This document shows positions 1-64,000 of a DNA stretch of 64,000 nucleotides, in pieces; the stretch's first letter is position 1, and the number at the start of each line of letters is the position of its first letter. The DNA comes from Arthrobacter sp. Soc17.1.1.1 (GTDB lineage Bacteria; Actinomycetota; Actinomycetes; Actinomycetales; Micrococcaceae): NCBI RefSeq assembly GCF_036867195.1, contig NZ_JBAJII010000001.1, positions 3,658,001 through 3,722,000 on the forward strand, written 5' to 3'. The notes beneath the pieces are model-generated. The model was not told the DNA's origin. It worked only from the letters and a program-made list of their open reading frames with translations, and ran no database searches. A program made the translations under genes and the position numbers.

Positions 1-1
1 C

Positions 2-700
2 GTGGACGAGACCGTCGACTACCAGGCTGCCGAATCTGCCGCGGGCAGGAAGGAGAGAGTACCGTTCCTGCGACTGATCTCCGAAGCCCCGGTGCGACTG
101 GTCGTCGGCATCAGCGCCTACCTGATGAACAACGCCGGTTTCTTCCTGCTCACCACGTTCATGATCAGCTACGTGACCGGCACCCTCGACCTCGACGCCA
201 CGGTGATCCTGACATCGATCTCATGGGGTGCCGTCGCCCAGATCGTCATCACGCTTGTCGTCGGAAGGCTTTCGGACCGCTTCACCCCCTCGAAGATGCT
301 CATCATCGGGTATGCGGTGAGCGTGGTGACGGCCTTCCCGATCTTCTGGCTCGTCGACTCACGTCAGTCGGTCGCCATCAGTGCCGCGATGTTCCTCGCC
401 CTGGGGCTCGGATCGATCTCCTACGCCGCCCTGGGCACCACACTGACCCAGCTGTTCCCGGTGCGCCTGCGCTATTCGGGAATCGCCCTCTCGGCCAACA
501 TCGCGGGCGTCATCGCAGGCTTCATGCCGGCGCTGGCCGCCTGGATCCTCACCCTGACCGACGGTTCGTCCACGGGCCCCGCCCTGTTGCTGCTCACCCT
601 CGCACTGATCTCGTTCGTCGGATCGATCCTCGCCCGACGCATCATCCTCGCCGATCACCGCAACCATCCGCCCCGGGGCGAATCCCTCCCGGACAGCTGA
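2..700 (+). CDS. MFS transporter, C-terminal part (5' truncated by window edge)
   Basis: This is the C-terminal half of a major facilitator superfamily carrier. The frame is open to the window edge, so the N-terminal bundle lies outside; the GTG at position 2 is probably not the real start. About six hydrophobic segments follow one another (roughly residues 28-52, 62-85, 97-116, 125-143, 155-182, 192-213). The loop GRLSDRFTPSK near residue 88 matches the MFS loop between helices 8 and 9. The pattern resembles metabolite:proton symporters of the ProP/ShiA/KgtP group, but the substrate cannot be told. The next gene is 184 bp downstream. Confidence 0.8.
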   Translation: MDETVDYQAAESAAGRKERVPFLRLISEAPVRLVVGISAYLMNNAGFFLLTTFMISYVTGTLDLDATVILTSISWGAVAQIVITLVVGRLSDRFTPSKMLIIGYAVSVVTAFPIFWLVDSRQSVAISAAMFLALGLGSISYAALGTTLTQLFPVRLRYSGIALSANIAGVIAGFMPALAAWILTLTDGSSTGPALLLLTLALISFVGSILARRIILADHRNHPPRGESLPDS

Positions 701-884
701 GGAGGGTCCGCGCCCCTTCCAGGGGCCACCGGAATGCCGCGGCCCGCATCCCCGTTCTGGAATCGTCGAAGGTCTCCATCAGCCACCGTGCGCTGTGCAC
801 GTCATCGCACGACGACGGGCTGCCGCACACGAGGGCGTTCGAGGCCCAGCAGCACTGAACACGAGATTACGGAGTCAGTTCGTC

Positions 885-1814
885 ATGAAAGCAATCGGAG
901 TCACAGAGTTCGGCGGTCCCGAGGTCCTGACCGTTCAGGACCTCCCCGAACCACATCCCGGTCAGCAGGAAGTGCGGATCAGGGTCAGGGCTGCTGCCGT
1001 CAGCCCGACGGACACGAACGTCCGCACGGGCGCCTACGACATGAGCCAGTCCGAGCCGCCCTACATGCCGGGAATGGACGCGGCCGGTGTCATCGACGAG
1101 GTGGGCGAGGGCAGTACCTGGAACGTGGGTGACAAGGTCATGGCCATCGCACTACCCCTGGGGCAGCACGGCGGAGCCTACGCCGAATACCTCGTGGCAC
1201 CCGATGATTCGATCGCGCGCATCCCGGCCGGCACCACGCTCGAGGAAGCCGCCACTCTTCCCATGAATGGTCTGACCGCCGTACAGATCCTCGAACTCGC
1301 CGCGCTGCACGCCGGACAGGTCATCGCTGTCACGGGTGCAGCCGGGACACTGGGCAACTACACCATCGAGCTCGCCAAGCAGCAGGGCCTGATCGTGGTG
1401 GCGGACGCGGCACCGAAGGACCGCGACCTGGTCCAGGGCCTCGGAGCCGACTACGTCCTCGACCGCGGCGACGGCCTCGCAGACCGCATCAGGGAGATCT
1501 TCCCGGACGGTGTCCACGCGGTCGCCGACACCGCACTGCTGCACGAGGACGTCGTGCCGGCCGTACGCGACGGAGGCGTCTTCGTCTCCGTACGGGGCTG
1601 GAAGGGAGAACCTGCCCGGGACATCCGTTTCGAAGCGGTATGGGTGTTCGACGAGTATCACTCCGCCGCGAAACTCGACGGACTGCGGCAAGCTGTGGAG
1701 GAAGGCATCCTCACGCCACGGATGGCCGACACGCTGCCCGCGGAGGAGGCACCCGAAGCGCACCGCCGCCTGGAAGCCGGAGGCGTCCGCGGCCGCTTGG
1801 TGCTGACCTTCTGA
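885..1814 (+). CDS. NADPH:quinone reductase-like medium-chain dehydrogenase
   Basis: A 309-residue protein of the medium-chain dehydrogenase/reductase family, likely an NAD(P)H-dependent quinone or enone reductase in the cytoplasm. The N-terminal GroES-like part carries KAIGVTEFGGPEVL and the PGMDAAGVI segment; the nucleotide-binding fold starts at VTGAAGTLG (about residue 147). No structural or catalytic zinc cysteine set is visible, which fits the quinone oxidoreductase branch rather than zinc alcohol dehydrogenases. The ATG at 885 is chosen because homologues begin MKAIG; the frame is open further upstream but does not look coding. It appears monocistronic. Confidence 0.85.
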   Translation: MKAIGVTEFGGPEVLTVQDLPEPHPGQQEVRIRVRAAAVSPTDTNVRTGAYDMSQSEPPYMPGMDAAGVIDEVGEGSTWNVGDKVMAIALPLGQHGGAYAEYLVAPDDSIARIPAGTTLEEAATLPMNGLTAVQILELAALHAGQVIAVTGAAGTLGNYTIELAKQQGLIVVADAAPKDRDLVQGLGADYVLDRGDGLADRIREIFPDGVHAVADTALLHEDVVPAVRDGGVFVSVRGWKGEPARDIRFEAVWVFDEYHSAAKLDGLRQAVEEGILTPRMADTLPAEEAPEAHRRLEAGGVRGRLVLTF

Positions 1815-1817
1815 CGA

Positions 1818-1835
1818 GGGAGGGCCGGCCCTCCC
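1818..1835. terminator. GC-rich palindrome after the oxidoreductase gene
   Basis: A perfect 18-bp palindrome begins three bases after the stop codon of the oxidoreductase gene. It may be a terminator hairpin, but it has no free loop and no T-run, so this is a weak call. Confidence 0.3.
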
Positions 1836-2097
1836 GGCCCTCCACCCCGTCTACCGACTTCTCCGGTGTGAAAGCACAGTCCGCCTCATCGTCGTGACCG
1901 CTGTGTTCAGTGATCGCAGGACCGCGTGCCGATCCGGATGCCGGTGGCCGCGCAGCGCCTGTCCAGTCCCCCGGAGCGCCCGACTGCTGCTTGTCACCCG
2001 GGCCGGCACCTTCCTAGAGTCGGTAATGGCCGGCGACCCCAGCGGCCGTCGGTCGCGTCGCCGTCCGGGCCCCAGCCCATCCCAGGAGGACCGAGTC

Positions 2098-3198
2098 ATG
2101 TTCCGCACCCGCACCCCGTCGTCGCCCGCCGCCATCACCGGCGTCGCGCTCCTGCTCCTGGTCACCGGCTGCACGGCCGACGGCGCCACCGACACCGCGA
2201 CGAGCGCGCCCGCGCAGGTGCAGGACGGGAACGGGGCGTCGGACGCTCCGTCCTCCGGGTCCTCCGGGTCCTCCGGGTCCGCCAGCGGGGAGGGCGACAT
2301 GAGCATCCCCGACATCGTCGAGGCCGTCCAGCCGTCCGTGGTCACCATCTTCACCGAGGAGGGGCTCGGCAGCGGCGTCATCTACACCGAGGACGGCCTC
2401 ATCCTCACCAACGAGCACGTGATCCGCGGCAACGAGGACGTCGAGGTCGCGTTCGCCGACGGGCAGCGCGTGTCAGGGACTGTGGAGGCGGCGGACTCCG
2501 TCTCCGACCTGGCGCTCGTGCGCGCCGACCGCACGAACCTGCCCGCCGCGACCTTCCAGTCCGGCCTGCCGCGCATCGGCGAGCTCGCCGTCGTCATCGG
2601 CTCACCGCTCGGGTTCGAGAACACGGCGACGTCGGGCATCATCTCCGGTCTGCACCGGGAGATCCCGGGGTCGGCGTCCTCCAGCCAGTCGCTCGTGGAC
2701 CTCATCCAGACGGACGCGGCCATCAGCCCGGGCAACTCGGGCGGCGCCGTCGTGAACGGGCGCGGCGAGATCATCGGCATCAGCGAGGCCTACATCCCGC
2801 CCGCGCAGGGGGCCGTGGCCCTCGGGTTCGCGATCCCCGCCCCGACCGCCACGGAGGTGGCCGAGGAGCTGCGCGAGGACGGCACGGCCGAGCACGCGTT
2901 CATGGGCCTGGCGCCGGCGGCCATCACCCCGCAGATCGCCGAGCAGCTGAACCTGCAGGACACCACGGGCGTCGTGGTGCTGTCCGTGTCGCAGGGCGGA
3001 CCGGCGGACGACGCCGGGATCCGGCCGGGTGACATCATCACGAGCATCGGCGACGACGAGCTGTCCGCACCCGAGGACCTCCTGGCGGCGCTGCGCCAGC
3101 GCGACCCGGGCGAGACCGTCGCCGTCGAGGTGCGGCGCGGTTCGGACACGCGGACGGTGGACGTGGAGCTCAGCGACCGGCCCGCCGCCCGGGGCTGA
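2098..3198 (+). CDS. HtrA/DegP-like trypsin-type serine protease lipoprotein with PDZ domain
   Basis: A 366-residue extracytoplasmic protease for envelope protein quality control. The start at 2098 is fixed by a strong AGGAGGA site at 2083-2089. A lipoprotein signal ends LLLVTGC (Cys25), followed by a Ser/Gly/Asp-rich linker (SSG repeats near residue 52-61). The trypsin domain has all three catalytic residues: His107 (TNEHVI), Asp137 (SDLAL) and Ser214 (GNSGG). A PDZ domain occupies about residues 275-358 (GGPADDAGIRPGDII). Membrane anchoring by lipid instead of a transmembrane helix is a variant of the usual actinobacterial HtrA layout. No partner gene is adjacent. Confidence 0.92.
   Translation: MFRTRTPSSPAAITGVALLLLVTGCTADGATDTATSAPAQVQDGNGASDAPSSGSSGSSGSASGEGDMSIPDIVEAVQPSVVTIFTEEGLGSGVIYTEDGLILTNEHVIRGNEDVEVAFADGQRVSGTVEAADSVSDLALVRADRTNLPAATFQSGLPRIGELAVVIGSPLGFENTATSGIISGLHREIPGSASSSQSLVDLIQTDAAISPGNSGGAVVNGRGEIIGISEAYIPPAQGAVALGFAIPAPTATEVAEELREDGTAEHAFMGLAPAAITPQIAEQLNLQDTTGVVVLSVSQGGPADDAGIRPGDIITSIGDDELSAPEDLLAALRQRDPGETVAVEVRRGSDTRTVDVELSDRPAARG
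2251..2277. repeat. Three tandem 9-bp units in the HtrA-like linker
   Basis: The unit TCCTCCGGG occurs three times in a row and encodes the Ser-Ser-Gly repeats of the linker between the lipid anchor and the protease domain. Length variation by slippage is plausible. Confidence 0.8.
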
Positions 3199-3212
3199 CG
3201 TGGCCCCTCCCG

Positions 3213-3971
3213 CTAGTCGAAGTGCGTCTTCGCCGGCCCCTGGCCGAGCGACTCCAGCACCGAGGCCGCGACGTCGCGGAGCTTGATGTTCCTGGCGCTG
3301 GATGCCGCCTTGAGCATCGACATGGCGGTGTCCTGGGAGCAGCGGTTCTGCCCCATGATCACGCCGGCGGCGAGGTCGATGGTGGTCCGGCTCTCCATGG
3401 CGGCCCGCATGTCCGCCCGGGCCTGGGTCAGGCCGGCGATCCGCACGGCGAGCCGGAGCGAGGCCCCGACCTCCTCGGCGAACAGCTGCGCCGCCTCGAT
3501 GGCCTGTTCCGTGAAGGCGCCGGCCAGCGGCGAGTAGAAGTTGAGCGCCGCCTTCGCCTCGCCCTCGAGGGGGATGGGGACCCCGAGCGCCGACTTCATG
3601 CCGTGGCTCGCGATGGCCCTGCTGTACTCGGGGAAGCGTTCCTCGGTGTCGAAGTCGCTGACGTAGTGGACGATCCCCAGGCGCGCGGCACGCAGGCACG
3701 GGCCGTCGTTGTACGCGTACTGGACCTCGTCCATCTTCTGGGCGTCGGGGCTGTTGCTGGCGACGGTGATCTTGCTCCGGTCGCGCAGGAGGGTGATGCC
3801 GCACAGCACCTCGTCGTCCTCCGCGGACAGGGTGTGCCCGGCCATGGTGACCAGCTTCGTCAGGAACTGCTCGACGTCCTCGCTGTCGAGGACCATGTCC
3901 TGCAGCAGGGCCGGGACGGGCTGACCGCCGTCGCTCACGTGATGTACCAACCGATGTACCTTTGCATCCAC
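3213..3971 (-). CDS. GAF and ANTAR domain regulator
   Basis: A 252-residue cytoplasmic signal protein. The GAF-like sensor domain spans about residues 35-170 (for example GHTLSAEDDEVLCGITLL and PIPLEGEAKAALNFYSPL). The C-terminal 60 residues are an ANTAR RNA-binding domain (RADMRAAMESRTTIDLAAG, VIMGQNR); ANTAR proteins bind double hairpins in nascent mRNA and act as antiterminators. The start is uncertain: the ATG at 3971 has a GGGAG just upstream, while a GTG at 3938 would remove 11 residues. The gene faces the HtrA-like gene (convergent, 14 bp gap). Its target RNA is not evident in the window. Confidence 0.87.
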   Translation of the reverse strand: MDAKVHRLVHHVSDGGQPVPALLQDMVLDSEDVEQFLTKLVTMAGHTLSAEDDEVLCGITLLRDRSKITVASNSPDAQKMDEVQYAYNDGPCLRAARLGIVHYVSDFDTEERFPEYSRAIASHGMKSALGVPIPLEGEAKAALNFYSPLAGAFTEQAIEAAQLFAEEVGASLRLAVRIAGLTQARADMRAAMESRTTIDLAAGVIMGQNRCSQDTAMSMLKAASSARNIKLRDVAASVLESLGQGPAKTHFD

Positions 3972-4259
3972 TCCCGGCGGGCACGCGCGATGCTGCGAGG
4001 AGAAGGTGAGAGCCGCCTGCTGCTAAACGACCTAGAGCATATTACCCAATAGTCCGGGCTTCTCCCGCCGCGGCGAGCGAAACTGTCAAGGTGCGCGATC
4101 CGCGCACACCGGCCGCTCCCGGTGACGGCTGCGGCGCACACTGGGTGTACGCAGCAAATGGCCCGGACCTGTCCGCGGACTGACGTTGACTACATCGATG
4201 TGCTTGCACGGACATGGGGCGTCGGTCGGGAGTCAAGCAGCCGGCTCCCGACCGCCCGC

Positions 4260-5030
4260 TCAGGCCTGGGCGGGATGGAGCAGTCCCAGCCGCGCGTGCT
4301 GCCCCCGGTAGACGGCCGTCCGCAGTTCGATCGAATAGGCCTCGAGGGCCGGCATCCCGAGTTCCGCCGCGACGGCGATCTCCGCCTCGACGTCGTACGC
4401 GACCCGCACGAACTGGATGCCGAAAGGATCCGATCGGCCGCCGTCGGGCTCGCCCTCCAGGATCACGTACGAGGCCTGCGGTTCATCGAGCGGGTTGCCC
4501 ACGCTGCCCACGTTCACGAGCGTCCTGCTCCGGTAGGTGGAGACGAAGGCGTCGTGGATGTCGCCGTAGCAGACCACATCCGGTGCGGGCCCGTCCCCCG
4601 TGAGCTCCGTGGCCGCGAACATCTCGTCGAACTCGCCGTCGGTGTGCCGGGCATGCACGCGGTGGTAGACGCTCTTCGCCGAGGCGTGGAACATACGGAT
4701 GCGCCGCCCGCTCAGCGCGATGTCGTGGGACAGCGGGAGCATCTGCAGCCAGCGGCGGTCCTCCGGGGTGAGCTCGTTGTGCCACCACCACCCGGCGCCG
4801 TCACGCCACTCGGGTGTCTCGCTGGGCAGGAAATCGTCCCAGTTGCCGCGCACCGTGACGGCACAGTGCAGGCGGCTCAGGCGGACGCACTCGGAGCCGC
4901 GCGGCCCCTTGCCCGCGACGTCGCCCAGGTTGTAGACGGTGGAGATGCCGCGGCGCCGGAGGTCCTCCAGCACCGCGGTGAAGGCGGTGACGTTCCCGTG
5001 CAGGTCCGAGATCACGGCGACGCGTTCCAT
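4260..5030 (-). CDS. Calcineurin-like metallophosphoesterase
   Basis: A 256-residue member of the calcineurin-like phosphoesterase superfamily (YfcE/serine-threonine phosphatase type). Metal-binding motifs are in order: SDLHGN (residue 8), NLGDVAGKGP (35), VRGNWDD (60), and a histidine near SLSHD and CYGDIHDAF (about 148). The last motif replaces the common GHTH, as in several YfcE-like proteins. The substrate cannot be told; small phosphodiesters or phosphoproteins are possible. The gene is alone, with a 116-bp gap to the divergent methyltransferase gene. Confidence 0.87.
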   Translation of the reverse strand: MERVAVISDLHGNVTAFTAVLEDLRRRGISTVYNLGDVAGKGPRGSECVRLSRLHCAVTVRGNWDDFLPSETPEWRDGAGWWWHNELTPEDRRWLQMLPLSHDIALSGRRIRMFHASAKSVYHRVHARHTDGEFDEMFAATELTGDGPAPDVVCYGDIHDAFVSTYRSRTLVNVGSVGNPLDEPQASYVILEGEPDGGRSDPFGIQFVRVAYDVEAEIAVAAELGMPALEAYSIELRTAVYRGQHARLGLLHPAQA

Positions 5031-5146
5031 CCCGTCAGGCTATCCCAGTCCCGGACACCCGGGCCGGGGAGCTGAGGAGCGCCGTGGACGGCGGGCATCG
5101 CGGGTATCCTCGTGCTGCCAGGCCGCCTTCGACGAAGGGCCGTTCC

Positions 5147-5950
5147 ATGCCGCACCACACGCCCTCCACCGCCGCGCTCCTCCGCCCCGCCGAGGCGGAG
5201 CTGACGGCGCGGCTGCGTGCTGCCGGATGTGTTTTCGCGGAGGACGAGGCCCGGCTGCTGGCGGGGACCGGTGCGACCGCCGAGGCCCTCGCCGCGATGG
5301 TCGACCGGCGGGTGGCGGGCTTCCCCCTCGAGCACGTGCTGGGCTGGGTGGACTTCTGCGGGCTGCGCCTGGCGGTGGGGCCGGGGGTCTTCGTACCCCG
5401 CCAGCGGTCCGCCTTCCTTGTCGGCTGCGCCGCAGGCCTGACGCCGGCGGGTGCCACGGTCCTCGACCTCTGCTGCGGGTGCGGGGCCCTCGGTGCTGCG
5501 CTCGCCCACGAGGTGGGGCACGTGGAGCTCCACGCCTCGGACGTCTCGGGCGCCGCCGTCGAGCTCGCCCGCCGCAATCTCGCCGCCCTGGACGCGGAGC
5601 TCTACGTGGGGGACCTGTTCGAGCCGCTACCCGCCGCCCTGCGCGGCAGGGTGACGACGCTGCTCTGCAACACGCCCTACGTGCCGTCGTCGCGCCTGGG
5701 CACCCTGCCGCCCGAGGCGAGGGAGCACGAACCCCTGGCCAGCCTCGACGGCGGGGAGGACGGTCTGGAGCTGCAGCGGCGGGTCGCGGGGCAGGCCCAC
5801 GGGTGGCTGGCACCGGGCGGGCACCTGCTGTTCGAGGTGGGCGAGGACCAGGCGGAGGACAGCGTCCGCCTGCTCGCCGGCGCCGGCTTCCGGGCCTGGT
5901 CGGCGAGCCGCACGGACATCGGTGCGACCGTGGTGATCGGGCAGGCGTGA
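5147..5950 (+). CDS. PrmC/HemK-related protein N5-glutamine methyltransferase-like
   Basis: A 267-residue S-adenosylmethionine-dependent methyltransferase. The N-terminal GFPLEHVLGWVDFCG segment and the VPRQRS stretch are typical of PrmC relatives; the SAM site is VLDLCCGCGALG (about residue 105) and the catalytic NPPY-type motif appears as CNTPYVP (about residue 174). The Thr variant is usual in the PrmC-related branch found in actinobacteria next to the true PrmC, so release-factor methylation is not certain. The ATG at 5147 follows GAAGG by about ten bases; an upstream in-frame start at 5084 looks less like coding DNA. Confidence 0.85.
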   Translation: MPHHTPSTAALLRPAEAELTARLRAAGCVFAEDEARLLAGTGATAEALAAMVDRRVAGFPLEHVLGWVDFCGLRLAVGPGVFVPRQRSAFLVGCAAGLTPAGATVLDLCCGCGALGAALAHEVGHVELHASDVSGAAVELARRNLAALDAELYVGDLFEPLPAALRGRVTTLLCNTPYVPSSRLGTLPPEAREHEPLASLDGGEDGLELQRRVAGQAHGWLAPGGHLLFEVGEDQAEDSVRLLAGAGFRAWSASRTDIGATVVIGQA

Positions 5951-5959
5951 CGGCGGCGC

Positions 5960-6592
5960 TCAGCCGACCGGGACGCCCAGTCGCGCCGCGAGGAGCGGAA
6001 CGCCCGGCCCGCTGAGCCCCTGCAGGCCCGCGGGTCGTCCGGAGCCCGCGACCAGCAGGCAGAGCGCGGGTCCTTCCACCCGCTCGCCCGACCCGACCCT
6101 GGCCCCGGTATCGGTGGCCACGAGTTCCAGGCCCGCCAGGCGCCTCCTGCCACCCGAGAGCGCATCCCGCGCCAGGTACTCCAGCGCACCCTGCACGCCG
6201 GGCGGCAGGGGTGGGCGCGGCAGGCCGAGGGGCTGCCGGATGTCCTCGCCGTGGACGACGATCTCGAGGAGGCGTGTGACGAAGGGGCCGGGCGGCGTCG
6301 CCGTGCTGGTGATCGTCGCCCGGAACCGCTCCAGCGTCCCGGCGGGCGTGCCCGCCCGATACGCCACCACCTCCCGCGCGTTCGCCCGATCGAAGTCGAA
6401 GCGGGACCGCAGGAGCGAGATCCAGAAACCCCTCCGGGTGGTCGCCGCGGAACCGGCCAGGTGCGCCACGACATCGTGCACGTCCCATCCCCCGCACAAG
6501 GACGGGGTGGCCCACTGCCGGTCCGTCAACCCCTCGAGGTCCTCGGCGAGCGCCCGCCGCTCCTGGTGCACCGCGTGCCAGTCATCCGTCAT
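5960..6592 (-). CDS. Maleylpyruvate isomerase-type (DinB-like, mycothiol) family protein
   Basis: A 210-residue protein of the TIGR03083/maleylpyruvate isomerase N-terminal family, a four-helix DinB-like fold often linked with mycothiol-dependent reactions in actinobacteria. Visible family marks are WATPSLCGGWDVHDVVAHL near residue 27, which carries metal-ligand histidines, and a second His in EIVVHGEDIRQPLGL near residue 110. The specific substrate is unknown. It converges with the methyltransferase gene (9 bp between stops). Confidence 0.8.
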   Translation of the reverse strand: MTDDWHAVHQERRALAEDLEGLTDRQWATPSLCGGWDVHDVVAHLAGSAATTRRGFWISLLRSRFDFDRANAREVVAYRAGTPAGTLERFRATITSTATPPGPFVTRLLEIVVHGEDIRQPLGLPRPPLPPGVQGALEYLARDALSGGRRRLAGLELVATDTGARVGSGERVEGPALCLLVAGSGRPAGLQGLSGPGVPLLAARLGVPVG

Positions 6593-6696
6593 CGTCCGAT
6601 CCTCACGCCGATCCTCACGTCTGTCATCCTGCTGCCACTCGTCTGACGACGCGGGAGTTCTGGAATCATCGGCAGCGGACGCGAGGGAGACCGCCG

Positions 6697-6818
6697 ATGA
6701 AGCCCGACGTCAAGAAGCTGATCAGCACCTGCACCGCGCCGCGGGGGCGCTTCGAGCTCGTGACGGGCTCGGGCGCGACTACACCGTGATGCCGCTCGAG
6801 GCACTCCGGTGGTCGGGA
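6697..6818 (+). pseudogene. GyrI-like domain protein remnant with internal deletion
   Basis: The ATG at 6697 opens a frame reading MKPDVKKLIS and then APRGRFELVT, the usual N-terminus of GyrI-like small-molecule-binding proteins (about 200 residues). It then ends at a stop at 6787-6789. In another frame starting near 6768, the DNA reads LGRDYTVMPLEALRW, which matches the family's C-terminal segment (GRDYxVMPLEALWW). The two pieces sit directly side by side, so roughly 120-150 central codons are missing and the junction is out of frame. I infer a decayed gene; 3' end approximate, it runs into the nagB stop. Confidence 0.6.
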
Positions 6819-6825
6819 AGGGCCC

Positions 6826-7602
6826 TCACTGCAGGTCGTCCTGCAGTGCCTGGGCCTCGCGGTAGTACTCCAGCAGGGTCAGCCGGCCTGCCGCCGCCGG
6901 GTCCAGCACGACGGCGGCCCGCGGATGCAGCTGCAGCACCGATCCCGGGCAGAAGGCGCTGACCGGCCCCTCGACCATGGCCTGCACGGCGGACGCCTTC
7001 GCCTCACCGAGCGCCACGAGCACCGCCTGCCGGGACTCGCAGATGGTGCCGAGGCCCTGCGTCAGGCAGAGTTTCGGCACCTCCTCGCCGTCACCCTCGA
7101 AGAAGCGGGAGTTCGCCGCGCGCGTGGCACCCGACAGGGTCTTGACGCGGGTGCGGGAACGGAGCGACGACGTCGGCTCGTTGAACCCGATATGCCCGTT
7201 GGCTCCCAGGCCGAGGAGCTGCACGTCGATACCGCCGGCCTGCTCGATGGACGCGTCGTACCGGACCGCCTCCGCCGCGAGGTCCTCCGCGTCCCCGTGG
7301 GGCGTGTGCAGCCGACGCGGCGGGAGGTCCACGTGGTCGGTGAACTCGCGGCGGATGGTCGAGTGGTACGACTGCGGGTGATGGGCGGGGAGGCCTGCGT
7401 ACTCGTCGAGGGTGAAGGCTGTGACAGCGCCGAAGCCGAGGCCCTCCTCCCGGTGCCTCCGGATGAGCTCGGCGTAGGTGGCTGCCGGCGAGCCGCCGGT
7501 GGCGAGTCCGAGGACGGCCGGGCCCTGCCGCACGCGGGCCTCGATCAGGTCGGCGGCCCGCCGTCCCACCTGCTCCTCGGAGTCACAGAGGATGATCTGC
7601 AC
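6826..7602 (-). CDS. nagB: Glucosamine-6-phosphate deaminase
   Basis: A 258-residue enzyme converting glucosamine 6-phosphate to fructose 6-phosphate and ammonia in amino-sugar catabolism. Family motifs are present: GLATGGSP (about residue 35) for phosphate binding, FTLDEYAGL with the active-site Asp (65), HHPQSYH (75), and GLGANGHIGFNEP (about 131). The length fits NagB. No nagA, nagK or sugar transporter gene is adjacent, so the gene is separated from the rest of the pathway. It ends at the edge of the GyrI-like remnant. Confidence 0.93.
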   Translation of the reverse strand: MQIILCDSEEQVGRRAADLIEARVRQGPAVLGLATGGSPAATYAELIRRHREEGLGFGAVTAFTLDEYAGLPAHHPQSYHSTIRREFTDHVDLPPRRLHTPHGDAEDLAAEAVRYDASIEQAGGIDVQLLGLGANGHIGFNEPTSSLRSRTRVKTLSGATRAANSRFFEGDGEEVPKLCLTQGLGTICESRQAVLVALGEAKASAVQAMVEGPVSAFCPGSVLQLHPRAAVVLDPAAAGRLTLLEYYREAQALQDDLQ

Positions 7603-7650
7603 CGTGCGGTCCCTTCGTCGCGCGTCCCGCCCCGGGGCGGGTCCCTCCGA

Positions 7651-8301
7651 TCAACCGTAGGCCCGCAGCGCGGACAGCACGACGACGACATCGGCGCCGT
7701 ACTCCGCGTCCATCCGTGCCTGGAACGTGCCGTCGTCGTACACGACGGTGACGACGACGAAGCCGCGGTCCGTCCCGGCCGTGAGCACATGGCCCTTCCG
7801 GCCCGAGAAGACCTCCTGCTGGATGCGCTCGAGCTCGTGCGGGGCGGTGAGGCCCTGCCTCCCGGCGAGCGGGTCGTCGAAGGGCATGGCGTCGTAGAGC
7901 GAGAGCGGGATGGGCACCCCCGTCCTCGTGAAGGTGGCGCCGTCCCAGGTCCCGGTCACCGCGTAGGCGCCCCAGGTGACACCGGACGCGGAATCGAACC
8001 CGCCGGCCAGGTCCCAGTCCCAGTTCATGATCGGCGGACCGCTGCACTGGGGTGGGTAGGATTCCATGACGCCGCCGAGGCAGAAGGCAGGAGGCGCGTC
8101 GCCGCCCTGCAGCACGGTGCCCTGGCCGATGACCTCGCCGTCCGCCGCCGGGGCGAGGTGATCGGCCAGGGCCGCGGGGTCCGGCGCGCCGGGCCCGTCC
8201 CCGCCCGTCCCCGCGGGATTCCCCGGCGTCGCGCACGCGGCGAGCAGGAGCGCGGTGAACGTCGTGAGCGCTGCGGCGACGGGTCGGGCCAGCCATGTCA
8301 T
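7651..8301 (-). CDS. Putative lipoprotein of unknown function
   Basis: A protein of 216 residues beginning MTWLARP. A signal peptide with lipobox LLLAACATP places Cys at about residue 23, so it should be lipid-anchored outside the membrane. The mature part is acidic and contains several Trp/Gly/Asp-rich segments (NWDWDLAGG, VTWGAYAVTG) but no motif that I recognise. The internal ATG at 8301 is preferred over the upstream in-frame start at 8337 because it places a normal signal peptide at the N-terminus. It lies 48 bp upstream of nagB and could be cotranscribed with it. Confidence 0.72.
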   Translation of the reverse strand: MTWLARPVAAALTTFTALLLAACATPGNPAGTGGDGPGAPDPAALADHLAPAADGEVIGQGTVLQGGDAPPAFCLGGVMESYPPQCSGPPIMNWDWDLAGGFDSASGVTWGAYAVTGTWDGATFTRTGVPIPLSLYDAMPFDDPLAGRQGLTAPHELERIQQEVFSGRKGHVLTAGTDRGFVVVTVVYDDGTFQARMDAEYGADVVVVLSALRAYG

Positions 8302-8397
8302 GCACCCATGATCGGCCCCTCCTCGCGCCGCCGCCACGCCCCGGCGCGAATGGGCGCCGAACCGTGATGGGCGGGGACCGCAGCCAGGTAGCGTCCG

Positions 8398-8745
8398 CTA
8401 CCGCCCTGCGATCTCGAGGCTCCGGAGGCGGACGATCTCGCGGACCAGGTGATCGGGCAGGGGCCTGGCCGCCGTGAAGCGGACGGTGCCCCTGGACCGG
8501 GGGAAACCCTCGAGCGCCGCCGCGACGGCGTCGAGCACGGCGGGCGAGAACGGGTAGAGCGCGAGATGGTGGGCGGCGGCGGCGACGCCGATCAGCGGCT
8601 GCCCCTGCAGGAGGAGGGCCGGGAGGCCGTAGCTCACCCCGTCCACCGCATCCGGGCAGACGGCGCGTGCACCGGCGATGATCCGCTGGAGGCACGCCCG
8701 GTCCGGATCCTGCAGGGCGGCGAGTGCGTCATCGACGGATCCCAT
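8398..8745 (-). CDS. DUF1801 / YdhG-like small protein
   Basis: A 115-residue protein of the DUF1801/YdhG type. The pattern CPDAVDGVSYGLPALLLQG, then HLALYPFSP and a final GTVRFTAARPLP segment, fits this family, in which members are described as possible iron chaperones (frataxin-like fold). No function can be assigned from sequence. The start overlaps the end of the DUF2834 gene by 17 bp, which suggests translational coupling as the last gene of the MerR-led operon (10781 to 8398). Confidence 0.78.
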   Translation of the reverse strand: MGSVDDALAALQDPDRACLQRIIAGARAVCPDAVDGVSYGLPALLLQGQPLIGVAAAAHHLALYPFSPAVLDAVAAALEGFPRSRGTVRFTAARPLPDHLVREIVRLRSLEIAGR

Positions 8746-9133
8746 GGCCCGTCCTCCCGGTCGGCGCGGGCTGTCCGTCCGGTGCCTCGCGGGCGAGCTG
8801 CAGCTCCCGCAGCATGAGGAACAGCGGCAGCGCGAAGGCGAGGGCCACCGCGAAGGTGAGCGGGATGAACAGCAGCCATCGCCGGCGCCACCCGAGCCGG
8901 CGCCCCTCGACGCCGTAGAAGATGCAGGCCACGAGCGCGGCCACGACGACGTCCACGGCCGCCGAGGAGCTCGCCGGGTTGGCGAACCACGCCTCGAGGT
9001 AGGTGCCGTCGGTGCCCCGGTACGCGAGGTTGAAGTACCAGGTGCCGACCAGTCCGGCGACGGACAGCACCGCATAGGCCATGACCGCGGCGAGGGTGGT
9101 GGCCGGCAGCGGCTGCCGGGTGCGGGCGGTCAT
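8729..9133 (-). CDS. DUF2834 family membrane protein
   Basis: A 134-residue integral membrane protein with about four hydrophobic segments (about residues 12-32, 54-76, 84-108 region and following). The GTWYFNLAYRG and FYGVEGRRLGWRRRW segments fit the DUF2834 family, whose function is not known. It overlaps the preceding membrane-protein gene by 4 bp (ATGA) and the following gene by 17 bp, so it belongs to the same transcription unit headed by the MerR regulator. Confidence 0.75.
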   Translation of the reverse strand: MTARTRQPLPATTLAAVMAYAVLSVAGLVGTWYFNLAYRGTDGTYLEAWFANPASSSAAVDVVVAALVACIFYGVEGRRLGWRRRWLLFIPLTFAVALAFALPLFLMLRELQLAREAPDGQPAPTGRTGHGIRR

Positions 9134-10125
9134 GCCGCACCGCCGGCCACCGGCACGACGGCGGGCTCGAGCGGACCGGGGCCCCGGTCCCGTCCCCGCG
9201 CCAGGATCACCGCGATCGACAGGGCCGCCAGGAGCAGCAGGCCGCAGGCACCCAGCACCACGTCCGGGCTCGGATCCACCACGGACTGCCCGGCGAGGGC
9301 CTGCAGGGTGAGGAGCGCGACGACGGCGGTGTAGAACGCGGCGAGCACCCGGACGACCCCCCGCCGCACCGAGGGATCCTTCAGGGCGGACACACGACGT
9401 GCCGCCAGCTCGAGCAGGACGGCGCTGATCGGCAGCAGCTGCAGGGCGTGCATGCCGACGAAGTGGGGCACACGGAGATCGCCCGCCACGGTGCTCCAGC
9501 CGAGGAGGAGCAGGCCGGCACCGCCATCGGCCGCCCCGACCGTGTGCGCCCCGGAGACGCCCTGCCAGTTCTCCAGCTGGGTCGCCGTCGGGGCGGTCAT
9601 CAGGAACCCGAGGGCCATGCCGGCCAGGCCGATGACCACACCGGCCCGCACGGCGGTGGAGCGCGCCGGGTCGGCGCCCCTGACCCGGAACAGGAGGACG
9701 CCCACGATCAGCGAGGCCAGCCAGAGGACGACGATCGAGAATGCCATGACGCGCCACAGCGCCGCGCTCAGTGGGGTGGTGACGTTGAAGTGGCTCGTGG
9801 TGTCGGCCAGGACGGCGCCGACGATGACGACCATCTCGACGAGGACGGCCGCGGCCGCCAGGGTCCCCAGCCACCAGGCCAGGCGCACCTTCGAGCGCAC
9901 CTGCCCGATCAGCCAGGACAGCGTCAGGGCGTAGAGGAAGAACGAGATCGAGAACTTCAGGGGCTTGGCCCATGCGGGCGCGCCCACGATCTCGCGGGGG
10001 TCGACGACGAGGCCTCCCAGGCTCACGAGACCGGTGAGGGCCATCAGGGCGGCCAGGAGCAGGAGCGGTCTGTGCCAGGCCACGGCGGCCAGGGGCGGGC
10101 GGGCGGGGTTCACGGTGTGCTGCAT
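9130..10125 (-). CDS. Multi-pass membrane protein, unknown function
   Basis: A 331-residue hydrophobic protein with roughly nine transmembrane helices. No transport or enzyme motif is recognised. One notable stretch is PAWAKPLKFSISFFLYALTL near residue 52, and another is HFVGMHALQLLPI in the C-terminal half, where a conserved-looking His lies at a membrane boundary. It follows the MerR gene by 17 bp and overlaps the DUF2834 gene by 4 bp. Context suggests it is a target of, or works with, the MerR regulator. Confidence 0.72.
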   Translation of the reverse strand: MQHTVNPARPPLAAVAWHRPLLLLAALMALTGLVSLGGLVVDPREIVGAPAWAKPLKFSISFFLYALTLSWLIGQVRSKVRLAWWLGTLAAAAVLVEMVVIVGAVLADTTSHFNVTTPLSAALWRVMAFSIVVLWLASLIVGVLLFRVRGADPARSTAVRAGVVIGLAGMALGFLMTAPTATQLENWQGVSGAHTVGAADGGAGLLLLGWSTVAGDLRVPHFVGMHALQLLPISAVLLELAARRVSALKDPSVRRGVVRVLAAFYTAVVALLTLQALAGQSVVDPSPDVVLGACGLLLLAALSIAVILARGRDRGPGPLEPAVVPVAGGAA

Positions 10126-10142
10126 GAGTCCTCCTCGGGACT

Positions 10143-10781
10143 TCAGCGGTTGGGCGGGGAGCCCGCGCCGCCTCCGGCGTACCGGGTGTACGAGACGTGC
10201 TGCTGGGCCGCACGGCGGAGGCCGGCGAACAGGGCGTCTCCGAGCACGGTGCCGACGACGACCGTCTCGGCTTTCGCGCTCCGCCCCTCCTGGGCGTCCA
10301 CCAGGTCGAGATCCGCCTCCGCGACGGCGAGCGCCGCGTCGGCGTACCGCCGGTACCAGTCCTCCGTGGCGTTCAGGCCGGAGTCCTTGAGGGCGGTGAG
10401 TGCGGCGGCGGCGTCGTAACGTCCACAGCCGTCCGGGTCGACATGCCAGTCCTCGAGGAGCGAGTCGACCCGCTCCAGCTCCGTATCCCGGATCGCGGCC
10501 GGGTCTGCCACCCGGGTGGCGGCACGCTGCGCGACACCGAAGGTCTCGATGAGCGGGCGGTCGGAGTCGATGGCGTCGAGGACGTCGCCTGCCGCGGCGA
10601 GGCTCAGTCGACCGAGCTTGACGAGCGCCTGGATCAGCTTCAGGCGCCGGAGGTGGTTCAGGCCGTACTGCGCCTGATTGGGACTGGTCCGCGTCCCCGG
10701 GGAGAGAAGCCCTTCCCGGAGGTAGAGCTTGATCGTCGCGACGGGGATGGAACTCGCTTCGCTGAGCTGGGCCATCCGCAT
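10143..10781 (-). CDS. MerR family transcriptional regulator
   Basis: A 212-residue regulator. The N-terminal winged helix-turn-helix (MAQLSEASSIPVATIKLYLREGL, residues 3-26, divided here only for reading) and the following HLRRLKLIQALVKLG dimer helix are typical of MerR. No cysteine cluster for metal sensing is seen in the C-terminal domain, so a small organic ligand or protein signal is more likely. It heads an operon with three downstream genes and is transcribed away from the ABC exporter; palindromes in the shared promoter region (10836-10868) are candidate operators. Confidence 0.85.
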   Translation of the reverse strand: MRMAQLSEASSIPVATIKLYLREGLLSPGTRTSPNQAQYGLNHLRRLKLIQALVKLGRLSLAAAGDVLDAIDSDRPLIETFGVAQRAATRVADPAAIRDTELERVDSLLEDWHVDPDGCGRYDAAAALTALKDSGLNATEDWYRRYADAALAVAEADLDLVDAQEGRSAKAETVVVGTVLGDALFAGLRRAAQQHVSYTRYAGGGAGSPPNR

Positions 10782-10835
10782 ATGGATACCTTACCTATCG
10801 GATATCCCAGATGTCCATAGCTGGGTGTCACGCAA

Positions 10836-10868
10836 CGGACTGTCCGTCCGGACAGTCGGGACTGTCCC
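10836..10868. promoter_or_regulatory. Cluster of three GGAC(T/A)GTCC palindromes between merR-like gene and ABC exporter
   Basis: Three overlapping or adjacent palindromic sites are seen: CGGACTGTCCG (10836-10846), CCGGACAGTCGG (10848-10859, one mismatch) and GGGACTGTCCC (10858-10868). They lie between the divergent starts at 10781 and 10912 and 44 bp before the exporter start. I infer operators for the adjacent MerR protein or another regulator of the exporter. Confidence 0.5.
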
Positions 10869-10911
10869 TGCGGCCGGGGCGCCGGAAGCTCTCCACGGAC
10901 AGGCTTGAGGC

Positions 10912-11658
10912 ATGGACAATCCCACTCCCCCACCCCTCGCCGTGCGGCACCTCCGGAAGTCGTTCCACGGGGTCCGGCGCGTCGAGGACGTCACCTTCAC
11001 CGTCGGCGCCGGACGTGTCGTCGGCCTGCTCGGCCCGAACGGCGCCGGCAAGACGACGAGCATCCGCATGCTCCTGGGCCTCGTCGCCGCCGACTCGGGC
11101 GAGGCGCTCGTCCTCGGCAAGCCCTACCGTGCGCTGGCCGATCCCCTCCGGCAGATCGGTGCCGTGCTGGATGCCGGCGGCCTCCACCCGGGCCGGACAG
11201 CCCGCGAGCACCTGCGCATCGGCGCGGCCCAGGGCCGGTTCGCCGCCCGGCGCGTGGACGAGGTGCTCGAGACCGTGGGCCTGGCGGCCGACGCCGGACG
11301 CAGGATCCGCGACTACTCCCTCGGCATGCGCCAGCGGGTGGCGATCGCCACCGCACTCCTCGGCGAGCCGCGGATCCTGGTGCTCGACGAACCCGCCAAC
11401 GGTCTCGACCCCGCCGGTATCCACTGGCTGAAGCAGTACCTGCGCACCTTCGCGGACGGCGGCGGCAGCGTCCTGTTGTCCTCGCACATGCTCTCCGACG
11501 TCGCCCGGATCGCCGACGACGTCGTGATCATCGCGGGCGGGCGGGTCCGCTCCGCCCTCTCCCTCGACGAGGCCCTCGCGAGCTCCGGAGGCGACCTCGA
11601 GCAGTACTACCTCTCCCTGACCGGCACGGACGAAAGGGCTCCCCATGCTGCGCGCTGA
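10912..11658 (+). CDS. ABC transporter ATP-binding protein (exporter)
   Basis: A 248-residue ATPase of the ABC-2 exporter type. Walker A is GPNGAGKTTS (about residue 40), the signature is YSLGMRQRVA (about 136), Walker B is ILVLDEPANGLDP (about 156), and the switch His is in LSSHMLSD. The gene overlaps the permease start by 14 bp. A GAGG lies just before the ATG. With the permease it forms a single-cassette exporter of the BcrA/lantibiotic-immunity style; the substrate is unknown. Confidence 0.9.
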   Translation: MDNPTPPPLAVRHLRKSFHGVRRVEDVTFTVGAGRVVGLLGPNGAGKTTSIRMLLGLVAADSGEALVLGKPYRALADPLRQIGAVLDAGGLHPGRTAREHLRIGAAQGRFAARRVDEVLETVGLAADAGRRIRDYSLGMRQRVAIATALLGEPRILVLDEPANGLDPAGIHWLKQYLRTFADGGGSVLLSSHMLSDVARIADDVVIIAGGRVRSALSLDEALASSGGDLEQYYLSLTGTDERAPHAAR

Positions 11659-12457
11659 GATCCTGAAACTGACCACCACCACCTCGACCAGGGTTGCGAT
11701 CCTCATCGCAGCGCTGGGGCTGATCCTGACGCAACTCGCCTTCACCCTCCTGCTCCCGGCCCTGCGCGAGGACGGAGCAGCCGGAGCGGACGTCACGGCG
11801 GAACTGCCGGTCATCGACATGGGGTTGGCGGAGAACCAGCTGGCCGCCCTGAATCCGTTCGGAGCATCGATGGGCACGGGGTCGATCGGCGCCGTGATCG
11901 TCGCCGTCGTCCTGCTCGGCGTCCTGGCCGGAACCGGTGACTTCCGGTACGGGGGTATCACGGGGGCGGCACTGGCCGAGCCGAGGAGGTCCCGCATCGT
12001 CCTCGCGAAGGCCGGCGCAGCGGCCGCCACCGGCGCGGTGACGGGGGTGCTCCTGGCCGCGGTGGCCCTCCTGACCCTCGGCGTCACCCTCCTCAGCCGG
12101 AGTACGCCGTTCACCGCCTCCTTGCCGCAGGTCCTCGGCCTCCTCGGCCGCGGAGTACTCGCCGTCACGCTCCTGACCCTCGTCGGGCTGGCCGTCGGGC
12201 TGATCCTGCGCAACCAGCTCGCCGCCGTGCTCGTGATGCTCGGCGCCCTGGTGCTCGAACCGGTGCTCATGTCGATCGTGCAGCTCGCCACGGGGACCGT
12301 GCCCGTCTGGGTGCAGCTCCTGCCGGTGTCCCTGTCCCAGGCAGCCGTCGGGTCCGGCGCGGCCGTGGCACCCGGCACGGCCCTCGGGGCGCTCGCCGCC
12401 CTGGCAGCGATCGCGGTGGCAGCCTCGGCACTCACCCTGCGCCGCCAGGACCTCTGA
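11645..12457 (+). CDS. ABC-2 type transporter permease
   Basis: A 270-residue membrane protein with about six transmembrane helices and a large extracytoplasmic loop after the first (about residues 35-70). It overlaps the ATPase gene by 14 bp and is its obvious partner. The sequence resembles permeases of antibiotic or peptide exporters, but the cargo is not determined. The next gene, a secreted hydrolase, starts 46 bp later. Confidence 0.85.
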   Translation: MLRAEILKLTTTTSTRVAILIAALGLILTQLAFTLLLPALREDGAAGADVTAELPVIDMGLAENQLAALNPFGASMGTGSIGAVIVAVVLLGVLAGTGDFRYGGITGAALAEPRRSRIVLAKAGAAAATGAVTGVLLAAVALLTLGVTLLSRSTPFTASLPQVLGLLGRGVLAVTLLTLVGLAVGLILRNQLAAVLVMLGALVLEPVLMSIVQLATGTVPVWVQLLPVSLSQAAVGSGAAVAPGTALGALAALAAIAVAASALTLRRQDL

Positions 12458-12503
12458 CCCCCGGACGCCCTCCCTCCCAGACCGAACCCGAACCCGGAAA
12501 GAC

Positions 12504-13823
12504 GTGATCCCCATGCCTGCATCGCCCTCCAGCACCCCCGCCATCCCTTCCACCCTCTCCACCACTGCGCGCACCACTGCGCGCTCACCCCGGGCCCGCT
12601 GGGCCGCCGCCGCCCTCGCCGCCGCCCTGACGGCCGGGAGCGGGGCCGCCCTGCTCCAGCCCGGCATGCCGGCGCAGGCCTCGGCGGCAGCCCCCGCCGG
12701 CGCCTCCACGGCAGCTCCGACCGGCGCCTCGGCGCCCGAGCGACAGACCGAGCCGGTCGCCGCCGTCGTGCAGGAGCAGCTGCAGAAGCTCGTCGACGCC
12801 GGTTACCCGTCCGCCTCCGCTGCGGTCACGGGCCCGGACGGGACCACCCTCACGCTCGCAGCCGGCACCGGGAACCTCGTCACGGGTGACGCCGCCCCCG
12901 CCGACGGGCAGATCCGGATCGCCAGCAACACGAAGATGTTCGTCAGTACCGTCGTCCTGCAGCTCGTCGAGGAAGGAGCGCTCGCGCTCGATGAGCCCGT
13001 CGGGACCTATCTCCCGGGACTCGTGGCGGGTGAGGGGATCGACGGCGGGAACATCACCGTCCGTCAGCTGCTGCAGCACACCAGCGGCCTGCCCGAGTAC
13101 GCCGACCAGATCGCCGCGGATGCCTTCGGCGCGCAGCACACCTACATCTCACCCCGGGACATGCTCGATATCGCCCTCGGGAAGCCGGCGGTCTTCACCC
13201 CCGGCGCGCGGTGGGAGTACAGCAACACGAACTACCTGGTCCTCGGGCTGATCGTCGAACGCCTCACCGAACGCCCGCTGTACGAGGAGATCGAGCGCCG
13301 TGTCGTCGAACCGCTCCAGCTCGCGAACACCTACCTGCCCGTCCCGGGCGAGCAGGAGCTGCGCGGCACGCATCCCCTCGGCTACCACCTGGACACCGCC
13401 GGCGAGCTGAAGGACATCACCACCATGGACCCCGCGTTCGCCTGGGCCGCCGGCGCCATGGTCTCCACCCCGAGCGAGCTCAACACCTTCATGAGGGCAC
13501 TCCTCGCCGGTGAGCTCGTGGACCGGGAGAGCCTCGCGGAGATGCAGGCCGCCGTACCGGCGGGGGACGAGCTGTGGCCCGACGCCGTCTACGGACTCGG
13601 CCTGCAGGGCTACCCGCTCAGCGGCGGCGGCACGGCCTGGGGACACGGTGGGGACATCCCGGGCACCCAGACCCGCAACGCGGTCGGCCCCGACGGGACC
13701 GCCGTCACCATCGCGGTGACCGCCCTGCCCTGGGCGATCGTCGACCCCACCGACGAGACCGCGCTCCTGGCCCGGTACAGGATCGTCGTCGACGCCCTCG
13801 ACGTGATCCTGCAGGCCGGGTGA
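12504..13823 (+). CDS. Secreted class C beta-lactamase-fold serine hydrolase (DD-peptidase-like)
   Basis: A 439-residue exported serine hydrolase. A long basic N-region and Ala-rich helix (about residues 28-62) form a signal peptide. The penicillin-binding fold has all three motifs: SNTK (SxxK nucleophile and base, about residue 142), YSN (about 238) and HGG (about 380, the HxG/KTG position). This pattern fits DD-carboxypeptidases/esterases such as the Streptomyces R61 enzyme more than true beta-lactamases. The GTG at 12504 and the ATG at 12513 are both possible starts. Its stop overlaps the histidine kinase start (GTGA). Confidence 0.87.
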   Translation: MIPMPASPSSTPAIPSTLSTTARTTARSPRARWAAAALAAALTAGSGAALLQPGMPAQASAAAPAGASTAAPTGASAPERQTEPVAAVVQEQLQKLVDAGYPSASAAVTGPDGTTLTLAAGTGNLVTGDAAPADGQIRIASNTKMFVSTVVLQLVEEGALALDEPVGTYLPGLVAGEGIDGGNITVRQLLQHTSGLPEYADQIAADAFGAQHTYISPRDMLDIALGKPAVFTPGARWEYSNTNYLVLGLIVERLTERPLYEEIERRVVEPLQLANTYLPVPGEQELRGTHPLGYHLDTAGELKDITTMDPAFAWAAGAMVSTPSELNTFMRALLAGELVDRESLAEMQAAVPAGDELWPDAVYGLGLQGYPLSGGGTAWGHGGDIPGTQTRNAVGPDGTAVTIAVTALPWAIVDPTDETALLARYRIVVDALDVILQAG

Positions 13824-15130
13824 GGACCGGGAAGGACGACGGACGCACCGGGGCGCAGCCCGCGCCGGTGCGTCCGTGGTTGACTCGTTCCGTGCGGAAG
13901 ATCAGGGACGGCGGGCAGGGCGCTCCACGGCGGAATCCGGCGTTCCCGCTGGCGGTCCTCCTCGCAGCGGTCCTCCATCTCGTCGCAGGGGTCGCCGGGA
14001 TCCTGGAGCCGGCCCCCGGCCCGCTCCTCACCGTCCTGCAGGCGGCGCTCGTCGCCGGGCAGGCCCTCGCGCTGCTGGTCCGCTGGACGGCGCCGGTCCC
14101 GGCCTTCGTCGCCGTCGTCCTGCTGCACTCCGTGCTCCTCGCCTCCAGCGCCGCCGAACTCGGCATCGGCAGCCTGGCCGTGATGTTCGCCGCCTACCAC
14201 CTGATCCGTCGGGCGGCCCGACCGCCGGCGTTCCGGGTGCTCGCGGCGATGGCCGCCGTCAGCAGCGGCGTCGCGTTGATCGCAGCGCTCCTCGCCGGAC
14301 GCCTGCCCTTCCCGGCGGTGCTCGGCCTGATCGCCGCGCGGGTGGTCTTCGAGTACCTGGTGCCCGCCCTGATCGCGGAGTTCGGCCGCGGACGGGAGCA
14401 GCTCCGGTACGCGGCGCGCGAGCGCGAGCAGTTCACCGAACGCGAGCGCTCCTATCTGATCGAGCAGGACCGACGGGCGGAACGCACGGCACTCGCCCGC
14501 GAACTCCACGACATCGCCGGTCACCACCTGTCCGGCATCATCGTGAGCGCCCAGGCGGCCGGGGCGCTGATCGCCTCCGACCCCGAACGGAGCCGCACGA
14601 TGCTCCGCGAGCTGGAGGACGAGGCCCGGGCGACCATGGCGGATCTCCGGGGCACCGTGGGGCTGCTGCGGCCGGACGCGGACCCGAAGGACGGCGGCGG
14701 ACGGGCGACCATCGGCATCCCGGGGCTGGACGACCTGCCGTCCCTGCTCGACGCTGCGGCCGGACGCGGTCAGCGCGTCTCCTTCAGCGTCACCGGGGAT
14801 CCGTACCGCGTCGGACCCGTGGCGGAGGCCTCCATCTACAGGACCGTGCAGGAGTCCCTGACGAACGCCGCACGCCATGCACCGGACGCCGACTGCACCG
14901 TGTCCGTCGAGTACCGGCCGGACGAGCTGGAGGTCGTCGTGGAGAACGGGCCGGCGTCCGGCCCCCCTGCGAATGCGGCGGAGGGGAGGCCGGGAGGACG
15001 GGGCTACGGGCTCATCGGGATGAACGAGCGTGCCGACCTGATCGGGGCCGACCTCGACACCGGGACCACCGCCGGGGGCGGCTGGCGCAACCGGCTCCGC
15101 ATCCCGCATCCTGTCCGGGGACGCTCGTGA
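13820..15130 (+). CDS. Sensor histidine kinase (NarL-type, HisKA_3)
   Basis: A 436-residue membrane kinase. About five hydrophobic helices (residues 33-155) are followed by a coiled-coil-like linker, the phosphoacceptor motif ALARELHDIAGHHLSG (His at about 237), and an HATPase domain (TVQESLTNAARHA; GYGLIGMNERADLIG). The GTG at 13820 overlaps the hydrolase stop by GTGA, and the end overlaps the response regulator start likewise, so the three genes are translationally coupled. The kinase probably controls the neighbouring exporter and hydrolase in response to an envelope signal; that is inference from context. Confidence 0.88.
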   Translation: MRTGKDDGRTGAQPAPVRPWLTRSVRKIRDGGQGAPRRNPAFPLAVLLAAVLHLVAGVAGILEPAPGPLLTVLQAALVAGQALALLVRWTAPVPAFVAVVLLHSVLLASSAAELGIGSLAVMFAAYHLIRRAARPPAFRVLAAMAAVSSGVALIAALLAGRLPFPAVLGLIAARVVFEYLVPALIAEFGRGREQLRYAAREREQFTERERSYLIEQDRRAERTALARELHDIAGHHLSGIIVSAQAAGALIASDPERSRTMLRELEDEARATMADLRGTVGLLRPDADPKDGGGRATIGIPGLDDLPSLLDAAAGRGQRVSFSVTGDPYRVGPVAEASIYRTVQESLTNAARHAPDADCTVSVEYRPDELEVVVENGPASGPPANAAEGRPGGRGYGLIGMNERADLIGADLDTGTTAGGGWRNRLRIPHPVRGRS

Positions 15131-15846
15131 TCCGGGTCGTCGTCGCGGACGATCAGGTCATCGTCCGCACCGGACTGTCCATCCTGCTCGGTGCGGCGAA
15201 GGACATCACGGTGGTCGGCGAAGCCGCGAACGGTGAGGAGGCCGTCCGCCTGACCAGGTCGCTCCGGCCCCACGTGGTCTGCATGGACATCCGGATGCCG
15301 GTCATGGACGGCATCACCGCCACGGGGGCCATCACCGCCGACGACTCCGTGCACACCGGCGTCCTGATCCTCACGACCTTCGACATCGACGACGACATCT
15401 TCTCGGCGCTCGAGGCAGGCGCGGCCGGATTCCTGCTCAAGGGGGCGGACGAGGGGACGCTGCTCGACGCCGTGCGTTCCGTCGCCCGCGGCGACGGGAC
15501 GCTCGACCAGCGGCTGACGCGGCGGATCCTGAGGGAGTTCGGCAACCGACGGCAGGCCACGCCGCCGGCACCGCACGCATCCCGGATGTCGCAGGAATCC
15601 CGGACGGCCCCGGACGGGGGGCCCACCGATCCCCTTCCCGCACCCCTCACCGCACGCGAGCTCGACGTCCTCCACCTGCTGGCAGAAGGCCGCTCCACCG
15701 CCGAGATGGCCGCACACCTCTTCGTCGAGCAGACCACGGTGAAGTACCACCTCGCGGGGCTGCTGCAGAAGACGGCCTCCCGCGATCGCCTGCAGGCGGT
15801 GCTCTGGGGTTTCCGGAACGGCCTGGTCGAGCTGCCGGACCGCTGA
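15127..15846 (+). CDS. LuxR/NarL family response regulator
   Basis: A 239-residue regulator paired with the upstream kinase. The receiver domain carries the acidic pair in VVADDQ, the phosphoacceptor Asp in VCMDIRMPVMDG (about residue 54), and the KGAD lysine. A linker of about 30 residues rich in Pro/Ser leads to a LuxR helix-turn-helix (LTARELDVLHLLAEG, then TVKYHLAGLLQK). The GTG start at 15127 overlaps the kinase stop. Last gene of the apparent five-gene unit from 10912. Confidence 0.9.
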   Translation: MIRVVVADDQVIVRTGLSILLGAAKDITVVGEAANGEEAVRLTRSLRPHVVCMDIRMPVMDGITATGAITADDSVHTGVLILTTFDIDDDIFSALEAGAAGFLLKGADEGTLLDAVRSVARGDGTLDQRLTRRILREFGNRRQATPPAPHASRMSQESRTAPDGGPTDPLPAPLTARELDVLHLLAEGRSTAEMAAHLFVEQTTVKYHLAGLLQKTASRDRLQAVLWGFRNGLVELPDR

Positions 15847-15892
15847 GTTACCGCCGCGGGACAGGGCTCCCCCGCGGACCGGACGACGGGCG

Positions 15893-16774
15893 TCAGCCCA
15901 GGAGGTCGAGTTCGTGCCGGAGGTTCCGCAGGGCGCGGTCCGCCCAGCGCTGCCGGCCCGTCGCCGTCCGGAACAGCGGATCGAGGGCGATCAGCTGCGC
16001 CAGGACCGATCGCCGCCCGTCAATGAATGCCGCATCGGGAATATGGGCGTACTCGTCACGGACGGCCGCGGCGTACCGCTGGTACTCGGCCTCCGATCCA
16101 CCCAGCACCGCCAGGTCCGCATCGCACAGGAGCTGCCCCGCGCGGTCGCCCTCCGTCGGGTCGTGACCGATCGTCAGCAGGACGAGTCGCTCGACCTCCC
16201 GCACCTCCGACGACGGGATCAGCCCTGCCAGGCGCTTCACGGCGAGGTCCGCCGAGGCCCGTTCGTCGTCGCCCGACGCCCCCTGGTACACGGCGTCGTG
16301 GAACCACGCGGCGAGCACGACCGGGCGCCGCAGGGCCTCGTCCGGAGGATCCAGCAGGACATCGAGTGCCTCGAGGACCGCGAGGAGGTGTGTGGGCGTG
16401 TGGTACCTCCGATGCTGCTCCCCCCACCGGTCGAGGAGCTCCTCCCCCAGGGCCGGGTGCTGCGGGAGCACCGTCCTCCAGCGCGATGCCAGTGCCGCGC
16501 GGAGCTTCGGGCCCCGCCGCCGCGCGGGTATCCGCAGTCCGCTCGCGATCAAGGCCCGCACCAGATCGGCGCCGCTGACCTCCTCCGCTCCACGGTCCAC
16601 CAGCTCGCGGTACCGGCGCGCCGGCACGTCGTAGTGGTCCTCGTCGAACGCCCGCCGCGGGATACCGGCCGCCTCGGCGAAGGCATGCAGCTCCCGGAGC
16701 GACGACGTCGACACCAGGTGCGAGAAGACCGTCCCATGGGCGGGCCAGGACGGAGGATCGATGAGCACGGCCAT
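15893..16774 (-). CDS. DUF4031 and HD-domain-like protein
   Basis: A 293-residue protein with two parts. The first 80 residues (MAVLIDPPSWPAHGTVFSHL, followed by GIPRRAFDEDHYDVP) are a DUF4031 domain. The rest is an HD-type metal-dependent hydrolase-like region with HRRYHTPTHLLAVLEAL and VVLAAWFHDAVYQG, giving the His and His-Asp metal ligands. The fusion is known in actinobacteria, but no substrate is established. It is the last of three same-strand genes (17668 to 15893). Confidence 0.83.
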   Translation of the reverse strand: MAVLIDPPSWPAHGTVFSHLVSTSSLRELHAFAEAAGIPRRAFDEDHYDVPARRYRELVDRGAEEVSGADLVRALIASGLRIPARRRGPKLRAALASRWRTVLPQHPALGEELLDRWGEQHRRYHTPTHLLAVLEALDVLLDPPDEALRRPVVLAAWFHDAVYQGASGDDERASADLAVKRLAGLIPSSEVREVERLVLLTIGHDPTEGDRAGQLLCDADLAVLGGSEAEYQRYAAAVRDEYAHIPDAAFIDGRRSVLAQLIALDPLFRTATGRQRWADRALRNLRHELDLLG

Positions 16775-16808
16775 GGGCAGCAGTCTAGGTGCGGGCCGTG
16801 GCTGCCCG

Positions 16809-17102
16809 TCAGGGAGCAGGCTTCGTCGCCACCCCGTCCAGCCACAGCTCCGTCGACGCGTCCGCATGGGTGCCGCCGCTCCCCACGTGCTTGCCGCTGA
16901 TGGTCGGCCCGTTCCGGATGACGTGGACGAGCGCCATGGCGTGTCCGCGTCCGAGGTCGTGCTCCTCCTTGAGCCACGCGACGATCTCACCCGCCGACGC
17001 GTCGGGGCCCTCGAAGCCCCGCTCCTTCGCCTGCTGCACGAGCTGCCGCGGGGTCCGTCCCGTCCTCGCCTCGATGGTGTCGAGATATGCCTGGAAGGAC
17101 AT
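16809..17102 (-). CDS. DUF4287 domain small protein
   Basis: A 97-residue protein. Its N-terminal two thirds (MSFQAYLDTIEARTGRTP, then AWLKEEHDLGRGHAMALV) match DUF4287, a helical domain of unknown function. The C-terminal third is a short polar tail. The gene starts 2 bp after the stop of the RibD-like gene and ends 34 bp before the DUF4031 gene, so all three are probably cotranscribed. Confidence 0.8.
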   Translation of the reverse strand: MSFQAYLDTIEARTGRTPRQLVQQAKERGFEGPDASAGEIVAWLKEEHDLGRGHAMALVHVIRNGPTISGKHVGSGGTHADASTELWLDGVATKPAP

Positions 17103-17104
17103 GG

Positions 17105-17668
17105 CTACTCCCCCGAAGTCTCGGGACGGAGGGCGTAGGACGCGAGGACGTTGCCTCTGCTCGTCGTCGTCAGCTCCTGCAACTCGAGTCTCGTGACGGG
17201 GTCAGAGGGCTCGAACAGGTGGCGGCCGGTGCCGGCCACCACCGGATGGACCATCAGCATCAGGGAGTCGAGGAGTCCGGCGAACAGGAGCTGGCGGACC
17301 AGCGAGATGCTGGCGCACACGGCGATGTCGCCGCCGTCGGTCTGCTTCAGCGCCCGCACGAAGTCCTCGAGCGGCCGGTTCATGAGGGAGGCCTTCGTCC
17401 AGCCGAGCTCACCCGACAGCGTGCGGGACGCCACGAACTTCTCGACCGGGTTGATGAACGCGCCGAAAGGATCGGAGGCCTCGGCCCGTGGCCAGTAGTC
17501 GGCCCACTCCTCGTAGCCGTGACGGCCGAGGAGCACGGTGTCCACCCTGCTGATCATCGCGCCCATGCCGGCTCCGAGCTCCGCGTCGAAGCTGTCGAAC
17601 TGCCAGAGATGGGGGGATTCGACCACTCCGTCCACGGAGGAGAAAAGGCCGGCTGTGAGTCTGCGCAT
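17105..17668 (-). CDS. Dihydrofolate reductase/RibD C-terminal family protein
   Basis: A 187-residue protein of the RibD C-terminal (dihydrofolate reductase-like) family. It opens with LTAGLFSSVDGVVESP, has VLLGRHGYEEWADYWP, the SRTL stretch, and the nucleotide-binding pattern GGDIAVCASISLVRQLL. Such single-domain relatives are probably NADPH-dependent reductases, but real substrates are rarely known. It heads a three-gene unit and is divergent from the sigma factor gene (124-bp gap). Confidence 0.83.
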   Translation of the reverse strand: MRRLTAGLFSSVDGVVESPHLWQFDSFDAELGAGMGAMISRVDTVLLGRHGYEEWADYWPRAEASDPFGAFINPVEKFVASRTLSGELGWTKASLMNRPLEDFVRALKQTDGGDIAVCASISLVRQLLFAGLLDSLMLMVHPVVAGTGRHLFEPSDPVTRLELQELTTTSRGNVLASYALRPETSGE

Positions 17669-17792
17669 AGGGGCTCCCGTCGATGGTGGTGTCCCCAGTA
17701 GACGTCACAGCCGCCCCGGAATCATCGACGGCGCGAAACTTTTCCCGCAGCCCACCTCCCGCGCCGGTGCAGCCGTTGCTACGCTCGGAGGC

Positions 17793-18809
17793 ATGCAGCC
17801 CGCCACCAGCACCCGGGGGACCCCGTCCGAGGCCGACGACGCCGTCCCGTTCGAGCAACTCCTGGAAGCGTCGCGGCGGGAGCTGACGGGCTACTGCTAC
17901 CGGATGCTCGGTGCCGCGTCCGAGGCCGAGGACGCCGTGCAGGAGACCATGATCAAGGCGTGGTCGAAGCGGGACTCCTTCGCCGGCCAGTCGTCCCTGC
18001 GCACCTGGCTCTACCGGATCGCCCACAACGTCTGCGTGGACATGCTCCGAAGCCCTCAGCGCCGTGCTCGGCCCATGGATCTGGGGCCCTCCACGCGGAC
18101 GGCGGACGCCGTGCTCGGCGCACCGCTCACCGAGGGCGTCTTCGTGCAGCCCATCCCCGATGCCCGCGTGATCGACCTGGCCGGTGATCCCGCCGTCGTC
18201 GCGGAAGCCCGCGACACGGTCCGCCTGGCCTTCGTGGCGGCCCTGCAGCACCTGCCCCCGCTCCAGCGCAGCGCGCTCATCCTCTGCGAGGTGCTGCGCT
18301 GGTCCGCCGCGGAGGTCGCCACGCTGCTCGAGGTGACCACGGCGTCGATCAACAGCGCACTGCAGCGCGCCCGCAAGACGATGGCCGGCTACGAGCCCGC
18401 GACACCCATGCGCCTCGAGGACCCGGCGCACAGGGCCCTCCTCGCGCGGTACCTGGAGGCCTTCGAGTCCTACGACATGGACGTGCTCGTGTCACTGCTG
18501 CGCGACGACGTCGTCCTCTCCATGCCGCCCTTCGACCTGTGGCTCAGCGGCCCCGAGGACGTCATCGGCTGGTTCGTCGGGAAGGGCAGCGTCTGCGAGA
18601 ACGGCCGCCTCATCCCCCTCGACGTCAACGGTGCCGGAGGGTTCGCCAACTACCACTTCGTGGAGCCGGGCCTGTGGGAGCCGTGGGCCATCCAGGTCAT
18701 CGAGACCGACGGCGAGCGCATCACGGGCCACCACAACTTCCTCTACCCGGAGATGTTCGCGGCGTTCGGGCTCCCCCCGGTCATCGACGAACGGGGTACC
18801 ACGGCCTAG
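17793..18809 (+). CDS. ECF RNA polymerase sigma factor with SnoaL-like C-terminal domain
   Basis: A 338-residue extracytoplasmic-function sigma factor. Region 2 is visible (LTGYCYRMLGAASEAEDAVQ, FAGQSSLRTWLYRIAHN), as is region 4 (LQHLPPLQRSALIL; LLEVTTASINSALQRARK). The last 130 residues (LEAFESYDMDVLVSLLRDDV onward) form a SnoaL/NTF2-like domain, as in the SigG/SigJ-type long ECF factors. No anti-sigma factor gene is adjacent, and the extra domain is thought to replace it in such proteins. The ATG at 17793 follows GGAGG. Confidence 0.87.
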   Translation: MQPATSTRGTPSEADDAVPFEQLLEASRRELTGYCYRMLGAASEAEDAVQETMIKAWSKRDSFAGQSSLRTWLYRIAHNVCVDMLRSPQRRARPMDLGPSTRTADAVLGAPLTEGVFVQPIPDARVIDLAGDPAVVAEARDTVRLAFVAALQHLPPLQRSALILCEVLRWSAAEVATLLEVTTASINSALQRARKTMAGYEPATPMRLEDPAHRALLARYLEAFESYDMDVLVSLLRDDVVLSMPPFDLWLSGPEDVIGWFVGKGSVCENGRLIPLDVNGAGGFANYHFVEPGLWEPWAIQVIETDGERITGHHNFLYPEMFAAFGLPPVIDERGTTA

Positions 18810-19041
18810 CCGTTGCGCCGGCAGCAGGGCCGGCAACTCCTCCCCGCGCACTGTGCGACCGCGGGCTGCTTCCGGACGCGGAATTCGCCGCCGCGACATC
18901 GTCCCTCCTGGAGCAAAACCGCGCATTGTGTGGAGGAACACATTTGCGTCGGTAACGCATTCATGTCGAGATGTCGGCAAATACGCGATAAGGTCGGAAT
19001 CTGGGGCTCACGAATTCGTCCGGACAATGCAGGAGAATGAG

Positions 19042-19374
19042 ATGTCACAGCGCGTACAGGTTCATCTGGTCGACGACCTCAATGGCGAAGAAGCACAGGA
19101 AACCGTCCGATTCGGCCTCGACGGCACGAACTACGAAATAGACCTCACCGAACAGAATGCGAAGTCGCTGCGCGACGCCCTCTCCGGGTACGTCGACAAG
19201 GGGCGCAAGGCGGGCTCGGGCAAGCAGCCGGCCGCCGGCCCGAAGGCGTCGTCCCGTTCGAAGCGCGAGGATACCCAGCAGATCCGCCGCTGGGCGCAGG
19301 ACAACGGCTACAACCCGAGTTCACGCGGGCGCATCACGCAGTCGATCATCGACGCCTACAACGAGAGCCGCTGA
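19042..19374 (+). CDS. lsr2: Lsr2 family nucleoid-associated protein
   Basis: A 110-residue H-NS-like protein that bridges DNA and silences AT-rich genes in actinobacteria. The N-terminal oligomerisation domain reads QRVQVHLVDDLNGEEA and VRFGLDGTNYEIDL; a basic, Ser/Gly-rich linker follows (residues 52-75); the C-terminal DNA-binding domain RRWAQDNGYNPSSRGRI contains the RGR AT-minor-groove hook. An in-frame ATG at 19027 would add five residues. The upstream 230 bp are clearly richer in A/T than the surroundings, which suits autoregulation. Confidence 0.95.
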   Translation: MSQRVQVHLVDDLNGEEAQETVRFGLDGTNYEIDLTEQNAKSLRDALSGYVDKGRKAGSGKQPAAGPKASSRSKREDTQQIRRWAQDNGYNPSSRGRITQSIIDAYNESR

Positions 19375-19387
19375 GCCCGGGAACGCG

Positions 19388-19693
19388 ATGATCACCGTCC
19401 ACCTGCGCTACGAGATCGATCCCGACAAACGCGCCGACTTCGAGGAATACGGCCGGCGCTGGATCCATCTGGTCGGGAAACTGGGCGGCAATCACCACGG
19501 GTATTTCCTCCCGAGCGAGGGGGACAGCGATATCGCCTATGCGCTCTTCACGTTTCCCTCGCTCGCGGATTACGAGCGGTATCGCGAGGAGGCCGCGACG
19601 GACCCGGAGTGCGTCGACGCCTATCGCCTGGCACAGGACAGCAAATGCATCCGCCGGTACGAGCGCCGTTTCCTCGCGCCGCTGTTCGGGTAG
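19388..19693 (+). CDS. NIPSNAP family protein
   Basis: A 101-residue protein of the NIPSNAP/dimeric alpha-beta barrel type. It reads MITVHLRYEIDPDKRADFEEY, then GGNHHGYFLPSEGDSDIAY, and ends ERRFLAPLFG, all usual for this family of small ferredoxin-like-fold proteins. Function is unknown. It lies 13 bp after lsr2 and may be cotranscribed with it. Confidence 0.83.
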   Translation: MITVHLRYEIDPDKRADFEEYGRRWIHLVGKLGGNHHGYFLPSEGDSDIAYALFTFPSLADYERYREEAATDPECVDAYRLAQDSKCIRRYERRFLAPLFG

Positions 19694-19700
19694 GACGGCG

Positions 19701-20123
19701 CTAGGGGCTCCGCACCCACGCCAGGGCCTCGCCGGCCCTGTCGAAGTAGCGGGTCTCCGTCAGGGACTGCTCCAGGAATCCGGCGATCACGCGGTCCACC
19801 GGCCCGGTCCCGACGACGGCGATGCGGGAGGCCAGTGTGGCCTCGAGGAGCAGGGTGCGAGCCGGCGGGGCGATCCCCGCGAGCGCCTGCAGATGGACGA
19901 CGAGCGGCATCCGGTAGCCGTCGGACAGTTCGCGGATCGCATCGTAGGAGCCGAGGACGTCGACTGTCGTCAGCAGTGAACCGGGCGCCCACCACAGCAC
20001 GAGCAGCCCGTCCCGGCACTGCACGCAGTGCTTGTCCGCACAGTGCCGGCGGATGCCGGGCACATGCTGCGGACCGGGACAGAGCCGCGATGGCGCGGCC
20101 TTCCCCAGGATCGTGTCATTCAC
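19701..20123 (-). CDS. STAS/SEC14-like small protein of unknown function
   Basis: A protein of 140 residues if it starts at the GTG at 20123 (reading VNDTILGK). The body (LLVLWWAPGSLLTTVDV, then PLVVHLQAL, then ASRIAVVGTGPVDRVIAGF) resembles small actinobacterial proteins annotated as STAS/SEC14-like or DUF7793, with the alternation of strands and helices of that fold. A longer frame reaches 20240 from a TTG but its N-terminal part is atypical. The gene converges with the NIPSNAP gene (7 bp gap). Confidence 0.65.
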   Translation of the reverse strand: MNDTILGKAAPSRLCPGPQHVPGIRRHCADKHCVQCRDGLLVLWWAPGSLLTTVDVLGSYDAIRELSDGYRMPLVVHLQALAGIAPPARTLLLEATLASRIAVVGTGPVDRVIAGFLEQSLTETRYFDRAGEALAWVRSP

Positions 20124-20321
20124 TCGATGCCTCCAGGACGAACGGATCTTCGCTCCCAGCGACCGAATAGCTCCACTCTGGCACGGCCGGATCACCCGCT
20201 CCGCGAATACGGACAGAAGCGGGTAGTCCTCCCTGTACAAATCGAGTGGTGGGTGGAATCATCCCGAGTGATCCACACCACACCTCCGGTCGGGGACCGG
20301 TTCGACGCCGAGGGGGCAGCC

Positions 20322-21416
20322 ATGACAGCACCGGGAACCACACTCCTCGCCATCGGCACGAAGAAGGGCCTCTGGCTCGCCTCGAGCCGTGATCGGGTCA
20401 CGTGGACGCTGTCCGAACCGACGTTCCTCATGGAGGAGATCCCGAGCGTGGGGATCGATACCCGCGGAGGGCGCACCCGCCTGTTCGCGGGCCGCATGTC
20501 GTGGCACTTCGGCCCGTGCATCGCCCACTCGGACGATCTCGGCGAGACCTGGGCCGAGCCGCAGGAGGGCAGCCTCCGTTTCGCGGCGGAGGAGGGGGTC
20601 GCGCTGGAGCGCATCTGGCAGATCCAGCCCGACGCCGACTCCCGCCCGGGCGTCGTCTGGGCGGGATGCCAGCCCATCTCGGTCTGGAAGTCCACGGACC
20701 ACGGGGAGACCTTCGAGCTCAACCGGGGCCTCTGGGACCACCCCCACCGCAGCGAGTGGGGTGCCGGCTTCGGCGGGGCGGCCGCGCACACCGTGCTGCC
20801 CAGCCCAGCGGACGAGACGCTGCACGTCGCGATGAGCACGGGGGGCGTGTACCGGTCCGACGACGGCGGGGCGTCCTGGCAGCCGCGGAACAAGGGCATC
20901 AGCGCCTACTTCATGCCCGACCCCGACCCGGAGTTCGGGCAGTGCGTGCACAAGGTGGCCCGCGACGCCGTGGACCCCGACCGCCTGTTCGCCCAGAACC
21001 ACCACGGCGTCTACACGAGCACCGACCGCGGGGACTCGTGGCAGTCCATCGCCGACGGCCTGCCCGCCGACTTCGGCTTCGTGATGCTCACCCACCCGCA
21101 CCGCGGCGGCACGGCGTGGGTCATCCCGCTCAAGGCCGACGGCGAGCGCATCCCGCCCGAGGGCCGCCTGAGGGTGCACCGGACGGACGACGGCGGTGCC
21201 ACCTGGGAGGCGAGCGACGCCGGGCTGCCGCAGGCGGAGTACAACGCGGTGCTGCGTGATGCCGCCTGCGTCGACACCGCCGAGACGCCCGGCGTGTACT
21301 TCGGGACGCGCGGCGGGACCGTCTACGCGAGCGCCGACGAGGGCCGCACCTTCCGGGAGGTCGCACGGAACCTCCCGGACGTGCTCTCGGTCCGCGCCGC
21401 CGTCGTCACGGCCTGA
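20322..21416 (+). CDS. BNR/sialidase-type beta-propeller protein
   Basis: A 364-residue protein made of repeated Asp-box (BNR) units: SDDLGETW, STDHGETF, SDDGGASW, STDRGDSW, TDDGGATW and SADEGRTF. This indicates a six- or seven-bladed propeller of the sialidase/VPS10 superfamily. There is no signal peptide, so it should be cytoplasmic, and the catalytic Arg triad of true sialidases cannot be confirmed. The ATG at 20322 is chosen because the propeller begins directly afterwards. A MoaD/ThiS-like gene follows after 11 bp, a pairing that is seen repeatedly in bacteria. Confidence 0.82.
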   Translation: MTAPGTTLLAIGTKKGLWLASSRDRVTWTLSEPTFLMEEIPSVGIDTRGGRTRLFAGRMSWHFGPCIAHSDDLGETWAEPQEGSLRFAAEEGVALERIWQIQPDADSRPGVVWAGCQPISVWKSTDHGETFELNRGLWDHPHRSEWGAGFGGAAAHTVLPSPADETLHVAMSTGGVYRSDDGGASWQPRNKGISAYFMPDPDPEFGQCVHKVARDAVDPDRLFAQNHHGVYTSTDRGDSWQSIADGLPADFGFVMLTHPHRGGTAWVIPLKADGERIPPEGRLRVHRTDDGGATWEASDAGLPQAEYNAVLRDAACVDTAETPGVYFGTRGGTVYASADEGRTFREVARNLPDVLSVRAAVVTA

Positions 21417-21427
21417 TCGGCCCCCCG

Positions 21428-21724
21428 GTGCCCGCGACCATGCCCGTGACCGTCCTCATCCCGACGCTCCTGCGCCCCTACGTCGACGGGCGCAGCGAGG
21501 TCAGCATGGACCTGCACGGCCGGCACGACGTCTGCTCGCTGCTGGACCGCCTGGGCGAGGGTCGTCCGCTGCTCGAGCAGCGCATCCGTGAGGAGACCGG
21601 AGCCCTGAGGCGCTACGTGAACATCTACGTGGACGGCGAGGACGTGCGCCGCCTGGACGGGCTCGGCACGGCGGTCCCGGCGGGGGCGACCGTCATGATC
21701 GTCCAGTCCGTCGCCGGCGGCTAG
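21428..21724 (+). CDS. MoaD/ThiS-like beta-grasp sulfur carrier
   Basis: A 98-residue (GTG start at 21428) or 94-residue (ATG at 21440) ubiquitin-like protein. The final SVAGG supplies the Gly-Gly tail that is adenylated and thiocarboxylated in MoaD, ThiS and CysO. The central RRYVNIYVDGEDVRRLDGL segment is typical of MoaD. No moeB/thiF-like activating enzyme is nearby. It lies 11 bp behind the BNR propeller gene and is probably cotranscribed. Confidence 0.82.
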   Translation: MPATMPVTVLIPTLLRPYVDGRSEVSMDLHGRHDVCSLLDRLGEGRPLLEQRIREETGALRRYVNIYVDGEDVRRLDGLGTAVPAGATVMIVQSVAGG

Positions 21725-21898
21725 GGGTGGGACACCGCTTTACCCAGTGTTAACGGCACCCTCCCGGTGCTGAAATGTGGCGCTGCCTACCATTGCTGAG
21801 CGCGGCGTGCCACCCCCGGTCCAGCACCCCAGCCAGGTGCTCCCCCGGGCTCAGTCCCGTCCGGCACGCGCAAGCGCCATCACGGAAAAGGACTTCCC

Positions 21899-23185
21899 AT
21901 GGACTCTGGAAATGTCGCCTGGATTCTCGCCAGCGCCGCGCTCGTCTGTCTGATGATCCCGGCACTGGCCCTGTTCTACGGAGGGATGGTGGGCTCCCGC
22001 CGCATCCTCAACATGATGATGATGTGCTTCGGCGGAGCGAGCCTCGTCGCGGTGCTGTGGGCCCTGTTCGGCTATTCGATGGCCTTCGGCAACTCGGTCG
22101 GCGGGCTCGGCCTGATCGGGGACGTCGCCGAGTACGCCGGCATGGGCCAGCTGCTCGCCGAGGATCCGTCCGCCTCGATCCCCCCGATCCTCTTCGCGGG
22201 CTTCCAGCTCTTCTTCGCCTGCGTCACGACGGCACTCGTGGCCGGGGCCGCAGCGGGCCGCATGAAGTTCGGTGCCTGGATGATCTTCGCGGGTGTCTGG
22301 GCTACGCTGGTCTACTTCCCGATCGCCCACTGGGTCTTCGCCTTCAGCTCGGAGGACGGCTCGGTGGTGGGCGGCTGGATCGCCAATAACCTCGGCGCCA
22401 TCGACTTCGCCGGCGGCCTGGCCGTCCACATGAACGCGGGCATCGCAGCCCTCGCCCTCTCGCTCGTGCTCGGCCGCAGCCACGGCTGGCCGAAGGTGGA
22501 CCACGCCAAGCCGCACAGCCGTCCGCTCGTGCTCGTGGGCGCCGGCCTGCTGTGGGTGGGCTGGTTCGGCTTCAACGCAGGCTCCGCGCTCTCCGCAGGG
22601 CAGTCCGCGTCCGTGGTGTTCCTCAACACCGCGGTCGCGGCATCGGCCGGGCTGCTCGCGTGGGCCCTCGTGGAGCGTATCCGCAACGGCGCCGCCACGA
22701 GCATGGGGGCCGCCTCCGGCCTCGTCTCGGCCCTCGTCGCCATCACTCCGGCCTGTGGTGCGGTGAGCCCCATGGGCGCTCTGGCCATCGGCGCGATCGC
22801 GGGAGCGGTGTGCTCGCTCGCCATCGAACTCAAGTTCCGCCTCGGCTTCGACGACTCGCTCGACGTCGTCGGCGTGCACCTCATCGGCGGCATCCTCGGA
22901 ACCCTGCTCATCGGCCTCTTCGCGACGCCGGACGCCCCCAACGGCGTCGCCGGGGCGTTCTACGGGGGAGGACTCGAGCTGCTCGGCATCCAGGCACTCG
23001 CGACCGTCGCGGTGCTCGCCTACTCCTTCGTGGTCACGTGGGTGATTGCCCAGGTCATCCAGCGCACCATCGGCCTCCGGATCGAGCAGGAGGACGAGCT
23101 GCGCGGCATCGACATCTCCGCCCACTCCGAGTTCGCCTACCTGACCGACGAGGATCCCGTGGACCTCGGAGCACCCCGCAAGTAG
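21899..23185 (+). CDS. amt: Ammonium transporter
   Basis: A 428-residue Amt/Rh channel for ammonium uptake with eleven transmembrane helices. Family marks are PALALFYGGMVGSRR (residue 20), the pore histidines in GLAVHMNAG (about 178) and VGVHLIGG (about 323), and FNAGSALSAG. The cytoplasmic tail is short. No glnK/glnB gene is adjacent, unlike the usual amt-glnK pair. An A/T-containing stretch (21739-21760) precedes the gene, but I could not assign a GlnR or AmtR box. A strong hairpin terminator follows. Confidence 0.95.
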   Translation: MDSGNVAWILASAALVCLMIPALALFYGGMVGSRRILNMMMMCFGGASLVAVLWALFGYSMAFGNSVGGLGLIGDVAEYAGMGQLLAEDPSASIPPILFAGFQLFFACVTTALVAGAAAGRMKFGAWMIFAGVWATLVYFPIAHWVFAFSSEDGSVVGGWIANNLGAIDFAGGLAVHMNAGIAALALSLVLGRSHGWPKVDHAKPHSRPLVLVGAGLLWVGWFGFNAGSALSAGQSASVVFLNTAVAASAGLLAWALVERIRNGAATSMGAASGLVSALVAITPACGAVSPMGALAIGAIAGAVCSLAIELKFRLGFDDSLDVVGVHLIGGILGTLLIGLFATPDAPNGVAGAFYGGGLELLGIQALATVAVLAYSFVVTWVIAQVIQRTIGLRIEQEDELRGIDISAHSEFAYLTDEDPVDLGAPRK

Positions 23186-23210
23186 CCCGCCGACACCCTC
23201 CTACCCACGA

Positions 23211-23238
23211 GCAGACCGCCCGGCATCGGGCGGTCTGC
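23211..23238 (+). terminator. Hairpin terminator after amt
   Basis: A perfect 12-bp stem (GCAGACCGCCCG and its complement) with a GCAT loop, followed by a T/G-rich stretch, 25 bp after the amt stop. Confidence 0.75.
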
Positions 23239-23257
23239 TGTGGTGTCGAGGGTCCCG

Positions 23258-23296
23258 GCGCGGGTCAGAGGCGCGGGTCAGAGGCGCGGGTCAGAG
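23258..23296. repeat. Three tandem 13-bp units over the end of the GNAT gene
   Basis: The unit GCGCGGGTCAGAG occurs three times in direct succession (23258-23270, 23271-23283, 23284-23296), and a partial fourth copy continues into the gene. The third copy contains the stop codon of the minus-strand GNAT-like gene. Confidence 0.85.
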
Positions 23297-23662
23297 GCGC
23301 AGGGCGTTCAGCCGCTCGAGGGCGTCGCCGGGACCCACCGCAGTGATGCCGTGGGTCCGCGCCCAGGCTGCCAGCTCCTCCGTGATGGCCTGCGAGACGC
23401 CGGACCACCGGGCGTACGGGAGCACGTAGATGGAGTCGACGTCGGCATGTGCCGCATCGAGGAGCCGCAGGCCGCCACAGCCGACGGGCTGCCCGGACGC
23501 CAGTTCGTAGGCGATGAGGAAGACGGCGATACCGCTCCCGTCGTCGGCAGCGGGGAGGCTCGCGGCGGACCGGCCGCGGTCGTTCTCCGCGCGCAGGGCC
23601 TCCCGCAGCCCCACGGCCACCGGGTTGGTCCAGGGGACGTACCTGACCCTCAGCGTCTGCAT
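23291..23662 (-). CDS. GNAT-like acetyltransferase
   Basis: A 123-residue protein with the outline of a GNAT acetyltransferase: IAVFLIAYELASGQPVGCGGL as the central strands, VDSIYVLPYARWSGVS where the acetyl-CoA loop is expected, and AWARTHGITAVG at the end. The usual Q/RxxGxG/A motif is degenerate (ARWSGV), so activity is uncertain. The ATG at 23662 has a good AGGAGG site. The gene ends inside a tandem repeat. Confidence 0.72.
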   Translation of the reverse strand: MQTLRVRYVPWTNPVAVGLREALRAENDRGRSAASLPAADDGSGIAVFLIAYELASGQPVGCGGLRLLDAAHADVDSIYVLPYARWSGVSQAITEELAAWARTHGITAVGPGDALERLNALRL

Positions 23663-23823
23663 GGCAGCCTCCTGTGGAAGTGATGTGCTCCCCAACGCTA
23701 TGGGGAAGGGGTTTCGGCAGTATTTCCACCCGCGTAATTCCGTGTGCACCCCTTTCCCGGGGACGCAGCGCGGGGACCACCTCGCCCTGGCTTTCCTGAA
23801 GGAAGCGTCCTACCCTGATCGTC

Positions 23824-24321
23824 ATGCCCCTGCGCTCCGACTGGTCCGACAGCCAGTGCCCCCTCGCCCGCGGACTCGAGGTCCTCGGGGACCCCTGGGC
23901 CCTCCTCGTGCTGCGGGAGGTGTTCTTCGGTCGCAGCCGGTTCGACGACCTCCGCACCCATACCGGCATCGCCGAGAGCGTGCTCAGCCGACGGCTCTCC
24001 GCGCTCACCCGTCACGGGCTGCTGGCACGGACCCCCTGCCGGGACACCTCCGGCGGGACACGCCACGAGTACCGCCTGACGGAGACGGGAGAGGGCGCCC
24101 TGCCCGTCCTGAACGCCATGATCCTGTTCGCCGAGCAGTACCTGCAGGCACCCTCCGCCACGGCCCACATGCAGGTCGTCCATTCACCCTGCGGCCGCCC
24201 GACGGCGAGCGCCGACCGCTGCGACGCCTGCGGCGAGAGCCTCACCCCTGCCACGACGGCGTGGATGAGCCTCGCCCGCTCCGGCCACCCGGTCCCCCTT
24301 GCGACGGCGGTCGTCAGGTGA
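23824..24321 (+). CDS. HxlR family transcriptional regulator
   Basis: A 165-residue regulator with the HxlR winged helix: CPLARGLEVLGDPWALLVLR, then RFDDLRTHTGIAESVLSRRL. The C-terminal part contains a possible zinc ribbon (SPCGRP and RCDACGES), typical of the longer HxlR proteins. Its stop overlaps the MFS start (GTGA), so regulator and transporter are coupled and the transporter is the likely target. Confidence 0.88.
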   Translation: MPLRSDWSDSQCPLARGLEVLGDPWALLVLREVFFGRSRFDDLRTHTGIAESVLSRRLSALTRHGLLARTPCRDTSGGTRHEYRLTETGEGALPVLNAMILFAEQYLQAPSATAHMQVVHSPCGRPTASADRCDACGESLTPATTAWMSLARSGHPVPLATAVVR

Positions 24322-25661
24322 GCGCCGGCAGCGCACCCACGGTCCGGCGCCCCCGCATCCACCCGGCCTGGATCGTGGCCGCCGTGGCCTTCCTGACCCT
24401 GGTGGGCGCGGCAGGTTTCCGCGCCGCCCCGTCGGTCCTGATGGTGCCGCTGGAGGAGGAGTTCGGCTGGTCCCGGGGCGTCCTGTCGCTGGCCGTCAGC
24501 ATCAACCTCGTCCTCTTCGGGCTCACGGCACCGTTCGCCGCGGCACTCATGGAACGGTTCGGCATCCGCCGGATCACCTCGCTCGCGCTGCTGGTCATCG
24601 GAGCGGGCAGCGCCCTGACGGTCCTCGTGCGTGAGCCCTGGCAGATCCTGCTCACGTGGGGCGTGCTGATCGGGCTGGGCACGGGCAGCATAGCCCTCGT
24701 TTTCGCGGCGACGGTCGCCTCCACCTGGTTCGTCCGCCGCCGCGGCCTCGTGGTCGGCATCCTGACGGCCGGCAGCGCCGCGGGCCAGCTGGTCTTCCTG
24801 CCGGTGATGGCCGCCCTGGTGGACACCGCGAACTGGCGTGTCGCCTCCCTGGTCATCGCCGCCGGAGCGCTCGCGGTGATTCCGCTCGTCCTCGTCTGGC
24901 TGCACGACGCACCCGCCGACATCGGCGCCCGGCCCTACGGTGAACCGCCCGGCGATGCGGTTCCGGCATCCGCCCCGGCGCAGCGGACCAACGCCGCGGC
25001 GCGTGCGCTCCGTGCCCTCCGGACCGCCTCGCACCACCGCACGTTCTGGGCACTCGCCGGCGGCTTCGCGATCTGCGGGGCCACCACGAACGGGCTGATC
25101 GGCACGCACTTCATCCCGTCCGCCCACGACCACGGCATGTCGACGACGACGGCGGCAGGCCTCCTCGCCCTCGTCGGGGTCTTCGACATCGTGGGGACCA
25201 TCGCCTCCGGCTGGCTCACCGACCGGTACAACCCGAAGGTGCTCCTTGCCGTCTACTACCTGTTCCGCGGGATCAGCCTGTTCGTGCTGCCGGCGCTGCT
25301 CGCGGCGACCGTGCAGCCCCCGATGATCATCTTCATCGTCATCTACGGGCTCGACTGGGTGGCCACCGTGCCACCGACCGTCGCGCTCTGCCGCTCCGCC
25401 TTCGGCGCTGACGGCCCGCTCGTCTTCGGGTGGGTGTTCGCCGCACACCAGCTCGGTGCGGCAGCGGCGGCCGTGGGTGCTGGCTTCATCCGGGATACCA
25501 GCGGCGAGTACACGATCGCGTGGTTCGGAGCGGCGGCCCTGTGCGCAGTGGCAGCCCTCCTCACGTTCCTCGTCCGGCGGGACATCGCGCAGGACCCTGG
25601 GGCGTCGGCACCGGTGGGCGGTGCCCGTGCGGCCGCCGAAGCCGCACCCTCCGGCCGCTGA
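24318..25661 (+). CDS. MFS transporter (oxalate/formate or monocarboxylate type)
   Basis: A 447-residue carrier with twelve hydrophobic helices. The segment EEFGWSRGVLSLAVSINL near residue 50 and FIPSAHDHGMSTTTAAGLL in the second half resemble the OFA/monocarboxylate branch of the MFS, exporting or importing small organic acids. The GTG start at 24318 overlaps the HxlR stop. Substrate unknown. Confidence 0.87.
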   Translation: MSAGSAPTVRRPRIHPAWIVAAVAFLTLVGAAGFRAAPSVLMVPLEEEFGWSRGVLSLAVSINLVLFGLTAPFAAALMERFGIRRITSLALLVIGAGSALTVLVREPWQILLTWGVLIGLGTGSIALVFAATVASTWFVRRRGLVVGILTAGSAAGQLVFLPVMAALVDTANWRVASLVIAAGALAVIPLVLVWLHDAPADIGARPYGEPPGDAVPASAPAQRTNAAARALRALRTASHHRTFWALAGGFAICGATTNGLIGTHFIPSAHDHGMSTTTAAGLLALVGVFDIVGTIASGWLTDRYNPKVLLAVYYLFRGISLFVLPALLAATVQPPMIIFIVIYGLDWVATVPPTVALCRSAFGADGPLVFGWVFAAHQLGAAAAAVGAGFIRDTSGEYTIAWFGAAALCAVAALLTFLVRRDIAQDPGASAPVGGARAAAEAAPSGR

Positions 25662-25831
25662 GCGGTGGCAGGGCGACGAGGTCCTCGAGGAGGGCGTCGG
25701 ACGGTGCCCGGCGTGTCACGGGGCGCCTGCTGGTGCCCGCACCAAGAACCGGTAGGCAGGGGGTTGCGGGCGTCCTACGCTGGTCTCGTATCGGACACGG
25801 GCCCCCAGCACCGGGATGGAGTGGACCAGCA

Positions 25832-26005
25832 GTGAGTACTCGCACGTCGTTCGTGGATGACGAGCTCCCCGGCCTCGAGGAGCGGGAGCGGCGCGCCCTG
25901 CGTCTCCTCGACGCCTTCCCTTCGGCGCAGGCGCGGGAGGCGTACCGGCGGGCGTCCCTCGACCTGCTGGTCTACCGGCTCGGCCATCAGCAGGTCCCCC
26001 GCTAG
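25832..26005 (+). CDS. Small protein of 57 residues, unknown function
   Basis: A short reading frame from a GTG, beginning STRTSFVDDELPGLEE (after the start residue) and ending LVYRLGHQQVPR. It is charged and predicted helical, with RERRALRLLDAFP and AREAYRRASLDLLVY. Codon use matches neighbouring genes. It lies between the MFS gene and the convergent PxpBC gene. The conserved look supports it being real, but I do not recognise the family. Confidence 0.5.
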   Translation: MSTRTSFVDDELPGLEERERRALRLLDAFPSAQAREAYRRASLDLLVYRLGHQQVPR

Positions 26006-26027
26006 CTGCGGTCAGGCCCGGGCAGGA

Positions 26028-27626
26028 TCACCTCCGGAAGCGCACCGTGGATCCCGGCGCGAGCTGCGCCGCACGGTCGAGGTCCGCGGCGGCCACGACG
26101 GCGATGACCGGATAGCCGCCCGTGACGGGGTGATCGGCGAGGAACAGCACCGGCAGACCCGACGGCGGCACCTGCAGGGCGCCGCGGACCGCGCCCTCGC
26201 TCGGCAGCTCCCCCTCCCGGGTCCGCGCCAGTGCAGGACCGTCGAGCCGCAGCCCGATCCGGTTGGACTGTGCCGTGACCGTCCAGTCCGTCGCGCACAG
26301 GCGGGCCGCCCCGTCCTCGAACCAGTCCTCGCGGGGCCCGGGGATCACACGCAGCACCTCGGGGTCACCGATCCGCCTCGGCTCCTCGGGGTCCCCGACC
26401 GTCGACCCCGCGGCCGGCCGGCCCACCACCAGGCGCGTGCCCGGCCCGAGAGCGGGTGGCCCGAGCCCGGACATCGAATCGGTGGAGCGACTGCCCAGCA
26501 CCTCCTCGGCCTCGAAGCCTCCGCGGACGGCCGTGTAGGTCCGCAGCCCCGACGCCGGGGGCGACTGTCGCAGCACCTCGCCGGCGCGCAGGAGGAACGG
26601 GGCGCACAGGGCGGGCTCGCGCTCCTCCTCGTCGGGCAGGGCGATGGTCAGACCGACGTCGGCACCCGTCACGGCCAGCACCTGGTCCTCGTCGGCCTGC
26701 AGCACGAGGCCGCCGTGCACACTCTCGATCACGGCGGATCCGGCGCTGTTGCCCACCAGCCTGTTGGCCTGCCGCAGGGCGGCGCGGTCGAGCGCACCGG
26801 CCTCCGCGACGCCGAGGGCCATGAGACCGGGCCTGCCGAGATCCTGGAGCGCACTGTAGAGCCCGGGGTGCACGACGGTCAGTCCGGAGGCCACCGGCGC
26901 GGGCGTCGTGTCCCGATCGGACGACGCTGTGGTGTACGGCCCGGGAGCGACGCCGGAGCGCACCTCAACGAGTTCGCGCACCGCGCTGAACCGCACCCTG
27001 GCACCGGGACGGATGAGGGCGGGCTCTATCCGGCGGAGGTCCCACAGGACGGCGTCCGTGCGTCCGATCAGCTGCCATCCCCCGGGTGACTCCCGCGGGT
27101 AGATCGCCGAGAACTCCCCCGCGAGCGCCACGGACCCGGCGGGGACGGCCGTGCGGGGCGAATCCCGCCGGGGCACCTCGAGGCGTGCGTCGCCTCCGGT
27201 GAGATAGGCGAAGCCGGGTGCGAAGCCTCCGAACGCCGCCACCCACGGGGTCGCTGTGTGGGCCGCGACGACGGCCTCCTCGCTCAACCCCGTCCGGGCG
27301 GCGACGTCGGCCAGGTCGTCGCCGTCGTACTGCACCTCGATGGTGATGAGCGTGCCGTCCTGCCCTGCGGTCAGGGTCGGGTCGATCGTCCGGAGCCGGT
27401 CGGCGAGGGCGGCGACGTACCGGGCGTCCTCGACCGTGACGAGGACCGTCCTGGCCGCGGGCACCACGTCCACCTGTCCTTCGGCGGGGTGATCCCGCAA
27501 CTGGGCCTCCACGCTCAGCACCTCGGGCAGGCCGGGCAGCTCGGCGAGCAGGGCACGATCGCCGACGGGCCGCAGGGAGATGCCCGGGCCTGCACCGCCG
27601 GGACCGGCGGCGCTAGGCGAAGGCAC
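26028..27626 (-). CDS. pxpBC: Fused 5-oxoprolinase subunits B and C (KipI-KipA)
   Basis: A 532-residue fusion of PxpB and PxpC, the ATP-dependent 5-oxoprolinase components that together with PxpA open 5-oxo-L-proline to glutamate. Residues 1-220 are the KipI-like half ([30 protein letters not shown]). Residues 240-530 are the KipA-like half ([37 protein letters not shown]). The GTG at 27626 is the start because it lies at the end of pxpA, overlapping it by 14 bp; the longer open frame to 27848 is inside pxpA. Fusion of B and C also occurs in other bacteria. Confidence 0.9.
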
Positions 27627-28368
27627 CGACGTCCACGCCTGCCGAGGTGAGCGCCCGGCGCACCGCTGCGGCCATCGCGACGGCCCCCGGCGTGTCCCCG
27701 TGGACGCAGATGCTCTCGGCGGCGATCCGGAGGCGCGACCCGTCGACCGCCACCACCTCGCCGTCGGTCGCGATCCGCAGGACATGCTCGACGACGTCGG
27801 ACTCGGCGTGCAGCACGGCGCCCGGCTCGCGCCGGGGCACCAGGGCACCGTCGGGCCGGTACGCGCGGTCGGCGAAGGCCTCCACCACCGTGCGGAGCCC
27901 AGCGGTGCGGGCCTCCGTCTCGATGACGGTTCCGGGGAGGACCAGCAGAGGCAACGCGTCGTCGACCTCGCGGACCGCCCGCACCACCGCGCGTGCCTGG
28001 CGCTCGTGGACGGCGATGGTGTTGTAGAGCGCGCCGTGGGGCTTCACGTACCGCACCGAGGTGCCGGCCGCGCGTGCCAGCGCCTGCAGCGCGCCGATCT
28101 GGTACACGACGTCGTCGGTCAGTTCGCCCGGGTCGACGTCCATGAACCGCCGGCCGAACCCCGCGAGGTCCCGGTAGCCGGGGTGCGCGCCCACGGTGAC
28201 GCCGGCGGAAGCGGCCGCAGTGCAGGTGGCGCGGATGCCGGTGGGGTCTCCCGCGTGGAATCCGCAGGCCACGTTGGCGCTGGAGACCGACGCGATGATG
28301 CCCGCGTCGTCGCCGAACGTCCAGTTGCCGAAGGACTCCCCGACGTCGCTGTTCAGGTCGATCGCCAC
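27613..28368 (-). CDS. pxpA: 5-oxoprolinase subunit A (LamB/YcsF family)
   Basis: A 251-residue LamB/YcsF family protein. It opens with [14 protein letters not shown] and continues [14 protein letters not shown], with [15 protein letters not shown] and [10 protein letters not shown], the metal and substrate segments of this family. It overlaps the pxpBC gene by 14 bp, so the complete PxpABC enzyme is encoded here. The pathway recycles 5-oxoproline formed from glutamine damage or peptides. Confidence 0.93.
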
Positions 28369-28419
28369 ACGCTCTCCATCCCGCTGCCTTGTGTCCTGCC
28401 GCCCTCGGTCACGCCGACC

Positions 28420-28686
28420 TCAGGGGTCGGAGCGGAACCCGGTGAGCTTGTGCGAGCCGTCGCAGTACGGTTTCAGCACCGATGCCCCGCAGCGGCAGAG
28501 CGCCACCGTGCGGCGCGTGCGGGGCAGTTCGTTGCCGTCGGCCCCGATCAGTTCGAAGTCCCCGCGGATCAGCAGCGGACCGTTGGGGCACGCGACCACG
28601 GACACCGGCGTGGCGGTACCCGAGTTCAGCGCGTGCGCCGGAGGGCCGCCCGGCTCCTGCGCCCCGCTCCCGGTTCCCTCGCTCAT
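28420..28686 (-). CDS. CDGSH iron-sulfur domain protein
   Basis: An 88-residue small protein with one CDGSH 2Fe-2S domain. The cluster ligands are in ALCRCGASVLKPYCDGSH: three cysteines and one histidine (C-X-C-X8-C-X3-H). The protein has no membrane anchor and should be cytoplasmic, probably handling electrons or clusters. Its ATG overlaps the stop of the upstream iron-containing redox protein (ATGA), so the two act as a unit. Confidence 0.9.
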   Translation of the reverse strand: MSEGTGSGAQEPGGPPAHALNSGTATPVSVVACPNGPLLIRGDFELIGADGNELPRTRRTVALCRCGASVLKPYCDGSHKLTGFRSDP

Positions 28687-29717
28687 GAGGCCATCACCTC
28701 CGAGGGGCGCAGGGAGGAGCGACCCTCCTCCCAGGCGGCCATGATCCGCACCGTCACGAGGGAGTCGATGGCGAGAGCCGCCGCAGCTCCGAACAGGACG
28801 TCCGGCAGGAGCGCGGGGTCGGACTCGACCAGCCCGCCCGCCATGTCGCGGCCCGCGATCTGCTCGTGCACGGCGTCGGCCTCGACGTGCTCGTCGAAGT
28901 ACGCGGTGGCGGCGTCACCGTACCCGAGCCGCGCGAAGCCGCGGGAGTACAGCCGGTTGGGCTGGGAGGACGTCATCTCGTAGGCGGCGAGGTGCCCCAC
29001 GATCGCACCTCGCAGCCGGCGGTTGAGCCCGAAGAGGGACATGAGGTTGTTGTTCGCCAGTGTGATGGCCGGCGCGGCATCGAGGTAGGCGCCGTAGGCG
29101 TCGTCCATCCCCAGTTCGCGCATGGTGCGGGCGAAGAGGGACGAGTGCATGCGCGCAAGCAGGCCGTTGCCGTACTCGTCGGCCTGGATCTCCACCAGCG
29201 CGGCCTTCGCCCGCCCTGCCAGCCGGGGGATGGCCCACGTATGGGGATCGGCTTCCCGGAGCTGGGAGACGGACTTGTGGACGAGGAACTCGCGCAGCTG
29301 GTCGTTCGATGCGGTCTTCGCCACGAAGCGGGACATGCTGGGGCCGGAGTCCTCGCCGGTCAGGCGGAACAGTTCGGCGCAGACCGCTTCGCTCGTGGCC
29401 TCCGGCAACGCGCCGACGACCGCCTCGGCACGGACCCGGGCCTCGAAGGCCGCCTCGAGGCGCTGCCGCACGCCCAGCAGCCGGAGGTTCCACTCCCACT
29501 CGTCGGCCGCCCCGTCGATGCCGCTGTAGTGCAGCTCGTAGAGGCAGAAGAGCGCGAGCTGGAGGTCGTCGTCGTGGAGGATGTCCGGGGTCCGGGCCAG
29601 GGCGTCCTCGACCACGGCCTCGAGGCGCGAGAGGGCTTCCTGCCCTGATTCCACGGTGCCGGCGATGACGGCCAGGAGCAGGGCGCTGGCTTCGCCGCGG
29701 GGTGAGGGTTGCTTCAT
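28683..29717 (-). CDS. Iron-containing redox enzyme family protein (heme oxygenase-like fold)
   Basis: A 344-residue helical protein. It resembles the iron-containing redox enzyme family with a heme-oxygenase-like helical bundle; candidate ligands lie in ELHYSG (about residue 60), WAIPRL, EIQADEYGNG (about 185) and YFDEHVEADAVHE (about 290), all rich in Glu/His at helix positions. Such proteins include non-heme diiron oxygenases acting on amino-acid substrates, but the reaction here is unknown. The ATG at 29717 is chosen since the frame upstream to 30080 runs through non-coding DNA. Coupled with the CDGSH gene, which could supply electrons. Confidence 0.8.
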   Translation of the reverse strand: MKQPSPRGEASALLLAVIAGTVESGQEALSRLEAVVEDALARTPDILHDDDLQLALFCLYELHYSGIDGAADEWEWNLRLLGVRQRLEAAFEARVRAEAVVGALPEATSEAVCAELFRLTGEDSGPSMSRFVAKTASNDQLREFLVHKSVSQLREADPHTWAIPRLAGRAKAALVEIQADEYGNGLLARMHSSLFARTMRELGMDDAYGAYLDAAPAITLANNNLMSLFGLNRRLRGAIVGHLAAYEMTSSQPNRLYSRGFARLGYGDAATAYFDEHVEADAVHEQIAGRDMAGGLVESDPALLPDVLFGAAAALAIDSLVTVRIMAAWEEGRSSLRPSEVMAS

Positions 29718-29818
29718 CGAGGACCTCTTCTGTCGGGTTGACCCGCTGGGCCGGGCATCGATGCCAAGCCTACTTCCCTCCTCCGACGTGGGGCCCGGAA
29801 CAGGATTGACGCGACGAC

Positions 29819-29855
29819 GCCGGACCCGCGGCACCAGGGGTGCCGCCGGTCCGGC
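29819..29855. terminator. Long hairpin between redox-enzyme and DUF4383 genes
   Basis: A 17-bp near-perfect stem (GCCGGACC...GCGGCACC against its complement, one mismatch) with a short loop. It lies between two minus-strand genes, about 70 bp after the stop of the DUF4383 gene, and fits a terminator of that gene, though no T-run is seen. Confidence 0.55.
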
Positions 29856-29923
29856 GTCGATGATCCTGCTCCCGGACGAAGGATCCGGGAGCGTCGTGCC
29901 GCCCGCTGCCACGGGCGCCGCGT

Positions 29924-30385
29924 CTAGGTGCGCGCCGACCTGTCCCGGGCGCCACGGCTCAGGGCGAGTGCGAGCCCGATCATGGCGACGGCCAGGATGA
30001 AGTGCAGCCAGTTGTCCGCGGTGTTCAGCGGGACGAAGTTGGCCGACGAGTCCTGCCCGATGACGAGCCCGTAGATCCACAGGATGGCGTAGATGATGCC
30101 GCCGCCCAGCAGGTAGTTCCTCGAGCCGGAGACGGTCTTCGCCATGGCGAGACCGGCGACGCCGAACAGGAGGTGGACGATGTTGTGCAGGATCGAGACC
30201 TGGAAGATCCCGAGCAGCAGCGCCCCCGACTGATGGCCGGCGAACTGCAGGGTCCCGTAGTTCGAGGTGATGCCCGGGATGAACCCCAGGATTCCGACGA
30301 GCAGGAACACGACCCCCATCGCCTGTGCGGCGCGCTGCAGGGTCGTCCGGCCGCCGGCCCTGGTCCGGTCGTTCGTATTTGTCAT
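29924..30385 (-). CDS. DUF4383 family membrane protein
   Basis: A 153-residue membrane protein with four transmembrane helices (about residues 22-42, 62-82, 93-113, 124-142). GVVFLLVGILGFIPGI, SILHNIVHLLFGVAGLA and NWLHFILAVAM are characteristic of DUF4383. The paired His residues in the second and fourth helices are conserved in the family, but no function is known. It sits 31 bp behind the manganese catalase gene in the same direction and is likely part of the same stress operon. Confidence 0.87.
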   Translation of the reverse strand: MTNTNDRTRAGGRTTLQRAAQAMGVVFLLVGILGFIPGITSNYGTLQFAGHQSGALLLGIFQVSILHNIVHLLFGVAGLAMAKTVSGSRNYLLGGGIIYAILWIYGLVIGQDSSANFVPLNTADNWLHFILAVAMIGLALALSRGARDRSART

Positions 30386-30416
30386 CAGGGTCTCCTTCTC
30401 TTCTGTATGCGAACGG

Positions 30417-31298
30417 TTATTCGCGGTTCAGTTTGTCCTGCACGGTGCCGGCCATCTTCTCGACGGTGTTCGGGATCTCCGTGGTGCCGTAGAAGCGTGC
30501 ATCGGGATGCGTGGCCGGCGGCATCGGGGCCGAGGTCGTCGGGCCCTCGTGGTACGTGAACTCGCCCTTGCCGTCCGGTGTGGGACCGGAGGCCCAGCTG
30601 CCCTGCGACGCCGTCTTGCCGTCGGAGAAGTTGAGGTACTGGTAGGACACCTCGCGCAGTTCCTTCTTGAGGGGGAAGTTGCTCGGCACGGGCAGCTCTT
30701 CCAACTTCTCCTCCTGGAGTTCCCGCGCGGCCGCGGTCCACTGGTTCTGGTGCATGGTGTCCCTGGCCAGCAGGAAGGACAGCATGTCCCGGACCCCGTG
30801 GTCATCGGTCATGTGGTACAGCCGCGCCACCTGGAGCCGGCCCTGCATCTCCGCGTTGGCGTTCGCGGTGAAATCGGCGAGCAGGTTGCCGCTGGCGGTG
30901 ATGTAGCTGCCCTGCCAGGGGTTTCCCATGCTGTCCACGGCACGGGCGCCGGCGCCGGCGACGATGGCGTGCTGCATGTCCGTCCCGCCGATGACCGCTG
31001 CGACGGCCGGGTCGGACTGGACCGCTTCCTCGGTGATTCCGAGAGGGGACTTTTCGAGGAGCTGCGCGATCATCGTCGCGAGCATCTCGACGTGCCCCAT
31101 CTCCTCGGCCCCGATCCCGAAGAGCAGATCGCGGTACTTACCGGGGATGTGGGCGTTCCAGGCCTGGAAGCTGTACTGCAGGGCCACGGTGATCTCGCCG
31201 TACTGGCCGCCGAGGACCTCCTGAAGCTTCCGCGCGTAGATCGCGTCCGGCTTGTCCGGGGTCGCCTTGTACTGGAGCTCCTGCTTGTGGAAAAACAC
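30417..31298 (-). CDS. Manganese catalase
   Basis: A 293-residue non-heme dimanganese catalase that breaks down hydrogen peroxide. The ferritin-like ligand set is visible: GEITVALQY (Glu about 34), GAEEMGHVEML (Glu-X2-His, about 67-70), NAEMQGRLQVAR (Glu about 149) and RDTMHQNQW (His about 182). Length matches the family. The upstream 280 bp contain two palindromes of the TAAGC/GCTTA type and separate it from the divergent stress-protein operon at 31578. DUF4383 gene follows. Confidence 0.92.
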   Translation of the reverse strand: MFFHKQELQYKATPDKPDAIYARKLQEVLGGQYGEITVALQYSFQAWNAHIPGKYRDLLFGIGAEEMGHVEMLATMIAQLLEKSPLGITEEAVQSDPAVAAVIGGTDMQHAIVAGAGARAVDSMGNPWQGSYITASGNLLADFTANANAEMQGRLQVARLYHMTDDHGVRDMLSFLLARDTMHQNQWTAAARELQEEKLEELPVPSNFPLKKELREVSYQYLNFSDGKTASQGSWASGPTPDGKGEFTYHEGPTTSAPMPPATHPDARFYGTTEIPNTVEKMAGTVQDKLNRE

Positions 31299-31414
31299 GG
31301 ATTGAACCTCCCCACGTAGGGGCCGCCCGGGCTTGGCCCGCTCCTTCTTGAAGCGGCCGCGGGCGGTCCTCTTGTTTCGACCGTACGAGCGCCCCTACGA
31401 TTTTCGGAAGATAC

Positions 31415-31426
31415 TAAGTCTACTTA
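31415..31426. promoter_or_regulatory. Operator-like palindrome TAAGT-CT-ACTTA
   Basis: A 12-bp inverted repeat with 5-bp arms in the divergent region between the Mn catalase and the 31578 operon. It is one of six related sites in the window and sits in an A/T-rich stretch. I infer binding of one of the two MarR paralogues. Confidence 0.6.
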
Positions 31427-31471
31427 TTTAGAAGTTGCGGAATCTCCAGAAAGGGCTTGCACGGAGGAAGG

Positions 31472-31483
31472 TAAGCATGCTTA
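31472..31483. promoter_or_regulatory. Operator-like palindrome TAAGCATGCTTA
   Basis: A perfect 12-bp palindrome, the best match of the family, 57 bp centre to centre from the first site and 95 bp before the start at 31578. Confidence 0.65.
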
Positions 31484-31577
31484 GCTTCAGTGACAGATCC
31501 AGCACGAGATGCGGACCATCGTATCGATCCACACCGTGGATGGTCCGCATTACGGCAATATCAACGTTAGGAAGATC

Positions 31578-32417
31578 ATGACTACGCAGAATTGGCCGCA
31601 GGATCCCCTGGTTCCCTCCACGACCGGCAACGAGTCGTCCACGTCGAACCTCGGCGCAACCGAGCTCGGCACCACCGGCGGTAACACCGGCGCCGACGAC
31701 TCCAAGAAGTCCGTCGCCAAGGATCAGGCCAAGCAGGTCGGCCAGGAGGGCAAGGAAGCGGCCAAGAACGTGGCAGGCACCGCCGCCGCCGAGGCGAAGA
31801 CGGTGGCCGCGGAGGCCGGCTCGCAGGCCAAGAATCTGCTCGGTACGGTGACCTCCGAGGTCAAGAGCCAGGCCGGTACACAGCAGCAGAAGATCACCGA
31901 GGGCATCCGCGGGATCGCGAACGAGCTGAAGTCCATGGCCGACAAGTCGGACAACCACATGGTGTCCAACGTCGTGCAGCAGGCCTCGCAGCGCACCGAC
32001 ACCGCCGCTAGCTGGCTCGAAGGCCGTGACGCCGCCGACATCCTCGAGGACGTCAAGGCCTTCGCCCGCCGCAAGCCCGGCACCTTCCTCGCCATCGCCG
32101 CCGGCACCGGCCTCGTGGTCGGTCGCCTGACCCGCGGCCTGACCGGCAACCGCTCCGACAGCACCCCGGGCGGTCAGGGCTTCACATCGACCGGCACGTC
32201 GACCGGCACTGCGACCGGTACCTACCCGGGCTACACCGAGGTGGACTCCGACGCCTACAGCGGCACCCCCGCGACCGCCGGCTTCGGCGAGACCACCCGC
32301 GGTCAGCACGTCGCCGGGTCCAACCCGGCCTTCGTCGACCCCACCGACGACTACCCCACCATCCCGCCGGGAACCCCTCCCGTGGGCACCCTGCCGAATG
32401 ACGGGAGCCTGCGCTGA
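31578..32417 (+). CDS. Lys/Ala-rich stress-associated protein with one hydrophobic segment
   Basis: A 279-residue protein without a recognised domain. Residues 40-110 are Lys/Ala/Gln-rich and helical (SKKSVAKDQAKQVGQEGKEA), reminiscent of LEA-like or apolipoprotein-like amphipathic helices. A short hydrophobic stretch (about 172-190, TFLAIAAGTGLVVGRLTRG) resembles the YtxH/DUF3618 anchor; the tail is Thr/Gly-rich. GGAAG precedes the ATG. The stop overlaps the next start (TGATGA). First gene of a three-gene operon whose members share this amphipathic-plus-anchor design. Confidence 0.75.
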   Translation: MTTQNWPQDPLVPSTTGNESSTSNLGATELGTTGGNTGADDSKKSVAKDQAKQVGQEGKEAAKNVAGTAAAEAKTVAAEAGSQAKNLLGTVTSEVKSQAGTQQQKITEGIRGIANELKSMADKSDNHMVSNVVQQASQRTDTAASWLEGRDAADILEDVKAFARRKPGTFLAIAAGTGLVVGRLTRGLTGNRSDSTPGGQGFTSTGTSTGTATGTYPGYTEVDSDAYSGTPATAGFGETTRGQHVAGSNPAFVDPTDDYPTIPPGTPPVGTLPNDGSLR

Positions 32418-32884
32418 TGAGTGAGGCATACGTGGGCGGTGCCCACCAGGGCGGCGCCCATCAGGCCGCCGCACCCCTGCCGACGGAGGCGGAGCAGCGC
32501 TCCGCCAACGCCTCGGTGGGCGAACTCCTCGGGGAGGTGACCAAGGACCTCTCCAAGCTCATGCGCCAGGAGGTGGCCCTGGCGAAGGCCGAGGCGACCG
32601 AATCGGCGAAGAACGCCGGAAAGGGCGCGGGCATGTTCGCCGGCGCCGCGGTCGGCGGTCACTTCGTCCTCCTGTTCCTCTCCCTCGCACTGATGTGGGG
32701 ACTCGGAGCGCTCATGCCCCTCGGCTGGGCCGCCCTCATCGTGGCCGTCATCTGGGGCATCATCGCCGCGGTGCTCGCGCTGCAGGGCAAGAAGGAAGTC
32801 AAGAAAGTCAAGGGTCTCCCCCAGACAGCGGAGACCGTCAAAGAGATTCCGCCGACACTGAAACCAGGTGAGCAGACACGATGA
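32417..32884 (+). CDS. Holin-X-like (phage holin family) membrane protein
   Basis: A 155-residue protein of the actinobacterial putative holin-X family. The N-terminal half is helical and charged (SVGELLGEVTKDLSKLMRQE), then two transmembrane helices follow (about residues 75-98 and 103-124). Despite the family name, such proteins are chromosomal envelope proteins in stress operons and nothing here suggests a prophage. It overlaps the genes on both sides by a few bases. Confidence 0.83.
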   Translation: MSEAYVGGAHQGGAHQAAAPLPTEAEQRSANASVGELLGEVTKDLSKLMRQEVALAKAEATESAKNAGKGAGMFAGAAVGGHFVLLFLSLALMWGLGALMPLGWAALIVAVIWGIIAAVLALQGKKEVKKVKGLPQTAETVKEIPPTLKPGEQTR

Positions 32885-33576
32885 GCCAGACACCAGACGA
32901 GATCCGCGCAGATATCGAACGCACCCGCCAGGAGCTGGGAACCGACGTCGACGCCGTGGCGGACAAAGTGAACCCGGCGAACATCGCGCATCGCCAGACC
33001 GAGAAGGTCAAGCACAGCTTCAGCAACGTGAAGGAGACCGTCATGGGCAAGGCCGAGGACGTCAAGGATTCCGTGCTCGGCAAGGCCGAGGACGTGAAGG
33101 ACACGGTCGCCGACAAGGCCGGGCACGTCAAGGACAAGGCTGGAAGCGGGATCGGCAGCGGTGTGGGCAGCGCCCAGTCCGCCGGTGGATCCGCAAAGGA
33201 CAAGGCGCATCATGCCGGGCAGGTCGTCCAGGGTGCACCCCGCCAGCTGAGCAGCAAGGCTGCCGGCAACCCGCTCGCCGCAGGCCTCATCGCCTTCGGG
33301 CTCGGCCTGCTCGTGGCCAGCATCATCCCGGCCAGCGAGAAGGAGCAGCAGGCAGCATCGCAGCTCAAGGAGCAGGCCGCTCCGCTGAAGGACAAGGTGA
33401 CCGAGGCTGCCAAGCAGGTCGTCGAGGATGTCCGGGAGCCCGTGCAGGAGGCCGTGCAGTCCGTCAAGGAGTCGGCCGCCGACTCGGTCCAGACCGTCAA
33501 GGGTGAGGGCCAGCAGGCTGCCAGTGACGTCAAGGGCAGCGCGCAGGACGCGAAGTCGACCGTCCAGCAGAGCTGA
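32881..33576 (+). CDS. DUF3618 protein with amphipathic repeats
   Basis: A 231-residue protein. Residues 1-50 are a DUF3618 domain (PDEIRADIERTRQELGTDVD). Three imperfect repeats of about 11-14 residues (KAEDVKDSVLG, KAEDVKDTVAD) follow, then a single hydrophobic anchor (about residues 134-152, NPLAAGLIAFGLGLLVASII) and a charged helical tail. It probably coats or scaffolds the inner face of the membrane. Coupled by ATGA to the holin-like gene and followed by a strong terminator. Confidence 0.85.
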   Translation: MSQTPDEIRADIERTRQELGTDVDAVADKVNPANIAHRQTEKVKHSFSNVKETVMGKAEDVKDSVLGKAEDVKDTVADKAGHVKDKAGSGIGSGVGSAQSAGGSAKDKAHHAGQVVQGAPRQLSSKAAGNPLAAGLIAFGLGLLVASIIPASEKEQQAASQLKEQAAPLKDKVTEAAKQVVEDVREPVQEAVQSVKESAADSVQTVKGEGQQAASDVKGSAQDAKSTVQQS

Positions 33577-33591
33577 CCACGTCGATCCGAA

Positions 33592-33626
33592 CGGAAGGCC
33601 ACCGGTTCATCGCCGGTGGCCTTCCG
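33592..33626. terminator. Bidirectional hairpin between DUF3618 and isochorismatase-like genes
   Basis: A perfect 14-bp stem (CGGAAGGCCACCGG and complement) with a 7-base loop, between convergent genes. Confidence 0.75.
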
Positions 33627-33643
33627 TCGTTCCACAGCGCCGG

Positions 33644-34237
33644 TCAGCCGAGGAGCGCCTCGGCCTCCGCCTGTCCGACGATGCCCTGCCGGTATTCGAC
33701 CGACAGGATCTCGAGCATCGCTTCGGCGTACTGGTCGTTGGTGCTGCCGATCGCATCGAGCGCATAGCTGACACGGAAGTCGTGGGCGAAGGCATCCGCC
33801 CCGGTGTGCGCCACGCAGTTGTGCGTGGACACCCCCGCCAGGACGAGCCGCTCCACCCCCAGGGTCCGGAGGCGCGTGGCGAGGTGCGTGCCGAAGAACG
33901 CGCTGTCGCGGGTCTTCGTCACGGTCTCCAGCCCGTCCACGCGCAGGCCGTCCAGGACGTCGGCCTGATGGGAGCCCTCGAAGATGAACCCCTGGTCGTC
34001 GTCGAGCATGGAGAGGGTCCACGTGGAGCGGTCGCTGAGGTGCTCGGTGCGTGCCACGATGACGGGCGCTCCGCCCCGGCGCGCGGCGTCGATCAGGTTG
34101 TTGCACGCTCCCACCAGCGGCTGCTGCACGCGGGCCAGCTTCTCGTCCTCGAAGAAGGCGTTCTGCATGTCGATGATCAGCAGGGCCGTTGCACCCTGCG
34201 GTCCGGCCGGACCGGAAGCACCATCAGAGCGCGGCAT
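33644..34237 (-). CDS. Isochorismatase-like cysteine hydrolase
   Basis: A 197-residue cysteine hydrolase of the isochorismatase superfamily. The Asp-Lys-Cys triad is visible: LLIIDMQNAF (Asp about 21), TVTKTRDSAF (Lys about 97) and STHNCVAHTG (Cys about 130). The substrate (nicotinamide, ureidoacrylate, N-carbamoylsarcosine or others) cannot be told. The ATG at 34237 is preferred; a GTG at 34255 would add six residues. Its start lies within the end of the upstream small HTH-like gene, suggesting coupling. Confidence 0.85.
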   Translation of the reverse strand: MPRSDGASGPAGPQGATALLIIDMQNAFFEDEKLARVQQPLVGACNNLIDAARRGGAPVIVARTEHLSDRSTWTLSMLDDDQGFIFEGSHQADVLDGLRVDGLETVTKTRDSAFFGTHLATRLRTLGVERLVLAGVSTHNCVAHTGADAFAHDFRVSYALDAIGSTNDQYAEAMLEILSVEYRQGIVGQAEAEALLG

Positions 34238-34601
34238 CGGGCTCGCGGGAGGCACTGCCGGACAGGTCGATCAGTCCGTGATCCTCGTGCGGCTGTGTCC
34301 CATCCGTCAGCGACGGCGTGAGGGACAGGGAGGGATGCGCTGCCAGGGACGGTGTCGCGAGGGCGACGAAGTCCACGGGGACCTCCGGTCCGACGGATGG
34401 CGCCTCGGCATGGCGGCGCACCTCCGATTCGGTCATGTTCGCAGCCTGGGCGATCTGCGGGTACAAGAAACCGCCGGCGAGGGCCTGCCGGATCGCGGCG
34501 CCGCAGGCCAGGGCGAGCCTGTCACGGTGGAATTCGGCGTCCTCGAGATCCGCTGCGGCGATCAGGACATCGTTGAGGTGCGGGTGCCGTTCAGTGTGCA
34601 T
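34224..34601 (-). CDS. Small helix-turn-helix-like protein
   Basis: A 125-residue protein that is not assigned to a family. Residues 1-66 are helical and contain GFLYPQIAQAANMTESEVRR, which looks like a sigma-70 region 4-type helix-turn-helix. The tail is Pro/Ser/Thr-rich and probably disordered. An AAGGG lies before the ATG at 34601. It overlaps the isochorismatase-like gene and shares the divergent control region (34602-35021) with the PRC-barrel gene. Confidence 0.6.
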   Translation of the reverse strand: MHTERHPHLNDVLIAAADLEDAEFHRDRLALACGAAIRQALAGGFLYPQIAQAANMTESEVRRHAEAPSVGPEVPVDFVALATPSLAAHPSLSLTPSLTDGTQPHEDHGLIDLSGSASREPDAAL

Positions 34602-34888
34602 GGTTGCCCTTTCAGGGGCTCGGCGAACCGGCCGGCCGGCCGGCCCCGGGGAACCGCTCCACCCGCCGCCCGACGGGTTCCGTGCGGCGGCGCCCGGCGG
34701 TGCCGGACGTCTCGGGGGGCTGCTCCGCATGGGACCCATGCACTGGCTCGATTCGTGAATGTTCGGCCGGTGGCTGGACCTTCTTGCCATCATACGGAAG
34801 CGGACGGCGGCACGAAAACCGCGCGGCGACGGACCTCGATCGTGCCCGCACGGCCTGGGTCGACCACCCGGTCGCCCCACCCGGACGC

Positions 34889-34900
34889 TAAGCCTGCTTC
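34889..34900. promoter_or_regulatory. Operator-like site TAAGC-CT-GCTTC
   Basis: A 12-bp near-palindrome (one mismatch in the last base) 23 bp centre to centre from the next site, i.e. about two helical turns away on the same DNA face. Confidence 0.5.
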
Positions 34901-34911
34901 CAATTAACTAC

Positions 34912-34923
34912 TAAGTGTGCTTA
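34912..34923. promoter_or_regulatory. Operator-like site TAAGTGTGCTTA
   Basis: A 12-bp palindrome with arms TAAG/CTTA, about 100 bp before the PRC-barrel start; embedded in an A/T-rich promoter-like stretch. Confidence 0.55.
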
Positions 34924-35021
34924 CTCTAGAGGCCGGTGGTTCGCACGGGCTTCGGCCCTGACGGAACCTACAGCCGAGAATTCCATACCCCTCGCATGAG
35001 ATTGCTCAGAAGGAGAAGGAA

Positions 35022-35948
35022 ATGATTACTCAGGAACACATCGATACCCTGCTCGGTAACGGCGGCAACGTCCTCGGTTCGGATGGCGAGAAGATCGGCT
35101 CGATCGGACAGGTCTACCTGGACGACCAGACGGGCGAGCCCAGCTGGGTCACGGCCAAGACGGGCCTGTTCGGCACGTCCGAGTCGTTCGTCCCCCTGCA
35201 GGGCGCAGACGTCGAGGGCCATGACGTCCGCGTACCCTACTCGAAGCACCAGGTGAAGGACGCCCCCCGGGTCGAGTCCGACGGAAACCTGAGCCCCGAG
35301 GAGGAGGACCGCCTCTACCGTCACTACGAGATCGGCGGCGGCACCAGCGGCTACACCGACACGACGACGACGGACACCACCGGCACCGGCACCGGCACCG
35401 GCACCGTCGGCCACGGCGACCGCGACGTGGACATCGACACGCACTCCGGTCGCCACACCGGCGTCGGCGACACGACGAACACCTTCTCGGACACCGACAC
35501 GAGCACGGGCCGCGACACCGCCCGCGACACCGTGGGCCATGACACCTCCGGCCCCACGACCGACGATGCGATGACCCGCTCGGAGGAGCAGCTCCACGTC
35601 GGCACCGAGCGACGCGAAGCCGGCCGCGCACGCCTGCGCAAGTACGTCGTCACCGAGAACGTCACACAGACCGTCCCCGTCAGCCGCGAGGAAGTCCGTG
35701 TGGAGCGCGAGCCCATCACGGATGCCAACCGCGGCGACGCGTACGACGGACCGGCCATCAGCGAGGAGGAGCACGAAGTCGTCCTCCACGCCGAGCGTCC
35801 CGTCGTCGAGAAGGAAGCCGTCCCCGTCGAGCGAGTGCGCCTCGACAAGGAGACCGTCACCACCAACGAGACGGTCAGCGGCGAAGTCCGCAAGGAAGAG
35901 ATCGAAGTCGAGGGCGCGGATGACACCCGTCACGGCAAGAACCTCTAA
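35022..35948 (+). CDS. PRC-barrel and DUF2382 (YsnF/AvaK-type) stress protein
   Basis: A 308-residue protein with two domains. Residues 5-95 are a PRC barrel (GSDGEKIGSIGQVYLDDQ; PSWVTAKTGLFG; VRVPYSKHQVKDAP). Residues 115-185 are a Thr/Gly/Asp-rich linker encoded by short repeats. The C-terminal 110 residues are a DUF2382 domain (RLRKYVVTENVTQTVPVSRE; VVLHAERPVVEKEAVPVERV). Such proteins are general-stress proteins in actinobacteria and cyanobacteria; no biochemical role is established. Preceded by two operator-like sites and followed by a strong terminator. Confidence 0.92.
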   Translation: MITQEHIDTLLGNGGNVLGSDGEKIGSIGQVYLDDQTGEPSWVTAKTGLFGTSESFVPLQGADVEGHDVRVPYSKHQVKDAPRVESDGNLSPEEEDRLYRHYEIGGGTSGYTDTTTTDTTGTGTGTGTVGHGDRDVDIDTHSGRHTGVGDTTNTFSDTDTSTGRDTARDTVGHDTSGPTTDDAMTRSEEQLHVGTERREAGRARLRKYVVTENVTQTVPVSREEVRVEREPITDANRGDAYDGPAISEEEHEVVLHAERPVVEKEAVPVERVRLDKETVTTNETVSGEVRKEEIEVEGADDTRHGKNL

Positions 35949-35967
35949 GTAGTACCTGCCGACGCGA

Positions 35968-36007
35968 GGAGGGCCCGGAGCTGCGCTCCGGGCCCTCCCG
36001 TCTTTCC
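35968..36007 (+). terminator. Intrinsic terminator after the PRC-barrel gene
   Basis: A perfect 13-bp stem (GGAGGGCCCGGAG and complement) with loop CTGCG, followed by CGTCTTTCC, starting 20 bp after the stop. Confidence 0.85.
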
Positions 36008-36076
36008 GGTCCGGCCCCGATGGGCCACTCCGGCGCACACGGGCTCCGGCAGAGCCGGCCCCACCCCGACCAATAA

Positions 36077-36088
36077 TAAGCATGCTGT
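36077..36088. promoter_or_regulatory. Operator-like site TAAGCATGCTGT before the MarR gene
   Basis: The left arm and core match the perfect site at 31472; the right arm has two mismatches. It lies in an A/T-rich promoter-like stretch 82 bp before the MarR start, which suggests autoregulation. Confidence 0.5.
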
Positions 36089-36169
36089 CTATTTAGGGCA
36101 AAGTTGTCTACAGTAAGTAGTGAGCAAGGGAATTCACCGCGTAAGAACCAAGGGGAAGGACACGCCATC

Positions 36170-36592
36170 GTGCCGGAGTTGAACGATTGGTCGACCAGCC
36201 GCCTGCTCACGACCGCGGCCCGCATCGTCGAGCACTCATGGAACGAGAAACTCCTGGGCATCGGCATAACGCACGCGGGACTGACCACATTGGGAGTGCT
36301 GGAGCGGGAGGGGACCCTGACGGGCGTCCGCCTGGCTCAACTCGTCCATGTGCAGGCACAGACCGTGGGACGCACATTGGACCGCCTCGAGAAGCGCGGT
36401 CTGGTGACGCGCCTCCGCAACACAGCGGACCGCCGCAGTCAGCGGATCACCATCACCTCGGCCGGGCTGAAAGCCCTGGAGCGGGCGAAGAACATCGAGA
36501 ACGAACTGATGGCCGAGGACGGCCTCGCCTCGCAGGACCTGCGAGACCGCCTCAAGACCGTCATCAACGAGCTCGGTCCGAAGAAGGACTAG
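36170..36592 (+). CDS. MarR family regulator, paralogue 1
   Basis: A 140-residue MarR-type winged-helix regulator. The GTG at 36170 is chosen since the protein then aligns from its first residues with the second paralogue (VPELNDWSTSRLLTTAAR against MSELEEWSTSRLLTTAAR), and GGGAAGGA lies just upstream; a TTG at 36104 would add 22 residues. The DNA-binding part reads LTGVRLAQLVHVQAQTVGRT, followed by the wing DRRSQRITIT. The gene converges with dnaB and the stops overlap. It probably controls the TAAG-site genes from 30.4 to 36.6 kb. Confidence 0.88.
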   Translation: MPELNDWSTSRLLTTAARIVEHSWNEKLLGIGITHAGLTTLGVLEREGTLTGVRLAQLVHVQAQTVGRTLDRLEKRGLVTRLRNTADRRSQRITITSAGLKALERAKNIENELMAEDGLASQDLRDRLKTVINELGPKKD

Positions 36593-37965
36593 TAGCCGCC
36601 GCCGTCCGCAGCCATGTTGTTGAAGCGCGAGTAATGGCCTTGGAAACCGACCACCAGGGTCTTGGTCGGGCCATTACGGTGCTTCGCGACAATGACGTCC
36701 GCCTCGCCGGCGCGCGCCGACTCCTTATCGTAGACGTCGTCACGGTGCAGCAGGATCACCATGTCGGCGTCCTGCTCGATCGAACCGGACTCGCGGAGGT
36801 CCGAGACCTGGGGACGCTTGTCGGTCCTCTGCTCGGATCCTCGGTTGAGCTGGGACAGCGCGACGACGGGGACGTTGAGTTCCTTCGCCAGCAGCTTGAG
36901 TGCCCGTGAGAACTCCGACACTTCCTGCTGGCGGGATTCCACCCGCTTGCCGGAGGACATCAGCTGCAGGTAGTCCAGCACCACGAGCTTGAGGTCGTGC
37001 CGCTGCTTGAGCCGCCGGCACTTCGCCCGGATCTCCATGAGCGACATGTTCGGGCTGTCGTCGATGAACAGCGGGGCGTCGTTCATGCGACCCATCGTGG
37101 TGGCGATCTTGCCCCACTGCTCGTCCTTGATGGTGCCCTTGCGCAGGTCCTGGAGACCGATGGTCGCCTCGGCCGAGAGCAGGCGCATGGCGATCTCGTT
37201 CCGGCCCATCTCGAGGGAGAAGAACACCGTGGCCATGTTGTGCTTGATGGCCGCCGACCGCGCCCAGTCGAGCGCGAACGTGGACTTGCCCATCGCGGGA
37301 CGCGCGGCCACGACGATCATCTGACCGCCGTGCAGCCCCTGCGTCAGTTCGTCGAGTTCGTAGAAGCCCGTGGGCACGCCCGTCATACCCTCTCCACGGT
37401 GACCCGCGGACTCGATCTCGTCGACGGTCCCCTCGATGATGTCCTTCAGGGCGACGTAGTCCTCCGCGGTGCGGCGCTCTGCTACCGCGTACACCTCGGC
37501 CTGCGCGGCGTTGACGAGGTCGTCCACCTCGCCGTCGTTGGAGTAGCCGAGCTGCACGATCTTGGTGCCGGCGTCCACCAGGCGGCGGAGGACGGCGCGC
37601 TCGCGCACGATCTCCGCGTAGAACCCCGCATTGGCGGCCGTGGGCACGGACTGGATGAGCGTGTGGAGGTAGGCGGGGCCGCCGATGCGCGAGATCTCGC
37701 CACGCTTGGTCAGCTCGTCCGACACCGTCACGGCATCCGCCGGCTCGCCGCGGCCGTAGAGGTCGATGATCGCCTCGTAGATGCTCTCGTGCGCCGGCCG
37801 GTAGAAGTCGAGCCCGCGAAGGACCTCGACACAGTCGGCGATGGCGTCCTTCGAGAGCATCATCCCCCCGAGGACCGACTGCTCCGCGACGAGGTCCTGC
37901 GGAGGCGTGCGTGAGAACTCCGGGCTACGTGTGTCCGTCGATGAATCTGCATGTGCCAGGGACAC
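36589..37965 (-). CDS. dnaB: Replicative DNA helicase
   Basis: A 458-residue DnaB helicase that unwinds DNA at the replication fork. The N-terminal domain begins PPQDLVAEQSVLGGMMLS. The RecA-like motor has Walker A AARPAMGKSTFALDWA (about residue 213), Walker B KLVVLDYLQLM, ALSQLNRGSE and DADMVILLHRDD (motif H3/H4 region). No intein is present. The GTG start at 37965 is supported by the purine-rich GAGAGAGG just upstream. The 720-bp upstream gap holds a cluster of DnaA-box-like sites. Its stop overlaps that of the MarR gene by 4 bp. Confidence 0.96.
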   Translation of the reverse strand: MSLAHADSSTDTRSPEFSRTPPQDLVAEQSVLGGMMLSKDAIADCVEVLRGLDFYRPAHESIYEAIIDLYGRGEPADAVTVSDELTKRGEISRIGGPAYLHTLIQSVPTAANAGFYAEIVRERAVLRRLVDAGTKIVQLGYSNDGEVDDLVNAAQAEVYAVAERRTAEDYVALKDIIEGTVDEIESAGHRGEGMTGVPTGFYELDELTQGLHGGQMIVVAARPAMGKSTFALDWARSAAIKHNMATVFFSLEMGRNEIAMRLLSAEATIGLQDLRKGTIKDEQWGKIATTMGRMNDAPLFIDDSPNMSLMEIRAKCRRLKQRHDLKLVVLDYLQLMSSGKRVESRQQEVSEFSRALKLLAKELNVPVVALSQLNRGSEQRTDKRPQVSDLRESGSIEQDADMVILLHRDDVYDKESARAGEADVIVAKHRNGPTKTLVVGFQGHYSRFNNMAADGGGY

Positions 37966-38133
37966 TGAAGGGCCTCTCTCCTGCTGCTGAAGCGGTGTTC
38001 GCCAGAGCGGACCACCGGGTTCCCGGGGCTGGTCTGACAGGACAGGCCTATCACCCGGCGCCCTCACTATTGGGAATCTCCGGCTACGGTAGTCCCCCGA
38101 TCGGAGGCGGCAAAGCGCCAACCCAACAGGGGG

Positions 38134-38316
38134 TGTGGGTAAGTGGGAGGATGCTGTGGATTGCAGGCCGTATCTTGTGCACAGGATGGGGACAACCCTG
38201 TGGACAGTACTTCCCATTCCCGGCAAAAGGGCCTCTGACCTGCGGGAACGTTATCCCCCGGGTGTGGATCAAAACTATTTTCCTGGCCACTCCATCCACA
38301 GGGGCGCTGTTGACAA
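38134..38316. promoter_or_regulatory. Cluster of DnaA-box-like sites upstream of dnaB
   Basis: Sites related to TGTGGAYAA (complement TTRTCCACA) are TGTGGGTAA (38134), TGTGGATTG (38155), TGTGCACAG (38176), TGGGGACAA (38187), TGTGGACAG (38199), TGTGGATCA (38263), CCATCCACA (38292, opposite orientation) and TGTTGACAA (38308). The first five start 21, 21, 11 and 12 bp apart, i.e. about whole helical turns. An A/T-richer run lies at 38269-38283. Binding by DnaA is inferred. Confidence 0.55.
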
Positions 38317-38575
38317 CTCCCGGTTCGAGGTCGCGGCGAACGCCTACGAGCCCATATGCCCGTACTGCCACGTGTCCTGTCGACGTGTGCCGGATCATGC
38401 GGACCCCGGACGAGGGCGTATGAACTGCAGGGCACCCCTTCCGAGGGTACGCGAAGCCGAGAAGTCGCCGCCGGGCATGTCTCAGGAGCTGCATACCGTC
38501 GGGGCCATGGAAAGGCCGGCGCGGGGGTGGGCCGGCGCGGGAGTGGACGGCCACTGCGGCCCCGGCTACCAACGC

Positions 38576-38606
38576 AGGAAGCCCCCGCCAATGGCGGGGG
38601 CTTCCT
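38576..38606 (-). terminator. Hairpin terminator of the ribosomal operon
   Basis: A near-perfect inverted repeat of about 15 bp (AGGAAGCCCCCG and complement around CCAATGG), about 80 bp after the rplI stop in the direction of transcription. Confidence 0.7.
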
Positions 38607-38686
38607 GATGAACCCGGTGAGGCCGGCCGGTCATGCCGCCGGCCTCGCTCCCGGAGCCGCTTCGCGGGTCCGGGAGCCCGGCTTCC

Positions 38687-39136
38687 CTAGCTGGCGACGA
38701 CGTCCAGGTCGATGACGGCTGCGACGTCCTCGTGGAGACGGACGTTGGCCTGGTACGAGCCGACCGACTTGATGTGAGCCGGGAGTTCGACCTTGCGCTT
38801 GTCGATCTTGCCGAGACCGGCGGCCTCGACGGCCTTCGCGACGTCGTCGGCCTTGACGGTGCCGAACAGGCGGCCGGAGCCACCCGCCTTCACGGTCAGG
38901 GTGACGGGCTTGGCCGAGAGGGCCGCCGCCTGGCGCTGGGCGTCCTCGAGCGACGCGTGCTCGCGGGCGGAGCGGGCAGCCTTGATCGACTCGACCTGCT
39001 TCTCGCCACCCTTGCTCCACGTCAGGGCGAAACCGCGGGGCAGAAGGTAGTTACGTGCGTAACCGTTCTTCACCTCGACGACGTCGCCTGCTGCACCGAG
39101 TCCGGTGACTTCCTGGGTCAGAATGAGCTTCGACAT
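38687..39136 (-). CDS. rplI: 50S ribosomal protein L9
   Basis: A 149-residue L9 protein. The N-terminal RNA-binding domain has [20 protein letters not shown] and [14 protein letters not shown], the L9 signature; the helical connector and the C-terminal domain ([20 protein letters not shown]) follow. It starts 15 bp after rpsR and ends the rpsF-ssb-rpsR-rplI operon. Confidence 0.98.
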
Positions 39137-39151
39137 TGTGTGTCCCTTTCC

Positions 39152-39391
39152 CTAGCCGCGGCCGGCGCCGGAGTACGGCAGCAGTGCGACTTCGCGGGCG
39201 TTCTTGATTGCCTGGGCGATCTTGCGCTGCTCCTGCACGGTCACGCCGGTGACGCGACGGGCACGGATCTTTCCGCGATCGGAAATGAACTTACGCAGCA
39301 GGGCTACGTCCTTGTAGTCGATGACGGTGACGTCAGCGGCCTTCAGGGGGTTGGACTTTGGTTTGGGCTTACGGAGTTCAGCCTTAGCCAT
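39152..39391 (-). CDS. rpsR: 30S ribosomal protein S18
   Basis: A 79-residue S18 protein with the usual [20 protein letters not shown] segment and [19 protein letters not shown]. Usual cysteine ligands of zinc-type S18 paralogues are absent, so this is the zinc-free form. It lies 116 bp after ssb and 15 bp before rplI. Confidence 0.97.
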
Positions 39392-39507
39392 CGTGGTGCT
39401 CCTTTTACTCTTGGAGCCCGCAGAACGATTCTGCGGGATGGGAGATACCAGTCACTCGCGTGACTGCGGCAGGGATCCCGGGAACGGGACCGCGCTGCCT
39501 GGGAATG

Positions 39508-40080
39508 CTAGAAGGGAGGCTCGGAGTCGGCGCCGTTGCCCCAGCCCTGCGAGCCGCCACCCGAGGGCGCGCCCCAGGGGTCGTCCGCGGGCTGGTTGGA
39601 CTGCTGGCCGCCGCCGAAGCCGCCACCCTGGTTGCCACCGGAGTTGCCGCCGAAGCCGCCACCCTGGTTGCCGCCCGAGTTGCCGCCGAAGCCGCCACTG
39701 TTCCCGCCGCCGGAGCGCTGGGTACGGGTGACCTTCGCGGATGCATAGCGCAGGGACGGACCGATTTCGTCCACCTCGAGCTCCATGACGGTGCGCTTCT
39801 CGCCCTCTTTGGTGTCGTACGAACGTGACTTGAGCCGGCCCTGGGCGACCACACGGGTTCCCTTGGTCAGGGTCTCGGCCACGTTCTCCGCAGCCTCACG
39901 CCATACCGACGCGCGGAGGAACAGCGTCTCGCCGTCCTTCCAGTCGTTGGACTGGCGATCGAACGTGCGAGGAGTGGACGCGATGGTGAAGTTGGCGACC
40001 GCCGACCCGGACGGCGTGAACCGCAGTTCGGGGTCGTTGGTGAGGTTGCCGATCACCGTGATGACTGTTTCGCCTGCCAT
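39508..40080 (-). CDS. ssb: Single-stranded DNA-binding protein
   Basis: A 190-residue SSB. Residues 1-110 are the OB fold ([39 protein letters not shown]). Then comes a Gly/Asn/Gln-rich linker of about 60 residues encoded by 36-bp DNA repeats, ending in the acidic tip DSEPPF that recruits partner proteins. It protects single-stranded DNA at forks. Start ATG at 40080 follows AAGGAGG. It lies 60 bp behind rpsF in the standard order. Confidence 0.97.
39610..39700. repeat. 36-bp direct repeats in the ssb linker
   Basis: Copies begin at 39610, 39646 and 39682 (the last partial); each encodes a [12 protein letters not shown] type unit of the flexible linker. Only two or three base differences separate the copies. 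Confidence 0.85.
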
Positions 40081-40140
40081 GGTGCCTCCTTGAGTTCCTG
40101 CCCGCCGGAGCGGGATGGATGGATGAGGGATCTGCCGAGA

Positions 40141-40446
40141 CTACTCGGCGGAAACCTTCTGCTCCTCGGGGCGGATGATCTTGGTGCGCATGATCGTCTC
40201 GTTGAGGCTCAGCAGGCGGTCGAGCTCGGAGGCAACGGCCGGGGTCGCGGTGAAGTTGACGACGGCGTAGATGCCCTCGGTCTTCTTCTGGATCTCGTAC
40301 GCAAGGCGCCGGCGTCCCCAGATATCCACCTTGTCCACAGTGCCGCCGCCGTTGCGGACGACATTGAGGAACTTCTCGAGTGTCGGGTCGATGGAGCGTT
40401 CCTCGACATCGGGGTCGATGATTACCATCAATTCATATGCACGCAT
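40141..40446 (-). CDS. rpsF: 30S ribosomal protein S6
   Basis: A 101-residue S6 protein, [18 protein letters not shown], with [18 protein letters not shown] and the C-terminal [16 protein letters not shown]6 pairs with S18, encoded two genes further on. A strong AGGAGG lies before the ATG at 40446. First gene of the ribosomal/ssb operon, promoter in the 160 bp before it. Confidence 0.98.
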
Positions 40447-40605
40447 GTGTGAACCCACCTCCTCTGGGCTGAGCGGTCGCGGTCTTTCCGCAACAGGAGG
40501 TTCTTTAGCGTTGGTCCGGCCGCCGTCCGCGGTATTTACCGCCGGCGGGCTGTGGCACAGACGTATCAATGCTACCGGACGATCCCGCGGTGACGAATTC
40601 CCGCC

Positions 40606-41889
40606 CTACCGGCCGCCGCGGAAGAACGTGGCGGTGGCCGTGGCGAGGTGCCCGGGATCGTCGACGCCGCAGAGTTCACGCGCCGAGTGCATCGACAGCA
40701 GGGGTGTTCCGACGTCGACCGTGCGGATGCCGAGCCTCGTGGCCGTGAGCGGGCCGATGGTGGACCCGCAGGGCATCACGTTGTTGGACACGAACTCCTG
40801 ATAGGGCACGCCGCTCGCGCGGCACAGCTCGGCCCAGAAGGCAGCGCCGGGCGCGTCCGTGGTGTACCGCTGGTTGGCGTTGATCTTCAGGAGCGGCCCG
40901 CCGTTGAGGACGGGCAGGTTCGCCGGGTCGTGCCGCTCCGCGTAGTTGGGGTGCACGGCGTGCCCCGCATCCGCGGACACGCAGAACGACGACGCCAGCG
41001 CACGCAGGCGCTCCTCCGTCCCCGCCCCGAGGCAGAGCGAGATGCGCAGCAGCAGATCCTCGAGGAACGGTCCGCTCGCACCGGAGCGGGACCCGCTGCC
41101 CACCTCCTCGTGGTCGAACGCCGCGAGCACCGCGATGGGACCGTCCGCCCGCTCGTCCGACGCCGCGGCGATGATCGCCGTGAGGCCGGCATGCACGGAG
41201 GAGAGGTTGTCGAGCCTGCCGGAGGCGAAGAACTCCCCCTGCGCACCGAAGACCCGCGGTTCCTGCGTGTCGGCGACGACGACGTCGAATCCACCGACCT
41301 CCCGCGGGTCGATCCCGGCGCTATCGGCGAGGAGCCCGAGGAGGTCGGCGTCCGCCGGGTCGCCCAGACCCCACACCGGGTTCATGTGGCGCTGCTTGTC
41401 GAGGCTCAGGCCGTCGTTGACGGCGCGATCGAGGTGGATGGCGAGCTGCGGGAAGCGCAGCAGCGGCCCGGTGGCCACGAGGTGCTCACTGCCGTCGCGC
41501 AGGGTCAGCCGGCCGGCGAGCGCGAGCTCGCGGTCGAGCCAGGAGTTGAGGAGGGGCCCGCCGTACACCTCGACTCCGGCCTGCAGCCAGCCGTACTTCC
41601 CCGTGGTGGGGCGCGGCTTGAGCTTGAACGACGGCGAATCGGTGTGGGCGCCGAGGATGTGGAAACCGGTGGTGGGGCCCGCACCCGTGGGGACCGTCCA
41701 GGCGATGAGCGCGCCGTCGCGGACGACGAAGTACCGGCCCGCGCCGCCCTCCCAGGCGTCCTGCTCCGCCAGCTCCCGGAAACCGGCGGCCGCGAGGCGG
41801 CGCCCGCCCTCCCTGACGGCGTGGAAGCTCGACGGCGACGCCGCGACGTAGGCGCCGAGGTCCTGGATGTGCGCGGGTGCTGAGGTCAT
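40606..41889 (-). CDS. M18 family aminopeptidase
   Basis: A 427-residue cytoplasmic zinc aminopeptidase of the aspartyl-aminopeptidase (M18) type. Metal and catalytic residues lie in ILGAHTDSPSFKL (His-X-Asp, about 88), FDHEEVGS (Glu-Glu, about 265), SADAGHAVHPN (Asp, about 315) and SMHSARELCG (His near the C-terminus). The PCGSTIGPLTATRLGI segment is typical. The ATG at 41889 is chosen over 41913. Single gene; upstream are secreted-protein genes on the other strand. Confidence 0.92.
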   Translation of the reverse strand: MTSAPAHIQDLGAYVAASPSSFHAVREGGRRLAAAGFRELAEQDAWEGGAGRYFVVRDGALIAWTVPTGAGPTTGFHILGAHTDSPSFKLKPRPTTGKYGWLQAGVEVYGGPLLNSWLDRELALAGRLTLRDGSEHLVATGPLLRFPQLAIHLDRAVNDGLSLDKQRHMNPVWGLGDPADADLLGLLADSAGIDPREVGGFDVVVADTQEPRVFGAQGEFFASGRLDNLSSVHAGLTAIIAAASDERADGPIAVLAAFDHEEVGSGSRSGASGPFLEDLLLRISLCLGAGTEERLRALASSFCVSADAGHAVHPNYAERHDPANLPVLNGGPLLKINANQRYTTDAPGAAFWAELCRASGVPYQEFVSNNVMPCGSTIGPLTATRLGIRTVDVGTPLLSMHSARELCGVDDPGHLATATATFFRGGR

Positions 41890-42116
41890 CCTCCGATTCA
41901 ACCAGAAACGCACGGGGACCCGCCGGGCACCGTGGCTTCAGTCGCGCTTCACCTTTTCTTCGGTCTCGGTACGGTCTTCGGATTTCCTTCGCCGAGGATG
42001 CGCGGGAAACGCGCGCTGCGGTTTAGCTTCGGCCATCAGAGTGGATACCAGAAGAACCGGGACCCACTGGGGGTGCCGGAGGACACACCACCAGGTTCCA
42101 GGAAAAGGGTCTCACC

Positions 42117-42761
42117 ATGGCACGCACCGCTCGCACCTCCCGCATCAGCATGAAGTCCACCTCCGGCAAGGTCCTGGCCTCCGTCGCCCTGCTGGGAGTC
42201 GCAGCCTCCGTCGCCGGCCTGGGCACCTATGGTTCCTTCACCTCCACCACCTCCGCCAGCGAGACCGTCACCGCCGGCACCGTGGACGTCAAGCTCGGCG
42301 CCGACGGCACCGCCGCCAACCGCCTCTCCGTCGCCGCGACCGGCGTCGTCCCCGGCGACTCCATCCAGCGCGCGGTCACCCTCAGCAACACCGGCAACCA
42401 GAACTTCGGCGGCGTGACCCTCACCACCGCCCCCGTCGGCACCGCCACCCTGCTCACCACCGACGCCCTCAACGGCCTCCAGCTCACCGTCGACGCCTGC
42501 ACCGTCCCCTGGACCGAAGCCGGCACCGCACCCGCCTACACCTACACCTGCGCCGGCACCACCACGCAGGTCCTGGCACCCCGCCAGATCATCGGCACCG
42601 ACGTGGTCCTGAACAACCTGCAGTCCATCACCACCGCCAAGGCCGACAACCTCCGCGTCACCGCGACGCTGCCCACCACCGCCGGCAACACCTTCCAGAA
42701 CCTCACCAGCACCGTGAGCCTGGCCTTCACCGCCACCCAGCGCGCAGCCACCAGCCGCTGA
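42117..42761 (+). CDS. TasA/camelysin-like secreted protein with SipW-type signal
   Basis: A 214-residue secreted protein. The signal KVLASVALLGVAASVAGLGT followed by YGSFTSTTSASETVTAGTVD is the pattern of SipW-dependent signal peptides as in Bacillus TasA and camelysin-like proteins. The mature part is a Thr/Ala-rich all-beta domain with two Cys (ACTVPW and YTCAG) that may form a disulfide. It is probably a surface or fibre-forming protein. No SipW-type peptidase gene lies in the window. A hairpin terminator follows. Confidence 0.8.
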   Translation: MARTARTSRISMKSTSGKVLASVALLGVAASVAGLGTYGSFTSTTSASETVTAGTVDVKLGADGTAANRLSVAATGVVPGDSIQRAVTLSNTGNQNFGGVTLTTAPVGTATLLTTDALNGLQLTVDACTVPWTEAGTAPAYTYTCAGTTTQVLAPRQIIGTDVVLNNLQSITTAKADNLRVTATLPTTAGNTFQNLTSTVSLAFTATQRAATSR

Positions 42762-42768
42762 CCCCCAC

Positions 42769-42808
42769 GGTCCCTGCTGCCCCGGAGATTCCCGGGGCAC
42801 CAGGGACC
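42769..42808 (+). terminator. Hairpin terminator after the TasA-like gene
   Basis: A 17-bp stem with one C-C mismatch (GGTCCCTG.TGCCCCGG and complement) and a 5-6 base loop, 8 bp after the stop. Confidence 0.75.
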
Positions 42809-42820
42809 TCGGCGTTCCAC

Positions 42821-42864
42821 GACGCATCCCTGACGCATCCCTGACGCATCCCTGACGCATCCCT
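42821..42864. repeat. Four tandem 11-bp units before the second secreted-protein gene
   Basis: The unit GACGCATCCCT occurs four times without interruption (42821, 42832, 42843, 42854), then breaks into GACGAGGAAGG, which carries the ribosome-binding site of the gene at 42882. Confidence 0.9.
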
Positions 42865-42881
42865 GACGAGGAAGGACGACC

Positions 42882-43319
42882 ATGAACCAGCAGCACGGCC
42901 CACGCCACCTTCGCCGGGTCCGCTTCCTCGTGCGGGTTCTCATCACCGTCCTGGTCTTCATGTGGGCGCCGACAGTTGCCCAGGCCGCCTTCTCCGACGC
43001 CGCGTCGGCACCCGTGACCGTCGGAACCTACGCCATCCCGGCTCCGGCGAGCCTGACCGGCAACTACTCCTGCACATCGGCCAGGACATCGATGACGGTG
43101 ACGATCTCCGATTTCGGCGCCGTCAGCCGCGCCACGGGCTACACCGTGACGCTCACCGCCCCGAATGGGCAGGTGACGACGAACAATCTTCCGGCGACGA
43201 CTCGAGCGACCACGATCACACGTACCTCCACATCGGTGGGCAATTACACGCTGCGTATCCGCGCGAACGTCGGGTCCTGGATCGGGCAGAACGCCGAGCG
43301 GGTCCTCACCTGCCCCTGA
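42882..43319 (+). CDS. Small secreted protein, possible partner of the TasA-like protein
   Basis: A 145-residue exported protein of unknown function. The signal peptide (VLITVLVFMWAPTVAQA, about residues 20-36) is followed by AFSDAASAPVTVGTYAIPAP, again like the mature start of SipW-type substrates. The rest has a fibronectin III-like run of strands (ATGYTVTLTAPNGQVTTNN; GNYTLRIRANVG) and two Cys. GAGGAAGG lies before the ATG. It follows the TasA-like gene and its terminator, so it may have its own promoter. Confidence 0.7.
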   Translation: MNQQHGPRHLRRVRFLVRVLITVLVFMWAPTVAQAAFSDAASAPVTVGTYAIPAPASLTGNYSCTSARTSMTVTISDFGAVSRATGYTVTLTAPNGQVTTNNLPATTRATTITRTSTSVGNYTLRIRANVGSWIGQNAERVLTCP

Positions 43320-43335
43320 TCCCTCTGCGGGAGCG

Positions 43336-44040
43336 TCAGTGCGCGGGCCCCGGCACCACGATCCCGTTCTCGTAGGCATACACCACGGCCTGCACGCGGT
43401 CCCGCAGGTCCAGCTTCGTGAGGATACGCCGCACGTGGGTCTTGATCGTGGCCTCCGACAGGAAGAAGCGCGCCGCCAGCTCGGCGTTCGAGAGGCCCCC
43501 GGCGATCGCCTCGAGCACCTCCCGCTCCCGCGGCGTCAGCTCGGCGAGCCGCCGGTCCGGCACGGCCGCCGTCAGGTGCGCCGGCGGTAGCGAGCGCACA
43601 TAGGTCTCGAGCAGCCGCTGGGTGACGCGCGGGGCGACGACGGCGTCACCGCTCGCGACGATCCGCACCGCGTGCACCAGGTCCTCGGGGGCCACGTCCT
43701 TCAGCAGGAACGCCGACGCCCCCGCCTGCAGGCCGGAGAACGCGTACTCGTCCAGGTCGAAGGTGGTCAGGATGATGATGCGTGAGCCGGAGGCCGACGC
43801 CGTGATCTGGCGGGTGGCCTCGATCCCGTCCCCGAAGGGCATCCGGACGTCCATGAGCACCACGTCCGGCGTCAGTTCCGCGGTGAGGCGGACGGCCTCG
43901 GCGCCGGTCGACGCCTCGCCGGCGATCTCGAGATCCGGCTCGCCCTCGAGGATCAGCCGGAAGCCCATCCTCAGCAGGGGCTGGTCGTCAGCGAGCAGAA
44001 CCCTGATGGGTGTGCCCTGCGTGCTGTGGTGCGTGGTCAT
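43336..44040 (-). CDS. NarL/FixJ family response regulator
   Basis: A 234-residue regulator with receiver domain (VLLADDQPLLRMGF; phospho-Asp in VVLMDVRMPFGDG, about residue 60; KDVAPED lysine) and LuxR helix-turn-helix (LTPREREVLEAIAGG; SEATIKTHVRRILTKLDLRD). Its start lies inside the end of the kinase gene (overlap 53 bp), so the pair is translationally coupled. It is the last gene of the unit 47177 to 43336 and probably controls the ABC exporter genes upstream. Confidence 0.92.
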   Translation of the reverse strand: MTTHHSTQGTPIRVLLADDQPLLRMGFRLILEGEPDLEIAGEASTGAEAVRLTAELTPDVVLMDVRMPFGDGIEATRQITASASGSRIIILTTFDLDEYAFSGLQAGASAFLLKDVAPEDLVHAVRIVASGDAVVAPRVTQRLLETYVRSLPPAHLTAAVPDRRLAELTPREREVLEAIAGGLSNAELAARFFLSEATIKTHVRRILTKLDLRDRVQAVVYAYENGIVVPGPAH

Positions 44041-45292
44041 CTTTCTCTTTCCCCCGTGGGTTTCCCGTGCCGCCTTCGGCGTCGGGGACTGTCAATCGGA
44101 CCTCCACGGCCCAGCCGCCCGACGGGCGGACCCCGACGTCCACCGAACCGGCATAGATGGCGGCCCGCTCCCGCATGCCGGCGATGCCCTGGCCCGAGCC
44201 GAGGGACACGGCCGGGCCCATGGTGCCCCGACCGTCGTCGGCGACGCGCAGGGAGACCGCCTCCCCGGTGCGGGCGATCGAGATGTCCACCAGAGTAACC
44301 CCCTTGGCGTACCGCAGGACGTTGGTCAGCGATTCCTGCAGGATCCGGTACACCGTCAGCTGGAACGCGGGATCGTCCGGCAGTCGCGGCCCGCTCGTGG
44401 TCACCCTGAGCGGCAGCCCTGCCGCCCGGAACCCGTCGAGGAGCTGCGTGAGGGAGCTCGACGCCGGCAGCGGCTCCAGGGTCTCGCTCGCGGCCTCGGC
44501 GCGGAGGACCCCGAGGACCCTCCGCATGTCCGCGAGGGCCGTGCGGCCGGTCCCGGACAGTTCGCGCAGCACCGCGCCGGCACGCTCCGGGTCCCGCTTC
44601 ATGACGACGGCGGCGCCGTCGGACAGCGCCACCATGACCGTCAGTGAATGCGCGACGACGTCGTGCATCTCCCGCGCGATGCGGTTCCTCTCCCCCGCGG
44701 ACGCCAGCTCCGCGTTGCGGCCGGCCCACTCGCGCAGCTCGCTCTCGTGTTCGCGGTCCCTCCGCACCGTGATGCCCACGCCGACCGCGATCCCGAGGAA
44801 CATCACGATGAAGCCGCTGAGCAGCCACGTGACGCCCGGGGCGCCCTCGAACGCGCTGACCGGGATGAGGAACAGGGCGCTGACGGACAGGACGGTCGCC
44901 GCAGCCGCCGCGACGAGCACCGGCCGCAGCGGGTAAGTGGAGGCGACCGTGTACAGGGCGAACATCGTCGCCACACCGCTGCTGCCCGTGCCCTCGGTCA
45001 GGATGCTGACCGGGACGTCGAGGACGGCGACGAACGCGAGGACGAGCAGGGGCCGGTCGCGCCGGAACGCCAGTGCGGCGGCCGACAGCACGACACCCGG
45101 GAGGCCGATCCAGTTCCCGGAGTCGATGATCAGCAGGAGCGCGCCGGGGAAGCCGAAGAGCACGAACACCACGACGACCACGGCGTCCATGGCCCGCGGA
45201 TGCCTGCGGAAGAACCGCCGGAACGGACCCAGCCGGCGGGCGTTGAGCTCCGTGAAGGAGACCGCGGTGCTGCGCTCCGCGGTCTCCCTCAT
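43988..45292 (-). CDS. Sensor histidine kinase (HisKA_3 type)
   Basis: A 434-residue kinase. Six or so transmembrane helices fill residues 28-160, with no large extracytoplasmic sensor loop, so it may sense within the membrane. The phosphoacceptor motif is RIAREMHDVVAHSLTVMV (about 222), followed by an HATPase domain (LQESLTNVLRYA; DDGRGTMGP; GIAGMRERAAIY). The ATG at 45292 is preferred; a TTG at 45310 would add six residues. Overlaps its response regulator gene by 53 bp. Confidence 0.9.
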   Translation of the reverse strand: MRETAERSTAVSFTELNARRLGPFRRFFRRHPRAMDAVVVVVFVLFGFPGALLLIIDSGNWIGLPGVVLSAAALAFRRDRPLLVLAFVAVLDVPVSILTEGTGSSGVATMFALYTVASTYPLRPVLVAAAAATVLSVSALFLIPVSAFEGAPGVTWLLSGFIVMFLGIAVGVGITVRRDREHESELREWAGRNAELASAGERNRIAREMHDVVAHSLTVMVALSDGAAVVMKRDPERAGAVLRELSGTGRTALADMRRVLGVLRAEAASETLEPLPASSSLTQLLDGFRAAGLPLRVTTSGPRLPDDPAFQLTVYRILQESLTNVLRYAKGVTLVDISIARTGEAVSLRVADDGRGTMGPAVSLGSGQGIAGMRERAAIYAGSVDVGVRPSGGWAVEVRLTVPDAEGGTGNPRGKEKDDHAPQHAGHTHQGSAR

Positions 45293-45339
45293 CGGGTGGG
45301 TCTCACTCAAGGGTCAGGTCCATGAGGCGTCGGGCGTTC

Positions 45340-46227
45340 CTAGACGTCCCGCTTCTTCGCGACGACGAGGGCGAGGACCAGGAGCACCAGGGCCCAGGCA
45401 CCCATGACGAGACCGCCCTCCCACTGGGTCAGCGCATCCTCTGCCGTCGTCACGGCGACCATCTGCGTCCCCGCGTCTCCGGGGAGGAACCGCGCTGCAT
45501 CGGGGATCCAGTCGGCGAGCCCCGAGATGAGCTGCACGATGATCGGCAGCACGAAGAAGATGCCGACCGCCGTCACCACGCCTCCGGCCGTGTTGCGCAG
45601 CAGGATCCCGATCGACATCGAGATCACCGCCACGAGAGCGAGGAAGGTCCCGGTGTTGATGACGCTTGCGAGGACGCCGTCCTCCGTGAGGGCGAAGTCG
45701 AGATCCTCTCCCCCGAGGATGGGCTGGGCGACGAGGTAGGACATCAGTGCGCTACCGAAGCCTACGACGAAGGCGACGACCGCGACGATGACGGTCTTCG
45801 CCAGCAGCGCAGGGGTGCGTTTCGGCACGGCGACCATCGTCGAGCGGATCATGCCGGTGGTCCACTCCGAGGCGATGAGGACCACGGCGAGCGACGCGAT
45901 GAGCAGTTGCCCGAATACCAGGCCCGACGACGGCGTCGTCAGGGCTTCGAACGCCGCGCTCCCCGGGCCTTCCGTGGGTGCCTGGAACTCCGCCGGCACG
46001 CCCGGATCGCCGGCGGACTGCGCCATGACGGACAGTGACCAGGCGAAGAGCGCGGCGAGTCCCACCATCACCACGACGGTGGAGACGATGAGGATGACGG
46101 TCGAGGGGACGGTGGTGACCTTGATCCATTCGGATTTCAGCACCCGGCCGAAGTTCACGCCCGAGCCGGCATCACGCTGCGGCCGGGGCCGCTGCTGGGT
46201 GGGGGCGGGTGAGGTCGACGTTGCCAT
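45340..46227 (-). CDS. ABC-2 type transporter permease
   Basis: A 295-residue permease with about six transmembrane helices: one near residue 45-70, then from 105 onward (SGLVFGQLLIASLAVVLIAS). The order fits ABC exporters controlled by a NarL-type two-component system. It starts 2 bp after the ATPase gene and ends 47 bp before the kinase gene, so all four genes are likely one operon. Confidence 0.88.
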   Translation of the reverse strand: MATSTSPAPTQQRPRPQRDAGSGVNFGRVLKSEWIKVTTVPSTVILIVSTVVVMVGLAALFAWSLSVMAQSAGDPGVPAEFQAPTEGPGSAAFEALTTPSSGLVFGQLLIASLAVVLIASEWTTGMIRSTMVAVPKRTPALLAKTVIVAVVAFVVGFGSALMSYLVAQPILGGEDLDFALTEDGVLASVINTGTFLALVAVISMSIGILLRNTAGGVVTAVGIFFVLPIIVQLISGLADWIPDAARFLPGDAGTQMVAVTTAEDALTQWEGGLVMGAWALVLLVLALVVAKKRDV

Positions 46228-46229
46228 GG

Positions 46230-47177
46230 TCAGCGTCCTTCCACTGGTGCGGCAGCCTGAGCGGCGGTGGGGAGGTCGTGCGAGTGGTACTCGACCTCGG
46301 TCTGGGTGAGCTCCATGTAGGCGTCCTCGAGGGACACCTGGAGCGGGGTGAGTTCATAGACCAGGACACGCTCCCGGAGGGCGATCTCTGCGATGCGGCG
46401 CGGTTCGACGCCGGTGATCTCGACCAGTTCCGGCTCGAGGACCTGCGAGGACACGCCCTCGCCGGCGAGGCCGCCGAGGAGGTCCTGCGGCCGGTCGGCG
46501 CGGACCCGCACGCGCACCTTGCCCTGGCCGTCGATGATCGACTGGATGGGGGCGTCGGCGATGATGCGGCCGCGGCCGATGACGATGAGGTGGTCGGCGG
46601 TCAGGGCCATCTCCGACATGAGGTGGGAGGAGAGGAAGACGGTGCGGCCCTCGGAGGCGAGGCCCCTCGCGAGGTGGCGCACCCACTGGACACCTTCCGG
46701 GTCCAGGCCGTTGACGGGCTCGTCGAGGATGACCGTATGGGGGTCACCGAGGAGGGCCGCCGCGATCCCGAGGCGCTGGCCCATGCCGAGGGAGAACCCG
46801 CCCACCCTCTTCCGGGCGACGGGACCGAGTCCCGTGAGCTCGATGACCTCCCTGACCCGGCTGTTCGGGATGCCGTGCGTCGCCGCCATCGCGCGGAGGT
46901 GGTTGTACGCCGAGCGCTTGGTGTGGACGGCCTTGGCATCGAGCAGCGCACCCACTTCGCGGAGCGGTGCGCGGTGCTGGGCGTAGGGCTGACCGTTGAC
47001 GGTCACCCGGCCGCCGCTGGGGTTGTCCAGGCCCACGATCATGCGCATGGTGGTGGACTTGCCGGCGCCGTTCGGGCCGAGGAAGCCCGTCACCTTGCCG
47101 GGCTGCACGGTGAAGGAGACGGCGTCGACGGCGGTCTTCGCGCCGTACCGCTTCGAGAGGGCCTGGGCCTCGATCAT
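46230..47177 (-). CDS. ABC transporter ATP-binding protein
   Basis: A 315-residue ABC exporter ATPase. Walker A GPNGAGKSTTMRM (about residue 38), signature FSLGMGQRLGIA (about 136), Walker B TVILDEPVNGLDPEG (about 157), and LSSHLMSEM as switch. The C-terminal 80 residues are a DUF4162-like extension. AAAGGA precedes the ATG at 47177. First gene of the exporter-two-component operon. Confidence 0.93.
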   Translation of the reverse strand: MIEAQALSKRYGAKTAVDAVSFTVQPGKVTGFLGPNGAGKSTTMRMIVGLDNPSGGRVTVNGQPYAQHRAPLREVGALLDAKAVHTKRSAYNHLRAMAATHGIPNSRVREVIELTGLGPVARKRVGGFSLGMGQRLGIAAALLGDPHTVILDEPVNGLDPEGVQWVRHLARGLASEGRTVFLSSHLMSEMALTADHLIVIGRGRIIADAPIQSIIDGQGKVRVRVRADRPQDLLGGLAGEGVSSQVLEPELVEITGVEPRRIAEIALRERVLVYELTPLQVSLEDAYMELTQTEVEYHSHDLPTAAQAAAPVEGR

Positions 47178-47323
47178 GGGGCGTCCTTTGACTGGAGGTG
47201 GTTCGGGCCGTCCCGCTACTACGGGCCGGTACCACCAACAGTAGGCCTGGGGCCGGTGCGGATTCACCGGCCCCAGGGATGATCACGGGCGGACGAGCCG
47301 TACCCCTTTCGGACGACCGCCAC

Positions 47324-47358
47324 GCGGCGTCGGTCGCCTTGAGGACGACCGACGCCGC
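47324..47358 (-). terminator. Hairpin after the DrrB-like permease gene
   Basis: A perfect 13-bp stem (GCGGCGTCGGTCG and complement) with a 9-base loop, 17 bp after the permease stop at 47376 on the minus strand. Confidence 0.7.
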
Positions 47359-47375
47359 AGGGACGGCGCCTCCGG

Positions 47376-48251
47376 TCAGCGGCTGCTGATGAGCCTGAAC
47401 TTCCGGATGCACAGCGGCACGAAGACCACGAGCATCAGGGCGGCGCCGATCAGGACGGTCAGGACCGCGTTCTGCATGGGCCAGACATCGGGGGCAGGGA
47501 GGGTCCCCGTGTTGCCGAACAGCTCGCGGGCCGCCTGGACGAGCGCCGAGACCGGGTTCCAGTTGGCGAAGGTCTCGAGCGCACTCGGCAGGTTCTGGGA
47601 CTGCACGAACGCGTTCGAGATGAACGTGAGCGGGAAGAGGATCATGAACGACGCGTTGTTGATGACCTCGGGCGACTTCACGGACATCCCGAGCAGTGCC
47701 ATCACCCAGCTGAACGCGTAGGAGAACAGCAGCAGGAGGCCGAGGCCGGCGAGGAAGCTGCCCATGGACGCGTTGACGCGCCAGCCCACCAGGAATCCGG
47801 TGCCCATCATGATGACCACCGACAGCGCGTTGAGCACGAGGTCGCTGTTGGTCCGTCCGACCAGCACCGCGGACGGGCTCATGGGCAGGGTCCTGAAACG
47901 GTCGATGATGCCGTCCTTGAGGTCCTGGGCCATGGCCGAGCCGGAGAAGGTGGAGCCGAAGATCACCGTCTGCGCGAAGATGCCGGCCATGAGGTACTGC
48001 GTGTAGTCCGCGCCCTCCACCTGGATGGACCCGCCGTAGATCTGGCTGAACAGCAGCACGAACATGATCGGCTGGAGGACGGCGAAGACCAGCATGTCGG
48101 GTGAGCGCTTCAGCTTGGTCAGGTTGCGTTTGGTCACGGTCCAGCCGTCGGAGAACCACATGCTCAGCTCCGACGGCGGCTCGGGCACATCTCCGCGGAT
48201 CGCGGACCGACGGTTCTCGGGCTGCCTGTTCTCGGGTGCCAGGACGCTCAT
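47376..48251 (-). CDS. DrrB-like ABC-2 permease
   Basis: A 291-residue permease of the daunorubicin resistance (DrrB) type with six transmembrane helices. The ABC-2 signature region is seen in DLKDGIIDRFRTLPMSPSAV and in SFMILFPLTFISNAFVQSQ. It overlaps the DrrA-like ATPase by ATGA. The pair exports a hydrophobic compound, likely for self-protection; the substrate is unknown. Confidence 0.9.
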   Translation of the reverse strand: MSVLAPENRQPENRRSAIRGDVPEPPSELSMWFSDGWTVTKRNLTKLKRSPDMLVFAVLQPIMFVLLFSQIYGGSIQVEGADYTQYLMAGIFAQTVIFGSTFSGSAMAQDLKDGIIDRFRTLPMSPSAVLVGRTNSDLVLNALSVVIMMGTGFLVGWRVNASMGSFLAGLGLLLLFSYAFSWVMALLGMSVKSPEVINNASFMILFPLTFISNAFVQSQNLPSALETFANWNPVSALVQAARELFGNTGTLPAPDVWPMQNAVLTVLIGAALMLVVFVPLCIRKFRLISSR

Positions 48252-49237
48252 GCTGCTGTCTCCTTCTGGGGGGCTTCCGCCGAGGCGTCCTCGGTCCGGT
48301 GACCGGTGAGCGTGAGGAACACGTCGTCGAGGCTCGGCCGCCGCATGCCGGCGTCGTGCAGGCCGACACCCGCCTCGCCGAGGTCCGACAGGATGTACTG
48401 CAGGGCGCGGGGCCCGTTCGTGACCGCGACCTCCACGGTGCGGCCGTCCCCGCCGACACCGGGTTCGCCGTCGCCGTGGCGCCCGAGGATCTCGCGGGCG
48501 GTCGGGGCGTGGGCGGCGTCGACGAGCGACACCACGACGCGGTGGCCCCCGATCTGCGCCTTCAGCTCGTCCGCGGTGCCCGCGGCGATGGTCCTGCCGC
48601 CGTCGATCACCGCGATGTCGTCGGAGAGCTGGTCCGCCTCCTCGAGGTACTGGGTGGTGAGCAGCAGCGTGGTGCCGTCCTTCACGAGGTCCTTGATGAT
48701 GCCCCACATGGACAGCCGGCTCCGGGGGTCCAGCCCTGTGGTCGGCTCGTCCAGGAAGAGGATCTTCGGCTTGATCACCAGCGCCCCGGCCAGGTCGATC
48801 CGGCGCCGCATGCCGCCGGAGAAGCCCTTGACCGGGCGGTTGCCGGCTTCCGTCAGCTCGAACTGGTCGATGAGCTCCTGTGCCCGGCGCCTCGACTCGC
48901 GGGCACCGAGGTGGTAGAGCCTGCCCACCATCTCGAGGTTCTCGAAACCGGTGAGTCCCTCGTCGACCGCCGCGTACTGGCCGGAGACGCCGATGATGCG
49001 GCGTGCGGCCTTCGGATCGCGCAGGACGTCGATGCCGTCGATGCGCGCGGCGCCGGCGGTCGGCTGGACGAGGGTGGTGAGGATCTTGACCACGGTGGTC
49101 TTGCCTGCACCGTTGGGCCCCAGGAGGGCCTTGACTGTTCCCTGGGGAACGGAAAGGTTCATGCCGTCGAGCGCGTGGACGGGGCCGCTCTTCGACGAAT
49201 AGGTCTTCTTCAGACCTTCTGCCTCGATAATCGCCAT
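48248..49237 (-). CDS. DrrA-like ABC exporter ATPase
   Basis: A 329-residue ATPase of the DrrA family. Walker A GPNGAGKTTVVK (about residue 39), signature FSGGMRRRIDLA (about 139), Walker B ILFLDEPTTGLDPRS (about 159), and TTQYLEEADQLSD, the typical switch region. The C-terminal DUF4162 domain follows. Overlaps the permease gene by 4 bp. Separate from the second exporter at 45340-47177 by a terminator. Confidence 0.93.
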   Translation of the reverse strand: MAIIEAEGLKKTYSSKSGPVHALDGMNLSVPQGTVKALLGPNGAGKTTVVKILTTLVQPTAGAARIDGIDVLRDPKAARRIIGVSGQYAAVDEGLTGFENLEMVGRLYHLGARESRRRAQELIDQFELTEAGNRPVKGFSGGMRRRIDLAGALVIKPKILFLDEPTTGLDPRSRLSMWGIIKDLVKDGTTLLLTTQYLEEADQLSDDIAVIDGGRTIAAGTADELKAQIGGHRVVVSLVDAAHAPTAREILGRHGDGEPGVGGDGRTVEVAVTNGPRALQYILSDLGEAGVGLHDAGMRRPSLDDVFLTLTGHRTEDASAEAPQKETAA

Positions 49238-49269
49238 CCCAAAAGGGTAGGACCCCCGCCCGAGGGAAC

Positions 49270-50490
49270 CTAGGCGCTTCGGTCAGTTACTGTCCGCAAT
49301 CCCGCATCGTCCGTCACCGGTCGTTCGCGGGCTGCGGGGGCCACGAGGAAGGAGGCCAGCACGGCGACCCCGACGGCCAGCAGGGCGTTGCGGATGCCGA
49401 CCACGTCGCCGAGGAAGCCGATGAGGGGCGGCCCGGCGAGGAAGGCCGTGTAGCCGATGGTCGCGACGACGGAGACGCGCGCGGCGGCACGATCGGGATC
49501 GTCCGCCGCCGCCGACATGCCCATGGGGAATCCGAGCGCGGCCCCCGCACCCCAGAGGACGGCTCCGACGGCGGCGAGGGGCACGTTCGGTGCGGCGACG
49601 AAGACCACGAGGCCCGCGAGGGAGGACCCGAGGCTGGCCTGCAGGACCCGCACCCGGCCGAAGCGGTCGATCAGGGGCCCGCCGAGGAAGCGCAGCGCCG
49701 TCATCGCGGCCACGAACACCGCGAACATGACGGCCCCGGTGCTCTCCGAGGTGCCCAGGCCGTCGACGCTCGCCTTCGCCACCCAGTCGTTGGCGGCCCC
49801 TTCGGTCAGCGCGGCGCCCAGCACCACCAGACCGATCAGCAGCGTGCGGGGTTCGCCCCATGCGCCGAGGCCCCGCCGCCGGGCGCCGTCGGACGCCGGT
49901 CCCGTCGCGGACCCGTCCGCCGGCGCCTCGGGCAGGAAGTGGCGGGGCGTCCACAGGGAGACGGCGAGGCTGAGGACGGCCACGGCGACGAGGTGCGCCG
50001 ACAGGGACACGTCGACGGCGGACAGACCGGCCCCGATGAGGGCGCCCACGAACGCTCCCCCGCTGAATGCGGCATGGAAGCGCGGCATGATGGTCCGCCC
50101 GACGAGGCGCTCGACGTCGGCGCCCTCGATGTTCTGCCCCACGTCCCACAGGGCGATCCCGCAGCCGAACAGGAACAGTCCGACGGCCACCACCGGCACG
50201 GAGGCGATGGCCAGGCCGAAGGCGACGGAGGTCGCGGCGACGGCGGCGGCGGTGCCGCCGATCCGCACGGTGTTCCCGGTGCCGAAGCGTGCTGCGACGA
50301 GCCCGGCGAGGGGGAGGGACAGGACCGAGCCGACGGCGCCGACGAGGAGGAGTCCGCCGGTCTGGCCGGCTCCGAGTCCCAGCGTGTCCGATGCGGCCGG
50401 GATGCGCGCCGCCCAGCTCGCGAAGACGAGGCCGTTGAGGCCGAAGATGGCGTAAGTGGCGATCATGGCGGCGCGGACGGCGGGTTTCAC
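49270..50490 (-). CDS. MFS transporter
   Basis: A 406-residue carrier with twelve transmembrane helices. Starts VKPAVRAAMIATYAIFGLNG from a GTG at 50490. Loop motif GLVAARFGTGN resembles motif A in the first half; PLIDRFGRVRVLQ is the corresponding site in the second half. The pattern resembles the YbjJ/fucose-permease-like branch (two six-helix halves, LVFASWAARIPAASDTLGL). Substrate unknown. Its upstream gap contains the DnaA-box-like array at 50554. Confidence 0.87.
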   Translation of the reverse strand: MKPAVRAAMIATYAIFGLNGLVFASWAARIPAASDTLGLGAGQTGGLLLVGAVGSVLSLPLAGLVAARFGTGNTVRIGGTAAAVAATSVAFGLAIASVPVVAVGLFLFGCGIALWDVGQNIEGADVERLVGRTIMPRFHAAFSGGAFVGALIGAGLSAVDVSLSAHLVAVAVLSLAVSLWTPRHFLPEAPADGSATGPASDGARRRGLGAWGEPRTLLIGLVVLGAALTEGAANDWVAKASVDGLGTSESTGAVMFAVFVAAMTALRFLGGPLIDRFGRVRVLQASLGSSLAGLVVFVAAPNVPLAAVGAVLWGAGAALGFPMGMSAAADDPDRAAARVSVVATIGYTAFLAGPPLIGFLGDVVGIRNALLAVGVAVLASFLVAPAARERPVTDDAGLRTVTDRSA

Positions 50491-50553
50491 TCTGCCACCG
50501 TAGGCGGCGGCCGCGGTGCGCCACAAACGGGGTCAGCAGGCAAGGCCTCCGCG

Positions 50554-50609
50554 TTGTCCACAATTTGTGGACAACCCTGTGGACGGCGCTGTGGAGGAGG
50601 TGTGGACGA
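50554..50609. promoter_or_regulatory. Array of five DnaA-box-like sites
   Basis: One perfect TTGTCCACA (50554-50562) faces a perfect TGTGGACAA (50566-50574), separated by ATT. Three further same-direction copies follow at 50578 (TGTGGACGG), 50590 (TGTGGAGGA) and 50601 (TGTGGACGA), spaced 12, 12 and 11 bp. The 16 bp GGACAACCCTGTGGAC at 50569-50584 are identical to those at 38190-38205. It lies between the ABC-F stop and the MFS start. Confidence 0.65.
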
Positions 50610-50616
50610 ACGCGAC

Positions 50617-52299
50617 TCAGCGCGCCCGGACCACCCGGCTCTCGTCCCAGACGGGCTCCTTCGTCTCGTACACCCTGCCGTCGGAGCCGAACACGAGGAA
50701 CCGGTCGAAGCCGCGGGCGAACCAGCGGTCGTGCGTCACGGCCATGACGGTGCCCTCGAACGCGCCGATGGCCCGCTCGAGGGCCTCCGCGGAGTGCAGG
50801 TCGAGGTTGTCCGTGGGCTCGTCGAGCAGCAGGAGGGTGGCGCCGGAGAGCTCCAGGAGCAGGATCTGCAGCCGCGCCTGCTGGCCGCCGGACAGGGAGT
50901 CGTAGGGCTGCTCGGCCTGCGACGCCAGCCCGTAGCGGTCCAGGACGGCGGACGCCGCCTCGCGGCCCAGCCCCGAGCGGTGCTCGTCGCCGCGGTGCAG
51001 GATGTCCACGAGCGTGCGGCCGAGGAGATCGGGCCGCGAGTGGGTCTGCGCGAAGAAACCGGGGCGGATTCGCGCGCCGAGCTTCACGGTGCCCTCGTGC
51101 GGCACCTCGGCGATGTCGACCTCGGACACCGGCAGGTGCTCCCTGTCGGGATCCGAGCCGCCGGCGGCGAGCAGCCGCAGGAAGTGCGACTTGCCGGAGC
51201 CGTTGGAGCCCAGGACGCCCACGCGGTCCCCGAACCAGATCTCGGTGCTGAAGGGCTTCATCAGCCCCGTCAGTTCGAGCTTCTGGGCGACGACGGCGCG
51301 CTTGGCGGTGCGCCCGCCCTGCAGGCGCATGGACACCTTCTGCTCCAGCGGGATCGCCTCGGGCGGCCCGGCCTCGAGGAACTTCGCGAGGCGCGTCTGG
51401 GCGGCGTGGTACCGGTTCGCCATGTCCGAGCGGAATGCCGCCTTGTTCTTGTACATGTTGACGAGTTCCTTGAGCTTGATGTGCTCCTCGTCCCACCGCT
51501 TGCGCAGTTCCTCGAACCGCGCGTTGCGGTCCTCGCGTGCCTTCAGGTACGTCTCGAAGCCCCCGCCGTGCGTCCACGACGACGCCCCGAGCACGCCGGG
51601 CTCAAGGGTCACGATGCGCGTGGCGGCATTGGCGAGCAGCTCGCGGTCGTGGCTGACGAAGAGCACGGACTTCTTCGACTCGCGCAGCTTCGCCTCGAGC
51701 CAGCGCTTGCCTGGGACGTCGAGGTAGTTGTCCGGCTCGTCCAGGAGCAGGAGCTCGTCGGGGCCGGAGAACAGGGCCTCCAGGACGAGCCGCTTCTGCT
51801 CCCCGCCGGAGAGCGACGACGCCGCCCGGTACTGCGCGCGGTCGAAGGGGACGCCGAGGGCGGCCATGGTGACCTCGTCCCACGTGGTCTCGAGCTCGTA
51901 GCCGCCTGCGTCGCCCCAGTCGGCGATGGCCTGCGCGTACCTCATCTGCGTGGGTTCGTCGTCGGCCTCCATCATGGCGAGTTCAGCGTCGTCGATCCGT
52001 TGCGCCGCCGCGGCGAGCGCGGGCGGCGCGGCCGATACGAGGAGGTCCCGGACCGTGGTGTCGTCGCGTACCTGGCCGACGAACTGCCGCATGATGCCCA
52101 TGGATCCGGACCGGCTGACCGCCCCCTCATCGGGCACGAGGTCGCCGGCGACGATGCGCAGGAGGGTGGTCTTGCCGGTGCCGTTCGGGCCGATCAGGGC
52201 CGTCTTGTGGCCGTCGCCCACCTTGAAGGCCACGCCGTTGAGCAGTTGCCTGCCGTCGGAGAGGAAGTAGTCGATACCGGAGACGTCGAGATGAGCCAC
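50617..52299 (-). CDS. ABC-F family ATPase
   Basis: A 560-residue protein with two ABC domains and no membrane segments, as in ABC-F translation factors or ribosome-protection proteins. First site: LIGPNGTGKTTLL and LSGGEQKRL with LLLLDEPDNYLDV. Second site: VLGSNGSGKSHFL and LSGGQQARL with LLLLDEPTDNLDL. The interdomain linker (about residues 240-310, ARFEELRKRWDEEHIKLKEL) is a charged helix. The GTG at 52299 is preferred over 52323. Which subfamily, housekeeping or antibiotic resistance, cannot be told by eye. Confidence 0.9.
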   Translation of the reverse strand: MAHLDVSGIDYFLSDGRQLLNGVAFKVGDGHKTALIGPNGTGKTTLLRIVAGDLVPDEGAVSRSGSMGIMRQFVGQVRDDTTVRDLLVSAAPPALAAAAQRIDDAELAMMEADDEPTQMRYAQAIADWGDAGGYELETTWDEVTMAALGVPFDRAQYRAASSLSGGEQKRLVLEALFSGPDELLLLDEPDNYLDVPGKRWLEAKLRESKKSVLFVSHDRELLANAATRIVTLEPGVLGASSWTHGGGFETYLKAREDRNARFEELRKRWDEEHIKLKELVNMYKNKAAFRSDMANRYHAAQTRLAKFLEAGPPEAIPLEQKVSMRLQGGRTAKRAVVAQKLELTGLMKPFSTEIWFGDRVGVLGSNGSGKSHFLRLLAAGGSDPDREHLPVSEVDIAEVPHEGTVKLGARIRPGFFAQTHSRPDLLGRTLVDILHRGDEHRSGLGREAASAVLDRYGLASQAEQPYDSLSGGQQARLQILLLELSGATLLLLDEPTDNLDLHSAEALERAIGAFEGTVMAVTHDRWFARGFDRFLVFGSDGRVYETKEPVWDESRVVRAR

Positions 52300-52344
52300 G
52301 TATCCAGTCTTCCACCCGGGCACAAACCGGGGCGACTGCTCCGG

Positions 52345-53085
52345 TCAGCGCCCGGTGTCGCCCGGCGTCATGCGGTACCCCACGCCGCGCACCGTGCGGA
52401 TGAAACGGGGGTTGCTCGTGTCCTCGCCGAGTTTCTTGCGCAGGTTGCGGATGTGCACCTCCACGAGATGGTGGTCCTGGCTCCAGCCCTCACCCCAGAC
52501 ACGGTTCAGGAGCGCCTCCCGCGTCCACACCCGCTGCGCCCCCGTCAGCAGGGTCTCGAGCAGGTCGAACTCGATGCGCGTCAGTGCGAGCTCCTGCCCG
52601 TCCAGCGCGACGACGCGTCCCTCCACGTCCATGGTCAGGTCGTTGTGGCGCAGCAGCGCGTTGCCGTCGGACACCGGCACGGGTGCAGGACCGGGACCGG
52701 CACCGGTGCGGGGCCTGCGGAACATGGCCGAGACACGCGCGGAGAGTTCCCGTGGGCTGAACGGTTTGCCGATGAAGTCGTCGGCTCCGATCTCGAGGCC
52801 GATCAGCCGGTCGATCTCGTCCTGCCGGGCGGTCACCATCACGATGTAGGCGTCGGTGGAGGCCCTGCACTGCCGGCACACCTCGACGCCGTCGAGATCC
52901 GGCAGGTTGAGGTCGAGCGTGATGAGATCGGGTGAGTGCTCCGCCAGTGCGGCCAGACCCTCGAGCCCGGAGGAGGCCTCGACGGTCGTGAAGCCGTTCA
53001 TGCGCAGCGTGGTGGCGAGCAGTTCGCGGATGTCCGGATCGTCCTCGATGATCAGCGCGGTGCGCTGGGACGTGGGAACAGACAT
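52345..53085 (-). CDS. OmpR/PhoB family response regulator
   Basis: A 246-residue regulator. The receiver domain reads ALIIEDDPDIRELLA, with phospho-Asp in LITLDLNLPDLDG (about residue 55) and KPFSPRELSAR. A Pro/Gly-rich linker precedes the winged helix (TRIEFDLLETLLTGAQRVWT; VEVHIRNLRKKLGEDTSNPR). No kinase gene is adjacent, so it is an orphan in this window. Confidence 0.92.
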   Translation of the reverse strand: MSVPTSQRTALIIEDDPDIRELLATTLRMNGFTTVEASSGLEGLAALAEHSPDLITLDLNLPDLDGVEVCRQCRASTDAYIVMVTARQDEIDRLIGLEIGADDFIGKPFSPRELSARVSAMFRRPRTGAGPGPAPVPVSDGNALLRHNDLTMDVEGRVVALDGQELALTRIEFDLLETLLTGAQRVWTREALLNRVWGEGWSQDHHLVEVHIRNLRKKLGEDTSNPRFIRTVRGVGYRMTPGDTGR

Positions 53086-53187
53086 GAGTCAAGAATTCCA
53101 TATGTCGGGGCCCCAGGTCGCCCCGAACGGCCGATCGCCTTGAACGAATCTTGAGGAACCACGCTCCGGCACCCGTAGACTGCCGGG

Positions 53188-54021
53188 ATGCTATCGACGA
53201 CCCTCCGCACGGTGCTGGTGGACGGCTTCACCATCCGCGTCCGCACCACCCCGGGGCCGGAGAATCCCGCCTCCCCCCGCAGCCCGTACGTGCTGGTCCA
53301 CGGTCTGGGCATGACCCACCGCTACTTCGACCGCCTCCGCGCGGAACTCGCGGCCGACGCCGAGGTGCACGCCGTGGACCTCCCCGGCTACGGGGCATCG
53401 CCCCGGCCGCGCACCCACCTCGGCGTGGAGGACCACGCCCGGTTGGTCGTCGAGGCGCTGTCCGCCCTCGGGGTGGCCTCCTGCACGCTCGTGGGGCACT
53501 CGATGGGCGTGCAGTTCGTGGCGGCGGCGGCACTGCAGGCGCCGGCCCTCGCGGAGCGGGTGGTCCTCATCGGTCCCGTGGTGGACAGGCAGCGCCGCAC
53601 GGTCCTGCAGCAGGCCCTCTCCCTCGGCCACGACACGTTCCGTGAGAGCCCCTCGGCCAACGCCATCGTGTACCTCGACTACCTGCGCACGGGCCTCCGC
53701 TGGTACGTGCGGCAACTGCTGCCCATGATGCGGTACCCGCTGGAGCGCGCCGTCGAGCAGCTCCACTGCCCCGTCCTGGTGATGCGCGGCGGGCGCGATC
53801 CGGTGGCACGCCACCGGTGGAGCCGGGAGCTCACGGAACGTGCCCGTGATGGCATGCTGGTGGAGATCGACGGTCAGGCCCATGTGGTCCAGCACTCGGC
53901 GGCCCGCGCCGTCGCGGCGGAGATCATCGCCTTCGCCACGCGGACTGCCCGCCGGCGGATGGCCGTCTTGCCGCAAGCTTCGGACGGGTCACCGGGAAAA
54001 CTTGAAGATAGAAGCGCATGA
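53188..54021 (+). CDS. Alpha/beta hydrolase
   Basis: A 277-residue alpha/beta hydrolase. The oxyanion strand reads YVLVHGLGMTHRYFDRL, the nucleophile elbow is LVGHSMGVQF (Ser about 101), and the catalytic His is in GQAHVVQHS near residue 234; the Asp probably lies in VMRGGRDPVARH. Substrate unknown (esterase, lipase or C-C hydrolase). Its promoter region is shared with the divergent response regulator. Confidence 0.87.
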   Translation: MLSTTLRTVLVDGFTIRVRTTPGPENPASPRSPYVLVHGLGMTHRYFDRLRAELAADAEVHAVDLPGYGASPRPRTHLGVEDHARLVVEALSALGVASCTLVGHSMGVQFVAAAALQAPALAERVVLIGPVVDRQRRTVLQQALSLGHDTFRESPSANAIVYLDYLRTGLRWYVRQLLPMMRYPLERAVEQLHCPVLVMRGGRDPVARHRWSRELTERARDGMLVEIDGQAHVVQHSAARAVAAEIIAFATRTARRRMAVLPQASDGSPGKLEDRSA

Positions 54022-54141
54022 TGGACCTGTTGCGGCTGATCCCGTCCCCCTGCACCATCCGGTCAGCCGCAAGGACACGACACCCGGCCGGCGCTGGTCT
54101 GCAGTACCGGCCGGGTGTTTCAGCCCTGGAAGGAACATCGC

Positions 54142-54585
54142 ATGTCTGAACTGGAAGAGTGGTCAACCAGCCGCCTGCTCACCACCGCCGCGCGCCTCGT
54201 GGACCACGCCTGGAACGAGAGGCTGCTCGACATCGGGATCACCCATGCCGGCTACACCACCCTGGGGGTCCTCTCCCGGCAGGGCACCATGACGGGCGCC
54301 AAGCTCGCGCTCGCGGTGCACGTCCAGGCGCAGACGATCGGCAAGACGATCGAGAAGCTCGAGCGGCAGGGCTTCATCTCACGCATCCGCGACAGCATCG
54401 ACCGCCGCAGCCAGCGCATCACCATCACCCCGTCCGGGGTGGATGCCCTCGCGAAGGCCGAGGACATCGAACGGACCCTGATGGTGGGCGAGGGACTCGA
54501 ATCCTACGAACTGCGCAGCCTCCTGCGCGGCATCATCGGGGAGCTCGCGCCCCAGCGCCAGAAGCCGGCAGCCGTCGTCGTCTGA
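54142..54585 (+). CDS. MarR family regulator, paralogue 2
   Basis: A 147-residue MarR regulator closely related to the one at 36170: both have WSTSRLLTTAAR, GITHAG, VHVQAQTIGKT and DRRSQRITIT at matching positions. Helix-turn-helix about residues 50-75, wing about 85-95. GGAAGGAAC precedes the ATG. It lies 121 bp after the hydrolase gene and 188 bp before the decarboxylase gene, whose promoter carries the TAAG palindrome. Followed by a strong terminator. Confidence 0.9.
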   Translation: MSELEEWSTSRLLTTAARLVDHAWNERLLDIGITHAGYTTLGVLSRQGTMTGAKLALAVHVQAQTIGKTIEKLERQGFISRIRDSIDRRSQRITITPSGVDALAKAEDIERTLMVGEGLESYELRSLLRGIIGELAPQRQKPAAVVV

Positions 54586-54615
54586 GTCCCGCGCAGGGCA
54601 TCCCGCACCACCCAC

Positions 54616-54649
54616 GAAGAACGGCCGTCCCCCGGGACGGCCGTTCTTC
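54616..54649 (+). terminator. Terminator after MarR paralogue 2
   Basis: A perfect 16-bp inverted repeat (GAAGAACGGCCGTCCC and complement) with a very short loop; the right arm ends in TTCTTC. Confidence 0.8.
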
Positions 54650-54739
54650 TCGCGTCCCGCCTCCCTGCACAGTCGGCACCGATGCGTGGCGCCGATTCAT
54701 GCTTGACGTGCTCAGGCCCTGCTTGTCAGTTTTGATCGG

Positions 54740-54751
54740 TAAGCACGCTTA
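54740..54751. promoter_or_regulatory. Operator-like palindrome TAAGC-AC-GCTTA
   Basis: A 12-bp inverted repeat with perfect 5-bp arms, centred 28 bp before the decarboxylase start. A TTGACG at 54703-54708 could be a -35 element, which would place the palindrome at or just after the transcription start, a repressor position. Confidence 0.6.
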
Positions 54752-54773
54752 CTGATTGCACGAGGGAGACCTG

Positions 54774-56234
54774 ATGGACCAGAACGAGACACCCGTGCTC
54801 ACCGCGCTCGCCGAACACCAGAAGCTGGGCCGGTACGGTTTCACCCCGCCGGCCCACCGGCAGGGCCGTGGTGTGGATCCGCGGGTGCTGGACGTCCTGG
54901 GGGAGCAGAGTTTCCGGTCCGATGTCCTGGCCAGTTCCGGACTCGACGACAGGACGTCCTCCCATGGTCACCTGGAGCGGGCCCAGGAGCTGATGGCGGA
55001 AGCGGTCGGGGCGGACAAGACGTTCTTCTCGACCTGCGGCAGTTCCCTGTCGGTGAAGGCGGCCATCCTCGCCGTCACCCATGGCGAGGGTGAGATCCTG
55101 ATCGGGCGTGACGCCCACAAGTCAGTGGTCTCCGCCCTGGTCCTCGGGGGCCTGCAGCCGCGGTGGATCCGTCCGAGCTGGGACAACGACCTCAAGCTCG
55201 CCCATCCGCCGATCCCCGGGGAGGTCGAGGCGATGTGGGAGAAGTACCCGGATGCGTCGGCCGCGCTGATCGTGAGCCCGACGCCGTACGGGACCTGCAC
55301 CGACATCGGGGCGATCACGAAGATCTGCCATGACCGCGGCAAGCCGCTGATCGTGGACGAGGCGTGGGGGGCGCAGCTGCCCTTCCATCCGGACACGCCC
55401 ACCTGGGCCATGTCCGCAGGTGCGGACCTGTGCGTGGTGAGCGTGCACAAGATGGGCATCGGCTTCGAGCAGGGCTCGGTGTTCCACGTCCAGGGTGACC
55501 TCGTGGACCCGGTCAGGCTCGAGCACTGCAAGGACATCCTGTCCACCACCAGCGCGAACGTGATGATGTACGCGGCGATCGACGGGTGGCGGCGCCAGAT
55601 GGTCCAGGACGGGCACGACATCATCGGGCGCGCCCTGGCCCTGACCCGCACGGTGCGGGAGCGGATCGATGAACTGCCCGGCCTGCACGTGCTGGAGGAG
55701 GAACTGACCTCCCACGAGGCCTCGCACGATCTCGACATCATGCACGTCCTCGTGGATGTCTCGGGACTGCGGATCACCGGGTACCAGGCCCACGACTGGC
55801 TGCGGGAGAACCGCCTGCTGGACTTCGGCACCACGGACCACCGCCGGTTCGAGATCACGATCTCCATCGCCGACGACGAGTACACCGTGGATCGCCTGAT
55901 GGATGGCCTGCGCCTGCTCGTCGACGCCGCCCCGACCTTCCCGGAGTCGCCCGCCGTGCTCATCCCCGACGAGGGCGAGCTGGATCTCGAGACGGCGATG
56001 CTGCCCCGCGATGCATTCTTCGGACCCGTCGAGGACATCCCCGTCGAGGAATCGGTCGGACGGATCGTCGCCGAACTGGCCACGCCCTACCCTCCGGGAG
56101 TCCCCGTCCTCCTCCCCGGGGAACGCATCAACGAAGCATCGATCAAGTACCTGCGGAGCGGCGTCGACGCGGGCATGGTCCTGCCCGACCCGGGCGACGC
56201 CACCCTCGCGACCGTGCGCGTGGTGAAGGAGTAG
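54774..56234 (+). CDS. Orn/Lys/Arg-type PLP decarboxylase
   Basis: A 486-residue PLP-dependent decarboxylase of the Orn/Lys/Arg family (fold type I). It begins TPVLTALAEHQKLGRYGFTP, has FFSTCGSSLSVKAAILA, IVDEAWGAQLPFHP (PLP Asp) and SVHKMGIGFEQGS with the PLP lysine (about residue 224). The C-terminal domain (AELATPYPPGVPVLLPGE) is typical. It should make a polyamine or cadaverine-like amine; which amino acid is used cannot be told. GAGGGAG precedes the ATG. Operator-like palindrome directly upstream. Confidence 0.9.
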   Translation: MDQNETPVLTALAEHQKLGRYGFTPPAHRQGRGVDPRVLDVLGEQSFRSDVLASSGLDDRTSSHGHLERAQELMAEAVGADKTFFSTCGSSLSVKAAILAVTHGEGEILIGRDAHKSVVSALVLGGLQPRWIRPSWDNDLKLAHPPIPGEVEAMWEKYPDASAALIVSPTPYGTCTDIGAITKICHDRGKPLIVDEAWGAQLPFHPDTPTWAMSAGADLCVVSVHKMGIGFEQGSVFHVQGDLVDPVRLEHCKDILSTTSANVMMYAAIDGWRRQMVQDGHDIIGRALALTRTVRERIDELPGLHVLEEELTSHEASHDLDIMHVLVDVSGLRITGYQAHDWLRENRLLDFGTTDHRRFEITISIADDEYTVDRLMDGLRLLVDAAPTFPESPAVLIPDEGELDLETAMLPRDAFFGPVEDIPVEESVGRIVAELATPYPPGVPVLLPGERINEASIKYLRSGVDAGMVLPDPGDATLATVRVVKE

Positions 56235-56339
56235 GTCCCCTCCGCGCTGCACGGGATCCGCCGCGGTCAGCAGGGGCAGGTCGGCGCGGTATCCGGCCAC
56301 GAAGGCGTCCCCCGCCGCCGCGTCCGGCACACTGACCGT

Positions 56340-57062
56340 ATGGCCTTCGAGCGGTTCCCCATCCGGCGACTCACCGAGCACCCCGCCCACCCGCTGGACC
56401 GGCGCACCTGGCCGGCCACCCTGGCCCCCGTCACGGACATCCTCGATCGCGGCCTCGAGCTCGGCCCGGCGACCGTCCTGGTGGGCGAGAACGGGTCGGG
56501 GAAATCGACCGTCGTCGAAGCGATCGCCCTGGCGTACGGGCTCTCCCCCGAGGGCGGATCCACCGGGGCCCGGCACACGTCCCGGCCCACGGAGTCCGTC
56601 CTCGCCGATCACCTCCAGCTGGTCCGCAATGCGGGCACCACCCGGCGCGGGTACTTCCTGCGCGCCGAGACCATGCACGGGTTCTTCACGTACCTCGAGG
56701 CGAACCCGGGCAGCGCCGGCACCGACGTCCCCTTCCACGAGATGTCCCACGGTGAGTCGTTCCTCGAACTCGTGGTCGACAGGTTCCGCGGGCCCGGGCT
56801 GTGGGTCCTCGACGAACCGGAGTCCGCACTGTCCTTCTCCGGGTGCCTGGCGCTGCTCGGGGTCCTCAAGGAACTCGTGGCGTCCGGGAGGTCCCAGGTG
56901 ATCCTGTCCACCCACTCGCCCCTCCTGGCGGCCCTGCCCCAGGCGCAGATCCTCGAGGTCGGCAGCTGGGGCCTGCGCCCCCGCCGGTGGGAGGACCTGG
57001 ACCTCGTCACCGCCTGGCAGGCCTTCCTCGCCTCACCCGAGCGGTACCTCAGACACCTCTAG
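56340..57062 (+). CDS. AAA/ABC-type predicted ATPase
   Basis: A 240-residue cytoplasmic ATPase of the COG3910 type. Walker A VLVGENGSGKSTVVEA (about residue 50), LWVLDEPESALSFSG (Walker B with Glu, about 158), and LSTHSPLLAALPQ (switch His). No DNA-binding or nuclease domain is attached. Such proteins are widespread singletons of unknown role. A long hairpin lies after the stop. Confidence 0.85.
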   Translation: MAFERFPIRRLTEHPAHPLDRRTWPATLAPVTDILDRGLELGPATVLVGENGSGKSTVVEAIALAYGLSPEGGSTGARHTSRPTESVLADHLQLVRNAGTTRRGYFLRAETMHGFFTYLEANPGSAGTDVPFHEMSHGESFLELVVDRFRGPGLWVLDEPESALSFSGCLALLGVLKELVASGRSQVILSTHSPLLAALPQAQILEVGSWGLRPRRWEDLDLVTAWQAFLASPERYLRHL

Positions 57063-57068
57063 CGGACG

Positions 57069-57111
57069 GGGACGGGCACGCCACCCGGATTCCCGGTGGC
57101 GTGCCCGTCCC
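57069..57111. terminator. Bidirectional hairpin between ATPase and sugar-binding protein genes
   Basis: A perfect 17-bp stem (GGGACGGGCACGCCACC and complement) with a 9-base loop between convergent genes. Confidence 0.75.
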
Positions 57112-57121
57112 TGCCGCGGTC

Positions 57122-58474
57122 CTAGAGGTAGGGTTCCACGTTCTGCTCGAAGGAGCGCTGGATCGCGGTGCTGGCGGTGGCGAAGGCCTGCTGCGGATCG
57201 CCCTGCTGCAGGATGATGCTCTCCAGCGCCGTCGTCAGTTCCTTGTCGCCACCCGGGACGAACACGCGGCCCCAGTCCTGCACGCGGGTGGTCTCGAGCT
57301 GGTCGACGGCGGTGCGGAACTGCGGCGACCGGGTGTAGACCTCACTCATGATCTCGCTGTCGCGTGCCGAGGTCCGCACGGGCATGTAGCCGGTGTTGGA
57401 GGAGAAGTACGCGGTGCTGTCGGTGCTGGTCAGGAACTTCAGGAACATGCCCGCGGCCAGCTGCTGCTCGGGTGTGCGGTCGGAGCTGATGGCCACGCCG
57501 GTGCCGCCGGTGGGGCAGGCCGGCCCTGCAGGACCCGCCGGGAGGAACCCGGTGCCCACCTCGAACTTCGCGGCCTTCAGGATCCCGGTCAGCGACCCCG
57601 TGGAGGCGATCGTGCAGCCGGTGAGCCCCGCACCGAAGTCGACGGCGTTGTCGGTCGCCGCGATGGTGGCCACCTTGTCCTCGAAGATCATGGACTGCAC
57701 GAACGTCGCGGCGTCCAGGGCCTCGGGGGTGTCCAGCGTCATGGTCCACTCGTCCGAGTACGCGCCTCCCCTGCCCCACAGGAAGTTGCAGAACCACCAG
57801 GCCGCCCAGGAGGTGCCCTTGCCGAGGCCGAGCGGCGTGATGCCACCGGCGGCGAGCTTCGGGGCCCACTCCATGAACTCGTCCCACGTCTCGGGCGAGC
57901 GGTCCGGCAGGCCTGCAGCGGCCCAGGCGTCCTTGTTGTAGTAGAACAGCGGCGTGGACCGCGCGTAGGGCACGGCCCAGTGCGCGTCCTTGAACCGGTA
58001 GTCGCTGTACAGCGTCTCGTTGTAGTCCGCGGTGTCGAAGTCGAGGTGCTCGGCGATCTCGTCGAGGGGCAGGGACTGCCCGTTGATCATGTACCGGAAC
58101 CACCACACGTCGCTGGCGACGACGACGTCGGGGCCGTTGCCGGTGCCGGTGGCGGCCTGGAACTTCTGGGCCACCTCGTCGTAGTTGGCGCCGGCCGTGA
58201 CGAGGTTGACCGTGATGCCGCTCTCGGCGGTGAAGCGCCTGATGAGTTCCTCCTCCACGGGCTTGGAGGCGCCGGGGTGGTTGCTCCACCAGGTGATCTC
58301 CTTCGCCGGCGTGACGGACGCCCAGTCGGTCGCCGCCTCCGTGGCGGCACCGCCGGAGACGTCCGAGCTGACGGCCGGGCCGCTGCAGGCCGCGAGCGCC
58401 GCGGCGCCGCCGAGAAGGGCTGAGAACTGGAGGAGCTGGCGGCGGTTGAGGGCCGGCTGCGGGCGCGGGGACAT
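57122..58474 (-). CDS. Sugar ABC transporter substrate-binding lipoprotein
   Basis: A 450-residue extracellular solute-binding protein family 1 member. The N-terminus has LNRRQLLQFSALLGGAAALA followed by ACSG, a Tat-like twin arginine with a lipobox (Cys about 30). The mature part has WWSNHPGASKPVEEELIRRF at its start and the aromatic-rich sugar-site segments such as WAAWWFCNFLWG. GGAG precedes the ATG. Specificity (oligosaccharide or glycerol-phosphate type) cannot be told. First gene expected at 60398, so this is the last gene of the operon. Confidence 0.92.
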   Translation of the reverse strand: MSPRPQPALNRRQLLQFSALLGGAAALAACSGPAVSSDVSGGAATEAATDWASVTPAKEITWWSNHPGASKPVEEELIRRFTAESGITVNLVTAGANYDEVAQKFQAATGTGNGPDVVVASDVWWFRYMINGQSLPLDEIAEHLDFDTADYNETLYSDYRFKDAHWAVPYARSTPLFYYNKDAWAAAGLPDRSPETWDEFMEWAPKLAAGGITPLGLGKGTSWAAWWFCNFLWGRGGAYSDEWTMTLDTPEALDAATFVQSMIFEDKVATIAATDNAVDFGAGLTGCTIASTGSLTGILKAAKFEVGTGFLPAGPAGPACPTGGTGVAISSDRTPEQQLAAGMFLKFLTSTDSTAYFSSNTGYMPVRTSARDSEIMSEVYTRSPQFRTAVDQLETTRVQDWGRVFVPGGDKELTTALESIILQQGDPQQAFATASTAIQRSFEQNVEPYL

Positions 58475-58536
58475 GGGGACTCCTTGAGAGGTAGGGGCGG
58501 GGTGGGAGCGGGTGGGAGCGGGTGGGAGGATTTGGG

Positions 58537-59391
58537 TCAGCCGGTGACGGCGCCGGCGGTGAGGCCGGAGACGATGCGCTTCTGCAGCGCGAAGAACGCG
58601 ATCAGGACGGGCGCCGTCACGAGGACGGTCGCCGCCATGAGGACACCCCAGTCGGCGATGCCGTCGTTGTTCTGCAGCAGCGTCAGCCCCACGGGCAGGG
58701 TCATCATGTCCGCGCGGTCGACGACGAGCAGCGGCCACAGGTACTCGTTCCACTCCGCGACGATGGACACGAGCGCCACGGCGGCGATCGTCGGGGCGGA
58801 GATCGGCACGATGAAGCGCCACAGGCGCGTCCAGTGCCCGGCTCCGTCGAGCGCGGCCGCCTCGAGGATGGAGACGGGCAGCGTGAGGAAGTGCTGGCGG
58901 AACAGGAAGGTTCCGAAGGCGCTCGCCAGGCCGGGCACGATGATGCCCTGGTAGGTGTTGATCCACCCGAGCTCGGCCACGAGCGTGTAGTTGGGGATGA
59001 TGACGATCTGCTGCGGGACGAGCAGCGCGAAGATCACCACACCGAACACGAGCTTCTTGAGGGGGAACTCGAGGAAGACGAGCGCGTACGCCGTGGTCAG
59101 CCCCAGCATCATCTTCAGGCCGGCGCCGATCACCGTGGTGATGGCGCTGTTGAGGAAGAAGTTCCCGAACGGCACGGCGTCGATCGCCGTGGTGTAGTTC
59201 GTGGCATCCACCGTGGCGGGCAGCCACCGGATGGGTGAGCTGTAGATCTCGTCGGGATCCTTGAAGCCCGCCAGGACCATCCAGACCAGGGGCAGGACCA
59301 TGACGGCCACGGCGATCACCAGCGTGAGGTAGCTCCCCCACGGTGCCGGGCGCCGTCGTGCCGTGTGCGCCTGCGCTGTCGTGGCACTCAT
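58537..59391 (-). CDS. Carbohydrate ABC transporter permease (MalG/UgpE-type)
   Basis: A 284-residue permease with six transmembrane helices. The EAA loop reads EAAALDGAGHWTRLWRFIVP (about residue 190), the site where the ATPase docks. It starts one base from the stop of the partner permease (TGATG). Pairs with the gene at 59391-60398. Confidence 0.93.
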   Translation of the reverse strand: MSATTAQAHTARRRPAPWGSYLTLVIAVAVMVLPLVWMVLAGFKDPDEIYSSPIRWLPATVDATNYTTAIDAVPFGNFFLNSAITTVIGAGLKMMLGLTTAYALVFLEFPLKKLVFGVVIFALLVPQQIVIIPNYTLVAELGWINTYQGIIVPGLASAFGTFLFRQHFLTLPVSILEAAALDGAGHWTRLWRFIVPISAPTIAAVALVSIVAEWNEYLWPLLVVDRADMMTLPVGLTLLQNNDGIADWGVLMAATVLVTAPVLIAFFALQKRIVSGLTAGAVTG

Positions 59392-60398
59392 CAGTAGTGC
59401 ACCTTCCTGTCGACGTACTTCAGCTGGGCGAAGGTCACGAGCAGCAGGACCACGAAGAGGATCGTGGCGATGGCGGACGAGTAGCCTGCGCGTCCGCTCT
59501 GGAAGCCCTCCTGGTAGATCTGGTACATCATCGTGGTGGTCCCCCCGAGCGGCCCGCCCTTGGTCATGGCCTGGATGATGTCGAAGGACTGCAGCGACGT
59601 CAGCAGCGTGGTGATGGCCAGGAAGAACGTGGTGGGTCCGAGCAGTGGCAGCACGATGGAGCGGAAGGACCGCACCGACGACGCCCCGTCGATCGAGGCG
59701 GCCTCCACGAGGTCCCGCGGCACCGACTGCAGCGCGGCCAGATAGATGAGGGCCACATAGCCCACGTTCTTCCACAGGTACACGACGACCACCATGACGA
59801 GCGCCCACTGCGGGTCGTTGTACCAGTCCGGCGAGGCGAGTCCCACGAGCCGCAGCAGCGCCGCGGTGACCCCGAAGTTCGGGTCGAACACGAAGAGCCA
59901 GAGGAGGCCTACGGCCACGCCGGACAGCACGTAGGGGGCGACGACGACGGTCCGCGCGGCGCCCGTCCCGCGCAGCCTGCGGTTCAGGACGAGCGCGAGC
60001 GCGAGGCCGATCACCATCCCGCCGCCCACCGTCGCGAGGGTGAACACGAGCGTGACGGCGACGATCCCCGGCGTGGTCGGATCCGTGAACCAGTCGAGGT
60101 AGTTCTGGAAGCCGACGGGCATCGCGACGGGCGAGCCGATGTTCCACTGCAGCGTGGAGTAGTACAGGGACTGCAGCAGCGGCTTGTAGGTGAACACCAC
60201 GAGCAGGGCCACGTTCGGGCCTGCGAAGAGCAGGAACAGCAGCCACGCCTTCCAGGGGGTCCTGCGCTTCCGCCGCGCGGGCTCCGGGAGGGCCCGGGTG
60301 CCGCCGGGCGACGGCGGGACGCGGTCGGAGCGGTCCGTCCGGTCGAGCCGGTCCGTCCGCACTCCGGGGACCACGGGGGTGTCCGCCACTTGTTCCAT
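59391..60398 (-). CDS. Carbohydrate ABC transporter permease (MalF/UgpA-type)
   Basis: A 335-residue permease. A polar N-terminal region of about 50 residues (Arg/Asp repeats RLDRTDRSDR) precedes six transmembrane helices. The EAA loop is EAASIDGASSVRSFRSIVLP (about 235). First gene of the operon; the promoter lies in 60399-60480. No ABC ATPase gene is present nearby, so a shared MsiK-type ATPase is likely used. Confidence 0.92.
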   Translation of the reverse strand: MEQVADTPVVPGVRTDRLDRTDRSDRVPPSPGGTRALPEPARRKRRTPWKAWLLFLLFAGPNVALLVVFTYKPLLQSLYYSTLQWNIGSPVAMPVGFQNYLDWFTDPTTPGIVAVTLVFTLATVGGGMVIGLALALVLNRRLRGTGAARTVVVAPYVLSGVAVGLLWLFVFDPNFGVTAALLRLVGLASPDWYNDPQWALVMVVVVYLWKNVGYVALIYLAALQSVPRDLVEAASIDGASSVRSFRSIVLPLLGPTTFFLAITTLLTSLQSFDIIQAMTKGGPLGGTTTMMYQIYQEGFQSGRAGYSSAIATILFVVLLLVTFAQLKYVDRKVHY

Positions 60399-60674
60399 CG
60401 ATCGTCCTTCGCTCTGGGTCGTGAACCTCTGCAAGGCTAGGGGCGACACACGCCCGGACGACCCGGAAAGGCGCTTCCTCACGGACTTGTCCGGCAGAGT
60501 TCACCGGGCATTAAGGGCTCCGACCTGCTGTTCTCCTGCCGGTCACCGAAGCGGGCGGGCCGCCACGGGACCGGTGCGTCGCGGGCGGGTCCGAGGGTGG
60601 CTCACGGGCACCTCCCGCCCGTACACTTCTTCCGTTCCCCTGCCCCCGCCCATGAGATCCAGGAAAGTCACGCC

Positions 60675-61436
60675 ATGAAGCTCGCTGTTGCCGGCGGAAC
60701 CGGGACGGTCGGACAGCACGTCGTCGCCGTCGCCCGGGAGGCGGGGCACGAGGTCCGCATCCTGTCCCGCTCGAAGGGCGTGGACCTCACCGCTGGTGGG
60801 GGTCTCGCCGGTGTCCTCGAGGGGACCGACGCCGTCATCGACGTCACCTCCACGGCCTCGCAGTCGGACCGCCGGTCGCGGGAGTTCTTCGCCACGGTCA
60901 CGGGCAACCTGCTGGCCGCCGGGAGGACCGCGGCGGTGCCCCACCACCTCGCCCTCTCCATCGTCGGCAGTGACCGGGCGCCCTTCGGCTACTACGCGGG
61001 CAAGAAGGTGCAGGAGGACCTTGTGTCGTCCGGCTCCGTCCCGTGGACGATCCTCAGAGCCACCCAGTTCCACGAATTCGCCCACCAGATCCACGGCCGG
61101 TCCGGTCTGGGGCCGCTCCATCCGGTGCCGGCGATGGTGTCGCAGCCCGTCGCGGCGCGGGAGGTGGCGCAGCGCCTGGTGTCCCTGGCCGAGGGAGGAC
61201 CCGCAGGGCGCCCGGCGGATCTGGCGGGGCCGGAGACCCTGCGCATGGTGGACATGGTGCGTGCCTACGCGTCGGCGGTCGGGCGCCGCGGCGTGATCCT
61301 GGAGTTCCCGCTGCCCGGAGGGTTCGGCAGGGCCCTGCGGGACGGCACGCTCCTGACGAGCGGCTCCGCCGACCGCGGGACCCAGACCTACGCGGACTGG
61401 GTCTCGCGGCTCGGCCAGGCGTCCCGGGCCCGCTGA
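60675..61436 (+). CDS. NmrA-like NAD(P)-binding protein
   Basis: A 253-residue atypical short-chain reductase of the NmrA/NAD(P)H-binding type. The nucleotide loop is VAGGTGTVGQHVV at the N-terminus. YYAGKKVQEDLV has the Tyr-X3-Lys pair of the SDR family, and PWTILRATQFHEF is typical of the atypical group. Likely an oxidoreductase or redox sensor, substrate unknown. AGGAAAG lies before the ATG. Convergent with the MetF-like gene. Confidence 0.87.
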   Translation: MKLAVAGGTGTVGQHVVAVAREAGHEVRILSRSKGVDLTAGGGLAGVLEGTDAVIDVTSTASQSDRRSREFFATVTGNLLAAGRTAAVPHHLALSIVGSDRAPFGYYAGKKVQEDLVSSGSVPWTILRATQFHEFAHQIHGRSGLGPLHPVPAMVSQPVAAREVAQRLVSLAEGGPAGRPADLAGPETLRMVDMVRAYASAVGRRGVILEFPLPGGFGRALRDGTLLTSGSADRGTQTYADWVSRLGQASRAR

Positions 61437-61443
61437 GGCGGGA

Positions 61444-61460
61444 CCGGGCCCTAGGCCCGG
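61444..61460. terminator. Palindrome at convergent gene ends
   Basis: A 7-bp stem CCGGGCC/GGCCCGG around CTA, between two convergent genes and covering the stop codon of the minus-strand gene. Possibly a weak bidirectional terminator. Confidence 0.4.
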
Positions 61461-62230
61461 ATCATCCCGGAGGCCGCGAGTCCCGCGAGGTCGTTGAAGC
61501 TGTACAGGTGCAGCCCCGCGTAGCCGGCGCCGTCGAGCGCGGCCACGAGCGGCGCCGGATCGTAGGACGCCGAGGAGATGAGCTGCCGCACCACCGAGCC
61601 GGTCTCGCTCCCGCCGGCCGAGCGGCGCAGGAAGCCGAGGGACTGTCCCACGCCGATGCTGCCGGCGAGCCGCAGCAGCCGGGCCACGCGGACGGGCCCG
61701 GGGACGCCCGCCCAGACGGGCAGGTCGATGCCGGCGAGCCGGAGCCGGGAGGGGTAGGCGTGCAGGGTGTCCGGGGAGAAGCAGAGCTGCGTGACGCACC
61801 ACGACGCGAGGCCCTGCTTCGCGCGCAGCGTCCTCGCGAGCTCGTCCTCCGCCGTGCCCGGGTGGCCCTCCGGGTAGACCGCGACGCCCATCCCGAGGGT
61901 GCCGCCGGAGAGGTCGGCGATGTCCTCCATGAGGGCGCCGCTCCACGCGTAGGGCCCCGCGGCGGTGGCGGCGTCGCCGCCGATCACGAAGACGTCGGCG
62001 ATCCCTGCATCGCGGCACAGCGCCACGTAGCGGCCGAGCTCGGCGCGGTCCGCGACGGATCGCGCGGCGAGGTGGGGGATCACCGTGTAGCCGGCCGCGG
62101 CGAGATCCACCGCCGTCCCGACGGCCTCCCGCGGGCCGTGGTGCGGCAGGCAGGTCACGGTCACGACGGCGGGGGCGGGCAGGGAGGCCCGGAGCCGCTG
62201 CACGAGACCCTCCGCCGGGACGACCTCCAC
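61451..62230 (-). CDS. Methylenetetrahydrofolate reductase-like protein
   Basis: A 259-residue TIM-barrel protein of the MetF family. It shows [20 protein letters not shown] at the N-terminus, VIPHLAARS, then [16 protein letters not shown] and [18 protein letters not shown], matching the FAD and folate segments of MetF relatives. It is shorter than E. coli MetF (296 residues), mostly at the N-terminus. GTG start at 62230. It lies 28 bp behind sdaA, so it may act in the same one-carbon pathway. Whether it is a true 5,10-methylene-THF reductase is open. Confidence 0.82.
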
Positions 62231-62258
62231 CCGGACCGGCAGACCGACCGTGCTCAGG

Positions 62259-63628
<1,370 letters not shown>

Positions 63629-63632
<4 letters not shown>

Positions 63633-64000
63633 TGCGCGGTCCCGGCGGCCTTCTCGCGCCGGTAGAACGGCGTGGGGATCACGGTGAACGGTTCCGGGCG
63701 GCCGCGGAGGTCCACCTGCACCTCGGTGCCGATCACGGCGTGGGCGGCCTCCACGTAGGCGAGCGCCACGGGGTAGCCGAGGGTGGGGCTCGGCAGCCCC
63801 GACGTCACGGTGCCCACGCGCGCGCCGTCGACGACGACGTCGTACCCTGCGCGGGCGGACCGACGGCCGACGGCCCGCAGGCCCACGAGGCGCCGTGCGG
63901 GCTCGACGGCCTTGAGGGGTTCGAGCACCGAGCGTCCCACGAAGTCGTCGGTCTTCTTGGTGCTGACCACGGGCCCGAGCCCGGCCTCGAAGGGGTTGGT
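63629..64000 (-). CDS. gcvT: Aminomethyltransferase (glycine cleavage T protein), C-terminal part
   Basis: The last 123 residues of GcvT; the gene continues past the window edge (5' end missing). It reads [20 protein letters not shown], then [19 protein letters not shown] and the terminal [17 protein letters not shown], all typical of the C-terminal barrel domain. GcvT transfers the methylene group of glycine to tetrahydrofolate. Overlaps sdaA by 4 bp, so gcvT, sdaA and the MetF-like gene form one operon. Confidence 0.93.

Follow-up and report, generated by a model that had tools for sequence, protein, structure and literature searches.

Control of DnaA availability is best understood in E. 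coli and B. subtilis, and DnaA-box clusters have been described there and in Actinobacteria. As described in PMC7738170, DnaA of M. tuberculosis binds five regions in vitro (oriC, rpmH-dnaA, the region upstream of dnaB, Rv0010c-Rv0011c, and Rv3843c-RVnc0040), and homologous regions are bound in M. smegmatis by ChIP. The same account reports that expression of both Rv0010c and Rv0011c is unchanged in dnaA mutants and that mutants of the Rv0010c-Rv0011c site form longer cells at an unchanged initiation rate (PMC7738170). Clusters close to oriC in S. coelicolor (Smulczyk-Krawczyszyn 2006) and B. subtilis can, according to PMC4585315, repress untimely initiation. Loss of six B. subtilis clusters, the DBCs (Okumura 2012), leads to early initiation as related in PMC5295017 and PMC4585315, and the former rates their role in initiation control as minor. 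For E. coli, box I of the DARS cores is opposite to boxes II and III (PMC5742627, PMC8682772), DARS2 has the same spacing as DARS1, and the essential boxes of datA point in one direction, with an IHF site also required (PMC5742627). Table 1 of PMC4285127 gives the 9-mer TTGTCCACA as a high-affinity box for M. tuberculosis and S. coelicolor.

Here, we analyzed a putative five-box DnaA-box array within a 64-kb stretch of an Arthrobacter genome (the window; C1:3658001-3722000 of the 3,767,733-bp contig C1). The array is a clade-specific extra-oriC DnaA-box cluster, a kind already known: its multiple boxes occupy intergenic DNA that lies near oriC but is not part of it. The point of interest is that a single box geometry recurs by dnaA, by dnaB, and at additional sites in more than one Gram-positive phylum. 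By neighborhood, the first four mycobacterial regions are matched in this genome by clusters in the dnaA-dnaN gap (C1:1453-1650), in the upstream regions of both dnaA and dnaB, and next to crgA (C1:15606-15667), the last being the counterpart of Rv0010c-Rv0011c; we take Rv0011c to be crgA and RVnc0040 to be a tRNA. As regards the fifth region, Rv3843c-RVnc0040, a tRNA search of the window returned none. Because four mycobacterial DnaA regions have counterparts among the Arthrobacter clusters, the array is very likely bound by DnaA. Mycobacteria resemble Arthrobacter as Actinobacteria with few DnaA regions per genome and with sites at oriC, dnaA, dnaB, and Rv0010c-Rv0011c (PMC7738170); binding was measured there, whereas here we infer it from the likeness to the dnaA and dnaB modules, and the array at the ABC-F gene is an extra site of one Arthrobacter clade.

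The S. coelicolor clusters are likewise near oriC and resemble the array in location and proposed role (PMC4585315). The B. subtilis DBCs also lie outside oriC but are several, redundant, and from another phylum. In DARS1 and DARS2, box I opposes II and III as box 1 of the array opposes boxes 2 and 3, whereas the DARS1 spacing is 14/12 bp and that of the array 12/12. E. coli datA shares with the array a position outside oriC near the origin and a facing pair 12 bp apart. Its essential boxes are unidirectional, whereas the array opens with a facing pair in which box 1 opposes boxes 2-5.

Box architecture and chromosomal setting

The array packs five boxes into 56 bp and five TGTGGA cores into about 50 bp (Table 1). 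The original prediction of two perfect, oppositely oriented TTGTCCACA boxes is borne out: boxes 1 and 2 form a facing pair with a 3-bp gap. It also described three further copies in one direction at 12, 12, and 11 bp. The core-to-core steps from box 2 onward are indeed 12, 12, and 11 bp, and boxes 3-5 have the TGTGGA core in common, but they depart from the full 9-mer at two, two, and one positions. The placement between an ABC-F and an MFS gene agrees with Pfam (ABC_tran and MFS_1), ABC-F being a label that we share with the original prediction and assume for the ATPase gene. Within the array, GTTGTCCACAA-T-TTGTGGACAAC forms a perfect 11-1-11 palindrome in this genome.

Table 1. Features of the window, with coordinates relative to its first base
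Feature	Position	Strand	Basis
Putative DnaA-box array of five boxes, in the gap from the ABC-F stop to the MFS gene	50554..50609	.	Box scan; 12/24 genomes
Box 1, TTGTCCACA, perfect; opposes box 2	50554..50562	+	
Box 2, TTGTCCACA, perfect	50566..50574	-	
Box 3, TGTGGA core with 2 mismatches	50578..50586	-	
Box 4, TGTGGA core with 2 mismatches	50590..50598	-	
Box 5, TCGTCCACA (minus strand), 1 mismatch	50601..50609	-	
ATPase gene, two ABC_tran stretches	50617..52284	-	Pfam ABC_tran; synteny
MFS transporter gene	49270..50490	-	Pfam MFS_1
Second module copy, upstream of dnaB, between rplI and dnaB	38175..38207	+	Module scans
dnaB, replicative helicase gene, start unsettled	36589..38004	-	Pfam DnaB and DnaB_C
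rplI, ribosomal protein L9, far side of the dnaB module	38687..39136	-	Pfam Ribosomal_L9_N and Ribosomal_L9_C

A genome-wide scan for the 9-mer found it scarcely enriched (20 copies in 4.23 Mb versus 17 for the reversed control), and TCCACA-then-TGTGGA pairs at most 30 bp apart were equally frequent in genome and control (8 versus 8 per strand). Same-direction TGTGGA pairs within 30 bp numbered 26 versus 13 in the control, and three such pairs in a chain occurred at the array alone among the 26 matches listed. Of 1,000 order-2 Markov sequences modelled on the window, none exceeded three cores per 60 bp, a number reached in 3 of the 1,000, compared with five in the array. The concern that many equal clusters might arise by chance is not upheld, as such clusters are uncommon in both the chained-pair and module searches.

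The original prediction placed the array far from any dnaA gene, which holds for the window but not for the genome. A DnaA match lies on the same contig (C1:94-1389), and a module copy upstream of dnaA sits at the opposite contig end (C1:3767658-3767687). The distance from the start of this module to the DnaA match is 169 bp across the C1 ends versus 158 bp in G009, where both fall on one stretch; C1 is therefore most likely a circle. With the ends joined, the array is ~59 kb (59.3 kb) from dnaA on the 3.77-Mb contig. Among the 12 genomes with the array, the distance is 37-67 kb in eight, ~143 kb in G006, and ~1.06 Mb in G009, with G000, G003, G009, and G012 taken as circular; in G019 and G021, the array and dnaA are on separate contigs. 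Origin proximity follows from where the ABC-F gene sits and amounts to a single event. GC skew was weak across the part analyzed and too noisy to use as evidence on a skew switch at the array.

Two additional observations concern gene placement. In G009 (L165), the dnaB-type module and the ABC-F array are jointly located ~1.06 Mb from dnaA (with the contig taken as circular), a distance that sets this genome apart and reflects either a rearrangement or an assembly fault. In the window, a pair of ORFs (36104-36592 and 54115-54585), ~61% identical over 134 amino acids, flanks the array region on either side; the label MarR-like for them is our own.

Conservation within the genus

The array is present at the 3' end of the ABC-F gene in 12 of the 24 Arthrobacter genomes compared, and synteny shows this gene end adjoining the array in the relatives. 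In a DnaA and ABC-F tree, one branch (support 1.000) divides the 12 genomes with the array from the 12 without it, and the former make up one clade under midpoint rooting. This distribution fits a single gain followed by retention. Absence or scrambling in relatives had been named as grounds for doubting the array; it is absent from half of the congeners but is not scrambled within the clade. The genus thereby offers a natural comparison at one locus between a clade with an extra DnaA array and sister lineages without it.

Information content across the 12 genomes was 1.74, 1.80, and 1.50 bits per column for boxes 1, 2, and 3, compared with 0.90 and 1.47 for the two gaps, 0.48 for the 40 bp to the left, and 0.78 for the right-hand 28 bp, in which boxes 4 and 5 shift by one base among genomes. 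The third base of box 1 is mostly A or G (C in one row). Arguing against rigid box identity, 10 of the 12 rows have C or G as the last base of this box, and the core of box 2 reads TGGGGA in three (G011, G001, and G003). Both boxes of the facing pair are perfect solely in the query genome and G021. The palindrome is broken in relatives, by a box 1 A that faces a box 2 C in G017, G015, and G009 and by the TGGGGA core in the three genomes just named, and hairpin pairing is not kept; box form and step are retained where it breaks.

The array start lies 52-108 bp from the ABC-F match in 11 of the 12 genomes. The exception is G012, where the match is split but the anchor is 77 bp from the array. 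On the opposite side, the adjoining minus-strand gene encodes the MFS transporter in six genomes, its start (with the start codon as we chose it) being 64 bp from the array in the query genome. A different protein of 366-421 amino acids is encoded in the other six (G003, G009, G012, G019, G020, and G006), by a gene situated between the array and the MFS gene (L164:13620-14786 and equivalents), with a further insert in G006. These six proteins are similar by eye, and the G003 copy had no Pfam match. Separately, tblastn read the ABC-F gene of G012 (L166) in two pieces, and this gene may be broken or may contain a sequencing error.

A recurring three-box module

Boxes 1-3 (forward, reverse, reverse, with 3-bp gaps) constitute a module that is also found upstream of dnaA and of dnaB in the query genome. 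We scanned 846 kb, comprising the window and DNA of relatives, for a plus-strand box followed by a minus-strand box 11-13 bp on and a second minus-strand box 11-12 bp further. By position and sequence type, matches fell solely upstream of dnaA, at dnaB-type sites, at the ABC-F 3' end, and at sites to the right of dnaA; reversed sequences of the same 846 kb gave none. A fixed 12/12 pattern allowing up to three mismatches was then searched in 30 whole congeneric genomes. All 71 matches were kept, versus 0 for the reversed control pattern, and by our own sorting on sequence type they comprise 26 dnaA-upstream sites, 26 dnaB sites, 13 arrays, 4 other-strand array palindromes, and 2 strays with three mismatches. 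The dnaB context was checked in the query genome and in certain records of Arthrobacter (including G001) and other genera. G016, which is 86% complete, was the sole genome of the 30 to lack a match. Given its first spacing of 11, G006 escapes the 12/12 pattern; with G006 added from other comparisons, the array is present by sequence in 14 of 30 genomes, including G038 and G040, whose arrays are known in this way only.

A wider run of weaker boxes (38134-38316) surrounds the copy between rplI and dnaB, and its dnaB-type form is the one with 26 matches in the 30 genomes. This recurrence, together with that by dnaB in other genera, suggests that the helicase gene is regulated by DnaA.

Beyond the genus, an exact scan with one extra free position retrieved at least 119 stretches. 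Among the 119 matches listed, 63 had a DnaA match no more than 6 kb away (no more than 1.5 kb in 62), 1 was near dnaN alone, 21 had a DnaB match no more than 3.5 kb away, 3 were at the Arthrobacter ABC-F end, 3 had a match to pknB or trpG, and 28 were near none of the probed genes. For 18 of these 28, one neighboring ORF each was compared with Pfam, and 13 scored above the family cut-off; the families are varied (Clp protease, patatin, MatE, GlnD-type, and others), with rhomboid seen once. A rhomboid gene also neighbors the crgA-side cluster of the query genome (L137:15606-15760, right of dnaA), which sits between it and crgA. The taxa, given for 80 of the 119, include Actinomadura, Bifidobacterium, Mycolicibacterium, Rhodococcus, Brevibacillus, Paenibacillus, and Clostridia. 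Among the matches listed, both Actinobacteria and Firmicutes have the module next to dnaA; next to dnaB it occurs mainly in Actinobacteria (e.g., Actinomadura and Bifidobacterium).

Nine genomes selected because they bear the module had one to three copies each at up to three mismatches (control, 0). Of 148 genomes of the class, counting the query genome, 61 contained a copy with two or fewer mismatches and 87 had none (control, 0 of 148); within the large-genome genus g38, the 12/12 module was found in none of 10 genomes at the same threshold. The 12/12 form is thus common but far from universal. We found no description of the array, or of a 12/12 module shared by dnaA, dnaB, and extra sites, in the open-licence papers searched. 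The constant geometry at these sites supplies a concrete sequence for testing cooperative DnaA assembly and nucleotide exchange in Actinobacteria. A broader proposal is that the forward-reverse-reverse module is a general Gram-positive DnaA assembly core, located at dnaA, dnaB, and lineage-specific sites, that would act as a counterpart of the enterobacterial DARS core, using a head-to-head dimer to alter the nucleotide state of DnaA, and would be gained by lineages to retune initiation; we regard this as improbable. One record, L229, titled Sporosarcina beigongshangi, bears an Arthrobacter-type dnaB module and encodes a DnaB 84% identical to that of Arthrobacter, and it is probably a contaminant or a mislabelled contig.

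Probable role and competing explanations

Reading these boxes as a DnaA-box array, as originally predicted, is strongly supported by the module copies upstream of dnaA and dnaB and by retention of the boxes in the clade. Our preferred interpretation, to which we assign a probability of about 0.5, is that this extra-oriC cluster near the origin titrates DnaA or modulates its activity, and that such control is its main selected role. The proposal starts from what is directly seen here, namely the boxes, their geometry, conservation, and position, and the geometry held in common with the dnaA and dnaB sites. DnaA would bind the facing pair of boxes 1 and 2 and then spread cooperatively, head to tail, across boxes 3-5 at steps of 11-12 bp. 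The array would be replicated early and would thereafter hold DnaA, leaving less free (ATP-)DnaA, and re-initiation would be delayed or damped, as with the oriC-proximal clusters of Streptomyces and Bacillus. Retention of the array in one branch of the genus perhaps tunes the timing of chromosome copying. The link to the origin holds in most genomes with the array, with the distances in G006 and G009 counting against a strict one. Our confidence in titration is reduced because mycobacterial extra-oriC mutants keep their initiation rate.

A DnaA-controlled promoter is a possible, if tentative, alternative: array-bound DnaA would repress or activate the adjacent minus-strand gene (MFS here) and couple its expression to the replication cycle. 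The short distance to the chosen MFS start is consistent with this role, as are the dnaA and dnaB module copies, which likewise stand upstream of genes. Where the other minus-strand gene adjoins the array, its longest ORF begins at a distance of ~60-120 bp in five genomes, whereas that of G006 overlaps the array. A single target is harder to reconcile with the change of neighbor across the clade (MFS in 6 of 12, the other protein in 6 of 12), while the ABC-F side stays constant. The 11-1-11 palindrome, perfect in the query genome, could also serve as an operator or a transcription terminator independent of DnaA, but this is very unlikely. Such readings are disfavored because the boxes and step persist in relatives where the palindrome breaks; in addition, no T-run was found adjoining the palindrome, and the module also occurs at other loci, next to dnaA and dnaB.

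The suggestion of a second or remnant replication origin is not supported, and we consider it extremely improbable. Box density is on par with oriC, but dnaA and dnaN are located elsewhere and 60-bp windows over 50380-50760 revealed no AT-rich unwinding element beside the array, the lowest G+C being 0.58 versus 0.35 in the dnaA-dnaN gap. For a DARS-like element, in which DnaA bound head to head at boxes 1 and 2 would release ADP, regenerate ATP-DnaA, and raise initiation, the agreement suggested at the outset extends to the order of box orientations (PMC5742627, PMC8682772) but not to spacing, with steps of 12 then 12 bp against 14 then 12 bp in our reading of the MG1655 DARS1 core. Boxes 4 and 5 also exceed a three-box core. 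A search with the 14/12 pattern in the 30 genus genomes gave five matches in four genomes and none in the query genome, four of the five being the dnaB-type site 2 bp out of step, and such a role appears quite unlikely. As a separate observation, the rppH side of the MG1655 DARS2 region (L178:2136-2170) contains a weak 14/12 forward-reverse-reverse set at 2136, 2150, and 2162, in addition to the run at 2466.
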